Below, piece by piece: positions 1-64,000 of a stretch of DNA of 64,000 nucleotides. Under the pieces are notes generated by a model. It saw only the letters and a program-made list of their open reading frames with translations, was not told the DNA's origin and made no database searches. The DNA is taken from positions 1 to 64,000 of the forward strand of contig JACPZD010000036.1 in the NCBI GenBank assembly GCA_016195665.1. The letters are read 5' to 3'. The translations under genes and the position numbers were made by a program. The first letter of the stretch is position 1, and each line of letters starts with the position of its first letter. This DNA is from Gammaproteobacteria bacterium. GTDB taxonomy: Bacteria; Pseudomonadota; Gammaproteobacteria; SURF-13.

Positions 1-187
1 ACGCCGTGCCGGGTGCCTCCTATTTTGTCTCCACCCGCGCTACCGCGCGGACTCCGACAAAACATCCGGCCCTACGGCTACGCGGGGGGCGTCGCACACC
101 GCTCGTCCGCTATCGCTCCCTCGCTTCCATGTGCTCCTTCCTGGTTTTGATAAAATTGTTACTCATAATCTTGTTTATCCGCTACCT

Positions 188-212
188 AGGGGCCTGCGTA
201 AGCAGGCCCCCT
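188..212 (-). terminator. hairpin downstream of the Cyc2-like gene
   Basis: A 10-bp stem (AGGGGCCTGC with GCAGGCCCC-T, one bulged C) and a GTAA loop lie just past the stop codon of the minus-strand cytochrome-porin gene. There is no clear U-tract, so it may be a weak terminator or an mRNA 3'-end hairpin. Bases 1-187 beyond it hold no gene I recognise. Confidence 0.5.
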
Positions 213-217
213 AAACG

Positions 218-1504
218 TCAAAACATGAAATTAGCCAGCAGGTACAGTGTGTTGTTATCGGATGCGTTTCTGCCAAACCCGTCGTAATCCCTGCGTGCGC
301 CGTTGAATTTGCCATAGGCGGTATATTGCAGGGCGAGCTTGGTGTGCATCTGCGGCAGGTAATTCAACTCCATGACTACGCCATCGCTGTCGGTGCTGCC
401 CGTGGCGCTGCCGGTCACTTCCCCCATCGGATACAACGCAGGGTCCTCATCGCCGCGCAGCGTGAAGTAGCCCAAGGTAAAGCCGTAGCGGCGTTGGTAG
501 AAATAACTGCCATTCACCCTGAAGATGTTCAATTTATCCGTCACGGGCATAGCGGGCTCGCCCATCATCGCCGCCGGCATATCGTATTTCTGCCTGCGAT
601 TGATGAGGGTGCCGTACAGGGTGAAGATATGTGGCTCTGTGATGTATTGATACTGCGCGTCCAACGCGACGTCGCGGTAACGCGTGGTGTCACCCATCAT
701 CATCGCCATGTCATCTTTTAAGCGCACCTTGCCACTCATCCCGTAAGTGCCCACCGAGAAACTTTTGTTGTCCCATTGCTTCTCGTAGGCCAAGCGCCAA
801 TACGGCGCGACCCCCTGAATGGGGCCCATCTCACCACCGTCACGGGAACGATAGCCGCTCAACTCCACATAAATGGAGTTATTCCAGAAGGTGTATGCAC
901 CCAATCCGACCGCCTTCATGGACAGCGCCATATCCAAGCCGAGCCCTGCAGCGGGCATCGGCGTAATCGCCACCGGCTCGTAGGGGAACATATAGGCCGG
1001 CGTGCTGTTCCAAGCATCCTGCAGGGTAGGCATGTTGTTTAAGGTAAGGCCATAAGTGAGTTGCTTATCACCGATAGTGGCCTGATTGGCGTAACGGATA
1101 TCGGCCATGGTCAAGGTCGTCTGCTGCCTCTCTTTTTCATAGGCCAACTGCGCGAAGGCGCCGAGGTTTGAGAAGATTTTACCGGCGTAGTAGAGACTGG
1201 CCATCTGCGGAATGCGAAGCTTATTCGCCTCAACGTCCGCTCCGGATTTGTTGATGGAGGTGTAACTAAGCTGCACACCGGCGGAAATAGGAAGGGGCTT
1301 CTTTTCACCCTCCTCCGCATCGCTTAAGGTATAACCGCCCAGTTTGAACTGCCTGCCGAATGGCGTTAATTGCGGGAATACCGTATGGCAAGACGAACAC
1401 TCGAGACCCGTCTGCCGGGCGAAGCTCGGTACGGCGTGGGCATTGCTCGACAATAGTAACAACAGGGCCCAAAGACTAATGGCCTTGGCATGGTGATGTG
1501 ACAT
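218..1504 (-). CDS. Cyc2-like outer-membrane monoheme cytochrome-porin fusion
   Basis: The 428-aa protein has a signal peptide (about residues 1-24), then a short cytochrome segment PSFARQTGLECSSCHTVFPQ with a single CxxCH heme motif, then LTPFGRQFKLGGYTL. The rest is rich in alternating aromatic and polar strands and ends in Phe, as outer-membrane beta-barrels do. This architecture, the FARQTG-CxxCH-FGR-FK-GYT signature and the length match the Cyc2 family, which passes electrons from external donors such as Fe(II) across the outer membrane. AAGGAG precedes the ATG. It lies downstream of the small Cys-rich gene at 1583-1969 (78-bp gap), probably in one operon. The actual donor cannot be read from sequence, and distant Cyc2 relatives of unknown function exist. 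Confidence 0.8.
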   Translation of the reverse strand: MSHHHAKAISLWALLLLLSSNAHAVPSFARQTGLECSSCHTVFPQLTPFGRQFKLGGYTLSDAEEGEKKPLPISAGVQLSYTSINKSGADVEANKLRIPQMASLYYAGKIFSNLGAFAQLAYEKERQQTTLTMADIRYANQATIGDKQLTYGLTLNNMPTLQDAWNSTPAYMFPYEPVAITPMPAAGLGLDMALSMKAVGLGAYTFWNNSIYVELSGYRSRDGGEMGPIQGVAPYWRLAYEKQWDNKSFSVGTYGMSGKVRLKDDMAMMMGDTTRYRDVALDAQYQYITEPHIFTLYGTLINRRQKYDMPAAMMGEPAMPVTDKLNIFRVNGSYFYQRRYGFTLGYFTLRGDEDPALYPMGEVTGSATGSTDSDGVVMELNYLPQMHTKLALQYTAYGKFNGARRDYDGFGRNASDNNTLYLLANFMF

Positions 1505-1582
1505 GTTTTATTCTCCTTAGCGAAATGGGTGCAGTTGGTCTTGCTGTATGCAAGAACGAAAAGAGAGCGGCGCAAGCCACCC

Positions 1583-1969
1583 TTACAGATCAACTAAGGA
1601 AAAGCGCGGCGGTTCGCCGGGAGGGGGTGGGGAGAGGATGTCCGCCAATAACGGCTGTGTGATGGTAATGGTTGAGTGGACAATTACTGGTGAAAATTCA
1701 TAATTCATGAGAGATGCCGAGCAATGCGCACCGCACAAAGCGCACGCCAAACATGGCCCCTTATGCTGACCGCATGGCTGACCCGCCTGCTGGTGCTGCA
1801 TAGGAGTGATCGCTGAATGCTCATGCTCTGTGTGATTCGCTGCATGTGCAGCGCCATCAGCATGCGCCATCGCCGGATGGCTCGGCCCGACTTGGGCAAA
1901 CGCCATCTGCAGCGGGGCCACCACCAGCAGGCTTGCAAGCACCAAGTTGAGCCATTTCATACGCAACAT
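1583..1969 (-). CDS. small secreted Cys/His-rich protein (DUF2946-like)
   Basis: The 128-aa protein has a cleavable signal (residues 1-25), a His/Met-rich stretch (HPAMAHADGAAHAANHTEHEH), a Cys cluster with CLACALCGAHC, and a proline-rich tail (SPPPPGEPPR). This resembles the DUF2946 group of small periplasmic proteins found next to copper or heme export genes. A metal-binding role is inferred from composition only. It is the first gene of the likely operon with the Cyc2-like gene and is divergent from the beta-barrel gene at 2109. A Met at residue 4 is an alternative start. Confidence 0.55.
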   Translation of the reverse strand: MLRMKWLNLVLASLLVVAPLQMAFAQVGPSHPAMAHADGAAHAANHTEHEHSAITPMQHQQAGQPCGQHKGPCLACALCGAHCSASLMNYEFSPVIVHSTITITQPLLADILSPPPPGEPPRFSLVDL

Positions 1970-2067
1970 TGATAATTAGTCTACTCCCGCCATACGGCAT
2001 GTCAAGCACGCGAGCGGCGCCCATTAACGCATTAACCCTGAAATTTGACACATAGATCAAAATCATG

Positions 2068-2086
2068 AATAATAACGATTCGCATT
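2068..2086. promoter_or_regulatory. weak Fur-box-like sequence in the divergent intergenic region
   Basis: AATAATAACGATTCGCATT matches about 10 of 19 positions of the Fur consensus and forms an imperfect dyad. It lies between the divergent starts at 1969 and 2109, where an operator would be expected. The match is weak, and its identity as a Fur site is a guess. Confidence 0.2.
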
Positions 2087-2108
2087 TACAATCTAACGGA
2101 GAATCGTC

Positions 2109-2991
2109 TTGCAAAACTACCAGAACCCTCGTTGCCTGAAAAAATCTGCTCTGCCGGCTTTCCTCGGTCCCCTCGTCTTTTCCAGTACTGTCTGGGCTGG
2201 CAACGGTGCGAATTTCGTCCTGTATAACCATCACACCGAGAAGGCGGGCGCTACGGCAGTCATGCTGATGAACGACTTCGCCCGCGACGAGAACAGCCAA
2301 CCGTACAGCGCGCAAATGCTTATGGTTGAACGTGGCGTTACCGACAATATGGACCAGTGAGTTCATGGTTGAAGGCCAGAAGACGCCCGGTGAACCCTAT
2401 CGCGCTACTGGTTGGCGCTGGGAGAATCGGTATCGGTTCTTCGACTACGGAACATTTCTTAACCCTGTGCTGTATGTCGAATGGGAGAACCTGAAGACCA
2501 CGACGAAGTACATGATGGAAGTCAGCGGCAGGACCGATTCGGAAAGCGGCAAACCTGGCGCAACTTCCGAGGGAATTCTTGAAACCCGTCTCATTCTCGG
2601 ACACGACTTCAGCGACCGCTTCAACGCCGCGTTCAACTGGATCAACGAGACCAATGCCAGCACAAAGGCCACCGACTACGGGTACGCGCTTGGGTTGAAC
2701 TATGGATTGCTTGGCGCGGGGCATGACACGGAGAGTCACGCCCCTCACGCTCCGGGCAGTTCGGGAAGTCTCGCGGTGCGGGAGTTGACCTTGGGCGTGG
2801 AACTGTACGGCGGGCTCGGCAACAGCAGAAAAGGCATTACGGCGAGTAGCAATGTGACGGAGCAATACTTGGGCGTCAATCTGGTATCGCATCTATCGAA
2901 TGGTCTGATGTTGCAGGCTGGCCTGGCTTCCGGATTGACGTCTCCCAGTCAGCGCGGGTTGCTCCGATTCATGGTTGGGTACGACTTCTAA
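2109..2991 (+). pseudogene. outer-membrane beta-barrel protein, frameshifted
   Basis: The gene starts at a TTG preceded by GGAGA and encodes a signal peptide (to about residue 30, ending SSTVWAG), then NFVLYNHHTEKAG. It continues to VTDN, where the frame shifts; translation resumes in the +1 frame as WTSEFMVEGQ and runs to the stop at 2991. Removing one base (A at 2349) restores a continuous protein of about 293 aa with alternating strands and a terminal Phe. It resembles a family of beta-barrels found beside DUF6662/FMN-binding/ApbE genes; I recognise the type, not a named gene. The shift may be a real mutation or a sequencing error. Its 3' end is intact and lies 16 bp from the transposon's left repeat. 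Confidence 0.65.
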
Positions 2992-3006
2992 TATAGATAA
3001 AGCGAG

Positions 3007-3031
3007 CAGTCGTGAGCACACCAGCCGGCAT
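3007..3031 (+). repeat. left terminal inverted repeat of the Tn3-family element
   Basis: CAGTCGTG-AGCA-CACCAGCCG-G-CAT matches the reverse complement of 7097-7118 (CAGTCGTG-T-CACCAGCCG-C-CAT) at 20 positions, with a 3-bp indel. It sits 5 bp outside the tnpC stop codon. Confidence 0.6.
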
Positions 3032-3036
3032 CCGAG

Positions 3037-3393
3037 TTAGTCGCCGTCGAGGCTGGCGTAGGACAGGCTCTCCGGATAGAGCGCTATCAACTGCGATAGT
3101 GTTTCCTGTACCTGCTCCAGTGCGGTCATCATGCCGAGCACTTGGTCTTCCAGATCGACGGCGAACTCGAATAGATCGGCGACTTGGCTGCGCGATCCTT
3201 CGTTGAACACGGCCATCGCCAGTTGATGCAACTTCAACAGATCAGTGCGTAGTTGCGGCGGCCCGCCGTCCTCGCCGTCGTTCAAATCACCGCGCAGCTC
3301 GTCAACGGCATCGACCGCGCGCAGCAAAGCGGCGGTCTCAAAATTCTCGGGAACCAGTTCGTCCCATTCGTCGTCAGTGATACTGATCGCCAT
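3037..3393 (-). CDS. tnpC: TnpC-like Tn3 transposase regulator
   Basis: The 118-aa acidic, helical protein begins MAISITDDEWDELVPENFE. I chose this start because AGGA precedes the ATG at 3393; a longer reading frame upstream has no ribosome site. Length, acidity, orientation and position (transcribed outward, divergent from tnpR) fit TnpC of Tn4652/Tn5041-type transposons, which limits TnpA synthesis post-transcriptionally. The assignment is from memory of the family, and no catalytic motif is expected. The stop codon lies beside the left terminal repeat. Confidence 0.6.
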   Translation of the reverse strand: MAISITDDEWDELVPENFETAALLRAVDAVDELRGDLNDGEDGGPPQLRTDLLKLHQLAMAVFNEGSRSQVADLFEFAVDLEDQVLGMMTALEQVQETLSQLIALYPESLSYASLDGD

Positions 3394-3527
3394 ACCCGTC
3401 CTTTCCTCTTGTTGTCGTGAGTTCGGCCGCCTACAGGCCAAGCTCGCTGTGTGAGCCGAGACGCACGAGCTGCAACACAGCGTCATCCGTAATCGCGCCG
3501 AACGCTGCAGACATACTTTGACTGGCA

Positions 3528-3640
3528 TGTCGCAAAACAGATGTTTTACGACTCGTTGGCAACAACCAGCAAAATCGCCGTCGCAACGCCCTCAAAAATG
3601 TGCGGAAAACATTGTCGCAATGCGCCACTATACGGAAACT
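3528..3640. other. candidate res (resolution) site
   Basis: Upstream of tnpR, three TGTCGCAA-like motifs occur at 3528, 3579 and 3613. The first belongs to a near-perfect 24-bp dyad, GTCGCAAAACA-GA-TGTTTTACGAC (3529-3552). Three dyadic subsites between divergent tnpC and tnpR is the arrangement of Tn3-family res sites, with crossover in subsite I. The spacing of subsites II and III is approximate. Confidence 0.5.
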
Positions 3641-3662
3641 CATTTTTCATGGTTATCCACTT

Positions 3663-4253
3663 ATGTTGGTTGGCTACATGCGCGTTTCGTCGGACTCGGA
3701 TCGGCAGAACACCGACTTGCAGCGCGATGCGCTGCTGGCTGTGGGCGTCGATGCCCGCCATCTGTACGAGGATCGCGCCTCCGGGGCCAAGGACGATCGC
3801 TCCGGCTTGGCTCGGGCGCTCGAATTCGTGCGCCCCGGCGACGTGTTGGTCGTCTGGAAGCTGGATCGGCTCGGCGGCTCGCTATCGCACCTGCTTTCCA
3901 TCGTGAACACGCTCAAGGATAAGCAGGTGGCGTTTCGCTCGCTGACTGAGGGCATGGACACCACCACGGCATCGGGCGAGCTGCTGTTCCATGTATTCGG
4001 TGCGCTTGCACAGTACGAGCGGGCCTTGATCCAGGAGCGCGTCGTCGCCGGACTGGCCGCCGCCAAGCGGCGCGGTCGAATCGGCGGCAGGCCGCCCGCC
4101 ATCGTCGGTGAGAAGCTAGACACCATCATCGCCGCGCTGAACGGCGGCATGTCCAAGGCGGCCGTGTGTCGCAACTTTGGCGTGAAGCGTACCACCTTGA
4201 TCGAAACTCTCGCGCGGGTGGGCTGGCCCGCCTCGACGCGCACAGAAAGGTAA
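3663..4253 (+). CDS. tnpR: serine resolvase TnpR, active-site Arg replaced by Gly
   Basis: The 196-aa protein starts MLVGYMRVSSDSDRQ, with the nucleophilic Ser in RVSS, an acidic LYEDRASGAKDDR segment, LTEGMDTTTASGELLFH, AQYERALIQERV and a C-terminal helix-turn-helix (MSKAAVCRNFGVKRTTL). This is the small resolvase layout. The usual DRLGRS motif reads DRLGGS here (GGC instead of CGC), removing the residue equivalent to Arg71 of gamma-delta resolvase, which contributes to catalysis. The protein may therefore bind but not recombine. The start at 3663 removes a 21-residue non-homologous extension. It sits 4 bp before tnpA. Confidence 0.85.
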   Translation: MLVGYMRVSSDSDRQNTDLQRDALLAVGVDARHLYEDRASGAKDDRSGLARALEFVRPGDVLVVWKLDRLGGSLSHLLSIVNTLKDKQVAFRSLTEGMDTTTASGELLFHVFGALAQYERALIQERVVAGLAAAKRRGRIGGRPPAIVGEKLDTIIAALNGGMSKAAVCRNFGVKRTTLIETLARVGWPASTRTER

Positions 4254-4257
4254 CGGC

Positions 4258-7091
4258 ATGGCAGACAGTGGCAGCACGGAAGATCAATGGGCATTGGCAC
4301 CAGTCGAGCGCGAGCTGGTGATGACGAAAAGCCGTGCCAACCGCCTGGGCTTCGCTATTCTGCTGACGTTCTTTCGTGAGAGCGGTCGGTTTCCGCGTGA
4401 CGAGGCCGAAGTCGAAACGCCAGGCATCGCCGCGCTGAGCAAGCAACTCGATGTGCCCACGCCGATAGACGGAGAAGCCTTTCTCTCCGGGCGCACGGCG
4501 GAACGCTTGCGCGCTGAAATTCGCGTTCGTTTCGGCTTCCGCGAGGCCACGGTCGCCGATGCCGACATGCTGACTACCTGGCTGCGCGATCACGTTGCCG
4601 GGGAGGCTGGCGGCGAAATCGAGCCCATGATCGAACGGCTGGAAGCGCGCTGCTGCGAATTGGCGATTGAACCGCCAAGCCCTGACCGGGTAGAGCGCAT
4701 TGTTCGCACCGCGCTGCGCGCCCATGAAGACCGTTTCCACGCCGATGTTTATGAGCGGCTGTCGCCGGCCACGCGCGACCGGCTGGATGCCTTGCTGCGC
4801 CCGGAAAAAGCAGGCAGCGACGACGCCACCCAGGACGATGCGGCAGGCAGTGCACCTGCGGTATTGCTGACGTTACGCGGCAGTCCAGGTCGCCCCAGCC
4901 TCGCCAGCATGCAAGATGAGTTGGCCAAACTGAACCTCATCAGGGGGATTGACCTTCCCGGCAACTTGTTTGACCGCGTTTCGCCGCGCGACCTGGAACG
5001 CTGTCGGCGGCGGGTGTCGGTCGAAGCGCCGCATGAGCTGCGTCGGCATCCCGATGCCGCGCGTATGACCTGGCTGGCCGCCTTCATCTATTTGCGCGCC
5101 CGCACCCTGACCGACGACCTGGTAGACCTGCTGATCGAAACCATCCACCAGATTGGCGCGCGTGCCGAGCGCAAGGTCGAACGGGAATTGCTGGATGACC
5201 TCAAGCGCGTCACTGGCAAGCAGAACCTGTTATTCGAGCTGGCCGACGCCACGCTGGCGAAACCTGACGGCGTGGTGCGCGAGGTGGTGTTTCCGGTGGT
5301 GGGCGAACAGACGTTGCACGATCTGGTCAAGGAGTGGAAGGCCACTGGCCCGACCTACCGCGTCACGCTGCGCACCGTCATCCGCAATTCGTACCAGGGT
5401 CATTACCGCCGCATGGTGCCCACGCTGCTGGCCGCGCTGGAGTTCCGCTCCAACAACGACCGCCGCCGCCCCGTAATGCAAGCGCTCGACCTAGTGAAGC
5501 GCTTTGCCGACACCAAGGTGCATACCTTTCCTCCAGACGAAGACGTGCCGCTCGATGGCGTGGTACGCGGACTGTGGCGCGATGCGGTGATGGAGAAGGA
5601 TGCTGCTGGCCGGGATCGGGTCAACCGCGTGACCTACGAAATCGCGGCGTGGAGGCGCTGCGCGAGCGGCTGCGCTGCAAGGAAATCTGGGTGGTCGGCG
5701 CGAACCGCTATCGCAAGCCCGACGATGACCTGCCTGCCGACTTTGACGAGAACCGCGACGACTACTACCAGGCGCTGAATCTCCCGCTTGACGCGGATCG
5801 CTTTATCGCCGACTTGCAGGCCGAGATGCGCGAAGCGCTGAGCACCTTCGCCGGGCTGAAAAAGAACCCGTATGTTCGTATCGGTCCCAAGGGCGGCGGC
5901 TGGATCACGTTGACGCCACTCGATGCGCAGCCCGCGCCGCCCAACCTGACCGCGCTCAAAGCCGAACTCAATGCCATTTGGCCGATGACCAGCCTGCTCG
6001 ATATGGTCAAGGAAGCCGACCTGCGGTTGAACTTCACTGACGCCTTGAAGAGTCCGACTGCGTATGAAGCCTTGGGGCGCGACGTGTTGCAGCCGCGCTT
6101 GCTGTTGTGCCTGCATGGCCTGGGCACCAATGCCGGGTTGCAGCGCATGGCGGGCTTGGAGTCCGGCACAACAGCCAAGGATTTGGCCTACGTGCGTCGG
6201 CGTTACATCAGTGTGGATGCGATGCGCCGGGCGATTGCCATGTTGCCGATGGCACACTGCATGCCCGTAACCCGGCCATTTGGGGCAGCGGCACGACCGC
6301 CTGCGCTTCCGACTCGAAACACTTCGGTGCATGGGATCAGAACCTCACCACGCAATGGCATGTCCGCTATGGAGGGCGCGGCGTCATGATCTATTGGCAC
6401 GTCGAGCGTAGCTCGCTGTGCATCCACTCCCAACTCAAATCGCCGTCATCGTCCGAAGTAGCGTCGATGGTCGAGGGCGTGATCCATCACTGTACCGAGA
6501 TGGAGGTGGATCGCCAGTACGTGGATTCGCACGGGCAGAGCACGCCTGCAACAGATTCTGACCAAGCCCATCGACTGGGAGTCGGTGCGGCAGCAGTACG
6601 ACCAGATGGTTAAGTACACGACCGCATTGCGCCTGGGTACGGCGGAAACCGAAGCCATCTTGCGGCGTTTCACCAAGAAAAACGTGCAGCACCCGACCTA
6701 CAAGGCGTTCGCCGAGCTGGGCAAGGCGATCAAGACCATCTTCCTGTGCCGCTACTTGCACGAGGAATCGCTGCGCCGCGAGATCAGCGAAGGGCTGAAT
6801 GTGGTCGAGCAGTGGAACGGGGCGACCGACTTTGTGTTCTTCGCACGTCGCGGCGAGATGGCAAGTAACCGGCGTGAGGATCACGAAGTCAGCATGCTCG
6901 CGCTGCACCTGATCCAGAACTGCATGGTCTACGTTAACACGCTGATGATCCAGAAGGTGCTGGCGCAACCGAACTGGCAAGGGAAGCTGACGCCGCGCGA
7001 TTACGCTGCCTTGACGCCGCTAATTTGGGAACACGTCAACCCGTATGGCCGGTTTGACCTCGACATGAACTCCCGACTGGCGTTGCTGTAA
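4258..7091 (+). pseudogene. tnpA: Tn3-family transposase TnpA, two frameshifts and an internal deletion
   Basis: Read across three frames, the 2.8 kb gives most of a Tn3-type DDE transposase, including [58 protein letters not shown] and the C-terminus [16 protein letters not shown]. One base is missing near 5648 (frame resumes VEALRERL) and one near 6241 (resumes [10 protein letters not shown]). At about 6541-6547 roughly 40 codons between HGQS and [12 protein letters not shown] are absent compared with the family. The protein would be about 985 aa if intact. Transposition by this copy is very unlikely. Confidence 0.9.
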
Positions 7092-7096
7092 TTGAA

Positions 7097-7118
7097 ATGG
7101 CGGCTGGTGACACGACTG
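7097..7118 (-). repeat. right terminal inverted repeat of the Tn3-family element
   Basis: This is the inverted partner of 3007-3031, beginning 5 bp after the tnpA stop codon. It supplies the ATG and first codons of the downstream open frame, which are therefore transposon sequence. Confidence 0.6.
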
Positions 7119-7747
7119 TTGGGTCTTTCCCCAACCAGATGGACGGGACAACCGCCGGTCCGAATACCGATATTCCCGACAGCTTCGATCCAACGTCCCG
7201 CTACAAGATGAGCCGCGTCGAATCGGTGTCGTGGGAAAACATCTACCAGGTCTCCAACCCGCTCGTGGATCCGATCGGCTTGGCGCTCTACGTCGAGCCT
7301 GTCTTGGGACCGCGTAATAAGGAGCTGGAGTTCAAACTCATCCTGCAAAAGAACTTTTTGGATGACCGGCTGATCTGGGCCACGAACTTCATCACGGCGC
7401 TTGAGAACAATAAGCGTGGCAGTTCGGTCGAGAAAGCCACTGAGGTGGACGTTCTGACGGGGTTCTCCTATCGTTTCATGAATAATTGGTCAGCCGGGCT
7501 GGAGACCCGCAACCACCATGAATTCACCGGCTATGGCTACGGCGTAGCGAATCACTCCGCATGGTTCCTCGGGCCGAACATCCATTACGCAACCAAGAGC
7601 TGGTGGCTGACTGCCGCGTGGCGCACCCAGATGCCTTGGGCCAGCGGATTCCAAGATGACCAAAAAGAGGTTATCAGCGACGGGCGTATTTATGGCGATG
7701 AGCACGTACGCGATCAGTTCATGCTCAAAGTCGGGGTACCGTTCTGA
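7097..7747 (+). pseudogene. DUF6662-like outer-membrane protein, 5'-truncated
   Basis: The 216-codon frame lacks a signal peptide and opens inside the transposon end, so its first residues (MAAGDTTV) are not original. From about residue 25 it matches DUF6662-type beta-barrels: PIGLALYVEP, FKLILQKNFLDDRLIWATN, GFSYRFMNNWSAGLE, WFLGPNIHYATKSWWLTAAW and a terminal Phe. Compared with that family about 100 N-terminal residues are missing. Without a signal it cannot reach the outer membrane. Its stop overlaps the ATG of the FMN-binding gene (TGATG), so it was probably the first gene of that operon. Confidence 0.65.
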
Positions 7748-8280
7748 TGCGATGGGAACCGTTCATTGCGGCCCCCCTGGTCGTCATCTCAACGGCCAGT
7801 TGGGGCGATGTCTACTTTTCGACCGAGCAGGCGCAGCAGGCCATGTTCCCAGGCGGCAAGTTCACCCAGGTTGCGCTGAGCTTGACGCAGGAGCAGCGCG
7901 ATGCGCTACGCGCCCGCTCTGGGGTGTATGAGCCATTTCAAGAGAATCGTGTGTGGTCGGTGGAGGGCCAAGGCTTCTTCGTCATCGACCAGGTGGTGGG
8001 CAGGCACGAGTTGATCACGTACGCCGTCGGGCTTAATCCCGATGGCAGCGTCAAGCAGATCGAAATTCTGGAATACCGCGAGACCTACGGCTCCGAGGTG
8101 CGCGGGGCATGGCGACAGCAGTTCGTCGGCAAGACGGCCTCGTCGCCGGTCAAGCTGAACCAGGACATCACTAACATCACTGGCGCCACGCTGTCGTCCA
8201 AGCACATCACTGATGGGGTGCGGCGGGTGCTGGCTGTTTATGATTTGGCGCTGAAGGGGCTGCCAGGTGCCAAGCGTTGA
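7747..8280 (+). CDS. periplasmic FMN-binding domain protein, predicted ApbE substrate
   Basis: The 177-aa protein has an N-terminal signal or anchor (residues 1-20) and an FMN-binding domain. It contains GFFVIDQVVGRHELITYAVG, ILEYRETYGSEV and the flavinylation motif D-ITNITGATLSS, where Thr148 would carry FMN through a phosphoester bond. This domain occurs in RnfG, NqrC and NosR. ApbE, the enzyme that attaches the FMN, is encoded by the next, overlapping gene. Together with the four-helix protein downstream and the beta-barrel upstream it looks like a flavin-based extracytosolic electron carrier; that role is inferred from motif and context. Confidence 0.85.
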   Translation: MRWEPFIAAPLVVISTASWGDVYFSTEQAQQAMFPGGKFTQVALSLTQEQRDALRARSGVYEPFQENRVWSVEGQGFFVIDQVVGRHELITYAVGLNPDGSVKQIEILEYRETYGSEVRGAWRQQFVGKTASSPVKLNQDITNITGATLSSKHITDGVRRVLAVYDLALKGLPGAKR

Positions 8281-9112
8281 GCGCATGCGCCCTTTGCTGG
8301 GGACATTCGTGACGATTCGCGCCCAAGGCGCTGTCGATGCCTCGGAGGCCGCCGTAGCAGCAGCCGTCGAGTCGGCGTTTGTCGCCATCTCGCGGGTGGA
8401 TCGGCTGATGAGTTTTCATCGGCGCGGCAGCGACATTGGTCGCTTGAATCGGGCGCGGCCAGGGACTCGCTTGCGTGTACATCGTTGGACCTACCAAGTC
8501 CTCCGCGAGGCACAGCGCTTGCGGTTGGAGAGCGGTGGTGCATTCAACTGCAATGTTGGTACGCCTCTCATGCGCGCAGGTCTTCTACCCAAGCTGGTTC
8601 GCGGTCAGCCCGTCCGTCGACGCCACGCTCTGCCTGACATTCATCTGGATCAGTACAGATGGATTCGACTGTCGGCAAGGGTGGTGTTCGATCTTGGCGG
8701 CATTGCCAAAGGCTTCGCGGTGGACAAAGCCGTAGAGACGTTGCAGCGGGGTGGTATTGCAAGTGGCTTGGTGAATGCGGGTGGGGACATGCGGGTCTTT
8801 GGCGTCGAGCCGCAGCCGGTTTGGGCGCGTTGCCCCAGCGATCCGGCGAACGTACGGATGATCGGCATGCTGACCAATGGGGCTATTGCCACGTCTGCGG
8901 CCTACTTCGTTGATCGCAACCCGTCAGGTGGCGCGGCGGCAAGCGCTATTGTTAAAGCGACAACCGGGCGCAGGGTGAGGATGGCCAGTAGCGTTTCGGT
9001 CGTTGCCCGCAGCGGCATGCTGGCCGATGCATTGACCAAAGTGGCCGTCATCAAGCAGCGGCTTCCCAGTCGCCTTGCCAGATATGCGCGAGCCAGGATG
9101 GTAACGATATGA
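8267..9112 (+). CDS. apbE: ApbE family FAD:protein FMN transferase
   Basis: The 281-aa protein shows the ApbE hallmarks: RPLLGTFVTIRA near the start, FDLGGIAKGFAVDKAVE, the metal-binding NAGGDMRVFG, GAIATSAAYFVDR and a C-terminal segment with DALTKVAVI. It transfers FMN from FAD onto Thr of the target motif. The gene overlaps the FMN-binding gene by 14 bp and the next gene by 4 bp, which indicates coupled translation. Start is GTG at 8267; an ATG at 8285 is possible. Neither start gives a signal peptide or lipobox, unusual for an enzyme that usually acts outside the cytoplasm. Confidence 0.9.
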   Translation: MPSVERMRPLLGTFVTIRAQGAVDASEAAVAAAVESAFVAISRVDRLMSFHRRGSDIGRLNRARPGTRLRVHRWTYQVLREAQRLRLESGGAFNCNVGTPLMRAGLLPKLVRGQPVRRRHALPDIHLDQYRWIRLSARVVFDLGGIAKGFAVDKAVETLQRGGIASGLVNAGGDMRVFGVEPQPVWARCPSDPANVRMIGMLTNGAIATSAAYFVDRNPSGGAAASAIVKATTGRRVRMASSVSVVARSGMLADALTKVAVIKQRLPSRLARYARARMVTI

Positions 9113-9597
9113 CTACCCATCACATGTTCAGCATCCGGCTGCCGAAAGCGCAACGCTGGATGACCTACTTGGCGTTGGTCGCGGTGGCCATCAGCGGCAT
9201 CGTTTGGTGGTTGTTGCACGACGTACTGCAATGGGGATGGATGCTCGCCGAGCGTCGCTTGCTGATTTCGCACGGGATCGCCGCTGCCGCCACGCTCGTC
9301 ATCGTCGGTGGACTGTTGCCGCTGCACATCCGCTTGGCCTGGCGCATTCGACGCAATCTGTCTTCAGGGGTTGCCGCACTGGTAGTTATGACGCTGCTGG
9401 CTGCGACCGGATTGCTGCTGTATTACGGCGGTGAGGATTGGCGCGACTGGGTACGATGGGCGCACATCGGTGCAGATCTCATCGCCGCACTTGCCATCCC
9501 GGTTCATGTCTGGTTGGGACGCAGGAAGCTCTCTCGCTCGGCTGCTCCCGTCGCGTCGGCAACGCGCAGCCAACGCTCCGAACGTGCGACATCATGA
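9109..9597 (+). CDS. four-helix membrane protein, b-type cytochrome-like (DUF4405-like)
   Basis: The 162-aa protein has four hydrophobic segments (about residues 18-40, 51-72, 87-107 and 118-135). His residues sit near helix ends: WLLHD, LISHG, LPLHIR, RWAHIG, IPVHVW. That pattern is like small cytochrome b561/DUF4405 membrane cytochromes. It overlaps apbE by 4 bp. In context it could pass electrons from quinol to the flavinylated protein; heme binding is inferred from the His positions only. The polar C-terminal tail may have been altered by the rearrangement just downstream. Confidence 0.6.
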   Translation: MTTHHMFSIRLPKAQRWMTYLALVAVAISGIVWWLLHDVLQWGWMLAERRLLISHGIAAAATLVIVGGLLPLHIRLAWRIRRNLSSGVAALVVMTLLAATGLLLYYGGEDWRDWVRWAHIGADLIAALAIPVHVWLGRRKLSRSAAPVASATRSQRSERATS

Positions 9598-9609
9598 GGT
9601 TGAAGCCTC

Positions 9610-9729
9610 ATGCCCCGCCGTTCGATCCTGTCCGCCGCCGAGCGAGCAAGCCTGCTGGCGTTACCCGATACCGAAGACGAACTCATCCGGCACTACACTT
9701 TCAGCGAGCCTGACCTATCTGTACTCAAC
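9610..9729 (+). pseudogene. 5' fragment of a second Tn3-family transposase gene
   Basis: The first 38 codons read [20 protein letters not shown] followed by [18 protein letters not shown], the conserved N-terminus of Tn3-subgroup TnpA. Homology stops abruptly where QRRG should follow. The start differs from the tnpA at 4258, so it comes from another element. It marks the right boundary of the flavin cassette. Confidence 0.75.
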
Positions 9730-10063
9730 CCCGAAAATTATGCTCTAATTCGTCCAACACTTTCAAATGCACCCAGCGGCGCCTTTGGCGTTATCGGCAT
9801 TAGTGAGCGCAAACTTGAGGCTCGCCTTCCATATGGTCAGAATGCGCATCCTCACCGTGCTGATGACCCGACTCCGCCTGCTCCACTTTGGGCAAGGATT
9901 TCACACCGATACCATAAGCGGTACACCACCTCGGCCCAACCCGCCACCGCGAGCGTGGCCCAGGCCAGCAGCAACAGCGTCAGAAATGCACGACGCGGCG
10001 CCGTGTCTGTCGTCGAGCGTTCCCGCCAAAACGACCAGGCCGCCAGCGGCAAAGGTCTCAAAG
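9730..10063. other. unassigned region between two gene remnants
   Basis: About 330 bp without a gene I can support. The minus strand has a 71-codon frame (9852-10067, TTG start) with one hydrophobic segment ([21 protein letters not shown]) that may be part of a broken membrane-protein gene. Junk left by transposon decay is the simplest reading. Confidence 0.4.
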
Positions 10064-10252
10064 TCAAGGGTCTTGCATTGCAATATCAAAGATGATGGTG
10101 GCGTTGATGTAGTCGCGTAGCAGGAATTTGCCCGCTTCGACATCGCCGCTCAGCAATTCGTTGATCGCTTCGGTCAGCATGGCTTGGCGGAAGCGGCGGT
10201 CGCGTTCGGCGCGCGCCACTACGGTTTCGCGAAATGCTCGTGTCAGTGCCAT
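10064..10252 (-). pseudogene. truncated HTH antitoxin-type regulator
   Basis: The 62-codon frame MALTRAFRETVVARAERDRR followed by FRQAMLTEAINELLSGDVEAG and LLRDYINATI matches the N-terminal half of a common family of small addiction-module antidote/transcription regulators. The helix-turn-helix half that normally follows (GFE.LA....K.SKSLMRMLG) is gone, replaced by IFDIAMQDP and a stop. No cognate toxin gene is seen nearby. Confidence 0.6.
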
Positions 10253-10446
10253 CTGCTTATCCTCTCTTCGATGCTATATCGTAACTGCGGATGCGTCGGA
10301 AAGACAGGGCTGTAAAAGACGCCATCATCCGAGTCGCCCTGCTCAAAATGTTTCTCGATAGCGCGGACTTGGATGACAAGCCCAGCTCCCCGCAGGTACA
10401 ATTGGACGATTCTCGCTTTCAATTTGAATCCTTAGGGAGTTCCGGC

Positions 10447-11334
10447 ATGTCCAAGAAGCACCCCGTGATTGCGGTGACGGGTTCGTCCGGGGCCGGCACC
10501 ACGACCGTCAAGCGCGCGTTTGAGCACATCTTCCTGCGCGAAAAGATCAACGCCGCCGTGGTCGAAGGCGACAGCTTTCACAGCCTGTCACGCGTCGACT
10601 TCAAGGAAGCCGTCAAAAAGGCCGAGGCCGAAGGCAATCGTCACTTCAGCCATTTCGGCCCGCAAGCCAACCATTTCGACAAGCTGGCCGAACTGTTCAA
10701 GACCTATGGCGAAACCGGTAGCGGCAAGAAGCGCTATTACATCCACAGCGATGAAGAGGCGGCACAACACAACAAGCGCCTCAACACCCGCCTGAATGTG
10801 GGCGAATTCACCCCGTGGGAAGACGTGCCGGCGGGTTCCGACGTGCTGTTCTACGAAGGCCTGCACGGCCTGGTCAAGACCGGCGATGTCGATGTCTCGG
10901 AGCATGTCGACCTGGGCATAGGCGTGGTGCCCATTGTCAACCTGGAATGGATCCAGAAAATCCATCGCGACGGCGCCGAGCGCGGATATTCCGCCGACGT
11001 GATCGTGGACACCATCCTGCGCCGCATGCCGGATTACGTGAACTACATCACACCGCAGTTCTCGCGCACCGACATCAACTTCCAGCGCGTGTCCACGGTG
11101 GACACCTCCAACCCCTTTATCTCGCGCGACATCCCGACGCCGGATGAAAGCTTCATCGTGATCCGCTTCCGCGACCCCAAGGGCGTGGATTTCCCCTACC
11201 TGCTGAACATGATCTGCAATTCCTTCATGTCGCGCCGCAACACCATCGTCGTCCCCGGCGGCAAGATGGGATTTGCCATGGAACTGATTCTGGCGCCCAT
11301 CATTCATGACATGATCGCAGGCAAGAACAAGTAA
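10447..11334 (+). CDS. prk: phosphoribulokinase
   Basis: The 295-aa protein phosphorylates ribulose 5-phosphate with ATP to make the CO2 acceptor ribulose 1,5-bisphosphate in the Calvin cycle. It has the P-loop GSSGAGTTTVKRAF, VEGDSFHSLSR, FSHFGPQANHFDKL, the catalytic-base region YEGLHGLVKTGDVDV and RDGAERGYSADVIVDTILRRMPDYV, typical of the short proteobacterial type. The ATG at 10447 follows AGGGAG; the upstream in-frame extension is not conserved. It stands alone; RuBisCO must lie elsewhere. It implies capacity for autotrophic carbon fixation. Confidence 0.95.
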   Translation: MSKKHPVIAVTGSSGAGTTTVKRAFEHIFLREKINAAVVEGDSFHSLSRVDFKEAVKKAEAEGNRHFSHFGPQANHFDKLAELFKTYGETGSGKKRYYIHSDEEAAQHNKRLNTRLNVGEFTPWEDVPAGSDVLFYEGLHGLVKTGDVDVSEHVDLGIGVVPIVNLEWIQKIHRDGAERGYSADVIVDTILRRMPDYVNYITPQFSRTDINFQRVSTVDTSNPFISRDIPTPDESFIVIRFRDPKGVDFPYLLNMICNSFMSRRNTIVVPGGKMGFAMELILAPIIHDMIAGKNK

Positions 11335-11358
11335 CCTGCTAAGGAAACTCTGAATAAT

Positions 11359-12528
11359 CTAACCCTGGCGTCCGCGACCCAGACGGTGGAGCCAGCGATC
11401 CACTTTTCCCCACAGGTGTTCGCGCAGGCGCAGATGCAGCGGGCGGCGCTGCCAGTCGTGATAGCGGTGTTCGATGCTTGCGTTGAAGTCGTCTTCGAAC
11501 AACGCCTGCAAGGCGCGCGCAAAAGCCGCGTCCTTCACTTCCTGATTGGCCTCGAGGTTCCAGCGCAGGTTCCAGCGATCGAGATTGCTTGATCCGATCG
11601 ACGCCCAGTCGTCGCACAGATTGAGCTTGGTGTGCAGCACGCGCGGCTGGTATTCGAAAATGCGCACGCCGCTGCGCAGCAGGCCCGCATAAAAGCGGCG
11701 GCCGGCGAGACGCACCGCCGGGTGGTCGGTGTGCGGCCCGGGCAGCAGCAGGCGCACGTCGACGCCACGGCGCGCGGCCAGGCGCAGGGTCCGGCGCACG
11801 CGGCGTACCGGAATGAAATAGGCGGTGGCGATCCAGACCCGCTCGCGCGCCGTGCGCACCTGCCTGATGAGCGAGCGCTGGATCTCCTGCCTGGCGGGGC
11901 CCTGACCGATGGTGACGCGGCCGGCCATGGCCTGTGTGCCGGCGGCCGGTATAACCGATGCGGCAACCGCCGGCGGCAGATCGAGTGGTTGTGCTGCATG
12001 CCGGTTCCAGACATCGCCGAACAGCGCCTCCCAGTCGGCAAGGACAGGTCCCTCGATGCGGATCATGGTTTCGCGCCAGCCCGGCGTGCCCGCATGCGGC
12101 GGATCGAATTCATCGGTGATGCCCGCGCCGCCGACAAACGCCACCGCCCCGTCCACTTGCAGAAGCTTGCGGTGATCGCGCGCGAAATTGCGGAACCACT
12201 TGCCGGGATGAAGCGGGTTGTAGAACATGGGCGCTACGCCGCCTGCCGTAAGGCGCGCACGATCGTGCCGGCTGAGGCCGAGCGCGCCAAAGTCATCCAC
12301 CAGCAGTTTGACTGCCACGCCGCGCGCGGCGGCCGCAGTCAGTGCCGCAATAAAGCGATCGGCGACCATGCCGGACTCGAACAGATAAATTTCCAGCAGG
12401 ATGTAACGGCGGGCGCCGGCAATGGCGGCGATCATCTGCGGATAGAACCGGCCGCCATCAACCAGCAACTCGAAGCGGTTGCCCGCACGCCAGGGGAAGC
12501 GGTAAGCGGGTAAGAGATGCTTGTTCAT
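11359..12528 (-). CDS. phospholipase D family protein, cardiolipin synthase (ClsB-like)
   Basis: The protein of about 389 aa has two PLD half-sites: RDHRKLLQVDGAVAFVGGAG (HxK near residue 140) and VLHTKLNLCDDWASIGSSNL (near residue 312), each with the Gly/Ser/Asn-Asp tail of active HKD enzymes. The layout without N-terminal membrane helices resembles ClsB/YbhO, which makes cardiolipin from phosphatidylglycerol and a second phospholipid. The start at the ATG 12528 is used; a GTG lies 9 bp upstream. Arg-rich C-terminus (GKVDRWLHRLGRGRQG) suggests membrane association. Confidence 0.85.
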   Translation of the reverse strand: MNKHLLPAYRFPWRAGNRFELLVDGGRFYPQMIAAIAGARRYILLEIYLFESGMVADRFIAALTAAAARGVAVKLLVDDFGALGLSRHDRARLTAGGVAPMFYNPLHPGKWFRNFARDHRKLLQVDGAVAFVGGAGITDEFDPPHAGTPGWRETMIRIEGPVLADWEALFGDVWNRHAAQPLDLPPAVAASVIPAAGTQAMAGRVTIGQGPARQEIQRSLIRQVRTARERVWIATAYFIPVRRVRRTLRLAARRGVDVRLLLPGPHTDHPAVRLAGRRFYAGLLRSGVRIFEYQPRVLHTKLNLCDDWASIGSSNLDRWNLRWNLEANQEVKDAAFARALQALFEDDFNASIEHRYHDWQRRPLHLRLREHLWGKVDRWLHRLGRGRQG

Positions 12529-12585
12529 GCCAGGCACACCGACGGGTGGCGGGGAGGCGCAGCCGGCGCGCGCGGATATACGGGA

Positions 12586-13047
12586 TCAGGAAGATCGGGC
12601 ATAACTCCCGACCAATTCGGCCTCGGCGAGGATATGGCCGCGCATGGCCTTTTCGAGCTTGGCCTTGGCGGGCACGCCCAGATCGGGAAGTATGATATCT
12701 AAAGCGTAGAGTTTATGAACATAACGGTGTTCTCCGGAAGGCGGACAGGGGCCGCCATAACCGGTGCTGCGAAAATCGTTCAACCCTTCCTTGGTTCCAG
12801 AGGGCAGTTGCTGCGCCCTCACGCCCTCCGGCAAACCTTTACTCTCCGGCGGCAGATTGTAAAGAACCCAGTGCACCCAGGTGCGTCCCGGGGCGTCGGG
12901 ATCATCCACGATCAAGGCCAGACCTTTTGCCTCCTTCGGCACACCGGACCACACGAGGGGCGGAGAGATATTTTTGCCGTCACAGGTGTAGATCGAGGGA
13001 ATCCCCTCATTGTGGCTGAAGGCGGGTGAAGTCAATGTCAGCGTCAT
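12586..13047 (-). CDS. YbhB/YbcL family PEBP-like protein
   Basis: The 153-aa protein has the phosphatidylethanolamine-binding protein fold signature: IPSIYTCDGKNISPPLVWSG, DDPDAPGRTWVHWVLYNLP and GYGGPCPPSGEHRYVHKLYA, which line the anion pocket. Bacterial YbhB/YbcL proteins are cytoplasmic and of unclear role. It lies between the PLD gene and cusA, all on the minus strand, with no evidence of functional linkage. Confidence 0.9.
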   Translation of the reverse strand: MTLTLTSPAFSHNEGIPSIYTCDGKNISPPLVWSGVPKEAKGLALIVDDPDAPGRTWVHWVLYNLPPESKGLPEGVRAQQLPSGTKEGLNDFRSTGYGGPCPPSGEHRYVHKLYALDIILPDLGVPAKAKLEKAMRGHILAEAELVGSYARSS

Positions 13048-13084
13048 GCGTCAGCCCTCCTGAATCCTTGGCAACTGTCCAATT

Positions 13085-16000
13085 TCATTCTACGGACCGG
13101 CGCTTCCACAGTAAATATAACACCGGGATCAGAAACAGCGAAACCAGCGGCGCGGTAATCATGCCGCCAACCATGGGGGCGGCGATGCGTTTCATGACTT
13201 CGGAGCCGGTGCCGCTGCCGATCATGATGGGTAACAGTCCGGCGATGATGACGGCGGCGGTCATGGCGAGCGGGCGCACGCGCAGCGCGGCGCCTTCGAT
13301 GACGGCGGCTTGCAGTTCGGCGAGTGTCTTGGGCTGATGCCGCGCGTAGGCCTGGTTGAGATACACCAGCATCACCACGCCGAATTCGGCGGCCACACCG
13401 GCCAGCGCAATAAAGCCTACACCCACCGCGACGGAAAAGTTATAACCCAGCAGATACAACAGCCAGAAGCCGCCCACCAGCGCCAGGGGCACGGCGCCCA
13501 TCACCATCAGCGACTGCGTGAGGTTGCGAAAGCTGAGATAAAGCAGCAACAGGATAATCGCCAGCGTGAACGGGATGACGTATTGCAGCCGTTGCCTGGC
13601 GCGCTCCAAATATTCGTATTGGCCGGACCAGGCGAGCGTGTAGCCGGCGGGCAGTTTGACTTGATCCGCAACACGCTGTTTTGCCTCGCTCACATAGGAG
13701 CCCAGGTCACGCCCTTCGATTTGCACATAAATCCAGCCGCTGAGCCGGGCATTTTCGCTTTTGAGCATGTCGGGGCCGTCGGCGATTTCAATCTTTGCTA
13801 CGTCGCTTAACGCGATCTGTGCGCCGCCGGCGGCCACCACGGGCAGCAGGCGCAGTTGTTCCAGCGAGTCGCGCACTTCCTGCGGGTAGCGGATGTTGAT
13901 CGGATAGCGCTCACGCCCCTCGACGGTCTCCGCGATGTTCATGCCGCCCACGGCGGCGCTGATGACCTCCTGGATGTCGGCGATGTTCAGCCCATACCGC
14001 GCGGCGGCGCGGCGGTCTATATCAATCATGATATAACGCCCGCCGGTGACACGCTCCGCATACGCCGACGTGGTGCCGGGGATGTCGCGCAAGGCGTTCT
14101 CGACCTGTTTGCTGAGTGTGTCTATCACCTGTAGATCAGGCCCGGCGATCTTCACGCCCACCGGGCTTTTGATGCCGGTGGCCAGCATGTCTATGCGCGT
14201 CTTGATGGGCATGACCCAGACGTTCGCCACACCGGGGAACTGCACGATGCGATCCAGTTCCTGTTTCAGTTTTTCCAGCGTCATGCCGGGACGCCACTCG
14301 CTTTTGGGCTTGAATTGAATCAGTGTCTCCAGCATGCTGAGCGGCGCGGGATCCGTAGCCGTGTCGGCGCGTCCGGCCTTGCCGAACACGCTGCGCACTT
14401 CGGGAACGGTCTTGATGAGTTTGTCGGACTGCTGTAGAAATTCCTGCGCCTTGCCGATGGACACACCCGGCAACAGCGTGGGCATGTACATGAGGTCGCC
14501 CTCGTCCATGTCGGGCATAAACTCACTGCCCAAGCGGCTCAAGGGATACATCATGCTCACCACCAGCAAGACGGAAACCAGCACCGTCAACTTAGGGATG
14601 CGCAACACGTTTTGCAGCAGCGGCTTGTACAGGGCGATGAGTACGCGGTTGATGGGATTTTTATGCTCCGCAATGACCCGGCCGCGAATCAAATACCCCA
14701 TCAGCACCGGCACCAGCGTGATGGAAAGCCCCGCCGCGGCCGCCATCGCGTAGGTCTTGGTGTAGGCAAGCGGCGCGAACAGGCGTCCCTCCTGGCCTTC
14801 CAGGGTAAACACCGGAAGAAAACTCACGGTGATGATGAGCAGCGCAAAAAATAAAGGCGGGCCGACCTCAGAGGCTGCCTTGTACATCAACTCCCAGCGG
14901 TCATGCCCACCATGGCGCTCCAAATGTTTGTGCGCGTTTTCGATCATCACGATGGCGGCGTCCACCATCGCGCCCACGGCGATGGCAATGCCGCCCAGCG
15001 ACATGATGTTGGCGTTGATGCCCTGGTAATACATCACCAGGAACGCGGCGAGTATGCCCAGCGGCAGGCTGACCACCGCCACCAGGGCCGAGCGCAGATG
15101 CAGTAAAAACGCCGCGCAGACCAGCGCCACGACGATGAATTCTTCAATCAATTTTTCCTTGAGATTATCCACCGCGCGCCGGATGAGGCTGGAGCGGTCA
15201 TAGGTCTCGACGATTTCCACGCCTTGCGGAAGCTGTTTCTTGATTTCGGCCAGCTTGGCCTTGACCGCAGAGAGGGTGTCCAGCGCGTTGTAGCCGCTGC
15301 GCATCACGATGATGCCGCCCACCACTTCACCCTCGCCGTTCAGTTCCGCAATGCCTTGACGCAGTTGCGGGCCCAGGCGGATCTCGGCCACGTCTTCGAG
15401 CAACAGCGGCGTGCCGTTCTTGCTGACGCCCAAGGGTATGGCGCGCAAATCTTCGATCCCCGTGAGATAACCCTTGGCGCGCACCACGTATTCCGCCTCG
15501 GCCATTTCAATTACCGATCCGCCGACTTCCTGGCTGGCCTGCTCGACGGCGGCGCGCAACGTCGCCAGGGTGAGGTTGTAAGCACGCAGGCGCGCAGGGT
15601 TCACCACGATTTGGTATTGCTTCACCATGCCGCCCAACGTGGCCGCCTCGGCCACGCCCGGCACGGCGCGCAGTTGAAACTTGAGCACCCAATCCTGCAA
15701 GCTGCGCAACTGCGCTATATCGTGCTTGCCGCTGCGATCGATGAGCGCGTATTCGTAAATCCAGCCCACGCCGGTGGCATCGGGTCCCAGCGCGGTACGC
15801 GCGCCCTTCGGCAGACGGTCGGTCACCTGGCTCAAATACTCCAGCACGCGCGAGCGCGCCCAATAAAGGTCGGTGCCGTCGGCGAATAATACATAGATAT
15901 ACGAATCGCCGAAGAACGAGTAACCGCGCACCGTGGTGGCGCCCGGCACCGACAGCATGGTCGTGGCGAGGGGATAGGTGATTTGATCCTCTACCACCTG

Positions 16001-16174
16001 CGGCGCCTGGCCCGGGTAACTGGTCTTGATGATGACTTGCACGTCGGACAGATCGGGAATGGCGTCGAGCGGCATACGCATCACGGCGTATACGCCAAAG
16101 CCGCTGAGCAACAGCGCCAGCAGCAGCACCAATGCGCGGTTTGTGAGCGACCAGCGTATGACGGATGCGATCAT
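13085..16174 (-). CDS. cusA: heavy-metal efflux RND pump CusA
   Basis: The 1029-aa inner-membrane proton antiporter of the HME-RND family has 12 predicted helices and two large periplasmic loops. Helix 4 carries [19 protein letters not shown] with the proton-relay acidic residue. [15 protein letters not shown] and [14 protein letters not shown] keep Met residues at positions used by E. coli CusA for Cu(I)/Ag(I), so monovalent metal specificity is likely. Its start overlaps the cusB stop by 4 bp (order cusC-cusB-cusA). Confidence 0.93.
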
Positions 16175-17505
16175 GGTGCACCTCCCGCGCGCCGGCCTTT
16201 GGTCACCACATTTTTCTCGGCATCCGGCGCACTCAGGCGTTGCAATCCCGCCTTGAGATTGCTTTCGGAATCGAGCAGAAATTGCCCTGACGTAACGACC
16301 TGCGTCCCTTCTTCCAGACCTGAAATAATTTCGGTGCGCTCACCGTATTCGGCGCCCGCCTCGACCGTGCGCGCCGCGAATCTGCCTTCACCCAAGGCCA
16401 CAATCACCCGGCTCTCCGTGCCGGTGCGTATCAGCGCCTCGCGCGGGATACTGAGCGCCACACGCTCATCGCCTGCGTGGAGGTACGCCTCGGCAAACAT
16501 ATTGGGCTTCAACAACAGATCGGGATTATCGAACCGCAAGCGCATCTTGATTGTGCGCGTCACGGGGTCCGCACTGGGGTATACGTACTCCAGTTTGCCG
16601 CGCCACACCTTGCCGGGCAGTGCGGGGACACGCAGCTCTGCGTCCGTACCGGCGGCCAAACCGGCGGCCTGTTGCGGGAACACATCCATCACCACCCATA
16701 CGCTAGCCGGATCAACCAGACTCGCCACCACCGTGGAGGATTCCACAAACATGCCCTGACGCACGCCCAGCGATTCCACCACGCCGTCGGCGGGCGCGTA
16801 GACCTTGATCAGCGTTTCGGCCTTGCGGGTTTTATCCAGGACGGCAATCTGCTCTTCCGCCAGGCCCAGGGAGCGTAAACGCACGCGCGCCGCACTCCGC
16901 ACAAAATTATTGCCCGACGCGACGGCCTGCAAGTACTCCTCTTGGGCGCTCGCGAGTTTGGGTGAAAACACCTCGAAGAGCAGATCGCCTTTGTGCACTT
17001 CTTCACCCACAAACGTGACATGCTGGCGTTCGATCCAGCCTTCATAGCGCAGATGAATATGCCGGATACGGTCCTCATCCCAGCTCACGTAACCCACGGC
17101 GGCGATGCGCCGCTTTAACACACTGCGCTCCGCAGGCTCGGTGCGTACGCCCATATTGTTGACCATCGCAGGTGAAATGGTGACGACGGCCGCGCCTCCG
17201 GTCGCTCCCGGCATCCTGCCTCCCGCAACATTAGCAGAACCCTTCGCTATCGCTCTTCCCTGTACGTTAGATGCATCATCGTAGATCGGGATGTAATCCA
17301 TACCCATTTCGTCCTTGAGGGGCTTGTCGGCGGTGATCGCCGGGTTCATGGGATGCCGGTAGAATTTTGGCTTCTTTCCCTGGACGTCAGCGGAAGTCGC
17401 CGGCGCCCTATCCATCTTTCCCCCGTTCAGCCCGTAACGTTGCACGGCCATACCCGCCAGCACGCTCAATACGACGAGCACTGCCACCCAGATCCGCGGC
17501 TTCAT
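16171..17505 (-). CDS. cusB: RND efflux periplasmic adaptor CusB
   Basis: The 444-aa membrane-fusion protein has an N-terminal anchor, a heavy-metal-binding segment ([20 protein letters not shown], then MDYIPIYDD), barrel-sandwich and hairpin domains, and a C-terminal beta domain ([20 protein letters not shown]). It links CusA to CusC and delivers Cu(I)/Ag(I). Between the metal segment and the first beta domain lies [16 protein letters not shown], encoded by a repeat also found in cusC (17201-17233). It overlaps cusC and cusA by 4 bp each. Confidence 0.93.
17201..17233 (-). repeat. 33-bp intragenic repeat within cusB
   Basis: On the minus strand this encodes [11 protein letters not shown] in frame. 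It matches 18676-18708 in cusC at 32 of 33 positions. Both copies are followed by a CCCTGTACGT box, directly in cusC and after 21 extra bases in cusB. The arms GTCGC/GCGAC are self-complementary in the cusC copy. Confidence 0.8.
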
Positions 17506-18818
17506 GATGATTCTCCTTGCAGATACAACAATCGGGCCTGGGCCTTGGCGCGATCCACCCGCAGACGCAGGCCTTGCAGCCTGGCTTCCAGCTCGGTATT
17601 GCGTGCGCGGATAATTTCGGAAAAGGCGCCAAAGTTGCTCTGATACGCCTTGATCGCGGCCTCGGTATTTTGCCGGGCCTGGGGAAGAATTTCGTTCTGA
17701 TACGCCGTGTCGCGCTCCCCGAGCAGTCGCCAGGCGACGTAATCCGTCGCGAGGGCGTGCAGCAGGTCGCGCTTGCGGTCGTCGCGCGCATAACGCGCGG
17801 CATGCACCTGTTGCTGGCTCGCGGCGAGCCGCCTGTCCTGACGTTTGTCGGGGAACAGAGGCAACTCCACCGTGACCATCGCCGATACATAATCCGTGCG
17901 CCCTCCGCCGCGCAGGCCGTAATTCACCCCCACCCCCCAGCCCGGCTGGTACTGGGCGCGTGCGATCTCGACGTCACTCTGCCCGGCGTTCACCAGAGCA
18001 TCCTCCACACGCATGAGCGGATGCGCATCCAGACGCGCCTCGATCTCCTCACGACGCGCCGGCTCGGCGAGCACGGGAAAATCTTGAGCGAGCGGCCGCT
18101 CCGGTTGATGCGAACCCAGCCATTTAGCGAGTTCGGCCTGGGCCACCGCGCGCTCGGTCTCGATGCCCGCCAGCCGTTCCTTCACCATCCGCTGCTCCAG
18201 TTCCACGCTCAATAGATCCTGCGGCGTGGCAAGACCCGCGCCATATTGCGACTGCGCCACTTCGGTCAATTGCTTGAGCAGCTGCTGCGACTGTTGCACC
18301 ACGCTGAGGGCTTGCGTCTGGTAGTACACCTCCAGCCAACCGGCGCGCACGGCGTTGAGCACGTTGCGCCGCTGCTGCTCCGCACGCGCCCGTTCGGCGT
18401 CCGACATCGCCTCCGCCCGGCGCTGCTTGAAGTGCAGACTGTTTCCCGGCGGGAAGGCTTGCTGCGCGCCCAACGTGAGCATGGTGAAGTCATCGCCGGT
18501 GACACTAAGATTACGGGTGGGAACGTCTTGCAGGCCGAGGCTTAGCGTAGGATCGGGCAACTGGCCGTCCGCCACCGCTTGCTCCTGCTCGGCCGCGGCG
18601 AGTGCGCCGTAGCGCGGCAACAGCGGATCGGCGGCGAGCGCCAACTGTTCCGCCTCGCTCAAGGTCAGCGGGATTGTCGCTCCCGGCATCCTGCCTCCCG
18701 CGACATTACTACGTCCCTGTACGTCATCGGGATGATCGGCCGCGTTGACCGGCGCCACGGTCAGCACCAGCAGTGCGGCAATACAAAAAACCAGATAATT
18801 CTGGAAACAGTGAGACAT
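17502..18818 (-). CDS. cusC: TolC-family outer-membrane channel CusC
   Basis: The 438-aa protein has a signal peptide (ending APVNAA at about residue 26) and two repeated outer-membrane-factor domains with long helices (TLSEAEQLALAADPLLPRYG at about residue 52; LLSVELEQRMVKERLAGIE at about 202). It forms the outer-membrane exit duct of the CusCBA tripartite pump. No lipobox Cys is seen at the signal, unlike E. coli CusC. Residues 34-49 ([16 protein letters not shown]) are encoded by the repeat shared with cusB. It is the first gene of the operon. Confidence 0.9.
   Translation of the reverse strand: MSHCFQNYLVFCIAALLVLTVAPVNAADHPDDVQGRSNVAGGRMPGATIPLTLSEAEQLALAADPLLPRYGALAAAEQEQAVADGQLPDPTLSLGLQDVPTRNLSVTGDDFTMLTLGAQQAFPPGNSLHFKQRRAEAMSDAERARAEQQRRNVLNAVRAGWLEVYYQTQALSVVQQSQQLLKQLTEVAQSQYGAGLATPQDLLSVELEQRMVKERLAGIETERAVAQAELAKWLGSHQPERPLAQDFPVLAEPARREEIEARLDAHPLMRVEDALVNAGQSDVEIARAQYQPGWGVGVNYGLRGGGRTDYVSAMVTVELPLFPDKRQDRRLAASQQQVHAARYARDDRKRDLLHALATDYVAWRLLGERDTAYQNEILPQARQNTEAAIKAYQSNFGAFSEIIRARNTELEARLQGLRLRVDRAKAQARLLYLQGESS
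18676..18708 (-). repeat. 33-bp intragenic repeat within cusC
   Basis: This is the partner of 17201-17233. It encodes the same [11 protein letters not shown] peptide in the same frame, between the signal peptide and the first conserved domain, where an insertion would be tolerated. Confidence 0.8.
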
Positions 18819-18839
18819 GACGGCTCTCCTTAAAGAAAA

Positions 18840-18855
18840 CTAAACGGACGTTTAG
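18840..18855. promoter_or_regulatory. palindrome upstream of cusC (possible operator)
   Basis: CTAAACG-GA-CGTTTAG is a perfect 7-bp dyad 22 bp upstream of the cusC start and between it and the Cys-rich gene. The position suits a metal-responsive repressor or activator site, but I know of no regulator with this exact motif. Confidence 0.35.
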
Positions 18856-18873
18856 AAACTCAAGGACGAATCA

Positions 18874-19260
18874 TCAGACTTGCAGGATGCAGAACCTCGT
18901 TAAGATAGGAGGATTGGCGTGCTCGGGGAGAGCCGCCGGGGTAAGAGACGCAGTTTCTAAAACAGGGCTGATGCCGATACGCGCCGAAGGCGCGGGCGGC
19001 AGAAACAGAGGCTCCGCGAAACCGGCTTGATCGGAATCCTGAACATGCCGCGAGACCGCGCAGCTCACGCCGGGCTGGCAATCGGTGTGACCGGCATCGG
19101 CCTTCTGCTGCACGCACTCCGGGCACATACCCGGCTCGACGGCCGCAGCCCCGGCCGCCATTACGCACGGCTGCAACGCCACGGATAGCCACACCATGGC
19201 GAGCAAGGCCAGCACGCTGCGGGCTAGTGTGTGGCGGCGTTGACGCAAATAATGGAGCAT
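18874..19260 (-). CDS. small secreted Cys-rich protein upstream of cusCBA
   Basis: The 128-aa protein, read from the ATG at 19260, has a signal peptide (SVLALLAMVWLSVALQPCVMA) and a mature part with five Cys and several His (MCPECVQQKADAGHTDCQPG, CAVSRH). The tail contains several prolines. It resembles the small Cys/His proteins that head copper efflux operons and, loosely, the protein at 1583-1969. Metal binding is inferred from composition. A frame extending to 19302 exists, but its first 14 residues derive from the repeat at 19275-19297. Confidence 0.5.
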   Translation of the reverse strand: MLHYLRQRRHTLARSVLALLAMVWLSVALQPCVMAAGAAAVEPGMCPECVQQKADAGHTDCQPGVSCAVSRHVQDSDQAGFAEPLFLPPAPSARIGISPVLETASLTPAALPEHANPPILTRFCILQV

Positions 19261-19274
19261 GGGTAACTCTCTGT

Positions 19275-19297
19275 CGGATCCGCTACGCTTGATCCGA
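19275..19297. repeat. dispersed palindromic repeat, CGGATCCGCTACGCTTGATCCG type
   Basis: The 22-bp core is identical, in inverse orientation, to 49834-49855 at the end of hisE. GGATC...GATCC arms make it a hairpin. It resembles common extragenic repeats of the GTAGGTCGGAT-AGCGTAGCG-ATCCG type in proteobacteria. Confidence 0.7.
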
Positions 19298-19352
19298 TCC
19301 ACATAGCTTTTCCATTCTACTGCTTAAGTTACGGCCTCGCAAGAGGTGACAC

Positions 19353-20270
19353 TCACCGGATGGGCAGACACTGGCCGATGGAGCCGGGGCCGCACAGTGT
19401 TTGATCTATCCAGATGGCGTTTTCCAGATTCGCGCCGCTGAGGTCGGCGCCGTCCGGATTCGCGCCGGTGAGGTCGGCGTAGGACAGATCCGCGCCGCTG
19501 AGATGAGTATTAGTGAGATTGGCGTTACGCAGGTTCACGCCCTTCATCTTCGCCCGGCTCAACTCGGCATCGCTGAGATCGCTGGAGTTGAGATTGCTGT
19601 AAGAGAGGTCATTGCCCGGCATTTGGGTCTGGCGCAGATCCGCGCCGCTGAGATTGGCATTTCGCAGTATGGCGCCGCGCAGATCCTGCCCGCTGAGCGC
19701 AGCCCCTTCCAGCGCACAGTTACTCCAGTTCACGCCGGGGCGCGGCGGGGCCTGGCACTCCGACGTGGGATTGATAGTGGGGTTCGGATAATAATAGGCC
19801 AGCAGGCCCACCCCTCCCAGCAGAACCAGTGCGAGGAATAGTTGCGGCAGATAACGTTCCCGCCGCGGAGCTGCAACACTGCGCAGATGAGCCTTGGTCA
19901 AGCGATGCTGGATAAGCTCGACGGGTTCGGGTTGACGGCGGTCGCTGAACCGGCGCCGCTGCCGGGCAAATTCCCCTGCGCCTTCCGCACGATCGCGCCG
20001 GTCCATACCGCTGCGCTCGTCCTCCCAGCGCCGCGCATCCTTGAGCCGCTGCAGTTGCTCGTCTTCATCGGCCTGGTCGCCCGGCCCGCGGAGGATGGAC
20101 GGGTGCAATTGGGGAAATGCCGACAATGGCTGCCATTCCTCCATGTCTACACTCAACTCATCGCCTTCGTGAACCCGGCCAAGCAGGATATAACGGCTCA
20201 CCAGACCCGTTGGAAAGGGGCCCCGCACCTGCCCGCCACGGCGGGTATACCATAATTGTTTTGCCTGCAT
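19353..20270 (-). CDS. GYF-like/pentapeptide-repeat membrane protein
   Basis: The 305-aa protein begins with a GYF_2-like domain (LWYTRRGGQVRGPFPTGLVS, residues 6-25, to about residue 60), then a charged linker, one transmembrane helix (about residues 141-160), and a periplasmic pentapeptide-repeat region (about residues 185-290; LRGAILRNANLSGADLRQTQ and similar A(D/N)LxX units). Pentapeptide repeats fold as a right-handed beta helix. I do not recognise a specific function. Confidence 0.75.
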   Translation of the reverse strand: MQAKQLWYTRRGGQVRGPFPTGLVSRYILLGRVHEGDELSVDMEEWQPLSAFPQLHPSILRGPGDQADEDEQLQRLKDARRWEDERSGMDRRDRAEGAGEFARQRRRFSDRRQPEPVELIQHRLTKAHLRSVAAPRRERYLPQLFLALVLLGGVGLLAYYYPNPTINPTSECQAPPRPGVNWSNCALEGAALSGQDLRGAILRNANLSGADLRQTQMPGNDLSYSNLNSSDLSDAELSRAKMKGVNLRNANLTNTHLSGADLSYADLTGANPDGADLSGANLENAIWIDQTLCGPGSIGQCLPIR

Positions 20271-20420
20271 CGTTGCCTACATCATTACCGGTCAAGCTGG
20301 ATTAGACAACTCATGTATATTGCAAAATCAATGCCAAAAATTTGGCTCTACCCTCTCAAGAGCCGCGCTGTGCGGCCGATATTCTATTGTCAGGGGGTAT
20401 AAAATGGCTTCCTTTATATA

Positions 20421-21758
20421 GTGAACAACTCCCAAGCGCCACAGATCACCGGCAGCGCAGCACCCTTCACCTCCAAGTTAACCCCGGGGGACACCCCTGC
20501 TATTCTGCGCTCCTGGCAGATAGGGCAAACCTTAACCGCGGAAGTGCTCGCTCCTGCGCAGGACGGCGTCACCTTGCTGCGGATCAACGGCGCGCTGATG
20601 AGCACTCAGACCACCCTGCCGCTCACCCCCGGACAAACCTTACAGGTAAAGGTCATCGCCACCGGTGCACCACCGGTGCTGCAGATCATGACGCCGGAGA
20701 CAACGCTAGCCCCAACGACGACCGATACACTCAACCAGTCGCTGCGCGCCGCCCTGCCGAGGCAGGCTCCCCTGTCCCCCTTATTGGCGAATCTCGTCTG
20801 GCTGGCGCAGACGAAAAACGGCAGCGTGTCCGGCTTGCCGCCTGCCGTGGTGGAGACTGCCCGGCAAGTATTCAGCACCTTGTCCACGCCCCAGGATCTC
20901 TCGACAGGCGCCGGCCTGTCGGCTTCATTGCAGCGCTCCGGCCTGTTTCTGGAAGCTCGTCTGAGCCAGGCGGATACCACTGCACTGGAAACCGATTTCA
21001 AGGCCGGATTATTACGCCTGCGCGAGGTCCTGCTCACCACAGAGGCAACGGCATCCGCGCCGGGCAAACTGTCGCAGACGAACCCTGCTTCACCGTCCTC
21101 ACCGGCACCGGCCCAAATGCCCTCTCAGACCGGAACCGCCGTTGAAACACGCGTTCATGCTCAAGCAAACATAGCACCGCTTTCAGACTCAGCAACGTCC
21201 GCCCCACCCCCCCTGCGCGGCGCGCCGGTGCATGCGCAGCCGGTAACCGGCCCAACACTCGCCGAGGCCGGGTTGCGGGCCGAAACCACTGCTGAGCTGT
21301 TAAATCAGGTCCAGGGAGGCCTTGCCCGCGTGCAACTCAGCCAATTGGCCAGCCTTCCAAACAGCGATTCCAGTCCGCCTGCGTGGGTCCTCGAATTACC
21401 CGTGCGGCACGCGGGCGAGTCTCACGTCATTCAAGTGCGCATCGAGGCCGACGACCCATCGTCTCACCCGGAGCAGGCCGGGCAGGAACGGAAGGATTGG
21501 TTGGTCACGCTGGCGTTGGATCTTAAAGGGCTGGGACCGCTACATATAAAGGTAAGTCTACGCGAAGAAAAGGTATCGGCCTCGTTCTGGGCCGACCAGG
21601 GGGAGACCGTCGAACTCCTGACCCGGCATCTCGACCAGTTACGCAATCAAATGAACAAAGCCGGTCTGAATGTTGCATCCATCAGTTGTGCCACAGGGTG
21701 CAGGCCACCGCCACGAAACAACCACGGGTCTCCTCCCCTGCTGGACATCAAGATATGA
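20421..21758 (+). CDS. FliK-like flagellar hook-length control domain protein
   Basis: The 445-aa protein (GTG start) has a variable, Pro/Ala/Ser/Thr-rich first 300 residues and a C-terminal Flg_hook domain: [54 protein letters not shown] and LNVASISC. This matches the C-terminal domain of FliK, the ruler that switches the export gate. Its stop overlaps the next gene (ATGA), which encodes a lone FlhB C-terminal domain, the partner that FliK acts on. No other flagellar gene is nearby. Confidence 0.75.
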
Positions 21759-22045
21759 GTACCGTGTCTGACCGCCCGCCGGACAAGGTCGTGGCGCTGC
21801 GCTATGAGGGCGTGGGTGCGCCGCGGGTCACCGCCAAGGGAGAAGGCCTGGTCGCGGAAAAGATTTTGGAGCTTGCCAAGGAGCACCATATTCCACTCCA
21901 CGAGAACCCGGCTCTGGTCGCCGTGCTGGCGAAACTGGAGCTAGGGGATGAAATCCCCGTGGCTTTGTACAAGGCCGTGGCGGAGGTCATCGCCTTTGCC
22001 TACATGGTGAGCGGTAAGGTACCCATTCGCGCTTCAGAAGCGTAA
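21755..22045 (+). CDS. stand-alone FlhB C-terminal-domain protein
   Basis: The 96-aa protein matches the cytoplasmic FlhB/YscU C-terminal domain ([60 protein letters not shown]) without the membrane part. The autocleavage motif NPTH reads APRV here, as in other stand-alone copies. Translation is coupled to the FliK-like gene. FlhB_C orphans can affect export specificity; the role here is unknown. Confidence 0.8.
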
Positions 22046-22091
22046 CGTGGCATGCGTAACTCAAGAAGTGGTAAGTCCGGCCGCTAATATG

Positions 22092-22230
22092 TTAAGGAAG
22101 CTCTGATTTATGCATGTTGAACCGCCAAGACGCCAAGAACGCCAAGACTTTTATTTACAAATTCAAGCCTTTTTTCTTGGTGACCTTGGCGCCTTGGCGG
22201 TTGGCGATATATTTTTCAGAGTTTCCTTAA
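22092..22230. repeat. inverted-repeat element with CGCCAAG iterons
   Basis: The ends are TTAAGGAAGCTCTGA and TCAGAGTTTCCTTAA (one mismatch). Inside, AACCGCCAAGACGCCAAGAACGCCAAGA-type iterons (22119-22147) face complementary TCTTGG...CCTTGGCGCCTTGGCGGTT (22174-22202), so the element folds into a long two-level hairpin. It looks like a small non-autonomous repeat. It occupies most of the 335-bp gap before the REC-GGDEF-EAL gene. Confidence 0.75.
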
Positions 22231-22288
22231 GAAATAGTTAAGATCTGTTTGCCTCTTAGAGGTCTTGAGTTGTATAAATCAGCATATT

Positions 22289-22319
22289 CCCCTAGTATGT
22301 CGGCATTTTGACATAGGGG
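22289..22319. promoter_or_regulatory. small hairpin upstream of the GGDEF-EAL gene
   Basis: CCCCTA-gta-TGTC pairs with GACATAGGGG around a short loop, 60 bp before the start codon. It could be a leader hairpin or an operator; there is no further support. Confidence 0.25.
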
Positions 22320-22380
22320 TCAGAAAGGTGGGACGACATGGCTATCCAATATTCAACAACGAGATTTAACGGAGGGCCGT

Positions 22381-24177
22381 GTGTTGGCTAGCGAGAAGGG
22401 CCAAAAGCGTCTTACGGACGTGCTGCAGCGGCGCATTCTAATTATAGATCATGAGCCCGAGCACCGTGCGCACCTGACCCGCATGCTTGAAGACGGGGGC
22501 TTTCAAAATATTCTCACGGCTCCCAGCGGACATCAGGCGCTGTCCGTGCTGCAACTCAGCCTGCAAGAGGGACAGAGCGATATCCAAGCCATACTCTTGC
22601 ACACCCGGTTGCCGGACATGGACGCCTACAGCCTAGGGCGTCGCCTGCACGAACACGTGGACTTGGGTACGATTCCTATCCTTCTGCTGAGCCCGCCGGC
22701 CGCCGATCAGGCCGAAATTATACGTTCCGGCTATACCGTCGGCGCCACCGACATCCTGTTTGACCCCATCCCGCCGACCGAACTGTTGCCGCGCCTCACC
22801 ACCTCACTGTTCCTCAAGATAGAGCGCGATCTGCGCAAACACCGGGAAAGGGAACTGCAAACCGAGCTGGTCAATTACAAGGCCACCGAAGCGCGCCTGG
22901 AATATCTGGTCGCCCATGATGACCTTACCGGCCTCTACAACCGCAGACGCCTGGAACAGCTGCTGGAGCTTTCCGTCATCTCCGCGCACCACCACCAGCG
23001 CACCGGCGCCCTGTGTTATCTGGATCTCGATCAGTTCAAGGTCATCAACGACAGCGAAGGCCATAATGCCGGCGACAACCTGCTGGTGCACGTGGCGGCG
23101 ATCCTAAGGGACCTGTTGGGGAATCACGCCACCATCGCACACATCAGCTCCGATGAGTTTGCCGTGCTGATAGATAACACCACCGAGCACGTCGCCATGG
23201 AAACCGCCGAGGCGATACGCCAGGCCCTGGATGAATTCAAATATCAAGCCGGCAAAAAGACTTACTACATCGGCGTCAGTATCGGCGTGGCGATGATCTA
23301 CCCGCGCGACAAGGTCACCGCCAGCGAGATCCTGGCCCAGGCCGACCAAGCCTGCTACATGGCCAAGGTGAAGGGCCGCAACCGCGTGCACAAATACAAC
23401 TCCGGCGACAGTGTGATGCACGCGCTGCAAAGCGATGTCTACTGGGGCCCGCAGATTCGTCACGCCCTGACCCATGACCGCTTCCGTTTAGTCTTTCAGC
23501 CCGTGTTGCAGCTCTCGGATGACAAGATCACTCACTACGAGGTGTTGATCCGCATGCTGGGCGACGAGGATCAGCTGATCGAGCCCGCCAATTTCATTCC
23601 GATCGCCGAGCGGATGGGATTGATTCAGGAAGTTGATTTCTGGGTCATCGGCGCCGCGCTGGACTGGCTGCACAACCTGCCCGCGCACCTCTCGCATCTC
23701 GCCGTCAACATCAATCTCTCCACCCAGGGCCTGGCCGACCCGGCCCTGCTCCCGCTGCTGCGCGACAAGCTGCGCGTCACCGGGGTGGACGCGCGGCGCA
23801 TCACCTTTGAGATCACCGAGACCGCGGCGATCGCCAACATCGGCCAGACCCGCAAGGTGGTGGAGCAGATCCGCGCGCTGGGCTGCCAGTTCGCCCTGGA
23901 TGACTTCGGCGCCGGGTTTAACTCCTACAATTACCTCAAGCACTTCCCCGTGGACTACCTCAAAATTGACGGCATCTTCATCGTCAATCTCGTGAACGAC
24001 CCGGTGGATCAGGCACTGGTGAAATCCATGATCGAGATCGCCCACACCCTGGGCAAGAAGACCGTCGCAGAATTCGTAGAAACGGCCGAGGCGCTGAAGT
24101 TGCTGAAGGAATACGGCGTGGATTACGCCCAAGGACATTATCTCGGCAAACCGCAGGCGGCGTTGGTGCGGTATTAA
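22381..24177 (+). CDS. REC-GGDEF-EAL protein, degenerate REC and GGDEF, likely c-di-GMP phosphodiesterase
   Basis: The 598-aa cytosolic protein starts at a GTG after CGGAGGG. The REC domain (about residues 17-135) lacks the phospho-acceptor Asp: ILLHTRLPDMDAY has His there, one of the acidic-pocket pair is His (IIDHEPEH), and the conserved Lys is absent. The GGDEF domain (about 175-330) reads SSDEF, so cyclase activity is doubtful. The EAL domain (about 345-590) keeps its ligands: YEVLIRM, NINLS, FEITETAAI, DDFGAGFNSYNYLK, YLKIDG and EFVETAE. Hydrolysis of cyclic di-GMP with the other domains as regulators is the likeliest activity. Confidence 0.9.
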   Translation: MLASEKGQKRLTDVLQRRILIIDHEPEHRAHLTRMLEDGGFQNILTAPSGHQALSVLQLSLQEGQSDIQAILLHTRLPDMDAYSLGRRLHEHVDLGTIPILLLSPPAADQAEIIRSGYTVGATDILFDPIPPTELLPRLTTSLFLKIERDLRKHRERELQTELVNYKATEARLEYLVAHDDLTGLYNRRRLEQLLELSVISAHHHQRTGALCYLDLDQFKVINDSEGHNAGDNLLVHVAAILRDLLGNHATIAHISSDEFAVLIDNTTEHVAMETAEAIRQALDEFKYQAGKKTYYIGVSIGVAMIYPRDKVTASEILAQADQACYMAKVKGRNRVHKYNSGDSVMHALQSDVYWGPQIRHALTHDRFRLVFQPVLQLSDDKITHYEVLIRMLGDEDQLIEPANFIPIAERMGLIQEVDFWVIGAALDWLHNLPAHLSHLAVNINLSTQGLADPALLPLLRDKLRVTGVDARRITFEITETAAIANIGQTRKVVEQIRALGCQFALDDFGAGFNSYNYLKHFPVDYLKIDGIFIVNLVNDPVDQALVKSMIEIAHTLGKKTVAEFVETAEALKLLKEYGVDYAQGHYLGKPQAALVRY

Positions 24178-24223
24178 ATCGGGCTCGAATTTGTGATGTG
24201 CGACAACCTGCTGCCTTGTAGAT

Positions 24224-25864
24224 CTACCCCTGAGTCTTGTAATAGTTAATCAAGCCATTGGTGGACGAGTCGTGTGACGTGACCTGCGCGGCATCTTTCA
24301 ACTCGGGTAGAATCTTTTGCGCAAGTTGTTTGCCCAGTTCCACGCCCCATTGGTCGAAGGAGTTTATATTCCAGATCACGCCCTGCACAAAGATCTTATG
24401 CTCGTAAAGGGCGATCAGCGCGCCCAGACTCTTCGGCGTTATCTTTTTGAGCATAATAGAGTTGCTGGGCTTGTTGCCTGCGAAGACTTTATGCGGCAGC
24501 AGTTTTTCCAACGCCGCGCCGCTAACGAAGGCCTCTACCAACTCCGCGCGCGCTTCGTGTTCCGTCTTGCCTTTCATGAGCGCCTCGGGCTGAGCGAAAA
24601 AGTTTGATAGCAGGATTCTGTGATGATCGCCGATGGGATTATGTGTTTCTATCGGCGCGATAAAGTCGGCGGGGACAAGCGGAGTGCCCTGGTGCAATAA
24701 TTGATAAAAGGCATGTTGCCCGTTGGCGCCCGGCTCGCCCCAGATCACCGGCCCTGTTGAATAGTCCACACATTCGCCGTCGCGTGTGACGCTCTTGCCG
24801 TTGCTCTCCATATCGCCTTGCTGAAAATAGGCGGGGAAGCGGTGCAGATACTGGTCGTAAGGCAAGATGGCGTGCGTCTGCGCGCCGAAAAAGTTGTTAT
24901 ACCAAATACCCAGCAGCGCCAGAACGACCGGCATATTTTTTTCAAAGGGAGCGCTGCGAAAGTGTTCATCCATGTCATGCGCGCCGGCGAGTAATTCTTC
25001 AAAATTGTCCATGCCGATAGAGAGCACGATGGGCAGCCCGATGGCCGACCATAGCGAATAACGCCCGCCCACCCAATCCCAGAACTCAAACATGTTGCGT
25101 GTATCGATGCCAAACTTTGCGACTTCTTTTGCATTCGTGGAAACCGCGACAAAATGTTTGGCCACCGTTGTTTCGTCCCGGGCAGCTTTTAAAAACCATG
25201 CGCGCGCAGTGTGGGCGTTAGTCAGCGTCTCCTGGGTGGTGAAGGTCTTGGAGGCGATGATAAATAGGGTTGTTTCAGGATTGAGCCGTTTGAGCGTCTC
25301 GGCGATATGCGTGCCGTCCACGTTGGATACGAAATGTGCTTGCAGTCCCGGTTTTGCATAAGGTCTGAGCGCCTCACAAACCATCACCGGACCGAGATCG
25401 GAGCCGCCGATGCCGATGTTGACGATGTCGGTAATGGTCTTGCCTGTATAACCCTTCCAGGCGCCGCTACGCACCGACTCCGTGAATATCTTCATCTGCG
25501 CCAGCACCCGATTAACTTCAGGCATCACGTCTACGCCGTCAACCACAATAGACCGGTTGGAGCGATTGCGCAGGGCGACGTGCAGTACGGCGCGCTGCTC
25601 GGTGACGTTAATCTTTTCACCGGAAAACATGCTCTCTATCCAGGTCTTGAGATCGGCCTGTCTCGCCAGCGCGAACAGCAGAGACAAGGTCTCTTCTGTG
25701 ATGCGGTTTTTTGAGTAATCGAGCAGGATGTCCTTAAATGCGAGGAAATATTTTGTAAAGCGCTGCGGATCGGCTGCGAACAATTCGCGCATGTGCAGCG
25801 GCGCGATCTTTTTATGGTGCGCCTGTAAGGCCAGCCAGGCCTTGGATTGGGTCAACGAACTCAC
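24224..25864 (-). CDS. pgi: glucose-6-phosphate isomerase
   Basis: The 546-aa enzyme interconverts glucose 6-phosphate and fructose 6-phosphate. It shows [42 protein letters not shown] (with the SIS motif), GKSVTRDGE, and [14 protein letters not shown] with the catalytic Glu/His/Lys regions of the bacterial family, at normal length. It is third in the minus-strand run gnd-zwf-pgi, 12 bp after zwf, and links glycolysis to the oxidative pentose phosphate pathway. Confidence 0.97.
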
Positions 25865-25876
25865 GTTATCGTTCTG

Positions 25877-27385
25877 CTAATAAACACAGACATCACCGCT
25901 GACATCACCTCCCAGACTTATCTCATTGCGCCAGCATTGATATTCACGCTCGAACAGCCGGTTGGCCTCGGCGGGGCCCCATGCGCCGGCCGGATAGCTG
26001 TGAATGAAATCACGTTCCATGGACCACGTCTTCAAAATCGGGTCCACTACCTTCCAGGCCCAGCGCACCTCGTCATAGCGCAGGAACAGCGAGTGATCAC
26101 CTTCAATCACATCCAGCAATAAGGCTTCATAGGCGTCGAGTTGGGCCTCGAATTCTTCACGATAACTGGCATCGAGACTCACGGTGCGGGTATGCATCTT
26201 GAGCCCCGGCAGTTTGGTTTGAATCTCGACGCGCAGACATTCCTCGGGTTGTATGCCGAGCAAGATCCAGTTGGGACGCAACTGCTCCGTCACGGCCTCG
26301 CGGAATAACTGCTGCGGCGCATGTTTGAAGCGGATGGCGATATAGGAGGTCGGCTTGGCCATGCGCTTGCCGGTGCGCACATAAAACGGCACGTTGCGCC
26401 AACGCCAGTTGTCAATGTAGAACTTGATCGCCGCATAACTCTCCGTGGTGCTGTTGGGTGCGACGCCCTGCTCATCGAGGTAACCGGCGACCTTTTGGCC
26501 GTCCACGGCGCCGCGCCCGTATTGGGCGCGAAAGGCGTGCGCGTGCACCGCGCTCTGCGGGATGGGCCGGATGGATTTCAATACCTTCACCTTTTCATCG
26601 CGCAGCGACTCGGCGTCCATGTTGGCCGGCGGCTCCATAGCGACTAAGGTCAACATCTGCAGCAGGTGGCTTTGCAACATATCGCGCAGCGCGCCTGCGC
26701 CGTCGTAATAATCCGCGCGCCCGGCGATACCTTGGGTTTCGGAATGGGTGATCTGCACGTGGTCAATGTAATTGCGGTTCCATAACGGCTCCAGCATGAT
26801 ATTGGCAAAGCGGAACACCAACACGTTCTGCACCGTGCCCTTGCCTAGGTAGTGGTCAATGCGAAAGATCTGTTGCTCTGAAAAATGCCGGTGCAGTCGC
26901 TCCTCAAGGGTCTGGGCGCTTTCCACGTCATAGCCAAAAGGTTTTTCGATGACCAGCCGCCGCCAGCCGCCATCCTCTTGAGGCAGGCCGGCGTCGGCCA
27001 GATGCTGACTCACCGTCGAAAATTCGGCCGGACGGATGGCCATGTAAAACACCACATTGCCCGGGAAATGATTAGCGGTTGTGAGTGTGTCTTTCAGGCG
27101 ATGATAGGACTCGACATCCTCGAGATCGCCGTGAAAATAATGCAACCGTGTACAGAAATGGGCAAACACCTGCTCATCCAGCCCTTTCCGGACGCGGGTC
27201 TTTAACAGGGCGGCCACTTCGTCGCGCCATTGCTCGGTGGTCCACTCGCGCCGCCCGAAGCCCATGATCACCATGCCTTCAGGCAGACGTGCAGCCTGTT
27301 CGAGGTGGTACAAGGCCGGCAATAATTTATTCTGGGAAAGGTTGCCGGTCGCGCCGAAGATGACAAAGGTGCAAGGTTCAATCAT
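25877..27385 (-). CDS. zwf: glucose-6-phosphate 1-dehydrogenase
   Basis: The 502-aa enzyme oxidises glucose 6-phosphate to 6-phosphogluconolactone with NAD(P)+. It has the dinucleotide-binding [51 protein letters not shown] (catalytic His region) and [18 protein letters not shown]. The ATG at 27385 follows AAAGGA and starts directly at the conserved domain; an upstream extension translates repeat DNA. It lies between gnd and pgi. Confidence 0.97.
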
Positions 27386-27394
27386 ATCGAATCC

Positions 27395-27451
27395 TTTCCT
27401 GCTCCCGCAGGGAGCAGGAAACAAGAACGCCCTCTCCCCTCGGGAGAGGGC
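27395..27451. repeat. two adjacent perfect hairpins between gnd and zwf
   Basis: TTTCCTGCTCCC-GCA-GGGAGCAGGAAA (27395-27421, 12-bp stem) is followed by GCCCTCTCCC-CTC-GGGAGAGGGC (27429-27451, 10-bp stem) and a CGGGGTGAGG tail. The second is a very common extragenic repeat type in proteobacteria. In the mRNA they lie between two cotranscribed genes and could stabilise or attenuate the transcript. Confidence 0.7.
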
Positions 27452-27482
27452 GGGGTGAGGGAGACGGAGAGTTGCACAGGTT

Positions 27483-28415
27483 TCATTTTTTATCCTTCGT
27501 GTGTGAGGCATGGCCGCCAAAGGCGTTACGCATCAGCGACAGCAGGCGATAACCATAACCGCTGTCGCGGCTTGCAAAGCGCATTTGCAGAGCGAGCGTC
27601 ATGACCGGGGTGGCGATGCCTTGATCCACGCCCTCGATGGCGGTCCAGCGCCCTTCGCCGGAGTCGTCCACCTTGGCTGAAAATTGCTCCAGGAATTGAT
27701 CGGTGCTCTGCGTACCTTTGCTGTTCAAGGCCTCGGCCGTGAGATCGAGCAGCCAACTGCGCACAACGGAACTGTGGCGCCACAACTCGGTGATCTGCGC
27801 AAGATCGAGATTGAATTCCTGCTTGCCGTGCAGCAGGGACAACCCCTCCCCAAAGGCCTGCATCATCCCATATTCGACGCCGTTGTGTATCATCTTGGTG
27901 AAGTGCCCGGCGCCGACAGGACCGACATGAGCCCAGCCCCGATCAGGCGCGGGGGCGAGCACTTTCAACACCGGCGCCAGCACGGCGGCGGTCTCTTTGC
28001 TGCCGCCCACCATCAGGCAGTAGCCGTTTTGCAATCCCCAGACGCCGCCCGAGGTACCGGCGTCCATGAATCCGATGCCGTGCCCGGCTAGCAGTGCGCC
28101 GCGCCGTTCGCTGTCGTGGTAATTCGAATTGCCGCCGTCCACGATAATGTCGCCCCGCGTCAATTGCGGAATCAATTCCTCTATCATCTGTTCGGTCGGT
28201 GCGCCGCTCGGCAGCATCAGCCATAGGACACGCGGGGTTTTGAGTTGGGCAATCGCCTCCGCGACGGATAACGCCGCGATCAAACCCTCCTCGCGCGCGA
28301 GTTGTTGGGTGATCTCCGCCGAGCGGTTGAAACCGGCGACCTCGATGCCGCCCCGGCACAAGCGTCGCGCCATGTTGGCGCCCATCTTGCCCAGACCAAT
28401 CAGTGCTATTCTCAT
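27483..28415 (-). CDS. gnd: 6-phosphogluconate dehydrogenase, decarboxylating (short form)
   Basis: The 310-aa protein oxidatively decarboxylates 6-phosphogluconate to ribulose 5-phosphate. It has the Rossmann start [54 protein letters not shown], and [17 protein letters not shown] with the catalytic Lys/Asn. The length fits the short form (often NAD+-linked) rather than the 470-aa E. coli type. The start at 28415 matches the domain start; a longer frame runs into the five-hairpin repeat. First gene of gnd-zwf-pgi. Confidence 0.95.
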
Positions 28416-28449
28416 GACCGCTTCCTCGTTTTTCATTATAGTTGTGTTA

Positions 28450-28602
28450 GCAGGCTGTTGAGAAACAGCCTGCGTGCAGCCCACGGATGGGCTGCCATTT
28501 TTCAAACACGCTGTATGTGTTTGAAAAATGAAACAAAGCAAAAACCGCACTTTTTGCTTTGTGTGTTGGAAAAGCCCATGGAAGGGCTTTTTCAACATCC
28601 TG
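28450..28602 (+). repeat. five-hairpin repeat element, copy 1 (upstream of glgA)
   Basis: Five hairpins stand in series: GCAGGCTGTT/GAGA (28450-28473), GCAGCCCA/CGGA (28476-28495), CATTTTTCAAACAC with a 7-nt loop (28496-28530), ACAAAGCAAAAA with a 6-nt loop (28533-28562), and GTTGGAAAAGCCC with a 6-nt loop and one mismatch (28565-28596). An outer pairing CAGG-TGTTGA/TCAACA-CCTG also exists. A second copy is at 56716-56858 in inverse orientation. It fills most of the gnd-glgA intergenic space. Confidence 0.8.
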
Positions 28603-28687
28603 TTGGCAAACCAATAATAAGGCGATAATCATGCCAACCTCCTACAGAATAGCTTTATACAGAGACACTTTCGCAGCAAAATAGGCC

Positions 28688-30145
28688 ATGCACAAGATTT
28701 TCTTCGCAGCCAGCGAGGCGCACCCGCTCATCAAGACCGGCGGCCTGGGCGACGTCGCCGGCAGTCTTCCCATCGCGCTGAGCCAACTCGGGCAGGATGT
28801 CCGGCTGGTGCTGCCCGCCTACCGTGAGGCGCTGGCGCAGATCGAGGGGTTTCAGGTCATTGCCGCCTTACAATGCGCCGACACGGCGGTGCGCATATTA
28901 GAAAGTCAACTTCCCGGCAGTCCGGTCCCGGTCTGGCTGGTGGATGCACCTCACTACTTTGATCGGCCGGGCGGGCCCTATGCAGACCCCGATGGCCGCG
29001 ACTGGCCGGACAACGCTGCGCGCTTTGCCTTGTTCGCGCGCGCCGTGACCGCCCTCGCGCTCGGCCGGGCGGGCCTCAATTGGCAGCCCGATCTGGTGCA
29101 CTGTAACGACTGGCAGACCGGCCTCATCCCCGCCCTGCTGGCCCGTGAAACCAGCCGCCCCGCGACCGTTTTCACTCTGCATAACCTCGCCTACCAGGGT
29201 CTGTTCGCGCGGGAGATTTTTGAATTACTCGATCTGCCCAGTGTGCTATGGAGCCCCGAGGCCATGGAGTTTCATGGGCAGTTTTCCTTCATCAAGGGCG
29301 GGCTGGTGTACGCCGACCGTCTTACCACGGTGAGCCCCACCTATGCCGAGGAGATACGCACCCCGGCGCTGGGTTATGGTTTTGAAGGGCTGCTCAATCA
29401 CCGCGGCCATGACCTTACCGGCATCCTCAACGGCGCCGACTACGCCGTGTGGGAGCCTTCCCGCGACTCTTTTATCGTAAAAAATTATGACTCCAGGACC
29501 ATACATCTCAAGGCGCTCAACAAGGCCGATCTGCAACGGCGCTTCGAGTTACCGGTGCTGAAAGACGTGCCGCTGATCGGCATGATCGGGCGGCTGGTGG
29601 AGCAAAAAGGTGTGGATCTGCTGTTGGCCGTTCTCCCGCAACTGCTCCGTCATCCCGTGCAACTGGTTCTACTCGGCAGCGGCGAAGACACCCTCGAACA
29701 GGCCTTGCAAGACTGGGCCAAGGCCCATCCGGAACGCATCGCTGTACATCTGGGTTATAGCGAGGACCTGGCGCATCGCATCGAGGCGGGGGCTGACATG
29801 TTCCTCATGCCTTCGCGCTTCGAGCCGTGCGGACTGAATCAGATCTACAGTCTACGCTATGGGACCGTGCCGATCGTGCGCCGCACCGGCGGCCTCGCCG
29901 ACACAGTGGTGGACGCCAGCGCAGAGACATTAGCTGCAGAAACCGCCACTGGCTTCGTATTCAACACCCCCGCGCCACAAGCGCTGCTGGCCACTCTGTT
30001 ACGCGCTCTCAGCCTGTTCACTCAAACCCAGCGTTGGCAGCGCCTGGTCAAGACGGGCATGGCGCAGGATTTCAGTTGGAAAAAAAGTGCGCAACAGTAT
30101 CTCGCTGTCTATCAACAGGCATTGGACGATCATCGATCGGCTTAG
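28688..30145 (+). CDS. glgA: glycogen synthase (ADP-glucose type)
   Basis: The 485-aa GT5-family enzyme elongates alpha-1,4-glucan from ADP-glucose. It begins MHKIFFAASEAHPLIKTGGL with the ADP-glucose-binding KTGGLGDV motif, followed by HCNDWQTGLIPALLAR, TVFTLHNLAYQG, and the C-terminal MPSRFEPCGLNQIYSLRYGT with its catalytic Glu. Length and motifs are standard. It is divergent from gnd-zwf-pgi, grouping glycogen storage with hexose-phosphate metabolism. Confidence 0.97.
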   Translation: MHKIFFAASEAHPLIKTGGLGDVAGSLPIALSQLGQDVRLVLPAYREALAQIEGFQVIAALQCADTAVRILESQLPGSPVPVWLVDAPHYFDRPGGPYADPDGRDWPDNAARFALFARAVTALALGRAGLNWQPDLVHCNDWQTGLIPALLARETSRPATVFTLHNLAYQGLFAREIFELLDLPSVLWSPEAMEFHGQFSFIKGGLVYADRLTTVSPTYAEEIRTPALGYGFEGLLNHRGHDLTGILNGADYAVWEPSRDSFIVKNYDSRTIHLKALNKADLQRRFELPVLKDVPLIGMIGRLVEQKGVDLLLAVLPQLLRHPVQLVLLGSGEDTLEQALQDWAKAHPERIAVHLGYSEDLAHRIEAGADMFLMPSRFEPCGLNQIYSLRYGTVPIVRRTGGLADTVVDASAETLAAETATGFVFNTPAPQALLATLLRALSLFTQTQRWQRLVKTGMAQDFSWKKSAQQYLAVYQQALDDHRSA

Positions 30146-30269
30146 GCGGCGATTATCAATCCTGTTTTACTTATCCCCACTCCGTCTCTCCCGCTAGTAT
30201 AGGGGAAGGGAAACGTATAGGAGAGTGCTGTCTAATGAACTTCATTAGTATTTTACAAGGAGATTAACC

Positions 30270-30839
30270 ATGTCAGAGAATGGCTTTCATGTACACGGCG
30301 CGCATGAGCATGAAGTCGAGCACCAGGCGCAGAGCGGTTCCGGCCTGGCGCAATACGTCGCAATCTTCACCGCCTTGCTTGCCACGTTCGGCGCCATCGT
30401 CAGTTATCAGGGCGGCAACACGCAAAACGAGGCGATGTTGTCCAAAAACGAGGCCGTGCTGAAAAAGACCGAGGCCTCTGACCAGTGGAACTTCTATCAG
30501 GCCAAGAGCAACAAAGGTCACCTTATGGAGCTTGCGGCGGACATCGCGCCTGCCGATAAGCAGGAGTATTACAAAAAGCAGATTGAAAAATATGAGACGG
30601 AAAAAGCCGAGATCAAATTGAAGGCGGAGGCTTTGGAAATGGCATCAAAACAGGCGGATGCACAAAGCGAACAGTTCATGCGTCCGCATCACAAATTGGC
30701 CGAGGCGATGACCTTCATTCAGATCGCCATCTCGCTCGCCTCCATCACCGTACTCACCCGCAGAACCTGGCTGTTCGCCGCCGCGGGCGTTGCCGCCGCG
30801 GGTGGGATTGCGTTGTGGGTCATCGCCTGGTTGATGTAG
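30270..30839 (+). CDS. DUF4337 family membrane protein
   Basis: The 189-aa protein has a His/Glu-rich N-terminus (HVHGAHEHEVEHQAQ), one helix (about residues 27-45), a conserved QAKSNKGHLMELAAD plus a coiled coil (about residues 95-130), and two C-terminal helices. This is the DUF4337 layout. No function is established. AAGGAGA precedes the start. It is followed after 6 bp by the PAP2 gene. Confidence 0.85.
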   Translation: MSENGFHVHGAHEHEVEHQAQSGSGLAQYVAIFTALLATFGAIVSYQGGNTQNEAMLSKNEAVLKKTEASDQWNFYQAKSNKGHLMELAADIAPADKQEYYKKQIEKYETEKAEIKLKAEALEMASKQADAQSEQFMRPHHKLAEAMTFIQIAISLASITVLTRRTWLFAAAGVAAAGGIALWVIAWLM

Positions 30840-30845
30840 CGCCCC

Positions 30846-31463
30846 ATGAAGGAGATTCTCTACGATTGGGGCGGTGCTAACGTCAGAGTATTTCACTGGA
30901 TTAACGACCTCCGCGGTGAAGTGATAGACCGCATCATGCTGTTAGGCACGCAGCTCGGCAGCCATACGAATTTTGAGATTTATTTGGCGCTATTGGCCGT
31001 AGTTGCCGTACTTTCAGTTTCCAGAAATCCTGCGCAAAACCGTTCGGGCGAGCGAGCCCTGGCTTGGTTAATGGTAATCAGCGTATTGAGCATAGCCTAT
31101 CTACTCGATGAAGCCCTGCTGAGCTGGCTTAAACCCGCGCTCGATTTTTCCCGTCCTCCGCTCGCCTTGTCGCAGGGCACTGTGCACATCGTGGGGAGAC
31201 CCGAGTACCATTATAGTCTCCCGAGCGGACACGCCTCCTTCGCCATGCTGATGGCGGCAAGCCTGTGGCCGGTACTGAATGGTTACTCGCGGATCGCCGG
31301 CATCATCCTGGTATTGTGGGTGGGGTTATCACGCGTCAGTTTGGGAGCACACTTTCCCGCCGATGTGCTCGCCGGTTATCTATCCAGTTTAATGGTGGTC
31401 TTGCTGGTGCGCGGCGCGTTACACAGTCTGCTTCGCTACCGTGCCAAACCGGGGACGCTCTGA
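30846..31463 (+). CDS. PAP2 superfamily membrane phosphatase
   Basis: The 205-aa integral membrane protein has the three phosphatase motifs: KPALDFSRPP, SLPSGHASFAM (PSGH) and SRVSLGAHFPADVLAG (SRxxxxxHxxxD). Such enzymes dephosphorylate lipid pyrophosphates such as undecaprenyl pyrophosphate or phosphatidate at the periplasmic face. The substrate cannot be told from sequence. Probably cotranscribed with the DUF4337 gene. Confidence 0.88.
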   Translation: MKEILYDWGGANVRVFHWINDLRGEVIDRIMLLGTQLGSHTNFEIYLALLAVVAVLSVSRNPAQNRSGERALAWLMVISVLSIAYLLDEALLSWLKPALDFSRPPLALSQGTVHIVGRPEYHYSLPSGHASFAMLMAASLWPVLNGYSRIAGIILVLWVGLSRVSLGAHFPADVLAGYLSSLMVVLLVRGALHSLLRYRAKPGTL

Positions 31464-31509
31464 CACATCAGAGATTCTTTATCAGCCTCTCAACAAACCC
31501 AGCTACTGA

Positions 31510-32859
31510 TTAATGCGACTTGTCCCGCTCTTCGCTGGTACACACCCAATAACCGCTGTGTGTCTGCTTGGCCTTATACATCGAACGGTCCGCACAACGC
31601 ATCAGGCTGCCGATATCCGCGCCGTGTTCAGGCCAGAGAGCAATCCCGATACTAATGCTGGTCTTGAGAATCAAACCTGTAATGACAAACTTCACTTCCA
31701 ATGCCTTGAGAATCTTCTCGGCACAACGAATGACCCCTTCCAAGTCTATGCCCGGCAATAAGGCCACAAATTCATCTCCGCCCAAACGGGCCACAGTGTC
31801 GCTCTCGCGCAGCGCCTTCACCAGCCGCTCGGCCACCTGCTCCAATAAGAGATCCCCTATCTGATGCCCGTGCAGGTCATTAATCTCCTTAAAGGAGTCG
31901 AGGTCCATGAGCAACAACCCGACGATATCATGCTTGCGCTGACCCGCCTGCATGAGCTGCCCGGCCTGCGTGTATAAAAAGACGCGGTTGGGCAGCTTGG
32001 TGAGCGGATCATGGGTTGCCTGATATTCAAGGCTGGCGGACTCTCTCCGCGCCTCACGAAGCTTGTTGACCATTGCACGGGTATTTTCCACCGCTCGCTG
32101 CAAGCTCACGGCAAGGCTGCCCAACTCGTCTTGGCTGGTCGCGGCGATCTCGACATCGAGATCGCCCGCCGCCATCCGCCGCGCCGCCCCATCGAGCGCC
32201 TTGAGCCGGCGGCTGATATAGCCGGAAATAACGACTGCCAGCGCCAACCCCAATACCAGCGAAACCACCAAGGCGGCGACAATCAAGACTCGCGCCGATT
32301 CATAAAGACGATCGCCACGACGGCTCGCCTCCACCCCGCCCTTTATATTAAGAGCAGCCAGCTTATCCAAATGCTGCGTCATCTCATTAAAGCGCTGTTG
32401 AGATTCTCCACGCAGCAAGGCCCACGCCTCCTCATCTTTGTTGACCAGGGAGAACACAATAATCTGCGCGTGAACTTTAAGATAGGCATCCCAGGCCTGT
32501 ACGAAATTTTGGTAGAGCTTTTCCTCCTCCTGTATGGAAATCAGGCGTTGGTAATCGTGCTGCGCGGTGGTAATTTTATTTAATTGCTTGTCTAATTCCT
32601 GCTCGTAGGAACGCCTATCCTCTTCGGAAGTAGAAAGGACATGCTGCACCTCGGCGATGCGGAATTGGTCAATATGATTATTGATATTCGCGCTCGCCAC
32701 TATGCTCGGCAGCCAGTCCAGCTCTATCTCGGTCGAGACGTACTTGACCTTACCCAAGTGCTCAAGGGCGTAGACCCCAATAAACCCGGACAAGCCGAGC
32801 AGGAACAGAAACGCCAAGATGAGCTTGGTCAGGATTTTGAGGTTATAGAACCATTGCAC
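31510..32859 (-). CDS. membrane-bound HAMP-GGDEF diguanylate cyclase
   Basis: The 449-aa protein has a transmembrane helix (about residues 11-31), a helical periplasmic sensor of the four-helix-bundle type (about 32-190), a second helix (about 192-212), HAMP (about 213-266; LKALDGAARRMAAGDLDVEI), and a GGDEF domain (about 285-440). ARLGGDEFVALLPG is intact, so cyclic di-GMP synthesis is expected. No RxxD inhibitory site is obvious. It is convergent with the PAP2 gene. Confidence 0.92.
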   Translation of the reverse strand: MQWFYNLKILTKLILAFLFLLGLSGFIGVYALEHLGKVKYVSTEIELDWLPSIVASANINNHIDQFRIAEVQHVLSTSEEDRRSYEQELDKQLNKITTAQHDYQRLISIQEEEKLYQNFVQAWDAYLKVHAQIIVFSLVNKDEEAWALLRGESQQRFNEMTQHLDKLAALNIKGGVEASRRGDRLYESARVLIVAALVVSLVLGLALAVVISGYISRRLKALDGAARRMAAGDLDVEIAATSQDELGSLAVSLQRAVENTRAMVNKLREARRESASLEYQATHDPLTKLPNRVFLYTQAGQLMQAGQRKHDIVGLLLMDLDSFKEINDLHGHQIGDLLLEQVAERLVKALRESDTVARLGGDEFVALLPGIDLEGVIRCAEKILKALEVKFVITGLILKTSISIGIALWPEHGADIGSLMRCADRSMYKAKQTHSGYWVCTSEERDKSH

Positions 32860-32976
32860 CCCCCAACGGTATCCCAGCGATCTTGACCGTGCAATAGCAT
32901 CCAGGCGCCCGGATGAAGATCGGCGCAGAATCTGGGTATAATAGAGAGTTCACAAAACCTTGAGCCTTCAATTCCA

Positions 32977-33123
32977 TAAGGGCGCCTCTAAAAATGATGG
33001 ATTTTGCTTCAAGACAAGGCGCAGCGCCGTCGAGCAGGGCAGCATACACGCCAGTATGTGAGCAGAGCAGACAAGCTGCAACGCAGTATTGAAGCAAAAG
33101 ACGCATTTTTAGAGATGCCCTTA
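32977..33123. repeat. 147-bp palindromic (MITE-like) element, copy 1
   Basis: The ends are TAAGGGCGCCTCTAAAAAT and ATTTTTAGAGATGCCCTTA. Inside, TGGATTTTGCTTCAA pairs with TTGAAGCAAAAG, and the middle is also partly self-complementary. The same family occurs at 46583-46726. It fills most of the 313-bp gap before ppc and encodes nothing. Confidence 0.85.
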
Positions 33124-33172
33124 AGACTGGTCTACCCTGCCCAACGACACCCAAAACACTACGACCTAATCC

Positions 33173-35968
33173 ATGGCCAGTAAATTAAGCGACAAGGAAC
33201 TGCGCAGCCGCGTCAAGCTGTTAGGCAGCCTGCTGGGGAATGTGCTCCACACACAGGCCGGCGGCCGTGTGCTTAAAGCGGTCGAGATGCTGCGCAAGGG
33301 CTACATCGGCTTGCGCAAACAACCTAATCCGCGCAAGCGGCGCCGCCTCACACAGCTTATCAATACCCTGGATACCGAGACACTCAGTCACGTGATCCGC
33401 GCCTTCAGCACCTATTTCAGCCTGGTCAATATCGCGGAGGAAGACTATCAGCACCGGCAACGCCGCCTGCAGGTGCGCGCCGGCGGGCCGCTGTGGGTAG
33501 GCTCCTTCGATCACACCCTGCGTCAGCTCCACTCGCAGGGCATCAAACCCGAGCAGTTGCAAAGCCTGCTCGATCGTCTTGCCTATATTCCGGTGATTAC
33601 CGCACACCCCACCGAGTCCAAGCGGCAGACCATCATGGAGGCGCTGCGGCGGATCTTCGTCACCAGCTCACGCCTCAATGACTCGCGGCTCGGCAAGCGC
33701 GAGCGCGAGGAGGTCATCGAAAAGCTGGAAAGTCAGATTCAGATCCTGTGGAAGACCGACGAGATGCGCGTCCAGCGCCCGCAAGTGCGCGACGAAATCA
33801 AAAACGGCCTGCTGTATTTCCACGAATGTCTGTTCCAGGCAATACCGACCACCTACCGTTACATGGAACAGGCCATTGAACGCACCTATGGGAAAGACGC
33901 CTCCCTGCGGGTGCCGAGTTTCATGCGCTTCGGCTCCTGGATAGGGGGTGATCGTGACGGCAACCCCAACGTCAAACCCGAAACCACGGCGCTGGCCCTG
34001 CGCCTGCAGGCCCGTGCGGTATTGCTGGAGTATCTCAACCGCGTCACCGCGCTGAGCCGGATACTGACCTATTCCAGCCAATTGTGCACCCCTACCCCGG
34101 CCTTGCTGGAAAGTCTCAAGCTCAGCGAACAATTCTGCGGCAAAACCTTCGGCGAAAATCGGGATCGCTTCAGTAACGAACCGTATCGCCGCAAGCTTTA
34201 CATCATCCGCCACCGGCTGGATTGCAATCTGCGCACCATCCGCAAGCGCCTGCAGGGCGAGGACCTGCCGCTGCAGGAAGGCGCCTACGCCACTGAACAG
34301 GAATTATTGAACGACCTGTATCTGATCTATGACTCGCTCTGCTCGCACGGCGACCGCAACATCGCCGACGCCGAACTCAAGGACCTGATCCGGCTGGTGG
34401 AGACCTTCGGTTTTTTCCTGTTGCGTCTGGATGTGCGTCAGGAATCATCCCGCCACACCGGGGCCGTCGCGGAGTTGTTCGCAGCGCAACCTGACAAGAT
34501 TGATTATCCGGGCCTGAACGAAGCGGAGCGTATCGAAGCGTTGACCACGGCCATCGCCCGCCGCGAGCCCTTGCTGACCGATCCGGCGGTACTGAGCCCC
34601 GAGACCCAGGAATCGCTGGAGGTCTTGAGGGTCATGGCCCGAATGCGCGCGGAGGTGAGCCCGCAGGCCTTCGGCAGCTATGTCATCTCCATGACGCATC
34701 AGGCGAGCCACGTCCTCGAGGTGATGCTGCTGGCGCGTCTCGCAGGTCTCGCGGGACGCAACGACCACGGCTGGTTTTGCACCCTCCACGTCACGCCCTT
34801 ATTCGAGACCATCGAAGACCTGACCCGCATCGAACCCCTGCTCACCGCCTTGCTGGACAACCCCACTTACCTCTCGCTGCTCAAGGCTTGCGGCAATCTG
34901 CAAGAGGTGATGCTGGGGTATTCCGATTCGTGCAAGGACGGCGGCATCCTTGCCTCGGCCTGGAATCTCTACGAGGCCCAGAAAAAGATCACCGCCCTCA
35001 CCGCCGCGCGAGGCATCGAATGCCGGCTGTTCCACGGGCGCGGCGGCACCATCGGGCGCGGCGGCGGCCCCACCCATGAGTCCATCCTGGCGCAGCCGCA
35101 GGGCACCGTGCGCGGCCAGATCAAATTCACCGAGCAAGGTGAAATGGTCTCGTACAAGTACAGCAATATTGAAACCGCCGTGTACGAACTTTCGGTCGGC
35201 GTCACTGGGCTTATCAAGGCCAGCCGCAGCCTGATCCAGCCTCCCGGCCAGGACAATCCCGACTACCTCGGCATCATGAACGAACTTGCGCAGAGCGGCG
35301 AGACCACCTACCGTGATCTCACTGACCGCACTCCCGGCCTGCTCGATTATTTTTACCAGGCGACACCCATCAACGAAATCGGACAACTCAACATCGGCTC
35401 GCGCCCTTCCCACCGCAACAAGGCCGATCGTTCCAAGAATTCCATCCGCGCCATCGCCTGGGTGTTCGGCTGGGCGCAGTCGCGCCACACCCTGCCGGCC
35501 TGGTACGGCATCGGCGCAGCGCTGCAACGCTGGCAGGGCGAAGACCCGCGGCGTCTCGCCCAACTGCAAGCCATGTACCGCGACTGGCCGTTCTTCCGGG
35601 CGCTGCTCAGCAACACCCAGATGGCCCTGTTCAAGGCCGATATGGATATCGCCAGGGATTATGCCGGGCTGTGCGAAGACATCACGCTCGCCGAACGCAT
35701 CTACCCCGTCATCCAGACCGAATACGAGCGCACCGTGAAGGAAATCCTGAAGGTCGCCAAGTCCGTCACACTGCTCGATGAGAACCCGCCACTGGCGCTG
35801 TCACTCAGCCGCCGTAATCCCTATCTCGATCCGCTCAACGCGATCCAGCTCACCCTGCTCAGGCGTTACCGTGATCCTAATCTATCGGAGACGACCAAGG
35901 ACGTCTGGCTCATGCCGCTGCTGCGCAGCATCAACGCCATCGCGGCGGGGATGCGGAATACGGGTTAA
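33173..35968 (+). CDS. ppc: phosphoenolpyruvate carboxylase
   Basis: The 931-aa enzyme carboxylates PEP with bicarbonate to oxaloacetate, replenishing the TCA cycle. Seen are the catalytic His segment VITAHPTESKRQTI, GSWIGGDRDGNPNV, LGYSDSCKDGGI, FHGRGGTIGRGGGPTHESIL and the conserved C-terminus AAGMRNTG. Length is full. Start is the ATG at 33173, 49 bp after the palindromic element. Confidence 0.98.
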   Translation: MASKLSDKELRSRVKLLGSLLGNVLHTQAGGRVLKAVEMLRKGYIGLRKQPNPRKRRRLTQLINTLDTETLSHVIRAFSTYFSLVNIAEEDYQHRQRRLQVRAGGPLWVGSFDHTLRQLHSQGIKPEQLQSLLDRLAYIPVITAHPTESKRQTIMEALRRIFVTSSRLNDSRLGKREREEVIEKLESQIQILWKTDEMRVQRPQVRDEIKNGLLYFHECLFQAIPTTYRYMEQAIERTYGKDASLRVPSFMRFGSWIGGDRDGNPNVKPETTALALRLQARAVLLEYLNRVTALSRILTYSSQLCTPTPALLESLKLSEQFCGKTFGENRDRFSNEPYRRKLYIIRHRLDCNLRTIRKRLQGEDLPLQEGAYATEQELLNDLYLIYDSLCSHGDRNIADAELKDLIRLVETFGFFLLRLDVRQESSRHTGAVAELFAAQPDKIDYPGLNEAERIEALTTAIARREPLLTDPAVLSPETQESLEVLRVMARMRAEVSPQAFGSYVISMTHQASHVLEVMLLARLAGLAGRNDHGWFCTLHVTPLFETIEDLTRIEPLLTALLDNPTYLSLLKACGNLQEVMLGYSDSCKDGGILASAWNLYEAQKKITALTAARGIECRLFHGRGGTIGRGGGPTHESILAQPQGTVRGQIKFTEQGEMVSYKYSNIETAVYELSVGVTGLIKASRSLIQPPGQDNPDYLGIMNELAQSGETTYRDLTDRTPGLLDYFYQATPINEIGQLNIGSRPSHRNKADRSKNSIRAIAWVFGWAQSRHTLPAWYGIGAALQRWQGEDPRRLAQLQAMYRDWPFFRALLSNTQMALFKADMDIARDYAGLCEDITLAERIYPVIQTEYERTVKEILKVAKSVTLLDENPPLALSLSRRNPYLDPLNAIQLTLLRRYRDPNLSETTKDVWLMPLLRSINAIAAGMRNTG

Positions 35969-36051
35969 GCACCAGCCGGTCAAGAGTCTCTAATTGACTT
36001 AACTCAGCCCGTTACCGATACTTGTCCCTCTCAGAATCGGAACAACCGACC

Positions 36052-36855
36052 ATGCAGCAACCGCCCCTCGTCCAAATCCGCAATCTGCGTTTCGCGCGCG
36101 GCGAGCGCGTGATCTTCGACGGCGTGGATCTCGACATACGGCGCGGCAACGTGACCGCCATCATGGGGCCGAGCGGCACCGGCAAAACCACCTTGCTGCG
36201 CCTGATCGGCGGGCAATTGCGCCCCGCGAGCGGCAGCGTGATGGTGGACGGGCTGGATATTGCCAAGCTCTCGCGCGGCGAACTCTACGAACTGCGCAAG
36301 CGCATGGGTATGCTGTTTCAGAGCGGCGCGCTGCTTACCGATCTCAACGTCTACGACAACATCGCCTTTCCGCTGCGCGAGCACACCAAGCTCCCCGAGC
36401 CCTTGATCCGCGATCTGGTGCTGATGAAGCTCCAGGCGGTGGGCCTGCGCGGCGCCCGCGACCTGATGCCTAGCGAACTGTCGGGCGGCATGGCGCGGCG
36501 CGTGGCGCTGGCGCGCGCCATCGCCCTCGATCCCATGATGGTTATGTACGACGAACCATTTGCCGGTCAGGACCCGATTTCGCTCGGCGCCATCGTGCAG
36601 CTCATCCGCACCCTCAACGACGCCTTGAGCCTCACCAGCGTTGTGGTCTCCCACGACGTGACGGAGACGGCCAGCATCGCCGATTACATCTACGTGCTGT
36701 CGGAGGGCAAGGTCATCGGCCACGGGGCGCCTGACGAGCTGGCCAAATCGCCGTCGGCCCAGGTGCAGCAATTCCTGCAAGGGCTCGCCGACGGGCCGGT
36801 GCCCTTCCACTACCCGGCCCCCGACTACAGCGCAGATCTGCTGGACAGCGGCTGA
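36052..36855 (+). CDS. mlaF: phospholipid transport ATPase MlaF
   Basis: The 267-aa ABC ATPase has Walker A GPSGTGKTT, Q-loop LFQSGALLTDLNV, signature ELSGGMARRVALARAI, Walker B VMYDEPFAGQDP and the switch His VVSHDV. It powers the Mla system, which moves phospholipids between the outer and inner membranes to keep lipid asymmetry. A TTG 30 bp upstream is a possible earlier start. It overlaps mlaE by 1 bp, first gene of mlaFEDCB. Confidence 0.95.
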   Translation: MQQPPLVQIRNLRFARGERVIFDGVDLDIRRGNVTAIMGPSGTGKTTLLRLIGGQLRPASGSVMVDGLDIAKLSRGELYELRKRMGMLFQSGALLTDLNVYDNIAFPLREHTKLPEPLIRDLVLMKLQAVGLRGARDLMPSELSGGMARRVALARAIALDPMMVMYDEPFAGQDPISLGAIVQLIRTLNDALSLTSVVVSHDVTETASIADYIYVLSEGKVIGHGAPDELAKSPSAQVQQFLQGLADGPVPFHYPAPDYSADLLDSG

Positions 36856-37637
36856 TGACAGACTGGTTACAAAGCCTAGGCCAATGGGGGCTCGGGGTGT
36901 TCGAGCGCGTGGGGCGCGGGACACTGTTTCTGCTGCAAACCCTGCGCGGCCTCACTGCCTTGGCGAGGCGCCCCCTGTTGGTGATTCAGCAGGTCCACTC
37001 GATAGGGGTATTATCGCTGCTCATCATCGTCGTCTCGGGCCTGTTTGTAGGCATGGTGTTAGGCCTGCAGGGTTATAATACTTTGGTGGACTTCGGGGCC
37101 GAGCAGTCGCTCGGCGTGGTGGTGGCCTTATCGCTGGTGCGTGAACTGGGGCCGGTGGTCTCGGCGCTGTTATTCGCCGGACGCGCCGGCTCCGCACTGA
37201 CGGCCGAGATCGGACTGATGAAATCCACCGAACAGCTCTCCGCGATGGAGATGATGGCGGTAGACCCGATCACCCGCGTCATCGCGCCGCGCCTGTTGGC
37301 GGGCTTCATCGCGATGCCACTGCTCGCCGCGATCTTCAGCGCCGTGGGAATATATGGGGGCTATTTTGTCGGCGTGGGGCTGCTCGGCGTGGACGAAGGT
37401 ACGTTCTGATCGCAGATACAGGACCATGTAGGCTTTCGCGAAGACATCCTGAACGGCGTCGTCAAGAGCCTGGTGTTCGGCTTTGTGGTGACCTGGATCG
37501 CCGTGTTCGAGGGTTACGACACCCTGCCCACCTCCGAGGGCGTAAGCCGCGCCACCACCCGCACCGTGGTGCACGGCTCGCTCGCCGTACTGGCGTTGAA
37601 TTTCGTATTGACCGCGCTGATGTTTGGAGAAACTTAA
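36855..37637 (+). pseudogene. mlaE: phospholipid permease MlaE with in-frame TGA
   Basis: The MlaE permease is recognisable over 260 codons: LLIIVVSGLFVGMVLGLQGY, VRELGPVVSALLFAGRAGSA, then GVDEGTF. The codon that should be Trp (family: EG-(A/T)-F-W) is TGA at 37407-37409. The same frame continues without gap as [20 protein letters not shown] and [17 protein letters not shown] to a TAA at 37635. Translation stopping at the TGA gives 184 aa and loses the last third. TGA ends neighbouring genes, so code reassignment is unlikely. Other mla genes are intact, so either a recent nonsense mutation or a base-call error is plausible. Confidence 0.85.
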
Positions 37638-38123
37638 ATGCTACAAACCAGGACCATCGAAGTTTCCGTCGGGATCTTCATCGCGCTGGGTTTCGCCGCC
37701 CTGCTCGTGTTGGCCATCAAGGTCAGCAACTTTAACGTGTTCGGCGACCTGAATGCCGATAACAGTTATCAGATCACGGCCAAGTTCGCCAACGTCGGCA
37801 GCCTGAAGAGCGGCGCACCGGTCACTATCGCGGGCGTGCGGGTGGGGAGAGTCACCGCCATCGGCATAGACAAGACCACCCATGAGGCTCGGGTAACGCT
37901 GAACATCGAGAACAGATACCGCGACATCCCCGCCGACACCTCGGCCAGCATACTCACCGCCGGGCTGCTGGGCGAACAATATGTGGGCCTGGAGCCGGGC
38001 GGCGATGAAACCTTACTCAAGAACGGCGATCAAATTACATTGACCCAGTCGGCGCTGGTGCTGGAAAAGATCATCGGCGAATTCCTTTTCAGCAAGGCGG
38101 CGGAAGGCAAGGACAAGAAGTGA
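37638..38123 (+). CDS. mlaD: MlaD, MCE-domain lipid-binding protein
   Basis: The 161-aa inner-membrane-anchored protein has one N-terminal helix (about residues 10-28) and one MCE domain (YQITAKFANVGSLKSGAPVT, VTLNIENRYRDIPADTSASI, GLLGEQYVGLEPGGDE). It forms the hexameric ring over MlaFE in the periplasm. It starts immediately after the mlaE reading frame ends (TAA ATG), as expected for one operon. Confidence 0.95.
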   Translation: MLQTRTIEVSVGIFIALGFAALLVLAIKVSNFNVFGDLNADNSYQITAKFANVGSLKSGAPVTIAGVRVGRVTAIGIDKTTHEARVTLNIENRYRDIPADTSASILTAGLLGEQYVGLEPGGDETLLKNGDQITLTQSALVLEKIIGEFLFSKAAEGKDKK

Positions 38124-38204
38124 CCGCGCCGCTATTCAGACCGCGCATTTTCTATTCCATTGGCTTATAATAATCGTTTGTTATAACTGGCAAAAATCAT
38201 CCCT

Positions 38205-38837
38205 ATGAAACTCATTACCAAGACCCTGCTCGCTCTAGTACTGACGCTCTTCAGCGTGCCTGGCCAAACGTGGGCGAGCATGCCTGCCGACGAACTGGTC
38301 CGCGAGACCTCGGAGCGTATGCTGACGGCGCTTAAAAACGAGCACGACGCCCTCAAGGCCAATCCCGCCAAACTCTATGCCCTGACCGAAGAGATCATCC
38401 TGCCCCATTTCGACTTCGAGCGGATCTCAAGCTGGGTGCTGGGGAAATACTGGCGCGAGGCTACGCCAGAACAAAAGAACCGTTTCACCCAGGAGTTCCG
38501 CAATCTGCTGGTGCGCACCTATGCTACGGCTATGCTGGAATACTCCGGCCAGGAGATCAAATACCTGCCCTTCAAGGCCGACGCCGGGGCCAACACGGTC
38601 ACTGTGAGGACCGAGGTCGTGCAGCCTGGCGGCCCGGCTATCCCGATCAACTACAGCCTGTTTGTGAAAGAGGGTGAGTGGAAGGTCTACGACGTGGTGG
38701 TCGAAAACACCAGCCTGGTGGCCAGCTACCGCAGTTCATTCGCCAACGAAATCAGACAGAGCGGTCTCGATGCCTTGATCGAAAAGCTCGCCAGCCGCAG
38801 CAATCAGCAAAGTGGAAAATCCGCTGTTGCAGAGTGA
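38205..38837 (+). CDS. mlaC: MlaC, periplasmic phospholipid shuttle
   Basis: The 210-aa protein has a signal peptide (ending SVPGQTWA at about residue 26) and the MlaC/Ttg2D fold: ILPHFDFERISSWVLGKYWR, FTQEFRNLLVRTYATAMLEY, GEWKVYDVVVENTSLVASYR and SSFANEIRQSGLDALIEKLA. It carries phospholipids between the outer-membrane MlaA complex and MlaFEDB. mlaB overlaps its 3' end by 26 bp. Confidence 0.95.
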   Translation: MKLITKTLLALVLTLFSVPGQTWASMPADELVRETSERMLTALKNEHDALKANPAKLYALTEEIILPHFDFERISSWVLGKYWREATPEQKNRFTQEFRNLLVRTYATAMLEYSGQEIKYLPFKADAGANTVTVRTEVVQPGGPAIPINYSLFVKEGEWKVYDVVVENTSLVASYRSSFANEIRQSGLDALIEKLASRSNQQSGKSAVAE

Positions 38838-39132
38838 GCTGCGGCTGCACATCAATGGCGATGGCCGCTATCGCCTGCCAGAGGCACTGACCTTCGCCAC
38901 GACGCCACAGCTTTATCTGCAAACGGCTGAGATGTTCAACACCCCGCTACCACGCCTGACCTTCGACCTTGCAGGCGTGCAGCGTGTAGACAGCGCGGGT
39001 CTCGCCCTGCTGCTGGAGTGGCTGCGGGAGGCGCGGCGGCGTGGCAAGGAGATCCGCTTTCAAAACATCCCCGGGCAATTGGCCGCCATCGCCAAGGTCA
39101 GCGGCCTCAACGATATACTGCCGTTGGCCTAG
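38812..39132 (+). CDS. mlaB: MlaB, STAS-domain protein
   Basis: The 106-aa protein (GTG start inside mlaC) is a single STAS domain: PRLTFDLAGVQRVDSAGLAL, with the DSAG motif, then LLEWLREARRRGKEIRFQNI. MlaB binds MlaF and stabilises the transporter. Last gene of mlaFEDCB, followed by a repeat-rich spacer. Confidence 0.88.
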   Translation: MENPLLQSELRLHINGDGRYRLPEALTFATTPQLYLQTAEMFNTPLPRLTFDLAGVQRVDSAGLALLLEWLREARRRGKEIRFQNIPGQLAAIAKVSGLNDILPLA

Positions 39133-39144
39133 ATTGGCGTGTGT

Positions 39145-39325
39145 CATGTAGCTGCGCAACGTGACCGCTACTATTGAATGATAAAAAACTCACCGCAGAG
39201 GACACAGAGATTTTGGGGTATCCTGAAATAATGCATTTCCTCTGCGACCTCTGCGGTTATATTTCGCAGTCACGTAGCTGCATATCGTGACCTTGCGCTT
39301 AGCCGAATAATTCGGCCCCACATTC
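39145..39325. repeat. composite of dispersed hairpin repeats between mlaB and the ABC exporter
   Basis: Two near copies of CAyGTAGCTGC-n-CGTGACC (39145-39167 and 39270-39291) flank an inverted pair, ACCGCAGAGGACACAGAG (39192-39209) with CCTCTGCGACCTCTGCGGT (39239-39257). At the right end AGCCGAATAATTCGGCC (39301-39318) is a copy of the repeat at 44804-44852. Each part is self-complementary and has relatives elsewhere in the window. Confidence 0.65.
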
Positions 39326-39327
39326 CC

Positions 39328-40239
39328 ATGACCTTCGCCGTCGAGATCAACAAGCTGCACAAGCATTACGGGAACATCCACGCCTTGCAAGGCATGGACT
39401 TCAGTATTGAGCCCGGCGAGTTCTTCGGATTGCTCGGCCCCAATGGGGCGGGCAAGTCCACCCTCATCAACATTATGGCGGGGCTGGCGCGCGCCGGTAG
39501 TGGCGCGGTACGCATCTTCGGTCACGATGTAGTGAGCGACTACCGTGCGGCGCGCACGGCGCTCGGCGTAGTCCCCCAGGAGTTGGTGTACGACGCCTTC
39601 TTTACAGTGCGCGAGGTGCTGCGGCTGCAGTCCGGTTACTTCGGGCGCGGCCGCGCCAATGAGGCCTGGATTGACGAATTGCTCGAGATTCTGAGTCTCA
39701 CCGACAAGGCCGACGCCAACATGCAGGCCCTCTCCGGCGGCATGAAGCGGCGGGTGTTAATCGCCCAGGCCCTGATACACAAACCCGAGGTGCTGGTGCT
39801 GGACGAACCCACCGCCGGGGTGGACACCGAACTGCGCCAGGCCTTGTGGGAATTCACGCGGCGCCTGCACCGCGAAGGCTGCACCATCATGCTTACCACC
39901 CATTACCTCGAAGAAGCTGAATCGCTCTGCGACCGCATCGCCATTCTCGATCACGGCAAGCTCGCAGCCCTGGACAGTAAACAAAAACTGCTCAGCCGCC
40001 ACCCTTACCGGCTGTTGTCGCTCACGCTCGCCGACCCGGCCAAGGCGTTGCCGGAAGCGCTGCTGCCGCTGGTCAAATCGCGCGACGGCGCGCAACTCAC
40101 TTTGCGCCTGCACCGGCTGGAGGATCAGATCGGCGGGATTCTCGATGCGTTGCGCGGCGCGGGTCACGAGATCATAGACTTGTCCACCCAGGACGCGGGG
40201 CTTGAAGAAGTGTTTATGGAGATCACCTCCAAGGGGTGA
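39328..40239 (+). CDS. ABC-2 type exporter ATPase (YadG-like)
   Basis: The 303-aa ATPase has Walker A GLLGPNGAGKST, signature ALSGGMKRRVLIAQALIHKP, Walker B VLVLDEPTAGVDTELRQALW and switch MLTTHYLEEAE. The pairing with an ABC-2 permease downstream and the position between mla and murA match YadGH-type transporters. The substrate is unknown. Its stop codon lies at the edge of the repeat at 40233-40341. Confidence 0.9.
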   Translation: MTFAVEINKLHKHYGNIHALQGMDFSIEPGEFFGLLGPNGAGKSTLINIMAGLARAGSGAVRIFGHDVVSDYRAARTALGVVPQELVYDAFFTVREVLRLQSGYFGRGRANEAWIDELLEILSLTDKADANMQALSGGMKRRVLIAQALIHKPEVLVLDEPTAGVDTELRQALWEFTRRLHREGCTIMLTTHYLEEAESLCDRIAILDHGKLAALDSKQKLLSRHPYRLLSLTLADPAKALPEALLPLVKSRDGAQLTLRLHRLEDQIGGILDALRGAGHEIIDLSTQDAGLEEVFMEITSKG

Positions 40240-40341
40240 GGGGTGAGGCACGCAGCTTCGCAGCGTGACGCTTTTTTTACGCCTCACGCCTAACTCCTCA
40301 CGCCTCACTTGTAGTTTTAAGGAGTTAAGAGTGAGGAGTAA
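40233..40341. repeat. GTGAGG/CCTCAC inverted-repeat element
   Basis: GGGGTGAGGGGTGAGGCACGC (40234 onward) faces GCCTCACGCC-TAACTCCTCACGCCTCAC (40281-40309), followed by an AAGGAGTTAAGAGTGAGGAG unit. The same vocabulary is inserted inside hisF (48638-48757). It provides the end of the ATPase gene and the leader of the permease gene. Confidence 0.75.
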
Positions 40342-40347
40342 GAAGCA

Positions 40348-41136
40348 GTGGCGAGAATGAACACACTCAGCCGCGCCAATTGGCGCGGCCTCTACACCTT
40401 GTTCGGTAAGGAGGTGCGGCGCTTCATGAAGGTGCCGGTGCAGACGGTGCTCACGCCGGTGGTCACCTCGCTGCTGTTTTTGCTGGTATTCGGACACGCT
40501 CTCAAAGAGCATGTGCAGGTGTTCGCCGGGGTGTCGTACGTCGCTTTCCTGATCCCTGGGCTGATGATGATGGCGATCATTCAAAATGCCTTCGCCAACA
40601 GCTCGTCCAGCCTGATTCAGTCCAAGGTCAACGGCAGCCTGACCTTTGTGCTAGTCGCTCCGCTCTCCAGCCTGGAGATGTTCCTCGCCTACGTGGGCGC
40701 GGCCGTGGTGCGCGGCACACTGGTCGGGCTGGGGCTGTATCTTGCCGTGCTCGGCGTCGTGCAGCTCCCCGTGTTCAACCTCGCCGCCATTGTCGCGTTC
40801 ACCCTGTTGGCGAGCGCGACGCTCGGCGCGATGGGGCTGATCGCCGCGGTCTGGGCGATGCACTTCGAGCAACTCTCGGCGTTTCAAAATTTTATTGTCA
40901 TACCGCTCTCCTTCCTGAGCGGGGTGTTTTACTCCATCCACACCCTGCCGCCTTTTTGGCACGAAGTTTCGCGTTGGAACCCGTTTTTCTATATGATTGA
41001 CGGATTTCGTTATGGCTTTTTTGGCCAGTCCGATGTGCCGCCCAGCCTCAGTCTGGCGGTCTGTGCGGTTTTTTTTGCAGCGGTCTCGGCATTGAGCATC
41101 GCCTTGCTGCGCTCCGGATATAAAATTCGTCATTAA
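40348..41136 (+). CDS. ABC-2 type exporter permease (YadH-like)
   Basis: The 262-aa membrane protein has six predicted helices and the ABC2_membrane signature PLSFLSGVFYSIHTLPPFWH, followed by NPFFYMIDGFRYGFFG. It pairs with the ATPase upstream. The GTG at 40348 has GAGGAG 13 bp upstream; an ATG 9 bp later is an alternative. Confidence 0.9.
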   Translation: MARMNTLSRANWRGLYTLFGKEVRRFMKVPVQTVLTPVVTSLLFLLVFGHALKEHVQVFAGVSYVAFLIPGLMMMAIIQNAFANSSSSLIQSKVNGSLTFVLVAPLSSLEMFLAYVGAAVVRGTLVGLGLYLAVLGVVQLPVFNLAAIVAFTLLASATLGAMGLIAAVWAMHFEQLSAFQNFIVIPLSFLSGVFYSIHTLPPFWHEVSRWNPFFYMIDGFRYGFFGQSDVPPSLSLAVCAVFFAAVSALSIALLRSGYKIRH

Positions 41137-41149
41137 GAACACACAAACA

Positions 41150-41392
41150 ATGGAATCCGACACAATTAAACAGATGATAGAGGCCGGCCTGCCGGGCAGT
41201 GAGGCGCGGGTGAGCGGCGACGGCACCCACTTCGAGGCCGTGATTATCAGCGACGCCTTTGATGGAAAGCCCATGCTGGCCCGTCACCGCATGGTCTATG
41301 GCGCCTTGGGAGACGCCATGCAGTCGGCTATCCATGCCTTGTCCATGCGCACGTATACGAAGGCGGAGTGGTTGACGGCGCAACAATCTTAA
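41150..41392 (+). CDS. ibaG: BolA family protein IbaG
   Basis: The 80-aa protein has the BolA fold: IKQMIEAGLPGSEARVSGDG, HFEAVIISDAFDGKPMLARH, RMVYGALGDAM with the cluster-ligand His. IbaG (YrbA) proteins bind monothiol glutaredoxin and a [2Fe-2S] cluster. The position directly before murA is conserved in gamma/betaproteobacteria. Confidence 0.93.
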   Translation: MESDTIKQMIEAGLPGSEARVSGDGTHFEAVIISDAFDGKPMLARHRMVYGALGDAMQSAIHALSMRTYTKAEWLTAQQS

Positions 41393-41413
41393 TAATTCTT
41401 AATAATGGAGAAA

Positions 41414-41496
41414 GATACAAGATACAAGAGAAAGTTAAAAACACGCCCGACGCTTTGATGTATTTACTTGTATCTTTTCTCTTGTATCTTGTATCT
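41414..41496. repeat. GATACAAG inverted-repeat element, copy 1 (before murA)
   Basis: GATACAAGATACAAGAGAAA (41414-41433) is mirrored by TTTTCTCTTGTATCTTGTAT (41476-41495), so the murA leader would form a long hairpin. One-sided relatives lie before hisG (42772) and hisF (48199). Confidence 0.75.
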
Positions 41497-41504
41497 GTAT
41501 TTGA

Positions 41505-42764
<1,260 letters not shown>

Positions 42765-42771
42765 AGACAGA

Positions 42772-42848
42772 GAAAAGATACAAGATACAAGGGAAAAGAT
42801 TCAAGTAAAATATCTGCGCTCCGAGAGCGCTTTTAACTTTTCTCTTAT
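42772..42848. repeat. GATACAAG repeat, one-sided copy, before hisG
   Basis: AGAGAAAAGATACAAGATAC (42772-42791) continues as AAGGGAAAAGATTCAAG. GCGCTC-CGA-GAGCGC (42815-42829) forms a separate short hairpin, and TTTTCTCTTATTG closes the region. Confidence 0.55.
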
Positions 42849-42864
42849 TGATTAATTAGCAGAC

Positions 42865-43515
42865 ATGACAAACAGTACCCTTACCATCGCGTTATCAAAA
42901 GGCCGCATCTTGAACGAGACGCTGCCGCTGCTGGCGTATGCGGGCATCGTCCCGAGCGATGACCCCGCCACCAGCCGCAAGTTGATTCTCGACACCAACC
43001 ATGCCGACATCAAACTGGTGGTGATACGCGCCGCCGATGTGCCGACCTATGTAGAGTATGGCGCCGCGGATCTCGGCGTCGCCGGCAAGGACGTGCTCAT
43101 GGAATACCAGGGCGACGGCCTGTATGAACCGCTGGATCTCGGCATCGCCCGCTGCCGGTTGATGGTGGCGGGACCGGTGCAACGTGCCGCGGAAACCCCC
43201 GCGCGGCTGCGTGTCGCCACCAAATATCCCGGCATCACCCGTCGCTATTTCGCCGAGCAAGGGGCACAGGTGGAAGTCATCAAGCTGTATGGCTCGATGG
43301 AACTCGCTCCGCTGGTAGGCCTTGCGGACCGCATCGTGGACCTGGTGGATACCGGCCGCACACTCAAGGCCAACGGGCTGGAAGCCATCGAGCACATCGC
43401 CGATATCAGCGCACGGCTGATCGTGAACAAGGCCTCCATGAAGATCAAGCATGCGCGGATCAAGAACCTGATTTCTCGCCTGGCTGAAGCAGTACAAAAA
43501 CGGCAACCGGCATGA
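42865..43515 (+). CDS. hisG: ATP phosphoribosyltransferase, short form
   Basis: The 216-aa enzyme joins ATP and PRPP in the first step of histidine synthesis. It has [37 protein letters not shown] and [20 protein letters not shown], then [15 protein letters not shown]. It lacks the C-terminal regulatory domain of the 299-aa form, so a HisZ subunit is expected elsewhere in the genome. First gene of the his run; overlaps hisD by 4 bp. Confidence 0.97.
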
Positions 43516-44807
43516 AGCGTCTCACCAGCAGTGCTGCGGATTTCTGGCCCGAATTGGAGCGGCTGCTCGCCTGGGAAGAACAGTCGGACGAAACTGTTGC
43601 CGCCACCGTGCGCGACATCCTGTGCGATGTGAAGGCGCACGGCGACAACGCCCTGCTCGACTACACACTGCGCTTCGATCGTCTGCATGCGAAATCCGTC
43701 ACGGAGTTGGAAATTCCGGCATCGCGTCTTCAGAAAGCGTTACACAACCTGCCCGCCACGCAGCGTATAGCCCTGGAAACCGCCGCGGCGCGCATCCGCG
43801 TCTATCACACCCATCAGAAATCCGAGTCGTGGTCTTATACGGAGAGCGACGGCGCCAAGCTCGGTCAACAAATTACCGCGCTCGACCGGGTGGGCCTGTA
43901 CGTCCCCGGAGGCAAGGCGGCCTACCCGTCATCGGTGTTGATGAACGCCATTCCCGCCAAGGTCGCGGGCGTCGCGGAGCTTATCATGACGGTGCCCGCA
44001 CCGGATGGCGCAGTAAACGAAATGGTGCTCGCCGCCGCCGCGATTGCGGGTGTGGATCGCGTATTCACGCTCGGCGGCGCACAGGCCGTCGCGGCGCTCG
44101 CCTACGGCACGGAGACCGTCCCGCGCGTGGACAAGATCGTCGGTCCGGGCAACATCTATGTCGCCACCGCCAAGCGTATGGTATTCGGCACGGTGGGCAT
44201 AGACATGATCGCCGGCCCGTCGGAAATTCTGGTGGTGTGCGATGGTCAAACCGATCCTGACTGGATTGCGATGGACCTGTTCTCCCAGGCCGAACATGAT
44301 GAAGACGCGCAGGCGATACTGGTCAGCCCCGACAGTAAATTTTTGGATCGGGTGCAAGCCGGTATCGAACGCCTGTTACCCGGTATGGAGCGCGCCGAGG
44401 TGATTCGCGCCTCGCTCGCACGGCGTGGCGCGCTGATCGCCGTGCGCGATCTCGATGAAGCCATTGAAGTAGTCAACTTTATCGCGCCCGAACATCTGGA
44501 ACTGTCGGTAGCAGAGCCGGAGCCGCTCGCGGCGCGCATCAAACACGCCGGGGCGATTTTCCTCGGCCGCTACACCTCCGAAGCCATCGGCGATTACTGC
44601 GCCGGCCCCAACCACGTGCTGCCCACCTCCCGCACCGCGCGTTTCAGCTCGCCGCTCGGCGTCTACGATTTCCAAAAACGCTCCAGCATCATTTACTGCT
44701 CGCCGCAATCGGCCTCCGAGCTGGGCAAGGTCGCTATGACCCTGGCGCAAGGTGAGGGCCTGACCGCGCACGCGCGTTCGGCGGAATATAGAATAAAAAA
44801 TGTGTAG
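43512..44807 (+). CDS. hisD: histidinol dehydrogenase
   Basis: The 431-aa Zn enzyme catalyses the last two oxidations, histidinol to histidine. It shows [68 protein letters not shown] (Zn ligands Gln/His) and [20 protein letters not shown]. Normal length. Its TAG stop lies inside the repeat at 44804-44852. Confidence 0.97.
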
Positions 44808-44852
44808 GTGCGAATTCATTCGCACGCTGGCCGAATCAATTCGGCCCTACAG
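44804..44852. repeat. double hairpin repeat between hisD and hisC
   Basis: GTGCGAATTCATTCGCAC and GGCCGAATCAATTCGGCC are two adjacent palindromes framed by GTAG...CTAC. A widely distributed extragenic repeat type. It supplies the hisD stop codon and reaches within a few bases of the hisC start. A half copy is at 39301-39318. Confidence 0.8.
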
Positions 44853-44855
44853 GTT

Positions 44856-45941
44856 ATGAAAGAAACCTTCACTGAAATTGTAGCGCGTCTTGTACGACCC
44901 GAGATACAGGCGCTCGCGCCCTATCATGTCCCCGATGCGACGGGCATGGTCAAGCTCGATGCGATGGAGAATCCTTATCGCTGGCCGCCGGAGATTATTT
45001 CTGCATGGCTGGAACAGTTACGCTCCGCACCGCTCAACCGTTATCCCGACCCCGAGGCGCGCACGCTGCGCGCACGGCTCAGGGAAAGCATGGCGGTGCC
45101 CGCCCAGTGCGGGATGGTACTGGGTAACGGCTCCGACGAATTGATACAGATGATTGCGCTTGCGGTGGCGATGCCGGACCGGACGATACTCGCGCCCGAG
45201 CCGAGTTTTGTCATGTACCCCATGATTGCGGCCTTCACCGGCATGCACTATGTGGGCGTGCCCTTACAAAAGGACTTTTCCCTCGATCTCGACGCCATGC
45301 GCGCAGCGATTGTCAAACATCAACCCGCAGCGGTATTCCTCGCTTATCCTAATAATCCGACGGGCAATCTGTATGACGGGCAGGCCATGTGCACGATCAT
45401 CGAGGAGTGCCCGGGTCTCGTGATAGTGGATGAGGCCTATCACGCGTTCGCCGGCAAGAGCTTCATGGATGCGCTGCAACGCTACCCCAATCTCTTGGTG
45501 ATGCGTACCCTCTCCAAGATGGGACTGGCCGGGCTGCGTCTCGGTGCGTTGATCGGCGCTCCGGCCTGGCTCACGGAGATCAATAAAATCCGGCTGCCTT
45601 ACAACATCAACGTGCTGACCCAAATCAGCGCGGAGTTCGCCCTCACGCATCATGACATACTGACGGCGCAGGCCGAACAGATCATCGCCGAGCGCGAGCG
45701 GCTCTCCGTGGAACTGAGAAAACTACCCGGCCTCACGGTCTATCCGAGCAGCGCCAATTTCATTTTATTCCGCACTCCCGCCGGCCGTGCGACGGAAATC
45801 TTCGACGGCCTCAAGCATCATTTGGTGTTGATTAAAAATCTGGATCACACCGGTGGCGTACTCAAGGACTGCCTGCGGGTTACGGTGGGTACGGCCGAGG
45901 AAAACAGGCTATTATTGATTGCGCTGAAGGCCGTGTTATGA
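44856..45941 (+). CDS. hisC: histidinol-phosphate aminotransferase
   Basis: The 361-aa PLP enzyme has YHVPDATGMVKLDAMENPYR, LGNGSDELIQMIALAV, AVFLAYPNNPTGNLYD, VIVDEAYHAFAGKSF and the PLP-Lys motif TLSKMGLAGLRLGALIG. The ATG at 44856 directly follows the repeat; an upstream extension would only translate repeat DNA. Confidence 0.96.
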   Translation: MKETFTEIVARLVRPEIQALAPYHVPDATGMVKLDAMENPYRWPPEIISAWLEQLRSAPLNRYPDPEARTLRARLRESMAVPAQCGMVLGNGSDELIQMIALAVAMPDRTILAPEPSFVMYPMIAAFTGMHYVGVPLQKDFSLDLDAMRAAIVKHQPAAVFLAYPNNPTGNLYDGQAMCTIIEECPGLVIVDEAYHAFAGKSFMDALQRYPNLLVMRTLSKMGLAGLRLGALIGAPAWLTEINKIRLPYNINVLTQISAEFALTHHDILTAQAEQIIAERERLSVELRKLPGLTVYPSSANFILFRTPAGRATEIFDGLKHHLVLIKNLDHTGGVLKDCLRVTVGTAEENRLLLIALKAVL

Positions 45942-45981
45942 TGGCTAGGCGCTTGAACAGAGTTATCCTATAATATCCACG

Positions 45982-46584
45982 ATGCCCATCATGAGCCCGC
46001 GCAAGAGCAGCGTCACGCGCAACACCCTGGAGACCCGTATCGAGGTCGCCGTCAACCTGGACGGCGCCGGGCTTGCCAATTTAAAGAGCGGCCTGCCCTT
46101 CCTCGATCACATGCTGGACCAGATCGCGCGCCACGGCATGCTGGATCTCGACATCCGAGCCGACGGCGATCTACACATTGACGCCCACCACACCGTCGAG
46201 GATATCGGCATCACCTTCGGCCAGGCGGTCTTGAAGGCGCTGGGTGACAAGGTGGGCATCCGCCGCTACGGTCATGCCTATGTGCCGCTCGACGAGGCCT
46301 TGTCACGAGTGGTGATAGACTTTTCCGGACGCCCCGGCCTGGACTACCACATTGACTTCCCGCGCGCGCGCGTCGGCGATTTCGACATTGATCTGGTGCA
46401 TGAATTCTTCCAGGGCTTTGTCAATCATGCCATGGTGACGCTGCACATAGACAGCCTGCGCGGCAAAAACGCCCACCACATCGCCGAGACCGTATTCAAG
46501 GCGTTCGGGCGCGCGCTGCGCATGGCCGTCGAGCCGGACCCGCGCATGCAGGGGCAGCTTCCCTCCACCAAAGGCAGCCTATAG
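45982..46584 (+). CDS. hisB: imidazoleglycerol-phosphate dehydratase
   Basis: The 200-aa Mn enzyme has the His/Glu metal motifs [35 protein letters not shown] and [20 protein letters not shown], then [20 protein letters not shown]. It is the monofunctional dehydratase without the phosphatase domain of E. coli HisB. An ATG 9 bp downstream is an alternative start. Confidence 0.96.
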
Positions 46585-46726
46585 GGTACCTCTAAAAATA
46601 GTGGATTTTGTCTTTAGGCAAGGCGAAATTCTGCGAGGAAGCGGAGTGTACACGGTAGTACATGAGCATTCCGAGTAGAATTTCAACGCCGCATAAAGAC
46701 AAAAGACGCATTTTTAGAGGTGCCCT
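46583..46726. repeat. 144-bp palindromic (MITE-like) element, copy 2
   Basis: The ends are AGGGTACCTCTAAAAAT and ATTTTTAGAGGTGCCCT. Inside, GTGGATTTTGTCTTTA pairs with TAAAGACAAAAGACGC, and GAAATTCT...AGAATTTC is nested further in. Same family as 32977-33123, with a different middle. It begins within the hisB stop codon and fills the hisB-hisH gap. Confidence 0.85.
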
Positions 46727-46779
46727 GTGGAGGTATTGTCAGCGCCCACTCCTCTCCGTATGTTTTCCAATAATCCGCT

Positions 46780-47427
46780 ATGAACAGTGTCGCCGTGATT
46801 GACTACGGCATGGGCAATCTACGCTCGGTCGCCAAGGCCATAGAGAAGGTCGGGCCCGGCGTGACGGTCAACGTCACCAGCGACCCGGCGCAGATCCGCG
46901 CCGCCGAACGTGTGGTGTTCCCTGGGCAAGGCGCCATGCGCGATTGCATGGCCGAACTGCAAAACCGCGGGCTGGATCAGGTGGTGCGCGACTGCATCGC
47001 AAACAAGCCCTTCCTGGGTATCTGCATGGGCCTGCAAGTGTTGCTCGACTTCAGCGAAGAAAATAACGGACGAGAGGGGCTCGGCATCGTACACGGCCGG
47101 GTCCAACGCTTTGCCGATCATCTTGCCGATCCTAAAACCGGAGAACGCCTCAAGATTCCCCACATGGGCTGGAATCAGGTGCATCAGACCCACGCCCACC
47201 CCCTATGGGCCGGCATCCCGCAGGACAGCCGATTTTATTTTGTGCACAGTTACTACGTCGTCCCCGAGGATACCCGGCTCATTACCGGCTCCACAGCCTA
47301 CCCTGATGACTTCGCCTCCGCCCTCGCATGGAACAACGTGTTTGCCGTGCAATTTCACCCGGAGAAAAGCCAGCGCGCCGGACTCAATCTGCTGGCGAAT
47401 TTTCTGCAATGGAGTGGTCATGCCTAA
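46780..47427 (+). CDS. hisH: imidazole glycerol phosphate synthase, glutaminase subunit
   Basis: The 215-aa class I glutamine amidotransferase feeds ammonia to HisF. The catalytic triad is visible: Cys in KPFLGICMGLQVLLD, His and Glu in FAVQFHPEKSQRAG. It begins VAVIDYGMGNLRSVAKAIEK. It resumes the his operon after the palindromic element. Confidence 0.97.
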   Translation: MNSVAVIDYGMGNLRSVAKAIEKVGPGVTVNVTSDPAQIRAAERVVFPGQGAMRDCMAELQNRGLDQVVRDCIANKPFLGICMGLQVLLDFSEENNGREGLGIVHGRVQRFADHLADPKTGERLKIPHMGWNQVHQTHAHPLWAGIPQDSRFYFVHSYYVVPEDTRLITGSTAYPDDFASALAWNNVFAVQFHPEKSQRAGLNLLANFLQWSGHA

Positions 47428-47445
47428 TATGACGACAACACATCA

Positions 47446-48192
47446 ATGCTGTTGATACCCGCCATAGATCTCAAGGACGGCAAATGCGTTCGCCTGCGCC
47501 AGGGGCGTATGGACGACGATACGGTATTTTCCGACGATCCGCTCGCCATGGCCGATCGCTGGGTCAAGGCCGGCGCGCGCCGTTTGCACATCGTTGACCT
47601 CAACGGCGCCACCGCGGGCCGTCCGGTGAACGCCGAGGTTATACACCGCATTGCGAAGGCGCACCCCGAGCTGCCCATCCAGGTGGGTGGCGGAATCCGC
47701 GATGAAGACACTATCCAATCCTATCTCGACGCCGGCGTGCAGTATGCGATCATCGGCACCAAGGCGGTCAACGCCCCGCACTTTGTGGCCGACGTGTGCA
47801 TGGAGTTTCCCGGCCACATCATGGTGGGTCTCGACGCCAAGGACGGCAAGGTCGCCATAGAGGGCTGGTCCAAACTCTCCAACCACGACGTCATTGATCT
47901 CGCGCAGCGCTTTGAAAAAGACGGCGTGGAGGCCATTATCTACACCGACATCAGCCGCGACGGCATGATGGGCGGCGTGAACATAGAGGCCACCGTGGCG
48001 CTGGCCCGCGCCATTACCATCCCGGTAATCGCATCGGGCGGCGTCACCAATCTCGATGACATCCGCGCCTTGTGCAAGGTGGCCCATGAAGGCATCATGG
48101 GCGCCATCGTCGGCCGCGCCATTTACGAGGGGACTCTGGACTTTAAGGAAGGCCAAAAGCTGGCGGATAAATTGAGCAAAAAACGAAACTGA
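47446..48192 (+). CDS. hisA: ProFAR isomerase HisA
   Basis: The 248-aa TIM-barrel protein has [20 protein letters not shown] (catalytic Asp), [34 protein letters not shown] and [17 protein letters not shown]. Isomerises the ProFAR intermediate of histidine synthesis. Standard length. Confidence 0.97.
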
Positions 48193-48198
48193 TGCCCG

Positions 48199-48231
48199 CC
48201 CTTTTCTCTTGTATCTTGTATCTTGTATCTG
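48199..48231. repeat. GATACAAG-family repeat before hisF
   Basis: CTTTTCTCTTGTATCTTGTA followed by TCTTGTATCTG is a one-sided copy of the family at 41414 and 42772, in the hisA-hisF spacer and ending 7 bp before the hisF start. Confidence 0.6.
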
Positions 48232-48238
48232 CCTCTAA

Positions 48239-49101
<863 letters not shown>

Positions 49102-49105
<4 letters not shown>

Positions 49106-49527
49106 CTACCACAGACTGGCTCGATCACATCCACTGGGACGACCAAGGCCTGGCGCCGGTCATCACCCAGGACGCGGCCGGCGGCAAGGTGCTGATGTTC
49201 GCCTGGATGAACCGGGAGGCGCTGGCGCAGACCGCCGCGACGGGCCAGGCGGTCTACTGGTCCCGCTCGCGCAACAGGCTCTGGCGCAAGGGCGAGGAGT
49301 CCGGCCATACCCAGCTCGTCAAGGACATCCGCCTCGACTGTGACGCCGACGCTATACTGCTGCGGGTCGAGCAAATCGGCGGCATTGCCTGCCATACCGG
49401 GCGGGAACGCTGCTTTTTTCAACAACTGCAGGACGGCCGCTGGCAGGTCGTGGAGCCGGTATTAAAGGACCCCAAGCTGATATATAATAAACAGTTCGAG
49501 TTTCGGCAGCCCGGGCATCTTCCATGA
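49102..49527 (+). CDS. hisI: phosphoribosyl-AMP cyclohydrolase
   Basis: The 141-aa enzyme opens the adenine ring of phosphoribosyl-AMP. It has [39 protein letters not shown], the metal-binding [15 protein letters not shown] and [14 protein letters not shown]. Separate from hisE, unlike the fused E. coli protein. It overlaps hisF and hisE by 4 bp. Confidence 0.97.
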
Positions 49528-49847
49528 GTGACGTGTTGAGCAATCTGGCGCAGATCCTGGAAGAACGGAAGTCGGCCGCCCCCGGTAGCTCTTACGTGGC
49601 CGGGCTTTACGACAAGGGCCTGGACGCTATCCTCAAAAAGGTCGGGGAGGAGGCCGCCGAACTGCTGATCGCCGCGAAGAACCCGGACGATGCGCAACTC
49701 GTGCACGAAACCGCCGACCTCTGGTTTCATACCCTGGTGTTACTGGCTTCCAGGGGTTTAGGACCCAAGCAGGTTTTGGCCGAACTGGAGCGCCGCTTCG
49801 GCCAATCCGGCCTCGACGAAAAGCGTAGCAGGTCGGATCAAGCGTAG
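49524..49847 (+). CDS. hisE: phosphoribosyl-ATP pyrophosphatase
   Basis: The 107-aa protein has [34 protein letters not shown] and [20 protein letters not shown], the MazG-like HisE pyrophosphatase. Its last residues (SRSDQA) and stop codon are encoded by the repeat at 49834-49855, which has replaced or extended the original end. Confidence 0.95.
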
Positions 49848-49855
49848 CGGATCCG
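49834..49855. repeat. dispersed palindromic repeat at the 3' end of hisE
   Basis: CGGATCAAGCGTAGCGGATC followed by CG is identical to the inverse of 19276-19297. The hisE TAG lies inside it. Confidence 0.75.
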
Positions 49856-49867
49856 GCAACTTTCGCC

Positions 49868-50203
49868 ATGACCGATTGTCTATTTTGCAACATCATCGAG
49901 GGCAAGATACCCTCGCAGACGGTCTATGCGGATGACCAGGTGGTGGTATTCAAGGACATCCACCCCAAGGCGCGTGTGCATATCCTGGTGGTGCCCAGGC
50001 TGCATGTGGCGAGCCTCGATGAAATGGAGACCGCGCCGGACGGCCTGCTGGTCCACATGATGCGGCTGCTGCCGGAACTCGCGCGCGCCCAAGGGCTGCG
50101 CAACGGCTTTCGCACCATCATCAACACCGGCCCGGGCGGGGGACAGGAAGTTCCCCACCTGCACATTCACTTACTGGGCGGCGGGCCGCTGCCCGGCTTT
50201 TAA
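49868..50203 (+). CDS. HIT family protein
   Basis: The 111-aa protein has CLFCNIIEGKIPSQTVYADD, FKDIHPKARVHILVVPRLHV and the histidine triad PHLHIHLLGGGPLPGF. It belongs to the HINT branch, which hydrolyses purine nucleoside phosphoramidates. Its place between hisE and tatA is conserved in many gamma/betaproteobacteria. Confidence 0.95.
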   Translation: MTDCLFCNIIEGKIPSQTVYADDQVVVFKDIHPKARVHILVVPRLHVASLDEMETAPDGLLVHMMRLLPELARAQGLRNGFRTIINTGPGGGQEVPHLHIHLLGGGPLPGF

Positions 50204-50309
50204 TCAGGAGTCACCCAGTGAGACAACAACGCTTATGAGGTAACTCCTGATTAAATACCTGTTTTACCTACCCCCACCCTGTCCCCCCCCCTACGCAGGG
50301 GGTGGGGAC
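50199..50309 (+). terminator. paired hairpins between the HIT gene and tatA
   Basis: TTTAATCAGGAGT (50199-50211) and ACTCCTGATTAAA (50243-50255) form a perfect 13-bp stem that includes the HIT stop codon. A G/C hairpin, GTCCCC.../...GGGGAC, follows (50281-50309). They may end the his transcript and set tat expression apart. The second unit resembles 30158-30225, so a repeat origin is also possible. Confidence 0.45.
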
Positions 50310-50365
50310 GCGATGGGAAGTGTAGTCTTACTTACTGATCTATCAGAATCAACTGGAGAGCAATC

Positions 50366-50605
50366 ATGATAAGTGTACCGCAATTGTTAATCATTCTGGC
50401 CATCATACTGGTGCTGTTCGGCGCCAAAAAACTGCGCAACCTCGGCGGCGATCTCGGCGGCGCAATCAAAAACTTCCGTCAGTCGGTGAAGGATGGCGAA
50501 GCCGGCGAAGAGACCAAAACCGAAACCACCGCCCATGCGGATCAAAACAGCGGCGGCCGCATCATCGAAGCCGAGACGGTAGTCAAGGACAAGGAAAAAG
50601 TCTGA
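50366..50605 (+). CDS. tatA: twin-arginine translocase subunit TatA
   Basis: The 79-aa protein has one N-terminal helix ([20 protein letters not shown]), then an amphipathic [20 protein letters not shown] and an acidic tail. It forms the pore that exports folded proteins. TGGAGAG precedes the start. First of tatABC. The Tat route is used here by the ActB1 subunit. Confidence 0.96.
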
Positions 50606-50625
50606 CGCCGTAGCAAAGACCTGGT

Positions 50626-51030
50626 ATGTTCGATATCGGCTTTAGTGAGATTGTCCTGGTCGGCATTGTGGCGCTGTTGGTGGTAGGCCCGAAAAGATTG
50701 CCGGAAATCGCGCGCACGGCGGGAAAATGGATAGGCAAGACCCGGCGCATGATCGAAAGCGTCAAGGCGGATATAGACCGCGAGTTCAAGACCGATGAGC
50801 TGAGAAAATTGTTGACAGAACAGCAGGCCGAGGTTGAGCAACTGCGCCAAATCGTGGAGGACAGCCGTACCGCCATTGAGAAGGACATAGAGCGCGCCAC
50901 AGCGGACCCCGAAGCCGCCAAGCAAGCCGCCCTGCCAACCGGCTCCACCCCCCTTTCTGGCTCTCAACCACCAGCCGCTCAAATAGCGGGCGCCGAGACC
51001 TCTGAACCCACCCATGGCAGCCCAAGATAA
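50626..51030 (+). CDS. tatB: twin-arginine translocase subunit TatB
   Basis: The 134-aa protein begins [20 protein letters not shown], then [20 protein letters not shown] and a long amphipathic helical region, as in TatB, which with TatC recognises twin-arginine signals. The C-terminal tail is Pro/Ser-rich. It overlaps tatC by 17 bp. Confidence 0.95.
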
Positions 51031-51916
51031 ACTTCCCCCTCCTGATGCTTCCCCCCCTCAACAAGGAGATCAGGAACAGCCGCTAATCGCTCACCTCCTG
51101 GAGTTGCGCGACCGCCTGCTCAAGGTTGTGGTTTCGGTATTGATCGTGTTTCTCGCGCTGTTCTTCTACGCCAACGATCTTTACACCCTGCTCGCCGAGC
51201 CCCTGCTGCGCTATCTCCCCAAGGGTAGCACCATGATCGCCATCGAAGTGGCCTCGCCTTTTTTAACACCGGTCAAGCTCACGCTATGGGTGTCTATTTT
51301 CATAGCCGTCCCCATTATCCTTTATCACCTGTGGGCCTTCGTCGCCCCCGGTTTGTATAAACACGAGCGCAAGATGGTCTACCCCTTGCTGGTGTCCAGC
51401 ACGCTGTTGTTCTATGGCGGCGCCGCCTTTGCCTATTTTGTGGTGTTCCCGCTGGTGTTCAAGTTCCTGACCGGGATCGCGCCGCAGGGCGTGGCGGTAA
51501 TGACCGACATCAGCAAGTACCTGGACTTCGTGCTCGGAATGTTCTTCGCCTTCGGAGCCGCCTTCGAAGTTCCCATCGCAGTGATTCTGCTGGTGTGGAT
51601 GGGCGTGGTCACCCCCGAGGCCCTGACGGCTCAGCGCCGTTATGTTATCGTCGGCGCCTTCGTGATCGGCATGCTGCTCACCCCGCCGGATATCCTCTCC
51701 CAGACCCTGCTGGCCATCCCACTATGGCTACTGTTCGAAGTCGGCGTACTGGTCTCCCGCCTCTACGTCCGTAAAAACGAAGAGGTCGAGGACATCGAAA
51801 CCGATGGCTCTCCCGCCGCACGCAGCTTTAACCCGCCCGCCGGCACCCAGCCCGTCGCACCCAGCATCTACCCGCCGCCGCTCAACAGCGGCTCCGGGGA
51901 AAAGAAAGACCTTTGA
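51014..51916 (+). CDS. tatC: twin-arginine translocase subunit TatC
   Basis: The 300-aa membrane protein with six predicted helices has [60 protein letters not shown] and [20 protein letters not shown]. It is the signal-peptide receptor of the Tat system. A soluble Pro-rich C-terminal tail (about residues 255-300) is longer than in E. coli. Confidence 0.96.
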
Positions 51917-52001
51917 CTATCGTACCTCTAGTTGGGCAGCCTGATAGGGCGGCACGTTTCCGGCGCACGCGGATTCAAAACAACGCGAGCATACTAAGAG
52001 C

Positions 52002-52127
52002 ATATCCATAAATAGTTCCCCTGCGTCCCTTGCGGTGAAAAAGCTTCACCGCGGAGGACGCGGAGGAGAAACAAATCCTTCTTGATTCCTCTGCGCCCTC
52101 TGCGGTAAATTATTTATGGATAAGTTC
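52002..52127. repeat. inverted-repeat element after tatC
   Basis: TATCCATAAATA (52003-52014) and TATTTATGGATA (52111-52122) are terminal inverted repeats. Inside, TTCACCGCGGAGGACGCGGAGG faces CCTCTGCGCCCTCTGCGGT, the same vocabulary as 39192-39257. It occupies the 266-bp tatC-DUF4160 gap; nothing else is seen there. Confidence 0.75.
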
Positions 52128-52182
52128 TAAGTCCCTATCTGCCCTCCACCCAGCTTCATGTTATGCGTTATCATAGTTAGCC

Positions 52183-52422
52183 ATGGGTCCTACCGTTTTT
52201 AGAGAAAAAGGCTATCGGTTTTTCTTTTTCTCGCGGGAGGAGTCGCGGATGCACGTTCACGTCTATTGCGGAGACGGCGAGGCGAAGTTTTGGTTAGAGC
52301 CGTACATCGAGTTGGCATATAATTTTCGTTTGTCGCGGGGCCAGCTCAAAGAGGTCGAGAATATTATCGAGGGACACTACGATGAGCTTAAGCGCGCTTG
52401 GCAAAAACACTTCCCGGGTTGA
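52183..52422 (+). CDS. DUF4160 protein, possible toxin-antitoxin partner
   Basis: The 79-aa protein has MGPTVFREKGYRFFFFSREE, MHVHVYCGDGEAKFWLEP, LSRGQLKEVENIIEGHYDEL, the DUF4160 signature. Genes of this type nearly always precede a DUF2442 gene, as here (41-bp overlap), and the pair has been proposed as a toxin-antitoxin-like module. Activity is unproven. Confidence 0.85.
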   Translation: MGPTVFREKGYRFFFFSREESRMHVHVYCGDGEAKFWLEPYIELAYNFRLSRGQLKEVENIIEGHYDELKRAWQKHFPG

Positions 52423-52642
52423 AATTACCCACATCTCAAATCACGGTGTGTGGCTATTAGCTCGTGGCCACGAGCTATTCATGTCCTATGAAGATTTTCC
52501 GTGGTTTAAGAATGTGTCTGTAGGGAAAATCCTAAATGTTGAAGAACTGACACCGGGGCACTATTACTGGCCGGATTTAGATATTGATTTGACCGAAGAA
52601 ATCATCACTCATCCTGAGCGGTTTCCACTTAAAGCGCGGTAA
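52382..52642 (+). CDS. DUF2442 protein, partner of DUF4160
   Basis: The 86-aa protein has VEITHISNHGVWLLARGHEL, FMSYEDFPWFKNVSVGKILN, HYYWPDLDIDLTEEIITHPE, the DUF2442 signature. It starts inside the DUF4160 gene in another frame, so translation is coupled. It could be the antitoxin or regulator of the pair. Confidence 0.85.
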   Translation: MSLSALGKNTSRVEITHISNHGVWLLARGHELFMSYEDFPWFKNVSVGKILNVEELTPGHYYWPDLDIDLTEEIITHPERFPLKAR

Positions 52643-52685
52643 CGCATAACCACTTAGAGTGGCTCTGACCCTGGGGTTGATAGCT

Positions 52686-53072
52686 GTGAACAAGCAAAAA
52701 CAAGATAGCAGCACCCCGGCGGGCACTGCCAGGCTCGACGCCCTGGTGGCCAAGGCGCGTAAAGAACAAGATGAGCGCAATAAGGGTTACCGTGAACTGT
52801 CCTTAAAGATGCATCCTTGGGTGTGTGGCAAGTGCGGGCGTGAGTTCACGCGCGAAAACCTGCACCTGCTTACCGTGCACCACAAAGACCATAACCACGA
52901 CAACAACCCACTAGACGGCAGCAATTGGGAAAACCTGTGCATTTATTGCCACGATAACGAGCATTCGCGTTATGGCGACTACATTGCCGGGGCAACCGAT
53001 GTCAGGCCGACAGAGGGCTCGGCGACTTACAGTCCCTTTGGGAATCTCAAGGACCTGCTGAAAACTAAATAG
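52686..53072 (+). CDS. yajD: YajD family HNH nuclease-like protein
   Basis: The 128-aa protein has HPWVCGKCGREFTRENLHLL, TVHHKDHNHDNNPLDGSNWE and NLCIYCHDNEHSRYGDY, an HNH endonuclease fold with two CxxC zinc pairs and the catalytic HHKDHN. It matches E. coli YajD in length and motifs. The GTG at 52686 is the likely start; the frame extends upstream without a ribosome site. Substrate unknown. Confidence 0.9.
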   Translation: MNKQKQDSSTPAGTARLDALVAKARKEQDERNKGYRELSLKMHPWVCGKCGREFTRENLHLLTVHHKDHNHDNNPLDGSNWENLCIYCHDNEHSRYGDYIAGATDVRPTEGSATYSPFGNLKDLLKTK

Positions 53073-53477
53073 CCTCTAACAAATAATTTGCCTCTTTGGA
53101 ACGAATAACAGGGTCATACTCGATTTATTAGCGGTTGGCAAACGATTAATCGAGTCTGACTCTGAGGTCTAAGGATAGATCATTGTGATTCATGCAATAC
53201 GGGAGACTTGACCCTGATTTCGACCCTCGCCATGCATGCACCGTTTTATCTGCACGTTAACCAATAACTCGTTGGTTTACAATACCTTTTTGCGGTGAAA
53301 GCTCAGGGTCAGACTCTGAGGTCTCCCCTCACTCTGCCATATCCTGGCAAACCCCAACATTGCAGTCAGGCTGACGGTTGGATCATACTGATTGCCGGTC
53401 TTCCCCCACCTAAATAGTCGATGTTGGCGCTTGATTAGCCAAACGGGGTCAACGCTCTTTAGAGAGGAGATTTCAAT
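53073..53477. other. 405-bp intergenic region with degenerate repeats, no gene
   Basis: AATCGAGTCTGACTCTGAG (53148-53166) and GTCAGACTCTGAGGTCTC (53309-53326) repeat a GTCTGACTCT word also seen near 54270. Minus-strand frames here lack start signals. It looks like decayed mobile DNA, but I cannot name the element. Confidence 0.4.
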
Positions 53478-54170
53478 ATGCGTACTCATCGCGTTCTGTT
53501 GACAAGTGTTTACATAACGACAGTCTTGGCAGCGGGCTGTGCGTCGCCAATCCACATCCTCACTCCCGGCATTGGCACGAATGTAGAGCCCGTCCCACAG
53601 GTAGTGGCCAACTTCACCACCAATTTCAACCCTGCGGAAGCTTGGGGAATCTATCTGGATGGCAATGTGATCACCGGATTTTCTCCGCCCCCCGCGCCGG
53701 GCGTGACCAGCACTGCCCCGATTGTCTTCGGATTCGGGACGACTGGGCCCGGAGCTTACGTGGGCCAGCATAAGATTGAAACCAACGCGACATGCGGAAT
53801 GTTCTGTGTTTACAACAGCGAGACGGTGAACTTCGCGCCGCCGCAGTTATTATACAACGGCACGTTGATGCCAAGCCTGGGAAACGTGAAGCAGTTTGTG
53901 CCGACTCCTGTATTTGTCGCCGTGCAGTTCGACCGCTCTGTCCCCATCACCGTCACGATCACAGAAACGAGTCCCTCGTTGAAGATCATGAAGTTGGGAA
54001 CTTCCGCTAGTACGCTTCGACCCGTTGGCACGCCGCTCACCGTTACCATTCCTCCGACGAGCACCAAAGCAGACTTCTTCATTGAGGGCGACAGCATCGG
54101 ATCGTACACACTTAACTTTTCGGGGGCCGGCGTAACGCCCGGATTCGGGGCTGGAAAGGTCTCGCCCTGA
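53478..54170 (+). CDS. predicted lipoprotein of unknown function
   Basis: The 230-aa protein has a lipoprotein signal with lipobox LAAGC (Cys21). The mature part is rich in Pro, Thr, Gly and beta-prone segments (VANFTTNFNPAEAWGIYLDG; VQFDRSVPITVTITETSPSL), suggesting an Ig-like or beta-sandwich surface protein. Two Cys (CGMFC) may form a disulfide. AGAGGAGA precedes the ATG. A strong terminator follows. I do not recognise the family. Confidence 0.65.
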   Translation: MRTHRVLLTSVYITTVLAAGCASPIHILTPGIGTNVEPVPQVVANFTTNFNPAEAWGIYLDGNVITGFSPPPAPGVTSTAPIVFGFGTTGPGAYVGQHKIETNATCGMFCVYNSETVNFAPPQLLYNGTLMPSLGNVKQFVPTPVFVAVQFDRSVPITVTITETSPSLKIMKLGTSASTLRPVGTPLTVTIPPTSTKADFFIEGDSIGSYTLNFSGAGVTPGFGAGKVSP

Positions 54171-54197
54171 GGTTGGGTAGGTCCTCTGAAAATTGGT

Positions 54198-54221
54198 GCC
54201 CGCAGGCGATCGCCTGCGGGC
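54198..54221 (+). terminator. intrinsic terminator after the lipoprotein gene
   Basis: GCCCGCAGGCGATCGCCTGC followed by GGGC is a perfect 12-bp palindrome followed by TTTCGC, 28 bp after the stop codon. Confidence 0.75.
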
Positions 54222-54387
54222 TTTCGCATTTCCTTACGCTCCTGCAACTTCACCCGCCCAAAATCAATAGAGTCAGACTCGATTGATTTTTTTCTTCCAC
54301 CGTCTCGATGCTGCGGTTACGGTCTATAGTCCACTAACCATAATAGTAAAGCATAGAATGTGGCAGCTTTGCTTTTTACTATGCGAG

Positions 54388-55563
54388 CTACGGGCTGCGC
54401 GTCGGGCGCTCGGCCACCTTGGCTTGGAGATCAAAGGCGCTGCCGTTACGCAGGCCGGCGATCTTGATGTTCTCGCCCGGAACGGCCTGTGCGACGGTAT
54501 TTAGAAGTTCCGCGGGTTCGGTGATGGGTTTGTCGTTGATCCGGGTGACGATATCGCCGGGTTTGATACCTGCCTGTTCGGCTGGACTACTCGATAGCAC
54601 GCCTGCGATGATGACGCCCTTGGCGTCGGCGCCGAGGCCGAAGGATTCCGCGAGTTGTGGCGTGATGCCCTGCACCTCTACGCCCAGCCAGCCGCGGATG
54701 GCGCGGCCGTGTTCGATGATCTGTTCCATCACGCCGCGGGCGAGGCTCAGGGGGATGGCGAAGCCTATCCCTTGCGAGCCGCCGCTGCGCGAGAAGATCG
54801 CGGTGTTGATGCCGATCAACTCACCTTCGGTGTTGATGAGCGCGCCGCCCGAGTTGCCCGGATTGATCGCGGCGTCGGTCTGGATGAAATTTTCAAAGGT
54901 GTTGATACCGAGATGGTTACGCCCCGTGGCGCTGACGATGCCGTGGGTGACGGTCTGTCCCACGCCGAAGGGATTGCCGATGGCGAGTACCACGTCGCCT
55001 ACTTGCAGGACATCCGACTGGCCGATCACAATGCTGGGCAGTTTGGCCATTTCTATCTTTAATACCGCCACATCGGTCTCGAGATCGGTACCCACTACCT
55101 GCGCTTGGGCGCTGCGTCCGTCGCTGAGGGCGATCTGGATTTCGTCGGCGCCGTCAATCACATGATTATTGGTGAGGATGTAGCCTTTGTTACTGATGAT
55201 GACTCCCGATCCGAGGCTGCTTTCGAGCCGTTGCCGCGGGGCGAACTGGGGGTTGTCGCCGAAAAAGCGCTGCATGAAGGGGTCGTCCAGAAACGGGTGC
55301 GGGCGCTGGGTGATGACCTTGGTCGTAAAGATATTGACTACCGAGGGCGCGGCCTGACCCACTCCCCTTGCGTAGGAACTGGGCGCGAATCCGGATAGGC
55401 CCGAAGTCGAGGTTGCAGCCGCCGGGCGGGTATTTTCCTTAACCTCCACGACCGTGTCGCCCTTCTTGAGCAGACCGGGGTATAAGGCCACGATGATGAA
55501 CGCGGCGGCGAGTCCGGTGATGACGGACTTGATCAGAAACGACAGAAGATTACGGATGCTCAT
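54388..55563 (-). CDS. DegS/AlgW-type periplasmic serine protease
   Basis: The 391-aa protein has an uncleaved N-terminal anchor (about residues 7-27), a trypsin-like domain with the triad NNHVIDG (His), TDVAVLKI (Asp) and NPGNSGGALIN (Ser), and one PDZ domain (about residues 275-370; GWLGVEVQGITPQLAESFGL). One PDZ plus a membrane anchor is the DegS/AlgW layout, which senses misfolded outer-membrane proteins and triggers sigma-E by cutting RseA/MucA. The ATG at 55563 follows GAGGG. Its place after tat and before respiratory genes is conserved. Confidence 0.92.
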   Translation of the reverse strand: MSIRNLLSFLIKSVITGLAAAFIIVALYPGLLKKGDTVVEVKENTRPAAATSTSGLSGFAPSSYARGVGQAAPSVVNIFTTKVITQRPHPFLDDPFMQRFFGDNPQFAPRQRLESSLGSGVIISNKGYILTNNHVIDGADEIQIALSDGRSAQAQVVGTDLETDVAVLKIEMAKLPSIVIGQSDVLQVGDVVLAIGNPFGVGQTVTHGIVSATGRNHLGINTFENFIQTDAAINPGNSGGALINTEGELIGINTAIFSRSGGSQGIGFAIPLSLARGVMEQIIEHGRAIRGWLGVEVQGITPQLAESFGLGADAKGVIIAGVLSSSPAEQAGIKPGDIVTRINDKPITEPAELLNTVAQAVPGENIKIAGLRNGSAFDLQAKVAERPTRSP

Positions 55564-55635
55564 GAGTGCCCTCACTGCCTGCTAGTCGGCAGTGAGGATG
55601 GTAGCACGCCGGGGGAAAACGGGATACAGGAGCGG

Positions 55636-56691
55636 TTACGGCCTCACCAGTCCGGCGCGGTTCAGCGACCAGCGTATCGCAAAAAAGACCACAACTGCTA
55701 ATACCACCGTCACCACGATGTCAAAAATCGAGGTCATGGGGAAGTGATAGAGCTTCGGGTCCACGGAACCGGATATCCAGGTATAGCGCTCGATCCAGGT
55801 ACCGACCAGGATGCCTGACGCGACGGTGATGATGACCACCGGGTTATGCCGGTTGGCGGTGAACAGGAAGGTCGTGAACGGCACGATGAACTTGAGCGTA
55901 AAGAACGTCCACCACAGCGGCGAGTAGCCGCCGATCTCCATGTTGGGCTGCATCGGACCGCCGTACATCATGTTGAAGAAACGGATGGTCTCTTCGGGGA
56001 AACGTCCGTACCACATGATGAGGAATTGCGTAAAGAACAGATAGGTCCACAAAATGGTGAAGGCAAACATGAACTGCGCGAGATAATTGAACACGAACTC
56101 GGGCAGAGGCTTGACGAGTTTCCCGGAGCGGCTCAGCACAAACAGCAATACCGCCAGGAACCCCAGCGAGGCGTGGAAATTGCTGACGAAATGGTAGGCG
56201 CCGTAACTCGCGCTGTGCCAGCCGGGCATCATGGTCATTTCGAAATCCCAGGCCACCATGGTCGCGTAAGGGACATAGGCGAAGGGGATCAACAGGGTAA
56301 TATTGCGGAAGGTGCGCGCGATCGCGGGCGAAGGATTGGTCTCGCTTAGTTTCTGGTATCTAAGAAACAGACTGTACAACCCAACGACTACGATGAATCC
56401 GATGATCTCCCGCGCCACCAGGAAGGTGTAGTTGTGCCAACCCGGCAGGTGGCCCTCTTTGGCATGGGCCAGCCACTGGAAGGTATGCTCGCCGTTAAAC
56501 AGAAGAATGAGCAGCAGCACGAAGGCCACCGGGAACAATACCGCGAGGCTGGCCACCAGACTACGTATCTGAAAACGCCACTTGGCGTTGGCCATGTGCA
56601 GCAGCGCCGACAGGGTGATCGTCCCCAGCGCCATGTAGAGGATGATTAAAAAATTCGTGGTCAGTACCGACCAACTGCCGAAGTTTTCCAT
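55636..56691 (-). CDS. actF: alternative complex III membrane subunit ActF
   Basis: The 351-aa NrfD-like integral membrane protein has about ten helices. It contains VAREIIGFIVVVGLYSLFLR, SASYGAYHFVSNFHASLGFL, FTQFLIMWYGRFPEETIRFF and the C-terminal YTWISGSVDPKLYHFPMTS. ActC and ActF are the two NrfD-type subunits of alternative complex III, a quinol:electron-acceptor oxidoreductase that replaces cytochrome bc1. It is last in the operon, separated from actE by the five-hairpin repeat. Confidence 0.9.
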   Translation of the reverse strand: MENFGSWSVLTTNFLIILYMALGTITLSALLHMANAKWRFQIRSLVASLAVLFPVAFVLLLILLFNGEHTFQWLAHAKEGHLPGWHNYTFLVAREIIGFIVVVGLYSLFLRYQKLSETNPSPAIARTFRNITLLIPFAYVPYATMVAWDFEMTMMPGWHSASYGAYHFVSNFHASLGFLAVLLFVLSRSGKLVKPLPEFVFNYLAQFMFAFTILWTYLFFTQFLIMWYGRFPEETIRFFNMMYGGPMQPNMEIGGYSPLWWTFFTLKFIVPFTTFLFTANRHNPVVIITVASGILVGTWIERYTWISGSVDPKLYHFPMTSIFDIVVTVVLAVVVFFAIRWSLNRAGLVRP

Positions 56692-56715
56692 TAAATCATT
56701 ACTCCTCTAAGAAAT

Positions 56716-56858
56716 TCTGAAAAATTCGTCCCTGAATTTTTCAGAGACGAAAAGCAAAAAATGCGATTTTTTTCTTTTCTCCATTTTTCAAACACATGAG
56801 TGTTTGAAAAATGGCGGCACACATGTGCCGCAGGAATCTCTGAACAAATCAGAGATTC
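56716..56858 (-). repeat. five-hairpin repeat element, copy 2 (between actE and actF)
   Basis: Read on the minus strand: GGAATCTCTGA with a 5-nt loop (56832-56858), CGGCACA (56815-56830), CCATTTTTCAAACAC with a 4-nt loop (56781-56814), GAAAAG-AAAAA (56749-56779), TCTGAAAAATTC with a 6-nt loop (56716-56745). The order and the middle hairpin match 28450-28602; the outer stems differ in sequence but keep their pairing. Confidence 0.8.
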
Positions 56859-56867
56859 CCTAACCTG

Positions 56868-57425
56868 TTATTGAGTCGCTGCCTGTGGGGCGGCGGCGGT
56901 CGCCTCTTTGGTCAAGGCGTGACGCACGTAGTTGACGACATGCCAGCGCTCTTCCGGTGACAGATCATTGGAACCGACGCCCCCCGCCGGGACGCCATAA
57001 GGGGGCATCACAGCGCCGCCGTGACTGATGGTGCCGTAGATCCAGCCTTCGGTGAGATCCTTCTGTGCATAATCCGAGGTGAGGTCAATCGCACCGATCT
57101 TGTCCGTCACGGGGGAATCGGCCTTGCCGGTCAGCCCGTGACAGGCGGCGCAGATGATGCGAAACAGCACCCGGCCCTTTTTGATCGAGGCTTCGTCCGG
57201 GGGGAACGGATTGGTTAGATCCTTGGCCTCTTCACGGCTGGCCGTCTGGGTCGGGATGCCTTGCACGGGAACCGAGCGATGCGGAAAGGGCGACAACTGC
57301 CCGTTACGTTCAGGTTCCTGAGGTTTGATGCTGGGTTGATTCATCATGTCCTGCGACCACGGCCAGGCATAGACAAGCACCGGGGCGAGCAACGGCACGA
57401 CAAGGAATAGGCGCAGGGTTTTCAT
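56868..57425 (-). CDS. actE: alternative complex III monoheme cytochrome c ActE
   Basis: The 185-aa protein has an N-terminal signal or anchor (FLVVPLLAPVLVYAWPW) and one heme site, RIICAACHGLTGKADSP, with Met-containing GGAVMPPYGVPAGGV as a likely axial-ligand loop. It passes electrons from the complex to terminal oxidase or soluble cytochrome. It overlaps actD by 4 bp. Confidence 0.92.
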   Translation of the reverse strand: MKTLRLFLVVPLLAPVLVYAWPWSQDMMNQPSIKPQEPERNGQLSPFPHRSVPVQGIPTQTASREEAKDLTNPFPPDEASIKKGRVLFRIICAACHGLTGKADSPVTDKIGAIDLTSDYAQKDLTEGWIYGTISHGGAVMPPYGVPAGGVGSNDLSPEERWHVVNYVRHALTKEATAAAPQAATQ

Positions 57426-57952
57426 CGAATGATCTCTTCGCGTATTTCGACTACATTGTGTAGGTGGAACAGCGACTTCAGCGGCGCCAGGTTGGGTTCA
57501 TTAACCTCCAGCAGGATGCCGATCTGGTCCAGACTGATTTTTTCACTGTAAAGCGTACCGGGGCGCGAGGGCAAACGCGCGCCGACCAGAAGACCTATCA
57601 GGGTGAACAGCACGCCGCCCAGGATCATCATCTCGTAATTCAATACGAAGTTGGTGACCAGGGTCACCACCGGCTTGCCGCCCTGCGGCTGAACCAGGAA
57701 GGTGGCCTGCGCCGCGGAGATCCACAGCCAACTGCCGATCAGGCCGAACAGTCCTCCGAACAGCGTGAAGAACTGCACGTGCACGCCGCGGTCGCCGAGC
57801 GCCTCTTCGACCTCCGGGTGCTCGATAGGCGAGATCAGGGTCACGTCATTAACGGAAACGCCGCTCACCTTGTCGGCGCGAATGTCATAAATGGCCTTGG
57901 TGGCCTCGTCAAAATTGCTGAACAGGCCGAGTAGGCGGTGGCTCTTTTTCAT
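57422..57952 (-). CDS. actD: alternative complex III subunit ActD (DUF3341)
   Basis: The 176-aa protein has LLGLFSNFDEATKAIYDIRA, two helices (about residues 82-104 and 125-147) and PLFHLHNVVEIREEII at the end, the DUF3341/ActD layout. It carries no cofactor motif and is a structural membrane subunit. It overlaps actC and actE by 4 bp each. Confidence 0.92.
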   Translation of the reverse strand: MKKSHRLLGLFSNFDEATKAIYDIRADKVSGVSVNDVTLISPIEHPEVEEALGDRGVHVQFFTLFGGLFGLIGSWLWISAAQATFLVQPQGGKPVVTLVTNFVLNYEMMILGGVLFTLIGLLVGARLPSRPGTLYSEKISLDQIGILLEVNEPNLAPLKSLFHLHNVVEIREEIIR

Positions 57953-59370
57953 ACCGCGTCCTCCTTTTTCATGTGTGCCCCGTAGGCGGGTGCGGCGCCG
58001 CCGACGCGCGCTGCCGCCTTTTCAGTGGCGAGCTTGCGGTGGTAAACCATTTCCTTGACCTCGTACATGGAGACCGACGGGAAGATCTTCACGAACACCA
58101 GGAACAGCAGGCCGAACCAGCCGAAGCTGCCCAGCACGATGGCCCAGGAGGTGAGGGTCGGCCACATCACGTCCCACGACCAGGGATAGAACGACTGGGA
58201 CAACGTGGGCGAGACGATCATCCAGCGTTCCAGCCACATGCCGACGTTAAGCAGGATGGACACCGCCATCATGGTGGGGATGTGGCGGCGCAGCGAGCGG
58301 AAGGCGAGCGTGAACGGCAACACCGAGCCGAAGAACATCATGCTCCAGAAGGCCGGCGCATAAGCCCCCGTCATCTTGCCCCACAACACCTCCTTTCCAT
58401 ACACGTCATGGCCGTACCACACCGAGGCGAACTCGACCAGATTTAAATACGTCCACATCATGGCGATGGCAAAAGTGAGCTTGCAGATCTTCTCCAGGAT
58501 AGGCAGCGTCATGTACTCTTCCCAGCGGAAGTAATAGCGCAGCAGGATGAACAGCGTGATGATCGCCGCGCAGCCGGAGTACAGCGCGCCGGCCACGAAA
58601 TAAGGCGGGAAGGTGGTCACGTGCCAGCCGGGATTGATGGACATGGCGAAGTCGGACGACACGATGGAGTGCACCGAGACGGCCAGCGGAATCAAAAAGA
58701 TCGCCATCAGCATGTAGGCCTTGCGGAACACGCGCCACTGCCGGTCGTTGCCGCACCAGCCTAGCGACAGCGTGCTGTAAAGCCGTTTACGCCAGCCGGT
58801 GGTGTTGTCGCGCGCGATTGCCAAATCCGGCAACATGCCGATGTACAAAAACAGCGCCGAAGAGGTGAGATAGGTCATGATCGCAAAGCCATCCCACGAC
58901 AGCGGGGAACGGAAATTCGGCCAGGTGCCGCGCGATGGAATATAAGGGACAACCCAGTAGAAATTCCACAGCCTTCCCAAGTGAATCACCGGAAACAGCA
59001 AGGCCGTCATCAGCGAGAAGGTGGTCATGGCCTCGGCGAAACGATAGATCGGTTTGCGCCAGTCGGCGTGTACGATGTGGAGAATCGCCGAGAGCAGCGT
59101 GCCGGAGTGGCTCATGCCGATCCAGAAGATGAAAGTGGCGATGTACAGATTCCACATGTGCGGGTGGTTCTTGGACATGCCCATGCCATGTTGGTATTGA
59201 ATCACCTCGGCGGTGAAGCCGATGGCGAGCAGCACCAGGCAGACGATGATGGAATACCAATAACCCCGGCGCGGGTTGTCCAGGGAGCGCAGGATATCAG
59301 TATTGATCTGTTTCCACGGCAGATCTTCGCGGATATCTTTTTCTTGGGAGTGTATCGCTATATCTTTCAT
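57949..59370 (-). CDS. actC: alternative complex III quinol-oxidising subunit ActC
   Basis: The NrfD-like protein of about 473 aa has about ten helices: WIGMSHSGTLLSAILHIVHA, MTYLTSSALFLYIGMLPDLA, VSSDFAMSINPGWHVTTFPP, VSPTLSQSFYPWSWDVMWPT. ActC is thought to hold the quinol site and a proton path. The ATG at 59370 has GAGG upstream; a GTG 18 bp earlier is possible. Confidence 0.95.
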   Translation of the reverse strand: MKDIAIHSQEKDIREDLPWKQINTDILRSLDNPRRGYWYSIIVCLVLLAIGFTAEVIQYQHGMGMSKNHPHMWNLYIATFIFWIGMSHSGTLLSAILHIVHADWRKPIYRFAEAMTTFSLMTALLFPVIHLGRLWNFYWVVPYIPSRGTWPNFRSPLSWDGFAIMTYLTSSALFLYIGMLPDLAIARDNTTGWRKRLYSTLSLGWCGNDRQWRVFRKAYMLMAIFLIPLAVSVHSIVSSDFAMSINPGWHVTTFPPYFVAGALYSGCAAIITLFILLRYYFRWEEYMTLPILEKICKLTFAIAMMWTYLNLVEFASVWYGHDVYGKEVLWGKMTGAYAPAFWSMMFFGSVLPFTLAFRSLRRHIPTMMAVSILLNVGMWLERWMIVSPTLSQSFYPWSWDVMWPTLTSWAIVLGSFGWFGLLFLVFVKIFPSVSMYEVKEMVYHRKLATEKAAARVGGAAPAYGAHMKKEDAV

Positions 59371-59395
59371 ACCGGCCTCTACCTTCACGATGGCG

Positions 59396-60253
59396 TTACG
59401 CTAAGGTCTCGCGTACCCGTTCGAGATACATCACCGACGGGTCCGTGTTGAGTTCTTCCAGCACGCGGTAACCGCGCAGTTCTGGATTCTGTTTGTCCTG
59501 CTCGTGGCGCGGACGCCCCTGCTCGTCCACCCGCGAGACCTGATGCGTGGCCCACAGCTTCGTCACCTGACTCTCCGGGTCCATCAGATCGCCGAAGTGG
59601 ATGGCATTGGTGGGGCAGGCCTGCGCGCAGGCGGTGGTGAACTCGCCGTCCTTGACCTTGCGGTTCTCCATCTTGGCCTTGTCCTTGGCGGTGCGGATGC
59701 GCTGCACGCAGAAGGTGCACTTTTCCATCACGCCCTTGTCGCGCACCGTGAGGTCGGGGTTGAGTTGCATGTTGAGCGGCTCCGGCCAGGAGCTTTCGTA
59801 ATACGACCAGAAATTGAAATAGCGCACCCGATACGGGCAGTTGTTGTTGCAGTAACGCGAACCGATACAGCGGTTGTAGACCTGCGCGTTCAGCCCATCC
59901 GGCGTGTGATAGGTGGCCACCACGGGACATACCGGCTCGCACGGCGCGGCGCCGCACTGCTGACACATCATCGGCAGGAAGCTCGCGCCCTGTTCCGGGA
60001 ACTCCTTTTCGGGCTGATCCCAGTAACGCTCGACGCGCATCCAGTGCATGAAGTGGCCCTTCGCGAAACGCTCCGGCCCGACCACGGCCAGGTTGTTTTC
60101 CGCATAGCAGGCGGTCGAGCAGGCATTGCAGCCGATGCAGGCGTTAAGGTCTATCGCCATGCCCCAGCGATGTTCATAATGGTGGAAGCCGCCCTCCTCG
60201 ATGCCCTTGCGGTATTGCGACCAGTTGTTTATCAGATTCTGTAGCGACGACAT
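59396..60253 (-). CDS. actB2: alternative complex III iron-sulfur subunit ActB2
   Basis: The 285-aa ferredoxin-like protein has four cluster motifs: CIGCNACSTACYAEN, CQQCGAAPCEPVCP, CIGSRYCNNNCPYRV (Ser replacing one Cys, as expected for a [3Fe-4S] cluster) and CTFCVQR...CAQACPTNAI. In many genomes it is fused behind ActB1; here the two are separate genes 3 bp apart. It wires ActC to the hemes. Confidence 0.94.
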   Translation of the reverse strand: MSSLQNLINNWSQYRKGIEEGGFHHYEHRWGMAIDLNACIGCNACSTACYAENNLAVVGPERFAKGHFMHWMRVERYWDQPEKEFPEQGASFLPMMCQQCGAAPCEPVCPVVATYHTPDGLNAQVYNRCIGSRYCNNNCPYRVRYFNFWSYYESSWPEPLNMQLNPDLTVRDKGVMEKCTFCVQRIRTAKDKAKMENRKVKDGEFTTACAQACPTNAIHFGDLMDPESQVTKLWATHQVSRVDEQGRPRHEQDKQNPELRGYRVLEELNTDPSVMYLERVRETLA

Positions 60254-60256
60254 GGT

Positions 60257-62455
60257 TTAAGCTCCCTCCGTCTTGCGGAACTGATCTGCGGAAATGGTCG
60301 CCACCAGCTTGCGGCCGCGTTGACTGTTGTTGCCGCGCCCCTCGATGACCAGAGGTTCATTTTTGCCCGTGTTGGCCAGCTTGACGCGCGTGCCGTACAG
60401 CGCAAGCTCGCCGGTCTTGGCGTCGGTGACCGGATTGAGGATTTTCAATACATTCGCGCCCCGGTTCTTGGCGTAGCGGCCGTAGGCCTCGTGGCCCTGG
60501 CCCATCGGCACAGCGACCACGTCCGGGTGCACGCCCTTGCACAGATAGGCCTTGACCTTGATCGAACCCTGCTCCGAGGCGATCTCTATGACGTCGTCTT
60601 CCTTGACGCCGAGCTTCGCCGCCGTGGCGGGATGAATCTCCGCCCAGGAATCCCACACCACCTTGCTGATCTGATCGGGCGCCTCTTGCAGCCAGGGCAG
60701 GTTGGCATGCCGGCCGTCCCACAGTCCCAATTGGGCGGAGGGCGCCAGGTAGAGCGGATAGCCTTCATTGGGCTGCGCGTCGGGCAGTCTGATCTCGGTT
60801 ACCTGCGGCTTCAGCTCTTGCGCGGCGGCGGCCACCTTCAGCACGCCCTTTTGCAGGGTCTGATTCCAGAATACGTTGTCGCTCGCGGCGTCGCCCTTGT
60901 ATTCGGCAGGCAGGCTTGCCACGGCGTTGCGCAGGTACGCGTAGTAGTCTTCCCAGGCGGCATACTGTTCGGACTTGCCCAGCTTCAGGAGTTTGAGCAG
61001 CGCATCGCCAAAGCCGATGGTGTCTTTGTACATGCGCTCCATCAGCGGTTGCTGCACCGTGATGCCAGCCTCTTCCGGCTGGTAGGCCGCTACGTGCGTG
61101 CCCCAATCTTCCAGATACGACGCCAGCGGGATGACCAGATCGGCCGCCTCGGCGGTTTCGTCGGGGAACTGGGCGAAGGCGACCTTGAACGGAATCTTTT
61201 GCAGGACCTCGGGGAGCGCCAGGAAGTGCGGGGCGCTGTAAACGGGATTGGCGCCGTAGAAAAACGCAACGTCCAGCTTTTGATTCTTGGCGGCGTCGGC
61301 AAAAGCGATGAGATCGCGCGTGCCGCCGCTCTTCGCCGCCAGTTGCGGGAAGGGGAAACCGCCCGCCGAAACGATGGTTTGGCCGACATTGCCCAGCATG
61401 ATATTCAACAACTGCACGGCGGCGGCGGCCTGATAGCCGTGGGCATGGCCCTCCACCGGCGCGCCGGCCAGCACCAGGCTTGGGCTGTGCTCTTTGAGCA
61501 GCGCGGCGATTTTTTCGATGCGCTCGGCGGAGACGCCGGTGACGTCGGCCGCCTTGGCGGGTTCATAGGCCGATACCGCGGCCATAGCGGCCTCGGGGAC
61601 CTTGGCGCCGCCCTTCATCAATACGTTGGCGATGGCCAGCGCCAGCACGCCTTCGGTACCCGGACGGATGGGCACCCACAGATCGGCGTTTCCGCCGGTC
61701 AGGGTCATCTTCGGTTCGACCTGGACGAGCATGCCGCGCGAGCCGGAACGAAACTTGGCGTACTCGGTAGCGAAATGAGTAGGCGACACCCAGGTGCCCA
61801 GGAAATCGGCGCCCAACGAGAGGATAAGCTTGGCCTTGTCGAGAACCAGGCGCGGCATCGCCTCGCCCAGCATGTCCTGATTCACGGCGCGGCCCACGTG
61901 CGGGCCGATCACCTCGACTGCAAAATGATTTTTAGAGCCCATGGCCTCGATATGGGCGGCAAGCAACACCGCCTGGTGGCCACTGACCGTGCCGGTGACC
62001 CAAGCGAAGCGTTCGCCGGGCGCATTGGAGATTTTCTGACCGATCAGGTTCCAGGCTTCATCCCAGCCTATCGGAGTGAGCTTGCCGTCCTTGCGCAGCA
62101 GCGGCTGAGTAATGCGGTCCGGGTTGTAGTGACCCTGTATACCGGCCTGGCCCATTTGACACAGCTTGCCGCGGTTCAACGGCGAATCGGGGTTGCCTTC
62201 CAGCTTCAAGGCGTGTCCTTCACGCACCCGGCCGTGGATGCCGCAGAAGGCCGCGCATTGCATGCAGGTGGAGGCATACCATACGCCGATGCCCGGTATG
62301 ACGTACTCTTCGGGGGAAAGGTAGGACATCACCGTTTCCTTACCCTGCTCCAGCGTCACCGTGGAGGGGAGGTCGCAACCGGCAAGCCCCGCACCCGCTG
62401 CGCTCCAGCCCATTAATTTGAGAAAGCCCCTGCGGTTTATTTCGCTACCACTCAT
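60257..62455 (-). CDS. actB1: alternative complex III molybdopterin-oxidoreductase-like subunit ActB1
   Basis: The 732-aa protein has a Tat signal (INRRGFLKLMGW) leading to a lipobox-like LAGC, then a MopB-type fold with CMQCAAFCGIHGRV, LEGNPDSPLNRGKLC and GQAGIQGHYNPDR. It keeps a C-x2-C-x3-C-x27-C pattern typical of a [4Fe-4S] site in molybdoenzymes; whether a metal centre is bound cannot be told. Export depends on Tat, encoded at 50366-51916. Start 37 bp after actA. Confidence 0.93.
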   Translation of the reverse strand: MSGSEINRRGFLKLMGWSAAGAGLAGCDLPSTVTLEQGKETVMSYLSPEEYVIPGIGVWYASTCMQCAAFCGIHGRVREGHALKLEGNPDSPLNRGKLCQMGQAGIQGHYNPDRITQPLLRKDGKLTPIGWDEAWNLIGQKISNAPGERFAWVTGTVSGHQAVLLAAHIEAMGSKNHFAVEVIGPHVGRAVNQDMLGEAMPRLVLDKAKLILSLGADFLGTWVSPTHFATEYAKFRSGSRGMLVQVEPKMTLTGGNADLWVPIRPGTEGVLALAIANVLMKGGAKVPEAAMAAVSAYEPAKAADVTGVSAERIEKIAALLKEHSPSLVLAGAPVEGHAHGYQAAAAVQLLNIMLGNVGQTIVSAGGFPFPQLAAKSGGTRDLIAFADAAKNQKLDVAFFYGANPVYSAPHFLALPEVLQKIPFKVAFAQFPDETAEAADLVIPLASYLEDWGTHVAAYQPEEAGITVQQPLMERMYKDTIGFGDALLKLLKLGKSEQYAAWEDYYAYLRNAVASLPAEYKGDAASDNVFWNQTLQKGVLKVAAAAQELKPQVTEIRLPDAQPNEGYPLYLAPSAQLGLWDGRHANLPWLQEAPDQISKVVWDSWAEIHPATAAKLGVKEDDVIEIASEQGSIKVKAYLCKGVHPDVVAVPMGQGHEAYGRYAKNRGANVLKILNPVTDAKTGELALYGTRVKLANTGKNEPLVIEGRGNNSQRGRKLVATISADQFRKTEGA

Positions 62456-62492
62456 AGCTGTTCATCCGTTCGTGTTTTCAAATTAAGGCTGA

Positions 62493-63092
62493 TTATTTAT
62501 GACACTTCCAACAGTCGCCGGGTCCGCCGTTGGCTTCATGGCACGCGACACACCAGCCCATGGTCATCGGCTTTACCTTTCGCGCCACCGTCATCTCCCT
62601 GAGATCGCCATGACAAGCGGCACACACCGGCGCCACGGTGTCCACGGAAAGCTCCTGTACCAGCTCCTCGTTATCGAAGATGAATTTCTTGAGGTGCTTT
62701 TCGTGGGTGAAATGAACGAAATCGGGCACGTCGTGCACCTTCTTCCAGGGGATGGATTGGCGCTTTTCCCAATACTCGGTGAGCTTCTGGATGCGCGGCT
62801 TGTCGGTGGCGATGACGCGATGACAGCCCATGCACTTACTGGTGGGTGGGATGCCGGCCACCTTGCTGCGGCGGCCGTAGCTGTGGCAGTAGAGGCAGTT
62901 GATCTTGTTTACCTTGGTATGGATGTCGTGCGGGAACTCGATGGGCTGTTCGACCACGTCACCGTTGTAGTCGCCCGGCGGAGGGACAGGATATTTAATA
63001 TTGGGGGCTTCCGACGCGGCAGCGCTCGTCCCAATCAGGAAGCCGCCGACACACAGGAAGGTCAATAACCAACGCCGAAGTAAGTCATTCAT
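62493..63092 (-). CDS. actA: alternative complex III pentaheme cytochrome c ActA
   Basis: The 199-aa protein has a signal/anchor (WLLTFLCVGGFLIGTSAAAS) and exactly five CxxCH sites: CLYCH, CMGCH, CAACH, CVACH, CWKCH. Five hemes with this spacing and EFPHDIHTKVNKINCLYCH are diagnostic for ActA. It is the first gene of the operon actA-B1-B2-C-D-E-F. The ATG at 63092 starts directly before the signal peptide; a longer frame is not supported. Confidence 0.96.
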   Translation of the reverse strand: MNDLLRRWLLTFLCVGGFLIGTSAAASEAPNIKYPVPPPGDYNGDVVEQPIEFPHDIHTKVNKINCLYCHSYGRRSKVAGIPPTSKCMGCHRVIATDKPRIQKLTEYWEKRQSIPWKKVHDVPDFVHFTHEKHLKKFIFDNEELVQELSVDTVAPVCAACHGDLREMTVARKVKPMTMGWCVACHEANGGPGDCWKCHK

Positions 63093-63654
63093 CTTGTTAG
63101 TTCCGCTGTCTGGAAAACACGCACATTTCAAAACGCCCGCTGACCCTCTCATACCCTCTTAGGGACCAAGCGAACACACGGGAAACAGGCCGACGATGCC
63201 TTGGTAACTCGTAAAACCCGAGGCGCGCGGCAACAGCACGCCCTAACCTTTAGCGATTATGTCGGCCTAAGTGACTCACCCGGGGAATTGTTTGCAGAAT
63301 ATGCCTCGACGACCACGGCTACCGCGTCGGCATTTGCAAAAAACGCATCCTTAAAACACTCATCACAACAGGGAGCGACAGGGTGGGCGCCCAACTCAGC
63401 CTACACAATACTCAAAAGCAAAGCTCCCCTAAACGAGTAGATCATTGTCGAACTTCAAATCGTAAATCAACGCAAAGAGTGATGTCAATACTATTACAAG
63501 CCACATCAAAAATATGGCTCTCACTACATTGACACCGTGTCATCTAAGGTATACTCGCGGCAGGGTGGCCATAACTACTCATCAGTTATCCCAAAAGAGT
63601 CAATGACTTAAGCCCGTAAAACAGTTATCTCACAAAACATATCAGGGAGATCTT
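63093..63654. promoter_or_regulatory. 562-bp divergent intergenic region between actA and sspA
   Basis: No convincing gene is seen. A plus-strand frame at 63201-63440 has no ribosome site and an atypical composition. The region should hold the promoters of the complex III operon (left) and of sspA (right), but no operator stands out. Confidence 0.5.
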
Positions 63655-64000
63655 ATGTCGTTAATTATCAATAGAAGATCGGTCATGACTCTCTACTCCG
63701 GCCCGGTTTGTCCCTTCAGCCACCGCACCCGCTTTGCGCTCGCCGAAAAGAATATCGCGGTGGATATTATCCACGTAGATCCCGAACACCTGCCTGAAGA
63801 CGTGATAGACCTAAACCCCTACCATACCTTGCCTACCCTCGTAGACCGCGATCTGGTGCTTTATAACTCGCTCATTATCATGGAATATCTGGATGAGCGC
63901 TTTCCGCATCCGCCGCTGATGCCGGTGGACCCGGTGTCGAGGGCGCGGGCGCGGCTCATGATGTACCGTATCGAACAGGATTGGTACAGCGCCGTCGAAG
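63655..64000 (+). CDS. sspA: stringent starvation protein A, partial (cut by window end)
   Basis: The first 115 codons show a glutathione-S-transferase-like thioredoxin fold: VMTLYSGPVCPFSHRTRFAL, LNPYHTLPTLVDRDLVLYNS, IIMEYLDERFPHPPLMPVDP. SspA binds RNA polymerase and alters transcription during starvation. AGGGAGA precedes the ATG. In many gamma/betaproteobacteria sspA follows petABC; here it follows the complex III locus. Confidence 0.95.
   Translation, partial: MSLIINRRSVMTLYSGPVCPFSHRTRFALAEKNIAVDIIHVDPEHLPEDVIDLNPYHTLPTLVDRDLVLYNSLIIMEYLDERFPHPPLMPVDPVSRARARLMMYRIEQDWYSAVE

Follow-up and report, generated by a model that had tools for sequence, protein, structure and literature searches.

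A transposon-borne flavin cassette with a predicted Fur box points to iron acquisition and lies beside a separate Cyc2-like gene

When a Cyc2-like heme-porin gene lies next to genes for flavin-based electron transfer, the question arises whether the two encode one route for electrons out of the cell. Positions 218–9597 of the window raise this question; the window is the whole stretch analysed here, 64,000 nucleotides corresponding to bases 1–64000 of contig C36 in a genome of 2.38 Mb that is 99% complete. The initial annotation had placed in this interval a fused heme-porin, two outer-membrane barrels, an FMN-binding protein with an ApbE target motif, ApbE and a four-helix His-rich membrane protein, and had read them as a single conduit with a heme exit and a flavin exit. 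Sequence inspection and profile searches located every one of these parts where it had been placed. No multiheme protein occurs among the listed open reading frames of 218–9597, which sets the locus apart from Mtr-type porin–cytochrome systems.

The flavin genes themselves are tightly packed. The remainder of a DUF6662 barrel gene (7133–7747, forward strand), the gene of an exported FMN_bind protein (7747–8280, forward), the FMN transferase gene apbE (8267–9112, forward) and that of a four-helix, cytochrome-b561-like protein (9109–9597, forward) overlap head to tail. Scanning a single genome for each species gave at least 540 places that encode relatives of the FMN_bind protein, and we read 85 loci, namely the best 80 of these relatives and five plasmid loci. 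A barrel gene was present in 83 of the 85 loci (DUF6662 in 72, another porin in 11), while our simple ORF caller, to which several of the misses are due, picked up ApbE in 72 and the four-helix gene in 71. The four-gene order was seen in most of the 85 loci, which is beyond chance and bears out the proposal that the last four genes form one unit; the same order is found on plasmids of Novosphingobium, Sphingomonas, Ideonella, Methylocystis and Bradyrhizobium. Judged by this conservation, the genes for the barrel, FMN_bind, ApbE and the four-helix protein belong together as a unit of predicted flavin-based electron transfer. Its hosts include Acinetobacter, Polynucleobacter, Variovorax, Dyella, Luteibacter, Sphingomonas, Chthoniobacter, Udaeobacter and Opitutaceae; among the matches listed they are mostly ordinary aerobes, such as Acinetobacter, Polynucleobacter, Variovorax, Dyella and Verrucomicrobia, and the cassette was found in Proteobacteria, Verrucomicrobia and Omnitrophota bins. 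When 369 genomes spread evenly over the window's class were sampled, seven contained the cassette (197–266 bits, the next score being 76). None of the genomes sampled from the window's own family gave a strong cassette match, and the closest copy among the matches listed belongs to a Polaromonas MAG, with an FMN_bind protein 85% identical to that of the window; the window's genome therefore most likely acquired the cassette horizontally.

The vehicle can be seen in Polaromonas. There, at locus L024, a complete Tn21-like transposon holds the cassette between its tnpR and tnpA genes. This transposon has 40-bp inverted repeats (IRs) that match perfectly, at 6315–6354 and 12827–12866, a Tn3 transposase match at 4.9e-158 and a resolvase, so that the cassette is cargo of a Tn3-family element; no target-site duplication was seen at this transposon. 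At L028, a tnpA of the same kind directly follows the cassette. The window retains a tnpA start of 39 codons (9610–9726, forward strand) with 72% identity to the tnpA of the cassette-bearing transposon in L024 and L028. Tn21-like transposons are better known for mercury and antibiotic resistance cargo, a range to which an iron-acquisition unit would now be added.

On sequence evidence, a second Tn3-family element entered DUF6662 in the window, and the 5′ third of the gene is gone. This element spans about 3007–7132, with a right IR (GGGGAAAGACCC...) that ends at 7132 and a degenerate left IR whose outer edge was placed by eye, and it carries tnpC (3037–3528, reverse strand), tnpR (3600–4253, forward) and a broken tnpA (about 4258–7091, forward). 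Because the sequence up to 7132 belongs to the element, the ATG at 7097 is not the real start of the second barrel; true DUF6662 coding runs from 7133 and comprises the C-terminal two thirds of the protein (82–83% identity to the intact Polaromonas protein of L024), without the N-terminal third. The native cassette promoter and leader lie at 2028–2108 (forward strand), where 2028–2105 is 81% identical to 7030–7107 of L024. This promoter and the DUF6662 start position are now followed by a different outer-membrane barrel, barrel 1 (2109–2991, forward), with an apparent frameshift near 2350 that is either biological or due to assembly. The two barrels are separate genes, not halves of one. We rejected barrel 1 as a second DUF6662 protein (its profile score of 3–4 bits makes it at most a distant relative). 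Nor do we regard it as a copy of the barrel that is linked to FTR1 in this genome, since the similarity is not significant (BLAST E 0.14). Searches for its relatives found nothing in plasmids and a single marginal hit among 274 genomes. With both barrel genes broken in this genome, as the initial annotation had recognised, the local cassette copy may be non-functional; relatives carry intact DUF6662 cassettes.

The predicted proteins outline an electron path. The FMN_bind protein matches PF04205 (1.6e-11) and carries TGAT at T145–T148 (ITGATLS), thus combining an ApbE-substrate domain with an [ST]GA[ST] motif; since SGAT or TGAT is kept in 70 of 72 FMN_bind relatives by pattern count, Thr148 is likely the flavin attachment site. 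ApbE matches PF02424 at 1.1e-39. The model of the membrane protein has four helices (pLDDT 92), and its conserved histidines form two pairs, His55/His73 on helix 2 and His119/His133 on helix 4, for which we predict two hemes b. Its similarity to b561 and DUF4405 proteins is weak: it scores 17.0 bits against DUF4405 (PF14358), whose cut-off is 26.7, and has four helices instead of six, with the four central histidines conserved. Among 40 relatives, 16 match DUF4405 at E ≤ 0.01 and one has a weak PF01794 match. The nearest hit in a fold search with the model was FdnI (E 0.08, not significant), a sequence search for solved structures gave no usable match, and the window's cassette contains no NapH, MsrQ, PepSY, DsbD or Nqr/Rnf-like Pfam match. 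The second barrel matches DUF6662 (PF20367) at 9e-8, with 32.3 bits against a cut-off of 27, and the intact DUF6662 protein of L024 is predicted to form a 12-strand barrel (pLDDT 92.6) resembling the FapF, COG4313 and NanC channels. A search of the available literature found no paper on DUF6662.

The promoters suggest when the cassette is used. Unseeded motif discovery on the promoters before the first cassette gene returned AAATGAGAATcATTCTCATTT, with an LLR of 399 compared with about 57 for shuffles, and we take this motif to be a Fur box. Its core, or the TGATAAT form, occurs in the Fur-box literature. In two-fold cross-validation at a threshold of ≥12 bits, the motif was recovered in 49 of 83 held-out cassette promoters, compared with 12 of the 682 control starts of other genes at these loci and 2 of the 210 starts inside cassettes; counts made with a fixed Fur consensus gave the same trend. 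At ≥15 bits, 51 of the 72 sites in 1.1 Mb stand at the first cassette gene. The 64-kb window holds one site of ≥12 bits, the palindrome GAATAATAACGATTCGCATTT at 2067–2087 (24.1 bits; next best 9.0 bits), which lies within the segment homologous to the L024 DUF6662 promoter and provides the cassette with the promoter palindrome of a predicted Fur regulon member. In the same genome, the motif is also found before exbB-exbD-tonB, a TonB receptor gene and a cupredoxin–FTR1–outer-membrane-barrel operon, an indication that it serves iron genes in this organism. Elsewhere, too, cassettes contain or adjoin genes of iron metabolism: FTR1 (L098), Nramp between the barrel and FMN_bind genes (L075), a FUR gene (L037, L084) and bacterioferritin (L033, L035, L038, L017). 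In some cassettes that lack a box close by, it precedes a gene further upstream, for example CCP_MauG (L016, L075) or FTR1 (L098). From these sites the four-gene cassette appears to be switched on under iron shortage, and both the predicted regulation and the gene neighbours argue for a role in acquiring iron.

We consider it probable that the flavin cassette is a Fur-controlled redox system of the cell envelope for iron limitation, which arrived as transposon cargo and acts as a ferric reductase with its own outer-membrane channel. We propose the following hypothetical sequence of steps, in which (i) the four-helix di-heme-b protein would take electrons from the quinol pool and move them across the inner membrane; (ii) the exported FMN_bind protein, to which ApbE would attach a flavin at Thr148, would carry them through the periplasm; (iii) the electrons would reduce ferric iron entering via the co-encoded 12-strand outer-membrane barrel; and (iv) ferrous permeases (FTR1, Nramp), encoded nearby or elsewhere, would import the reduced iron. 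The predicted Fur box thereby gives the cassette genes a testable job, in which they would reduce ferric iron and serve its uptake with no TonB receptor involved. The cassette is complete in most of the best loci that we read, and DUF6662, a family of unassigned role, gains a candidate function. Several observations count against this explanation: about 40% of the cassette promoters have no recognised box; the immediate neighbours of the cassettes are mostly housekeeping genes, with no shared functional neighbour; only two cassettes contained iron transporters; the cassettes most closely related to that of the window adjoin copper or heavy-metal genes; and a leader peptide of ApbE is not recognisable in almost any cassette locus, including the window, though the substrate is exported. 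A bolder version, which we offer tentatively and regard as rather doubtful, would make the cassette an undescribed Gram-negative iron-acquisition machine, in which a TonB-independent barrel of interchangeable family, a covalent-flavin arm and a two-heme cytochrome, Fur-controlled and Tn3-mobile, would reduce ferric iron at or just inside their own pore.

Such a role would have parallels among known ApbE clusters. PepSY/DUF2271/ApbE clusters, as described in the available part of the source, are repressed by Fur in some species and connected with iron through a proposed role in its reduction (Meheust et al. 2021, PMC8238504), which parallels the traits predicted here; they share with the cassette a Gram-negative setting and a flavinylated periplasmic protein together with a membrane heme protein. 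Both the membrane protein and the flavinylated domain differ from those of the cassette, however, and the passages available do not name an outer-membrane barrel as a cluster part. DUF4405/ApbE clusters likewise place apbE beside a small His-rich membrane cytochrome and are proposed to link membrane electrons to extracytosolic flavoproteins (Huang et al. 2024, PMC11334425). The cassette protein falls below the DUF4405 cut-off and has fewer helices, and the published clusters, so far as that source was available, often contain a flavinylated Flavodoxin_4 protein and a flavin transporter, whereas FMN_bind and an outer-membrane barrel are found here; Fur control is not described in the part available. 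DUF3570/ApbE/DsbD clusters also have apbE beside a gene for a large extracytosolic protein (PMC8238504, in the portion available), but DUF3570 is itself flavinylated, whereas [ST]GA[ST] occurs in only 1 of 77 DUF6662 proteins, and DUF6662 was accordingly rejected as an ApbE substrate. By analogy, the cassette would work like the PepSY/DUF2271/ApbE and DUF4405/ApbE clusters, and by the tests made it is a member of neither.

Other roles have to be weighed against ferric reduction. Copper or heavy-metal redox homeostasis, in which the cassette would detoxify or recycle copper together with surrounding Cop/Czc genes, is suggested by CopA/CzcA near L024–L027 and L058, by copper oxidases adjoining the cassette in Methylocystis heyeri, and, within the window, by CzcCBA and a small exported His/Cys-rich protein (1583–1969, reverse strand) with metal-related, weakly CzcI/CopL/DUF2946-like sequence below curated cut-offs. 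However, metal-resistance neighbours are limited to a mobile subset of loci, those same loci carry Fur boxes, and iron genes are among the neighbours at other loci, so that we regard this role as unlikely. Iron sparing, in which a flavin would take the place of cytochromes along a periplasmic electron route, respiratory or other, and iron would not be reduced, would follow the flavodoxin-for-ferredoxin logic discussed in PMC8238504 and would suit the many cassettes, indeed most of them, that have no iron transporter. Yet two hemes are predicted in the membrane partner itself, the presence of an outer-membrane channel in the cassette would be left unexplained, and FTR1, Nramp and FUR genes occur as neighbours; we judge it improbable. 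More improbable again is a role in oxidative-stress defence or envelope repair, with the cytochrome b and flavin protein feeding a reductase or a peroxidase such as the di-heme CCP_MauG: the CCP_MauG gene lies directly upstream in L016 and L075, and the four-helix model has partial, non-significant fold similarity to E. coli superoxide oxidase (5oc0), but CCP occurs in only these two loci, and the CCP-bearing operons still have Fur boxes.

The single conduit with heme and flavin exits is very improbable, for although the Cyc2-like gene and the cassette are adjacent in the window and each of the two protein types has a link to electron transfer outside the cytosol (PMC8406198, PMC8238504), a Cyc2-like gene was found in none of the 85 cassette loci, a convincing Fur box in none of 25 Cyc2-like loci (best 12.1 bits), and many carriers of the cassette are aerobes that are not known to transfer electrons out of the cell. 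Both outcomes that the initial annotation had named as refuting its reading, no joint occurrence of the genes in other loci and a cassette usual in such organisms, were therefore seen. The class-wide sample agrees with this: a full Cyc2-like protein (>200 bits) is encoded in 27 of the 369 genomes and occurs together with the cassette in three, the window's genome and two genomes of one other genus, in both of which the cassette and the Cyc2-like gene lie on different contigs. We reject the union of heme and flavin exits because of the missing linkage and the lack of a shared Fur box; what stands of the initial annotation is the link of the cassette to flavin-based electron transfer and the Cyc2-like identity of the neighbouring gene. 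The Cyc2-like gene is a separate module, set beside the flavin cassette by transposon history, and such neighbours should be read with caution and not taken for an extracellular electron conduit.

As for the Cyc2-like gene itself (218–1504, reverse strand), it encodes a fused cytochrome-porin of 428 amino acids at the contig edge; the region beyond it is out of view, since the window begins at base 1 of the contig. The protein has a single CxxCH within the Cyc2 consensus AVPSFARQT..CSSCH...PQL (AVPSFARQTGLECSSCHTVFPQL) and a hydrophobic leader ending in AHA, as judged by eye. It thereby fits the published sequence definition of Cyc2, which comprises CXXCH, an upstream AXPXFAR[QK][TY], a downstream PXL, at least 365 amino acids and a signal peptide (Keffer et al. 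2021, PMC8406198); it lies outside the flavin cassette. A sequence search for solved structures of the heme-porin gave no usable match. It is one of four related genes in the genome, and a c-type cytochrome gene adjoins the Cyc2-like gene in 11 of the 25 related loci by our own count. RuBisCO and phosphoribulokinase genes are present in the same genome, so that, apart from the question of the cassette, Cyc2-type iron oxidation by this organism is plausible.

A complete Tn21-like transposon, recognised by its perfect 40-bp inverted repeats together with tnpR and tnpA, spans 6315-12866 of L024, a Polaromonas locus with the flavin cassette; the cassette is its sole cargo, and no target-site duplication was seen at this element. 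The window itself contains a Tn3-family element with tnpC, tnpR and tnpA (3007-7132), in which tnpA is broken at multiple points, the right inverted repeat is intact and the left one is degenerate. Plasmid transposons of Aeromonas, Diaphorobacter and Acidithiobacillus are approximately 82% like this element. Downstream of the island lies a CzcCBA-like RND heavy-metal efflux operon (13085-18818).

Two DUF6662 barrels are arranged in tandem upstream of FMN_bind in L057, L089 and L103, and possibly in L045, which shows that duplication and exchange of the barrel are recurrent in the flavin cassette. In nearly all loci the cassette ApbE has no recognisable signal peptide, whereas FMN_bind and the barrel carry leaders. 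A variant of the palindrome, close to TTGAGACTnnGTCTCAA, occurs in promoters of Verrucomicrobial, Omnitrophota and related cassettes (L037, L057, L084, L094, L103); it may be a Fur box particular to these lineages.

On contig C1 of the window's own genome, a Fur-like box precedes a cupredoxin-FTR1-outer-membrane barrel operon (L139, 6538-8468), the barrel of which is Phenol_MetA_deg/COG4313-like. This operon is a further case of an iron permease (FTR1) paired with a small barrel. Among the Cyc2-like proteins of the same genome, the fourth (L107, 6240-7637, contig C40) is divergent, its motif taking the FARQY form; together with RuBisCO genes, one of which carries an in-frame TAA, it hints at an iron-oxidising autotroph.
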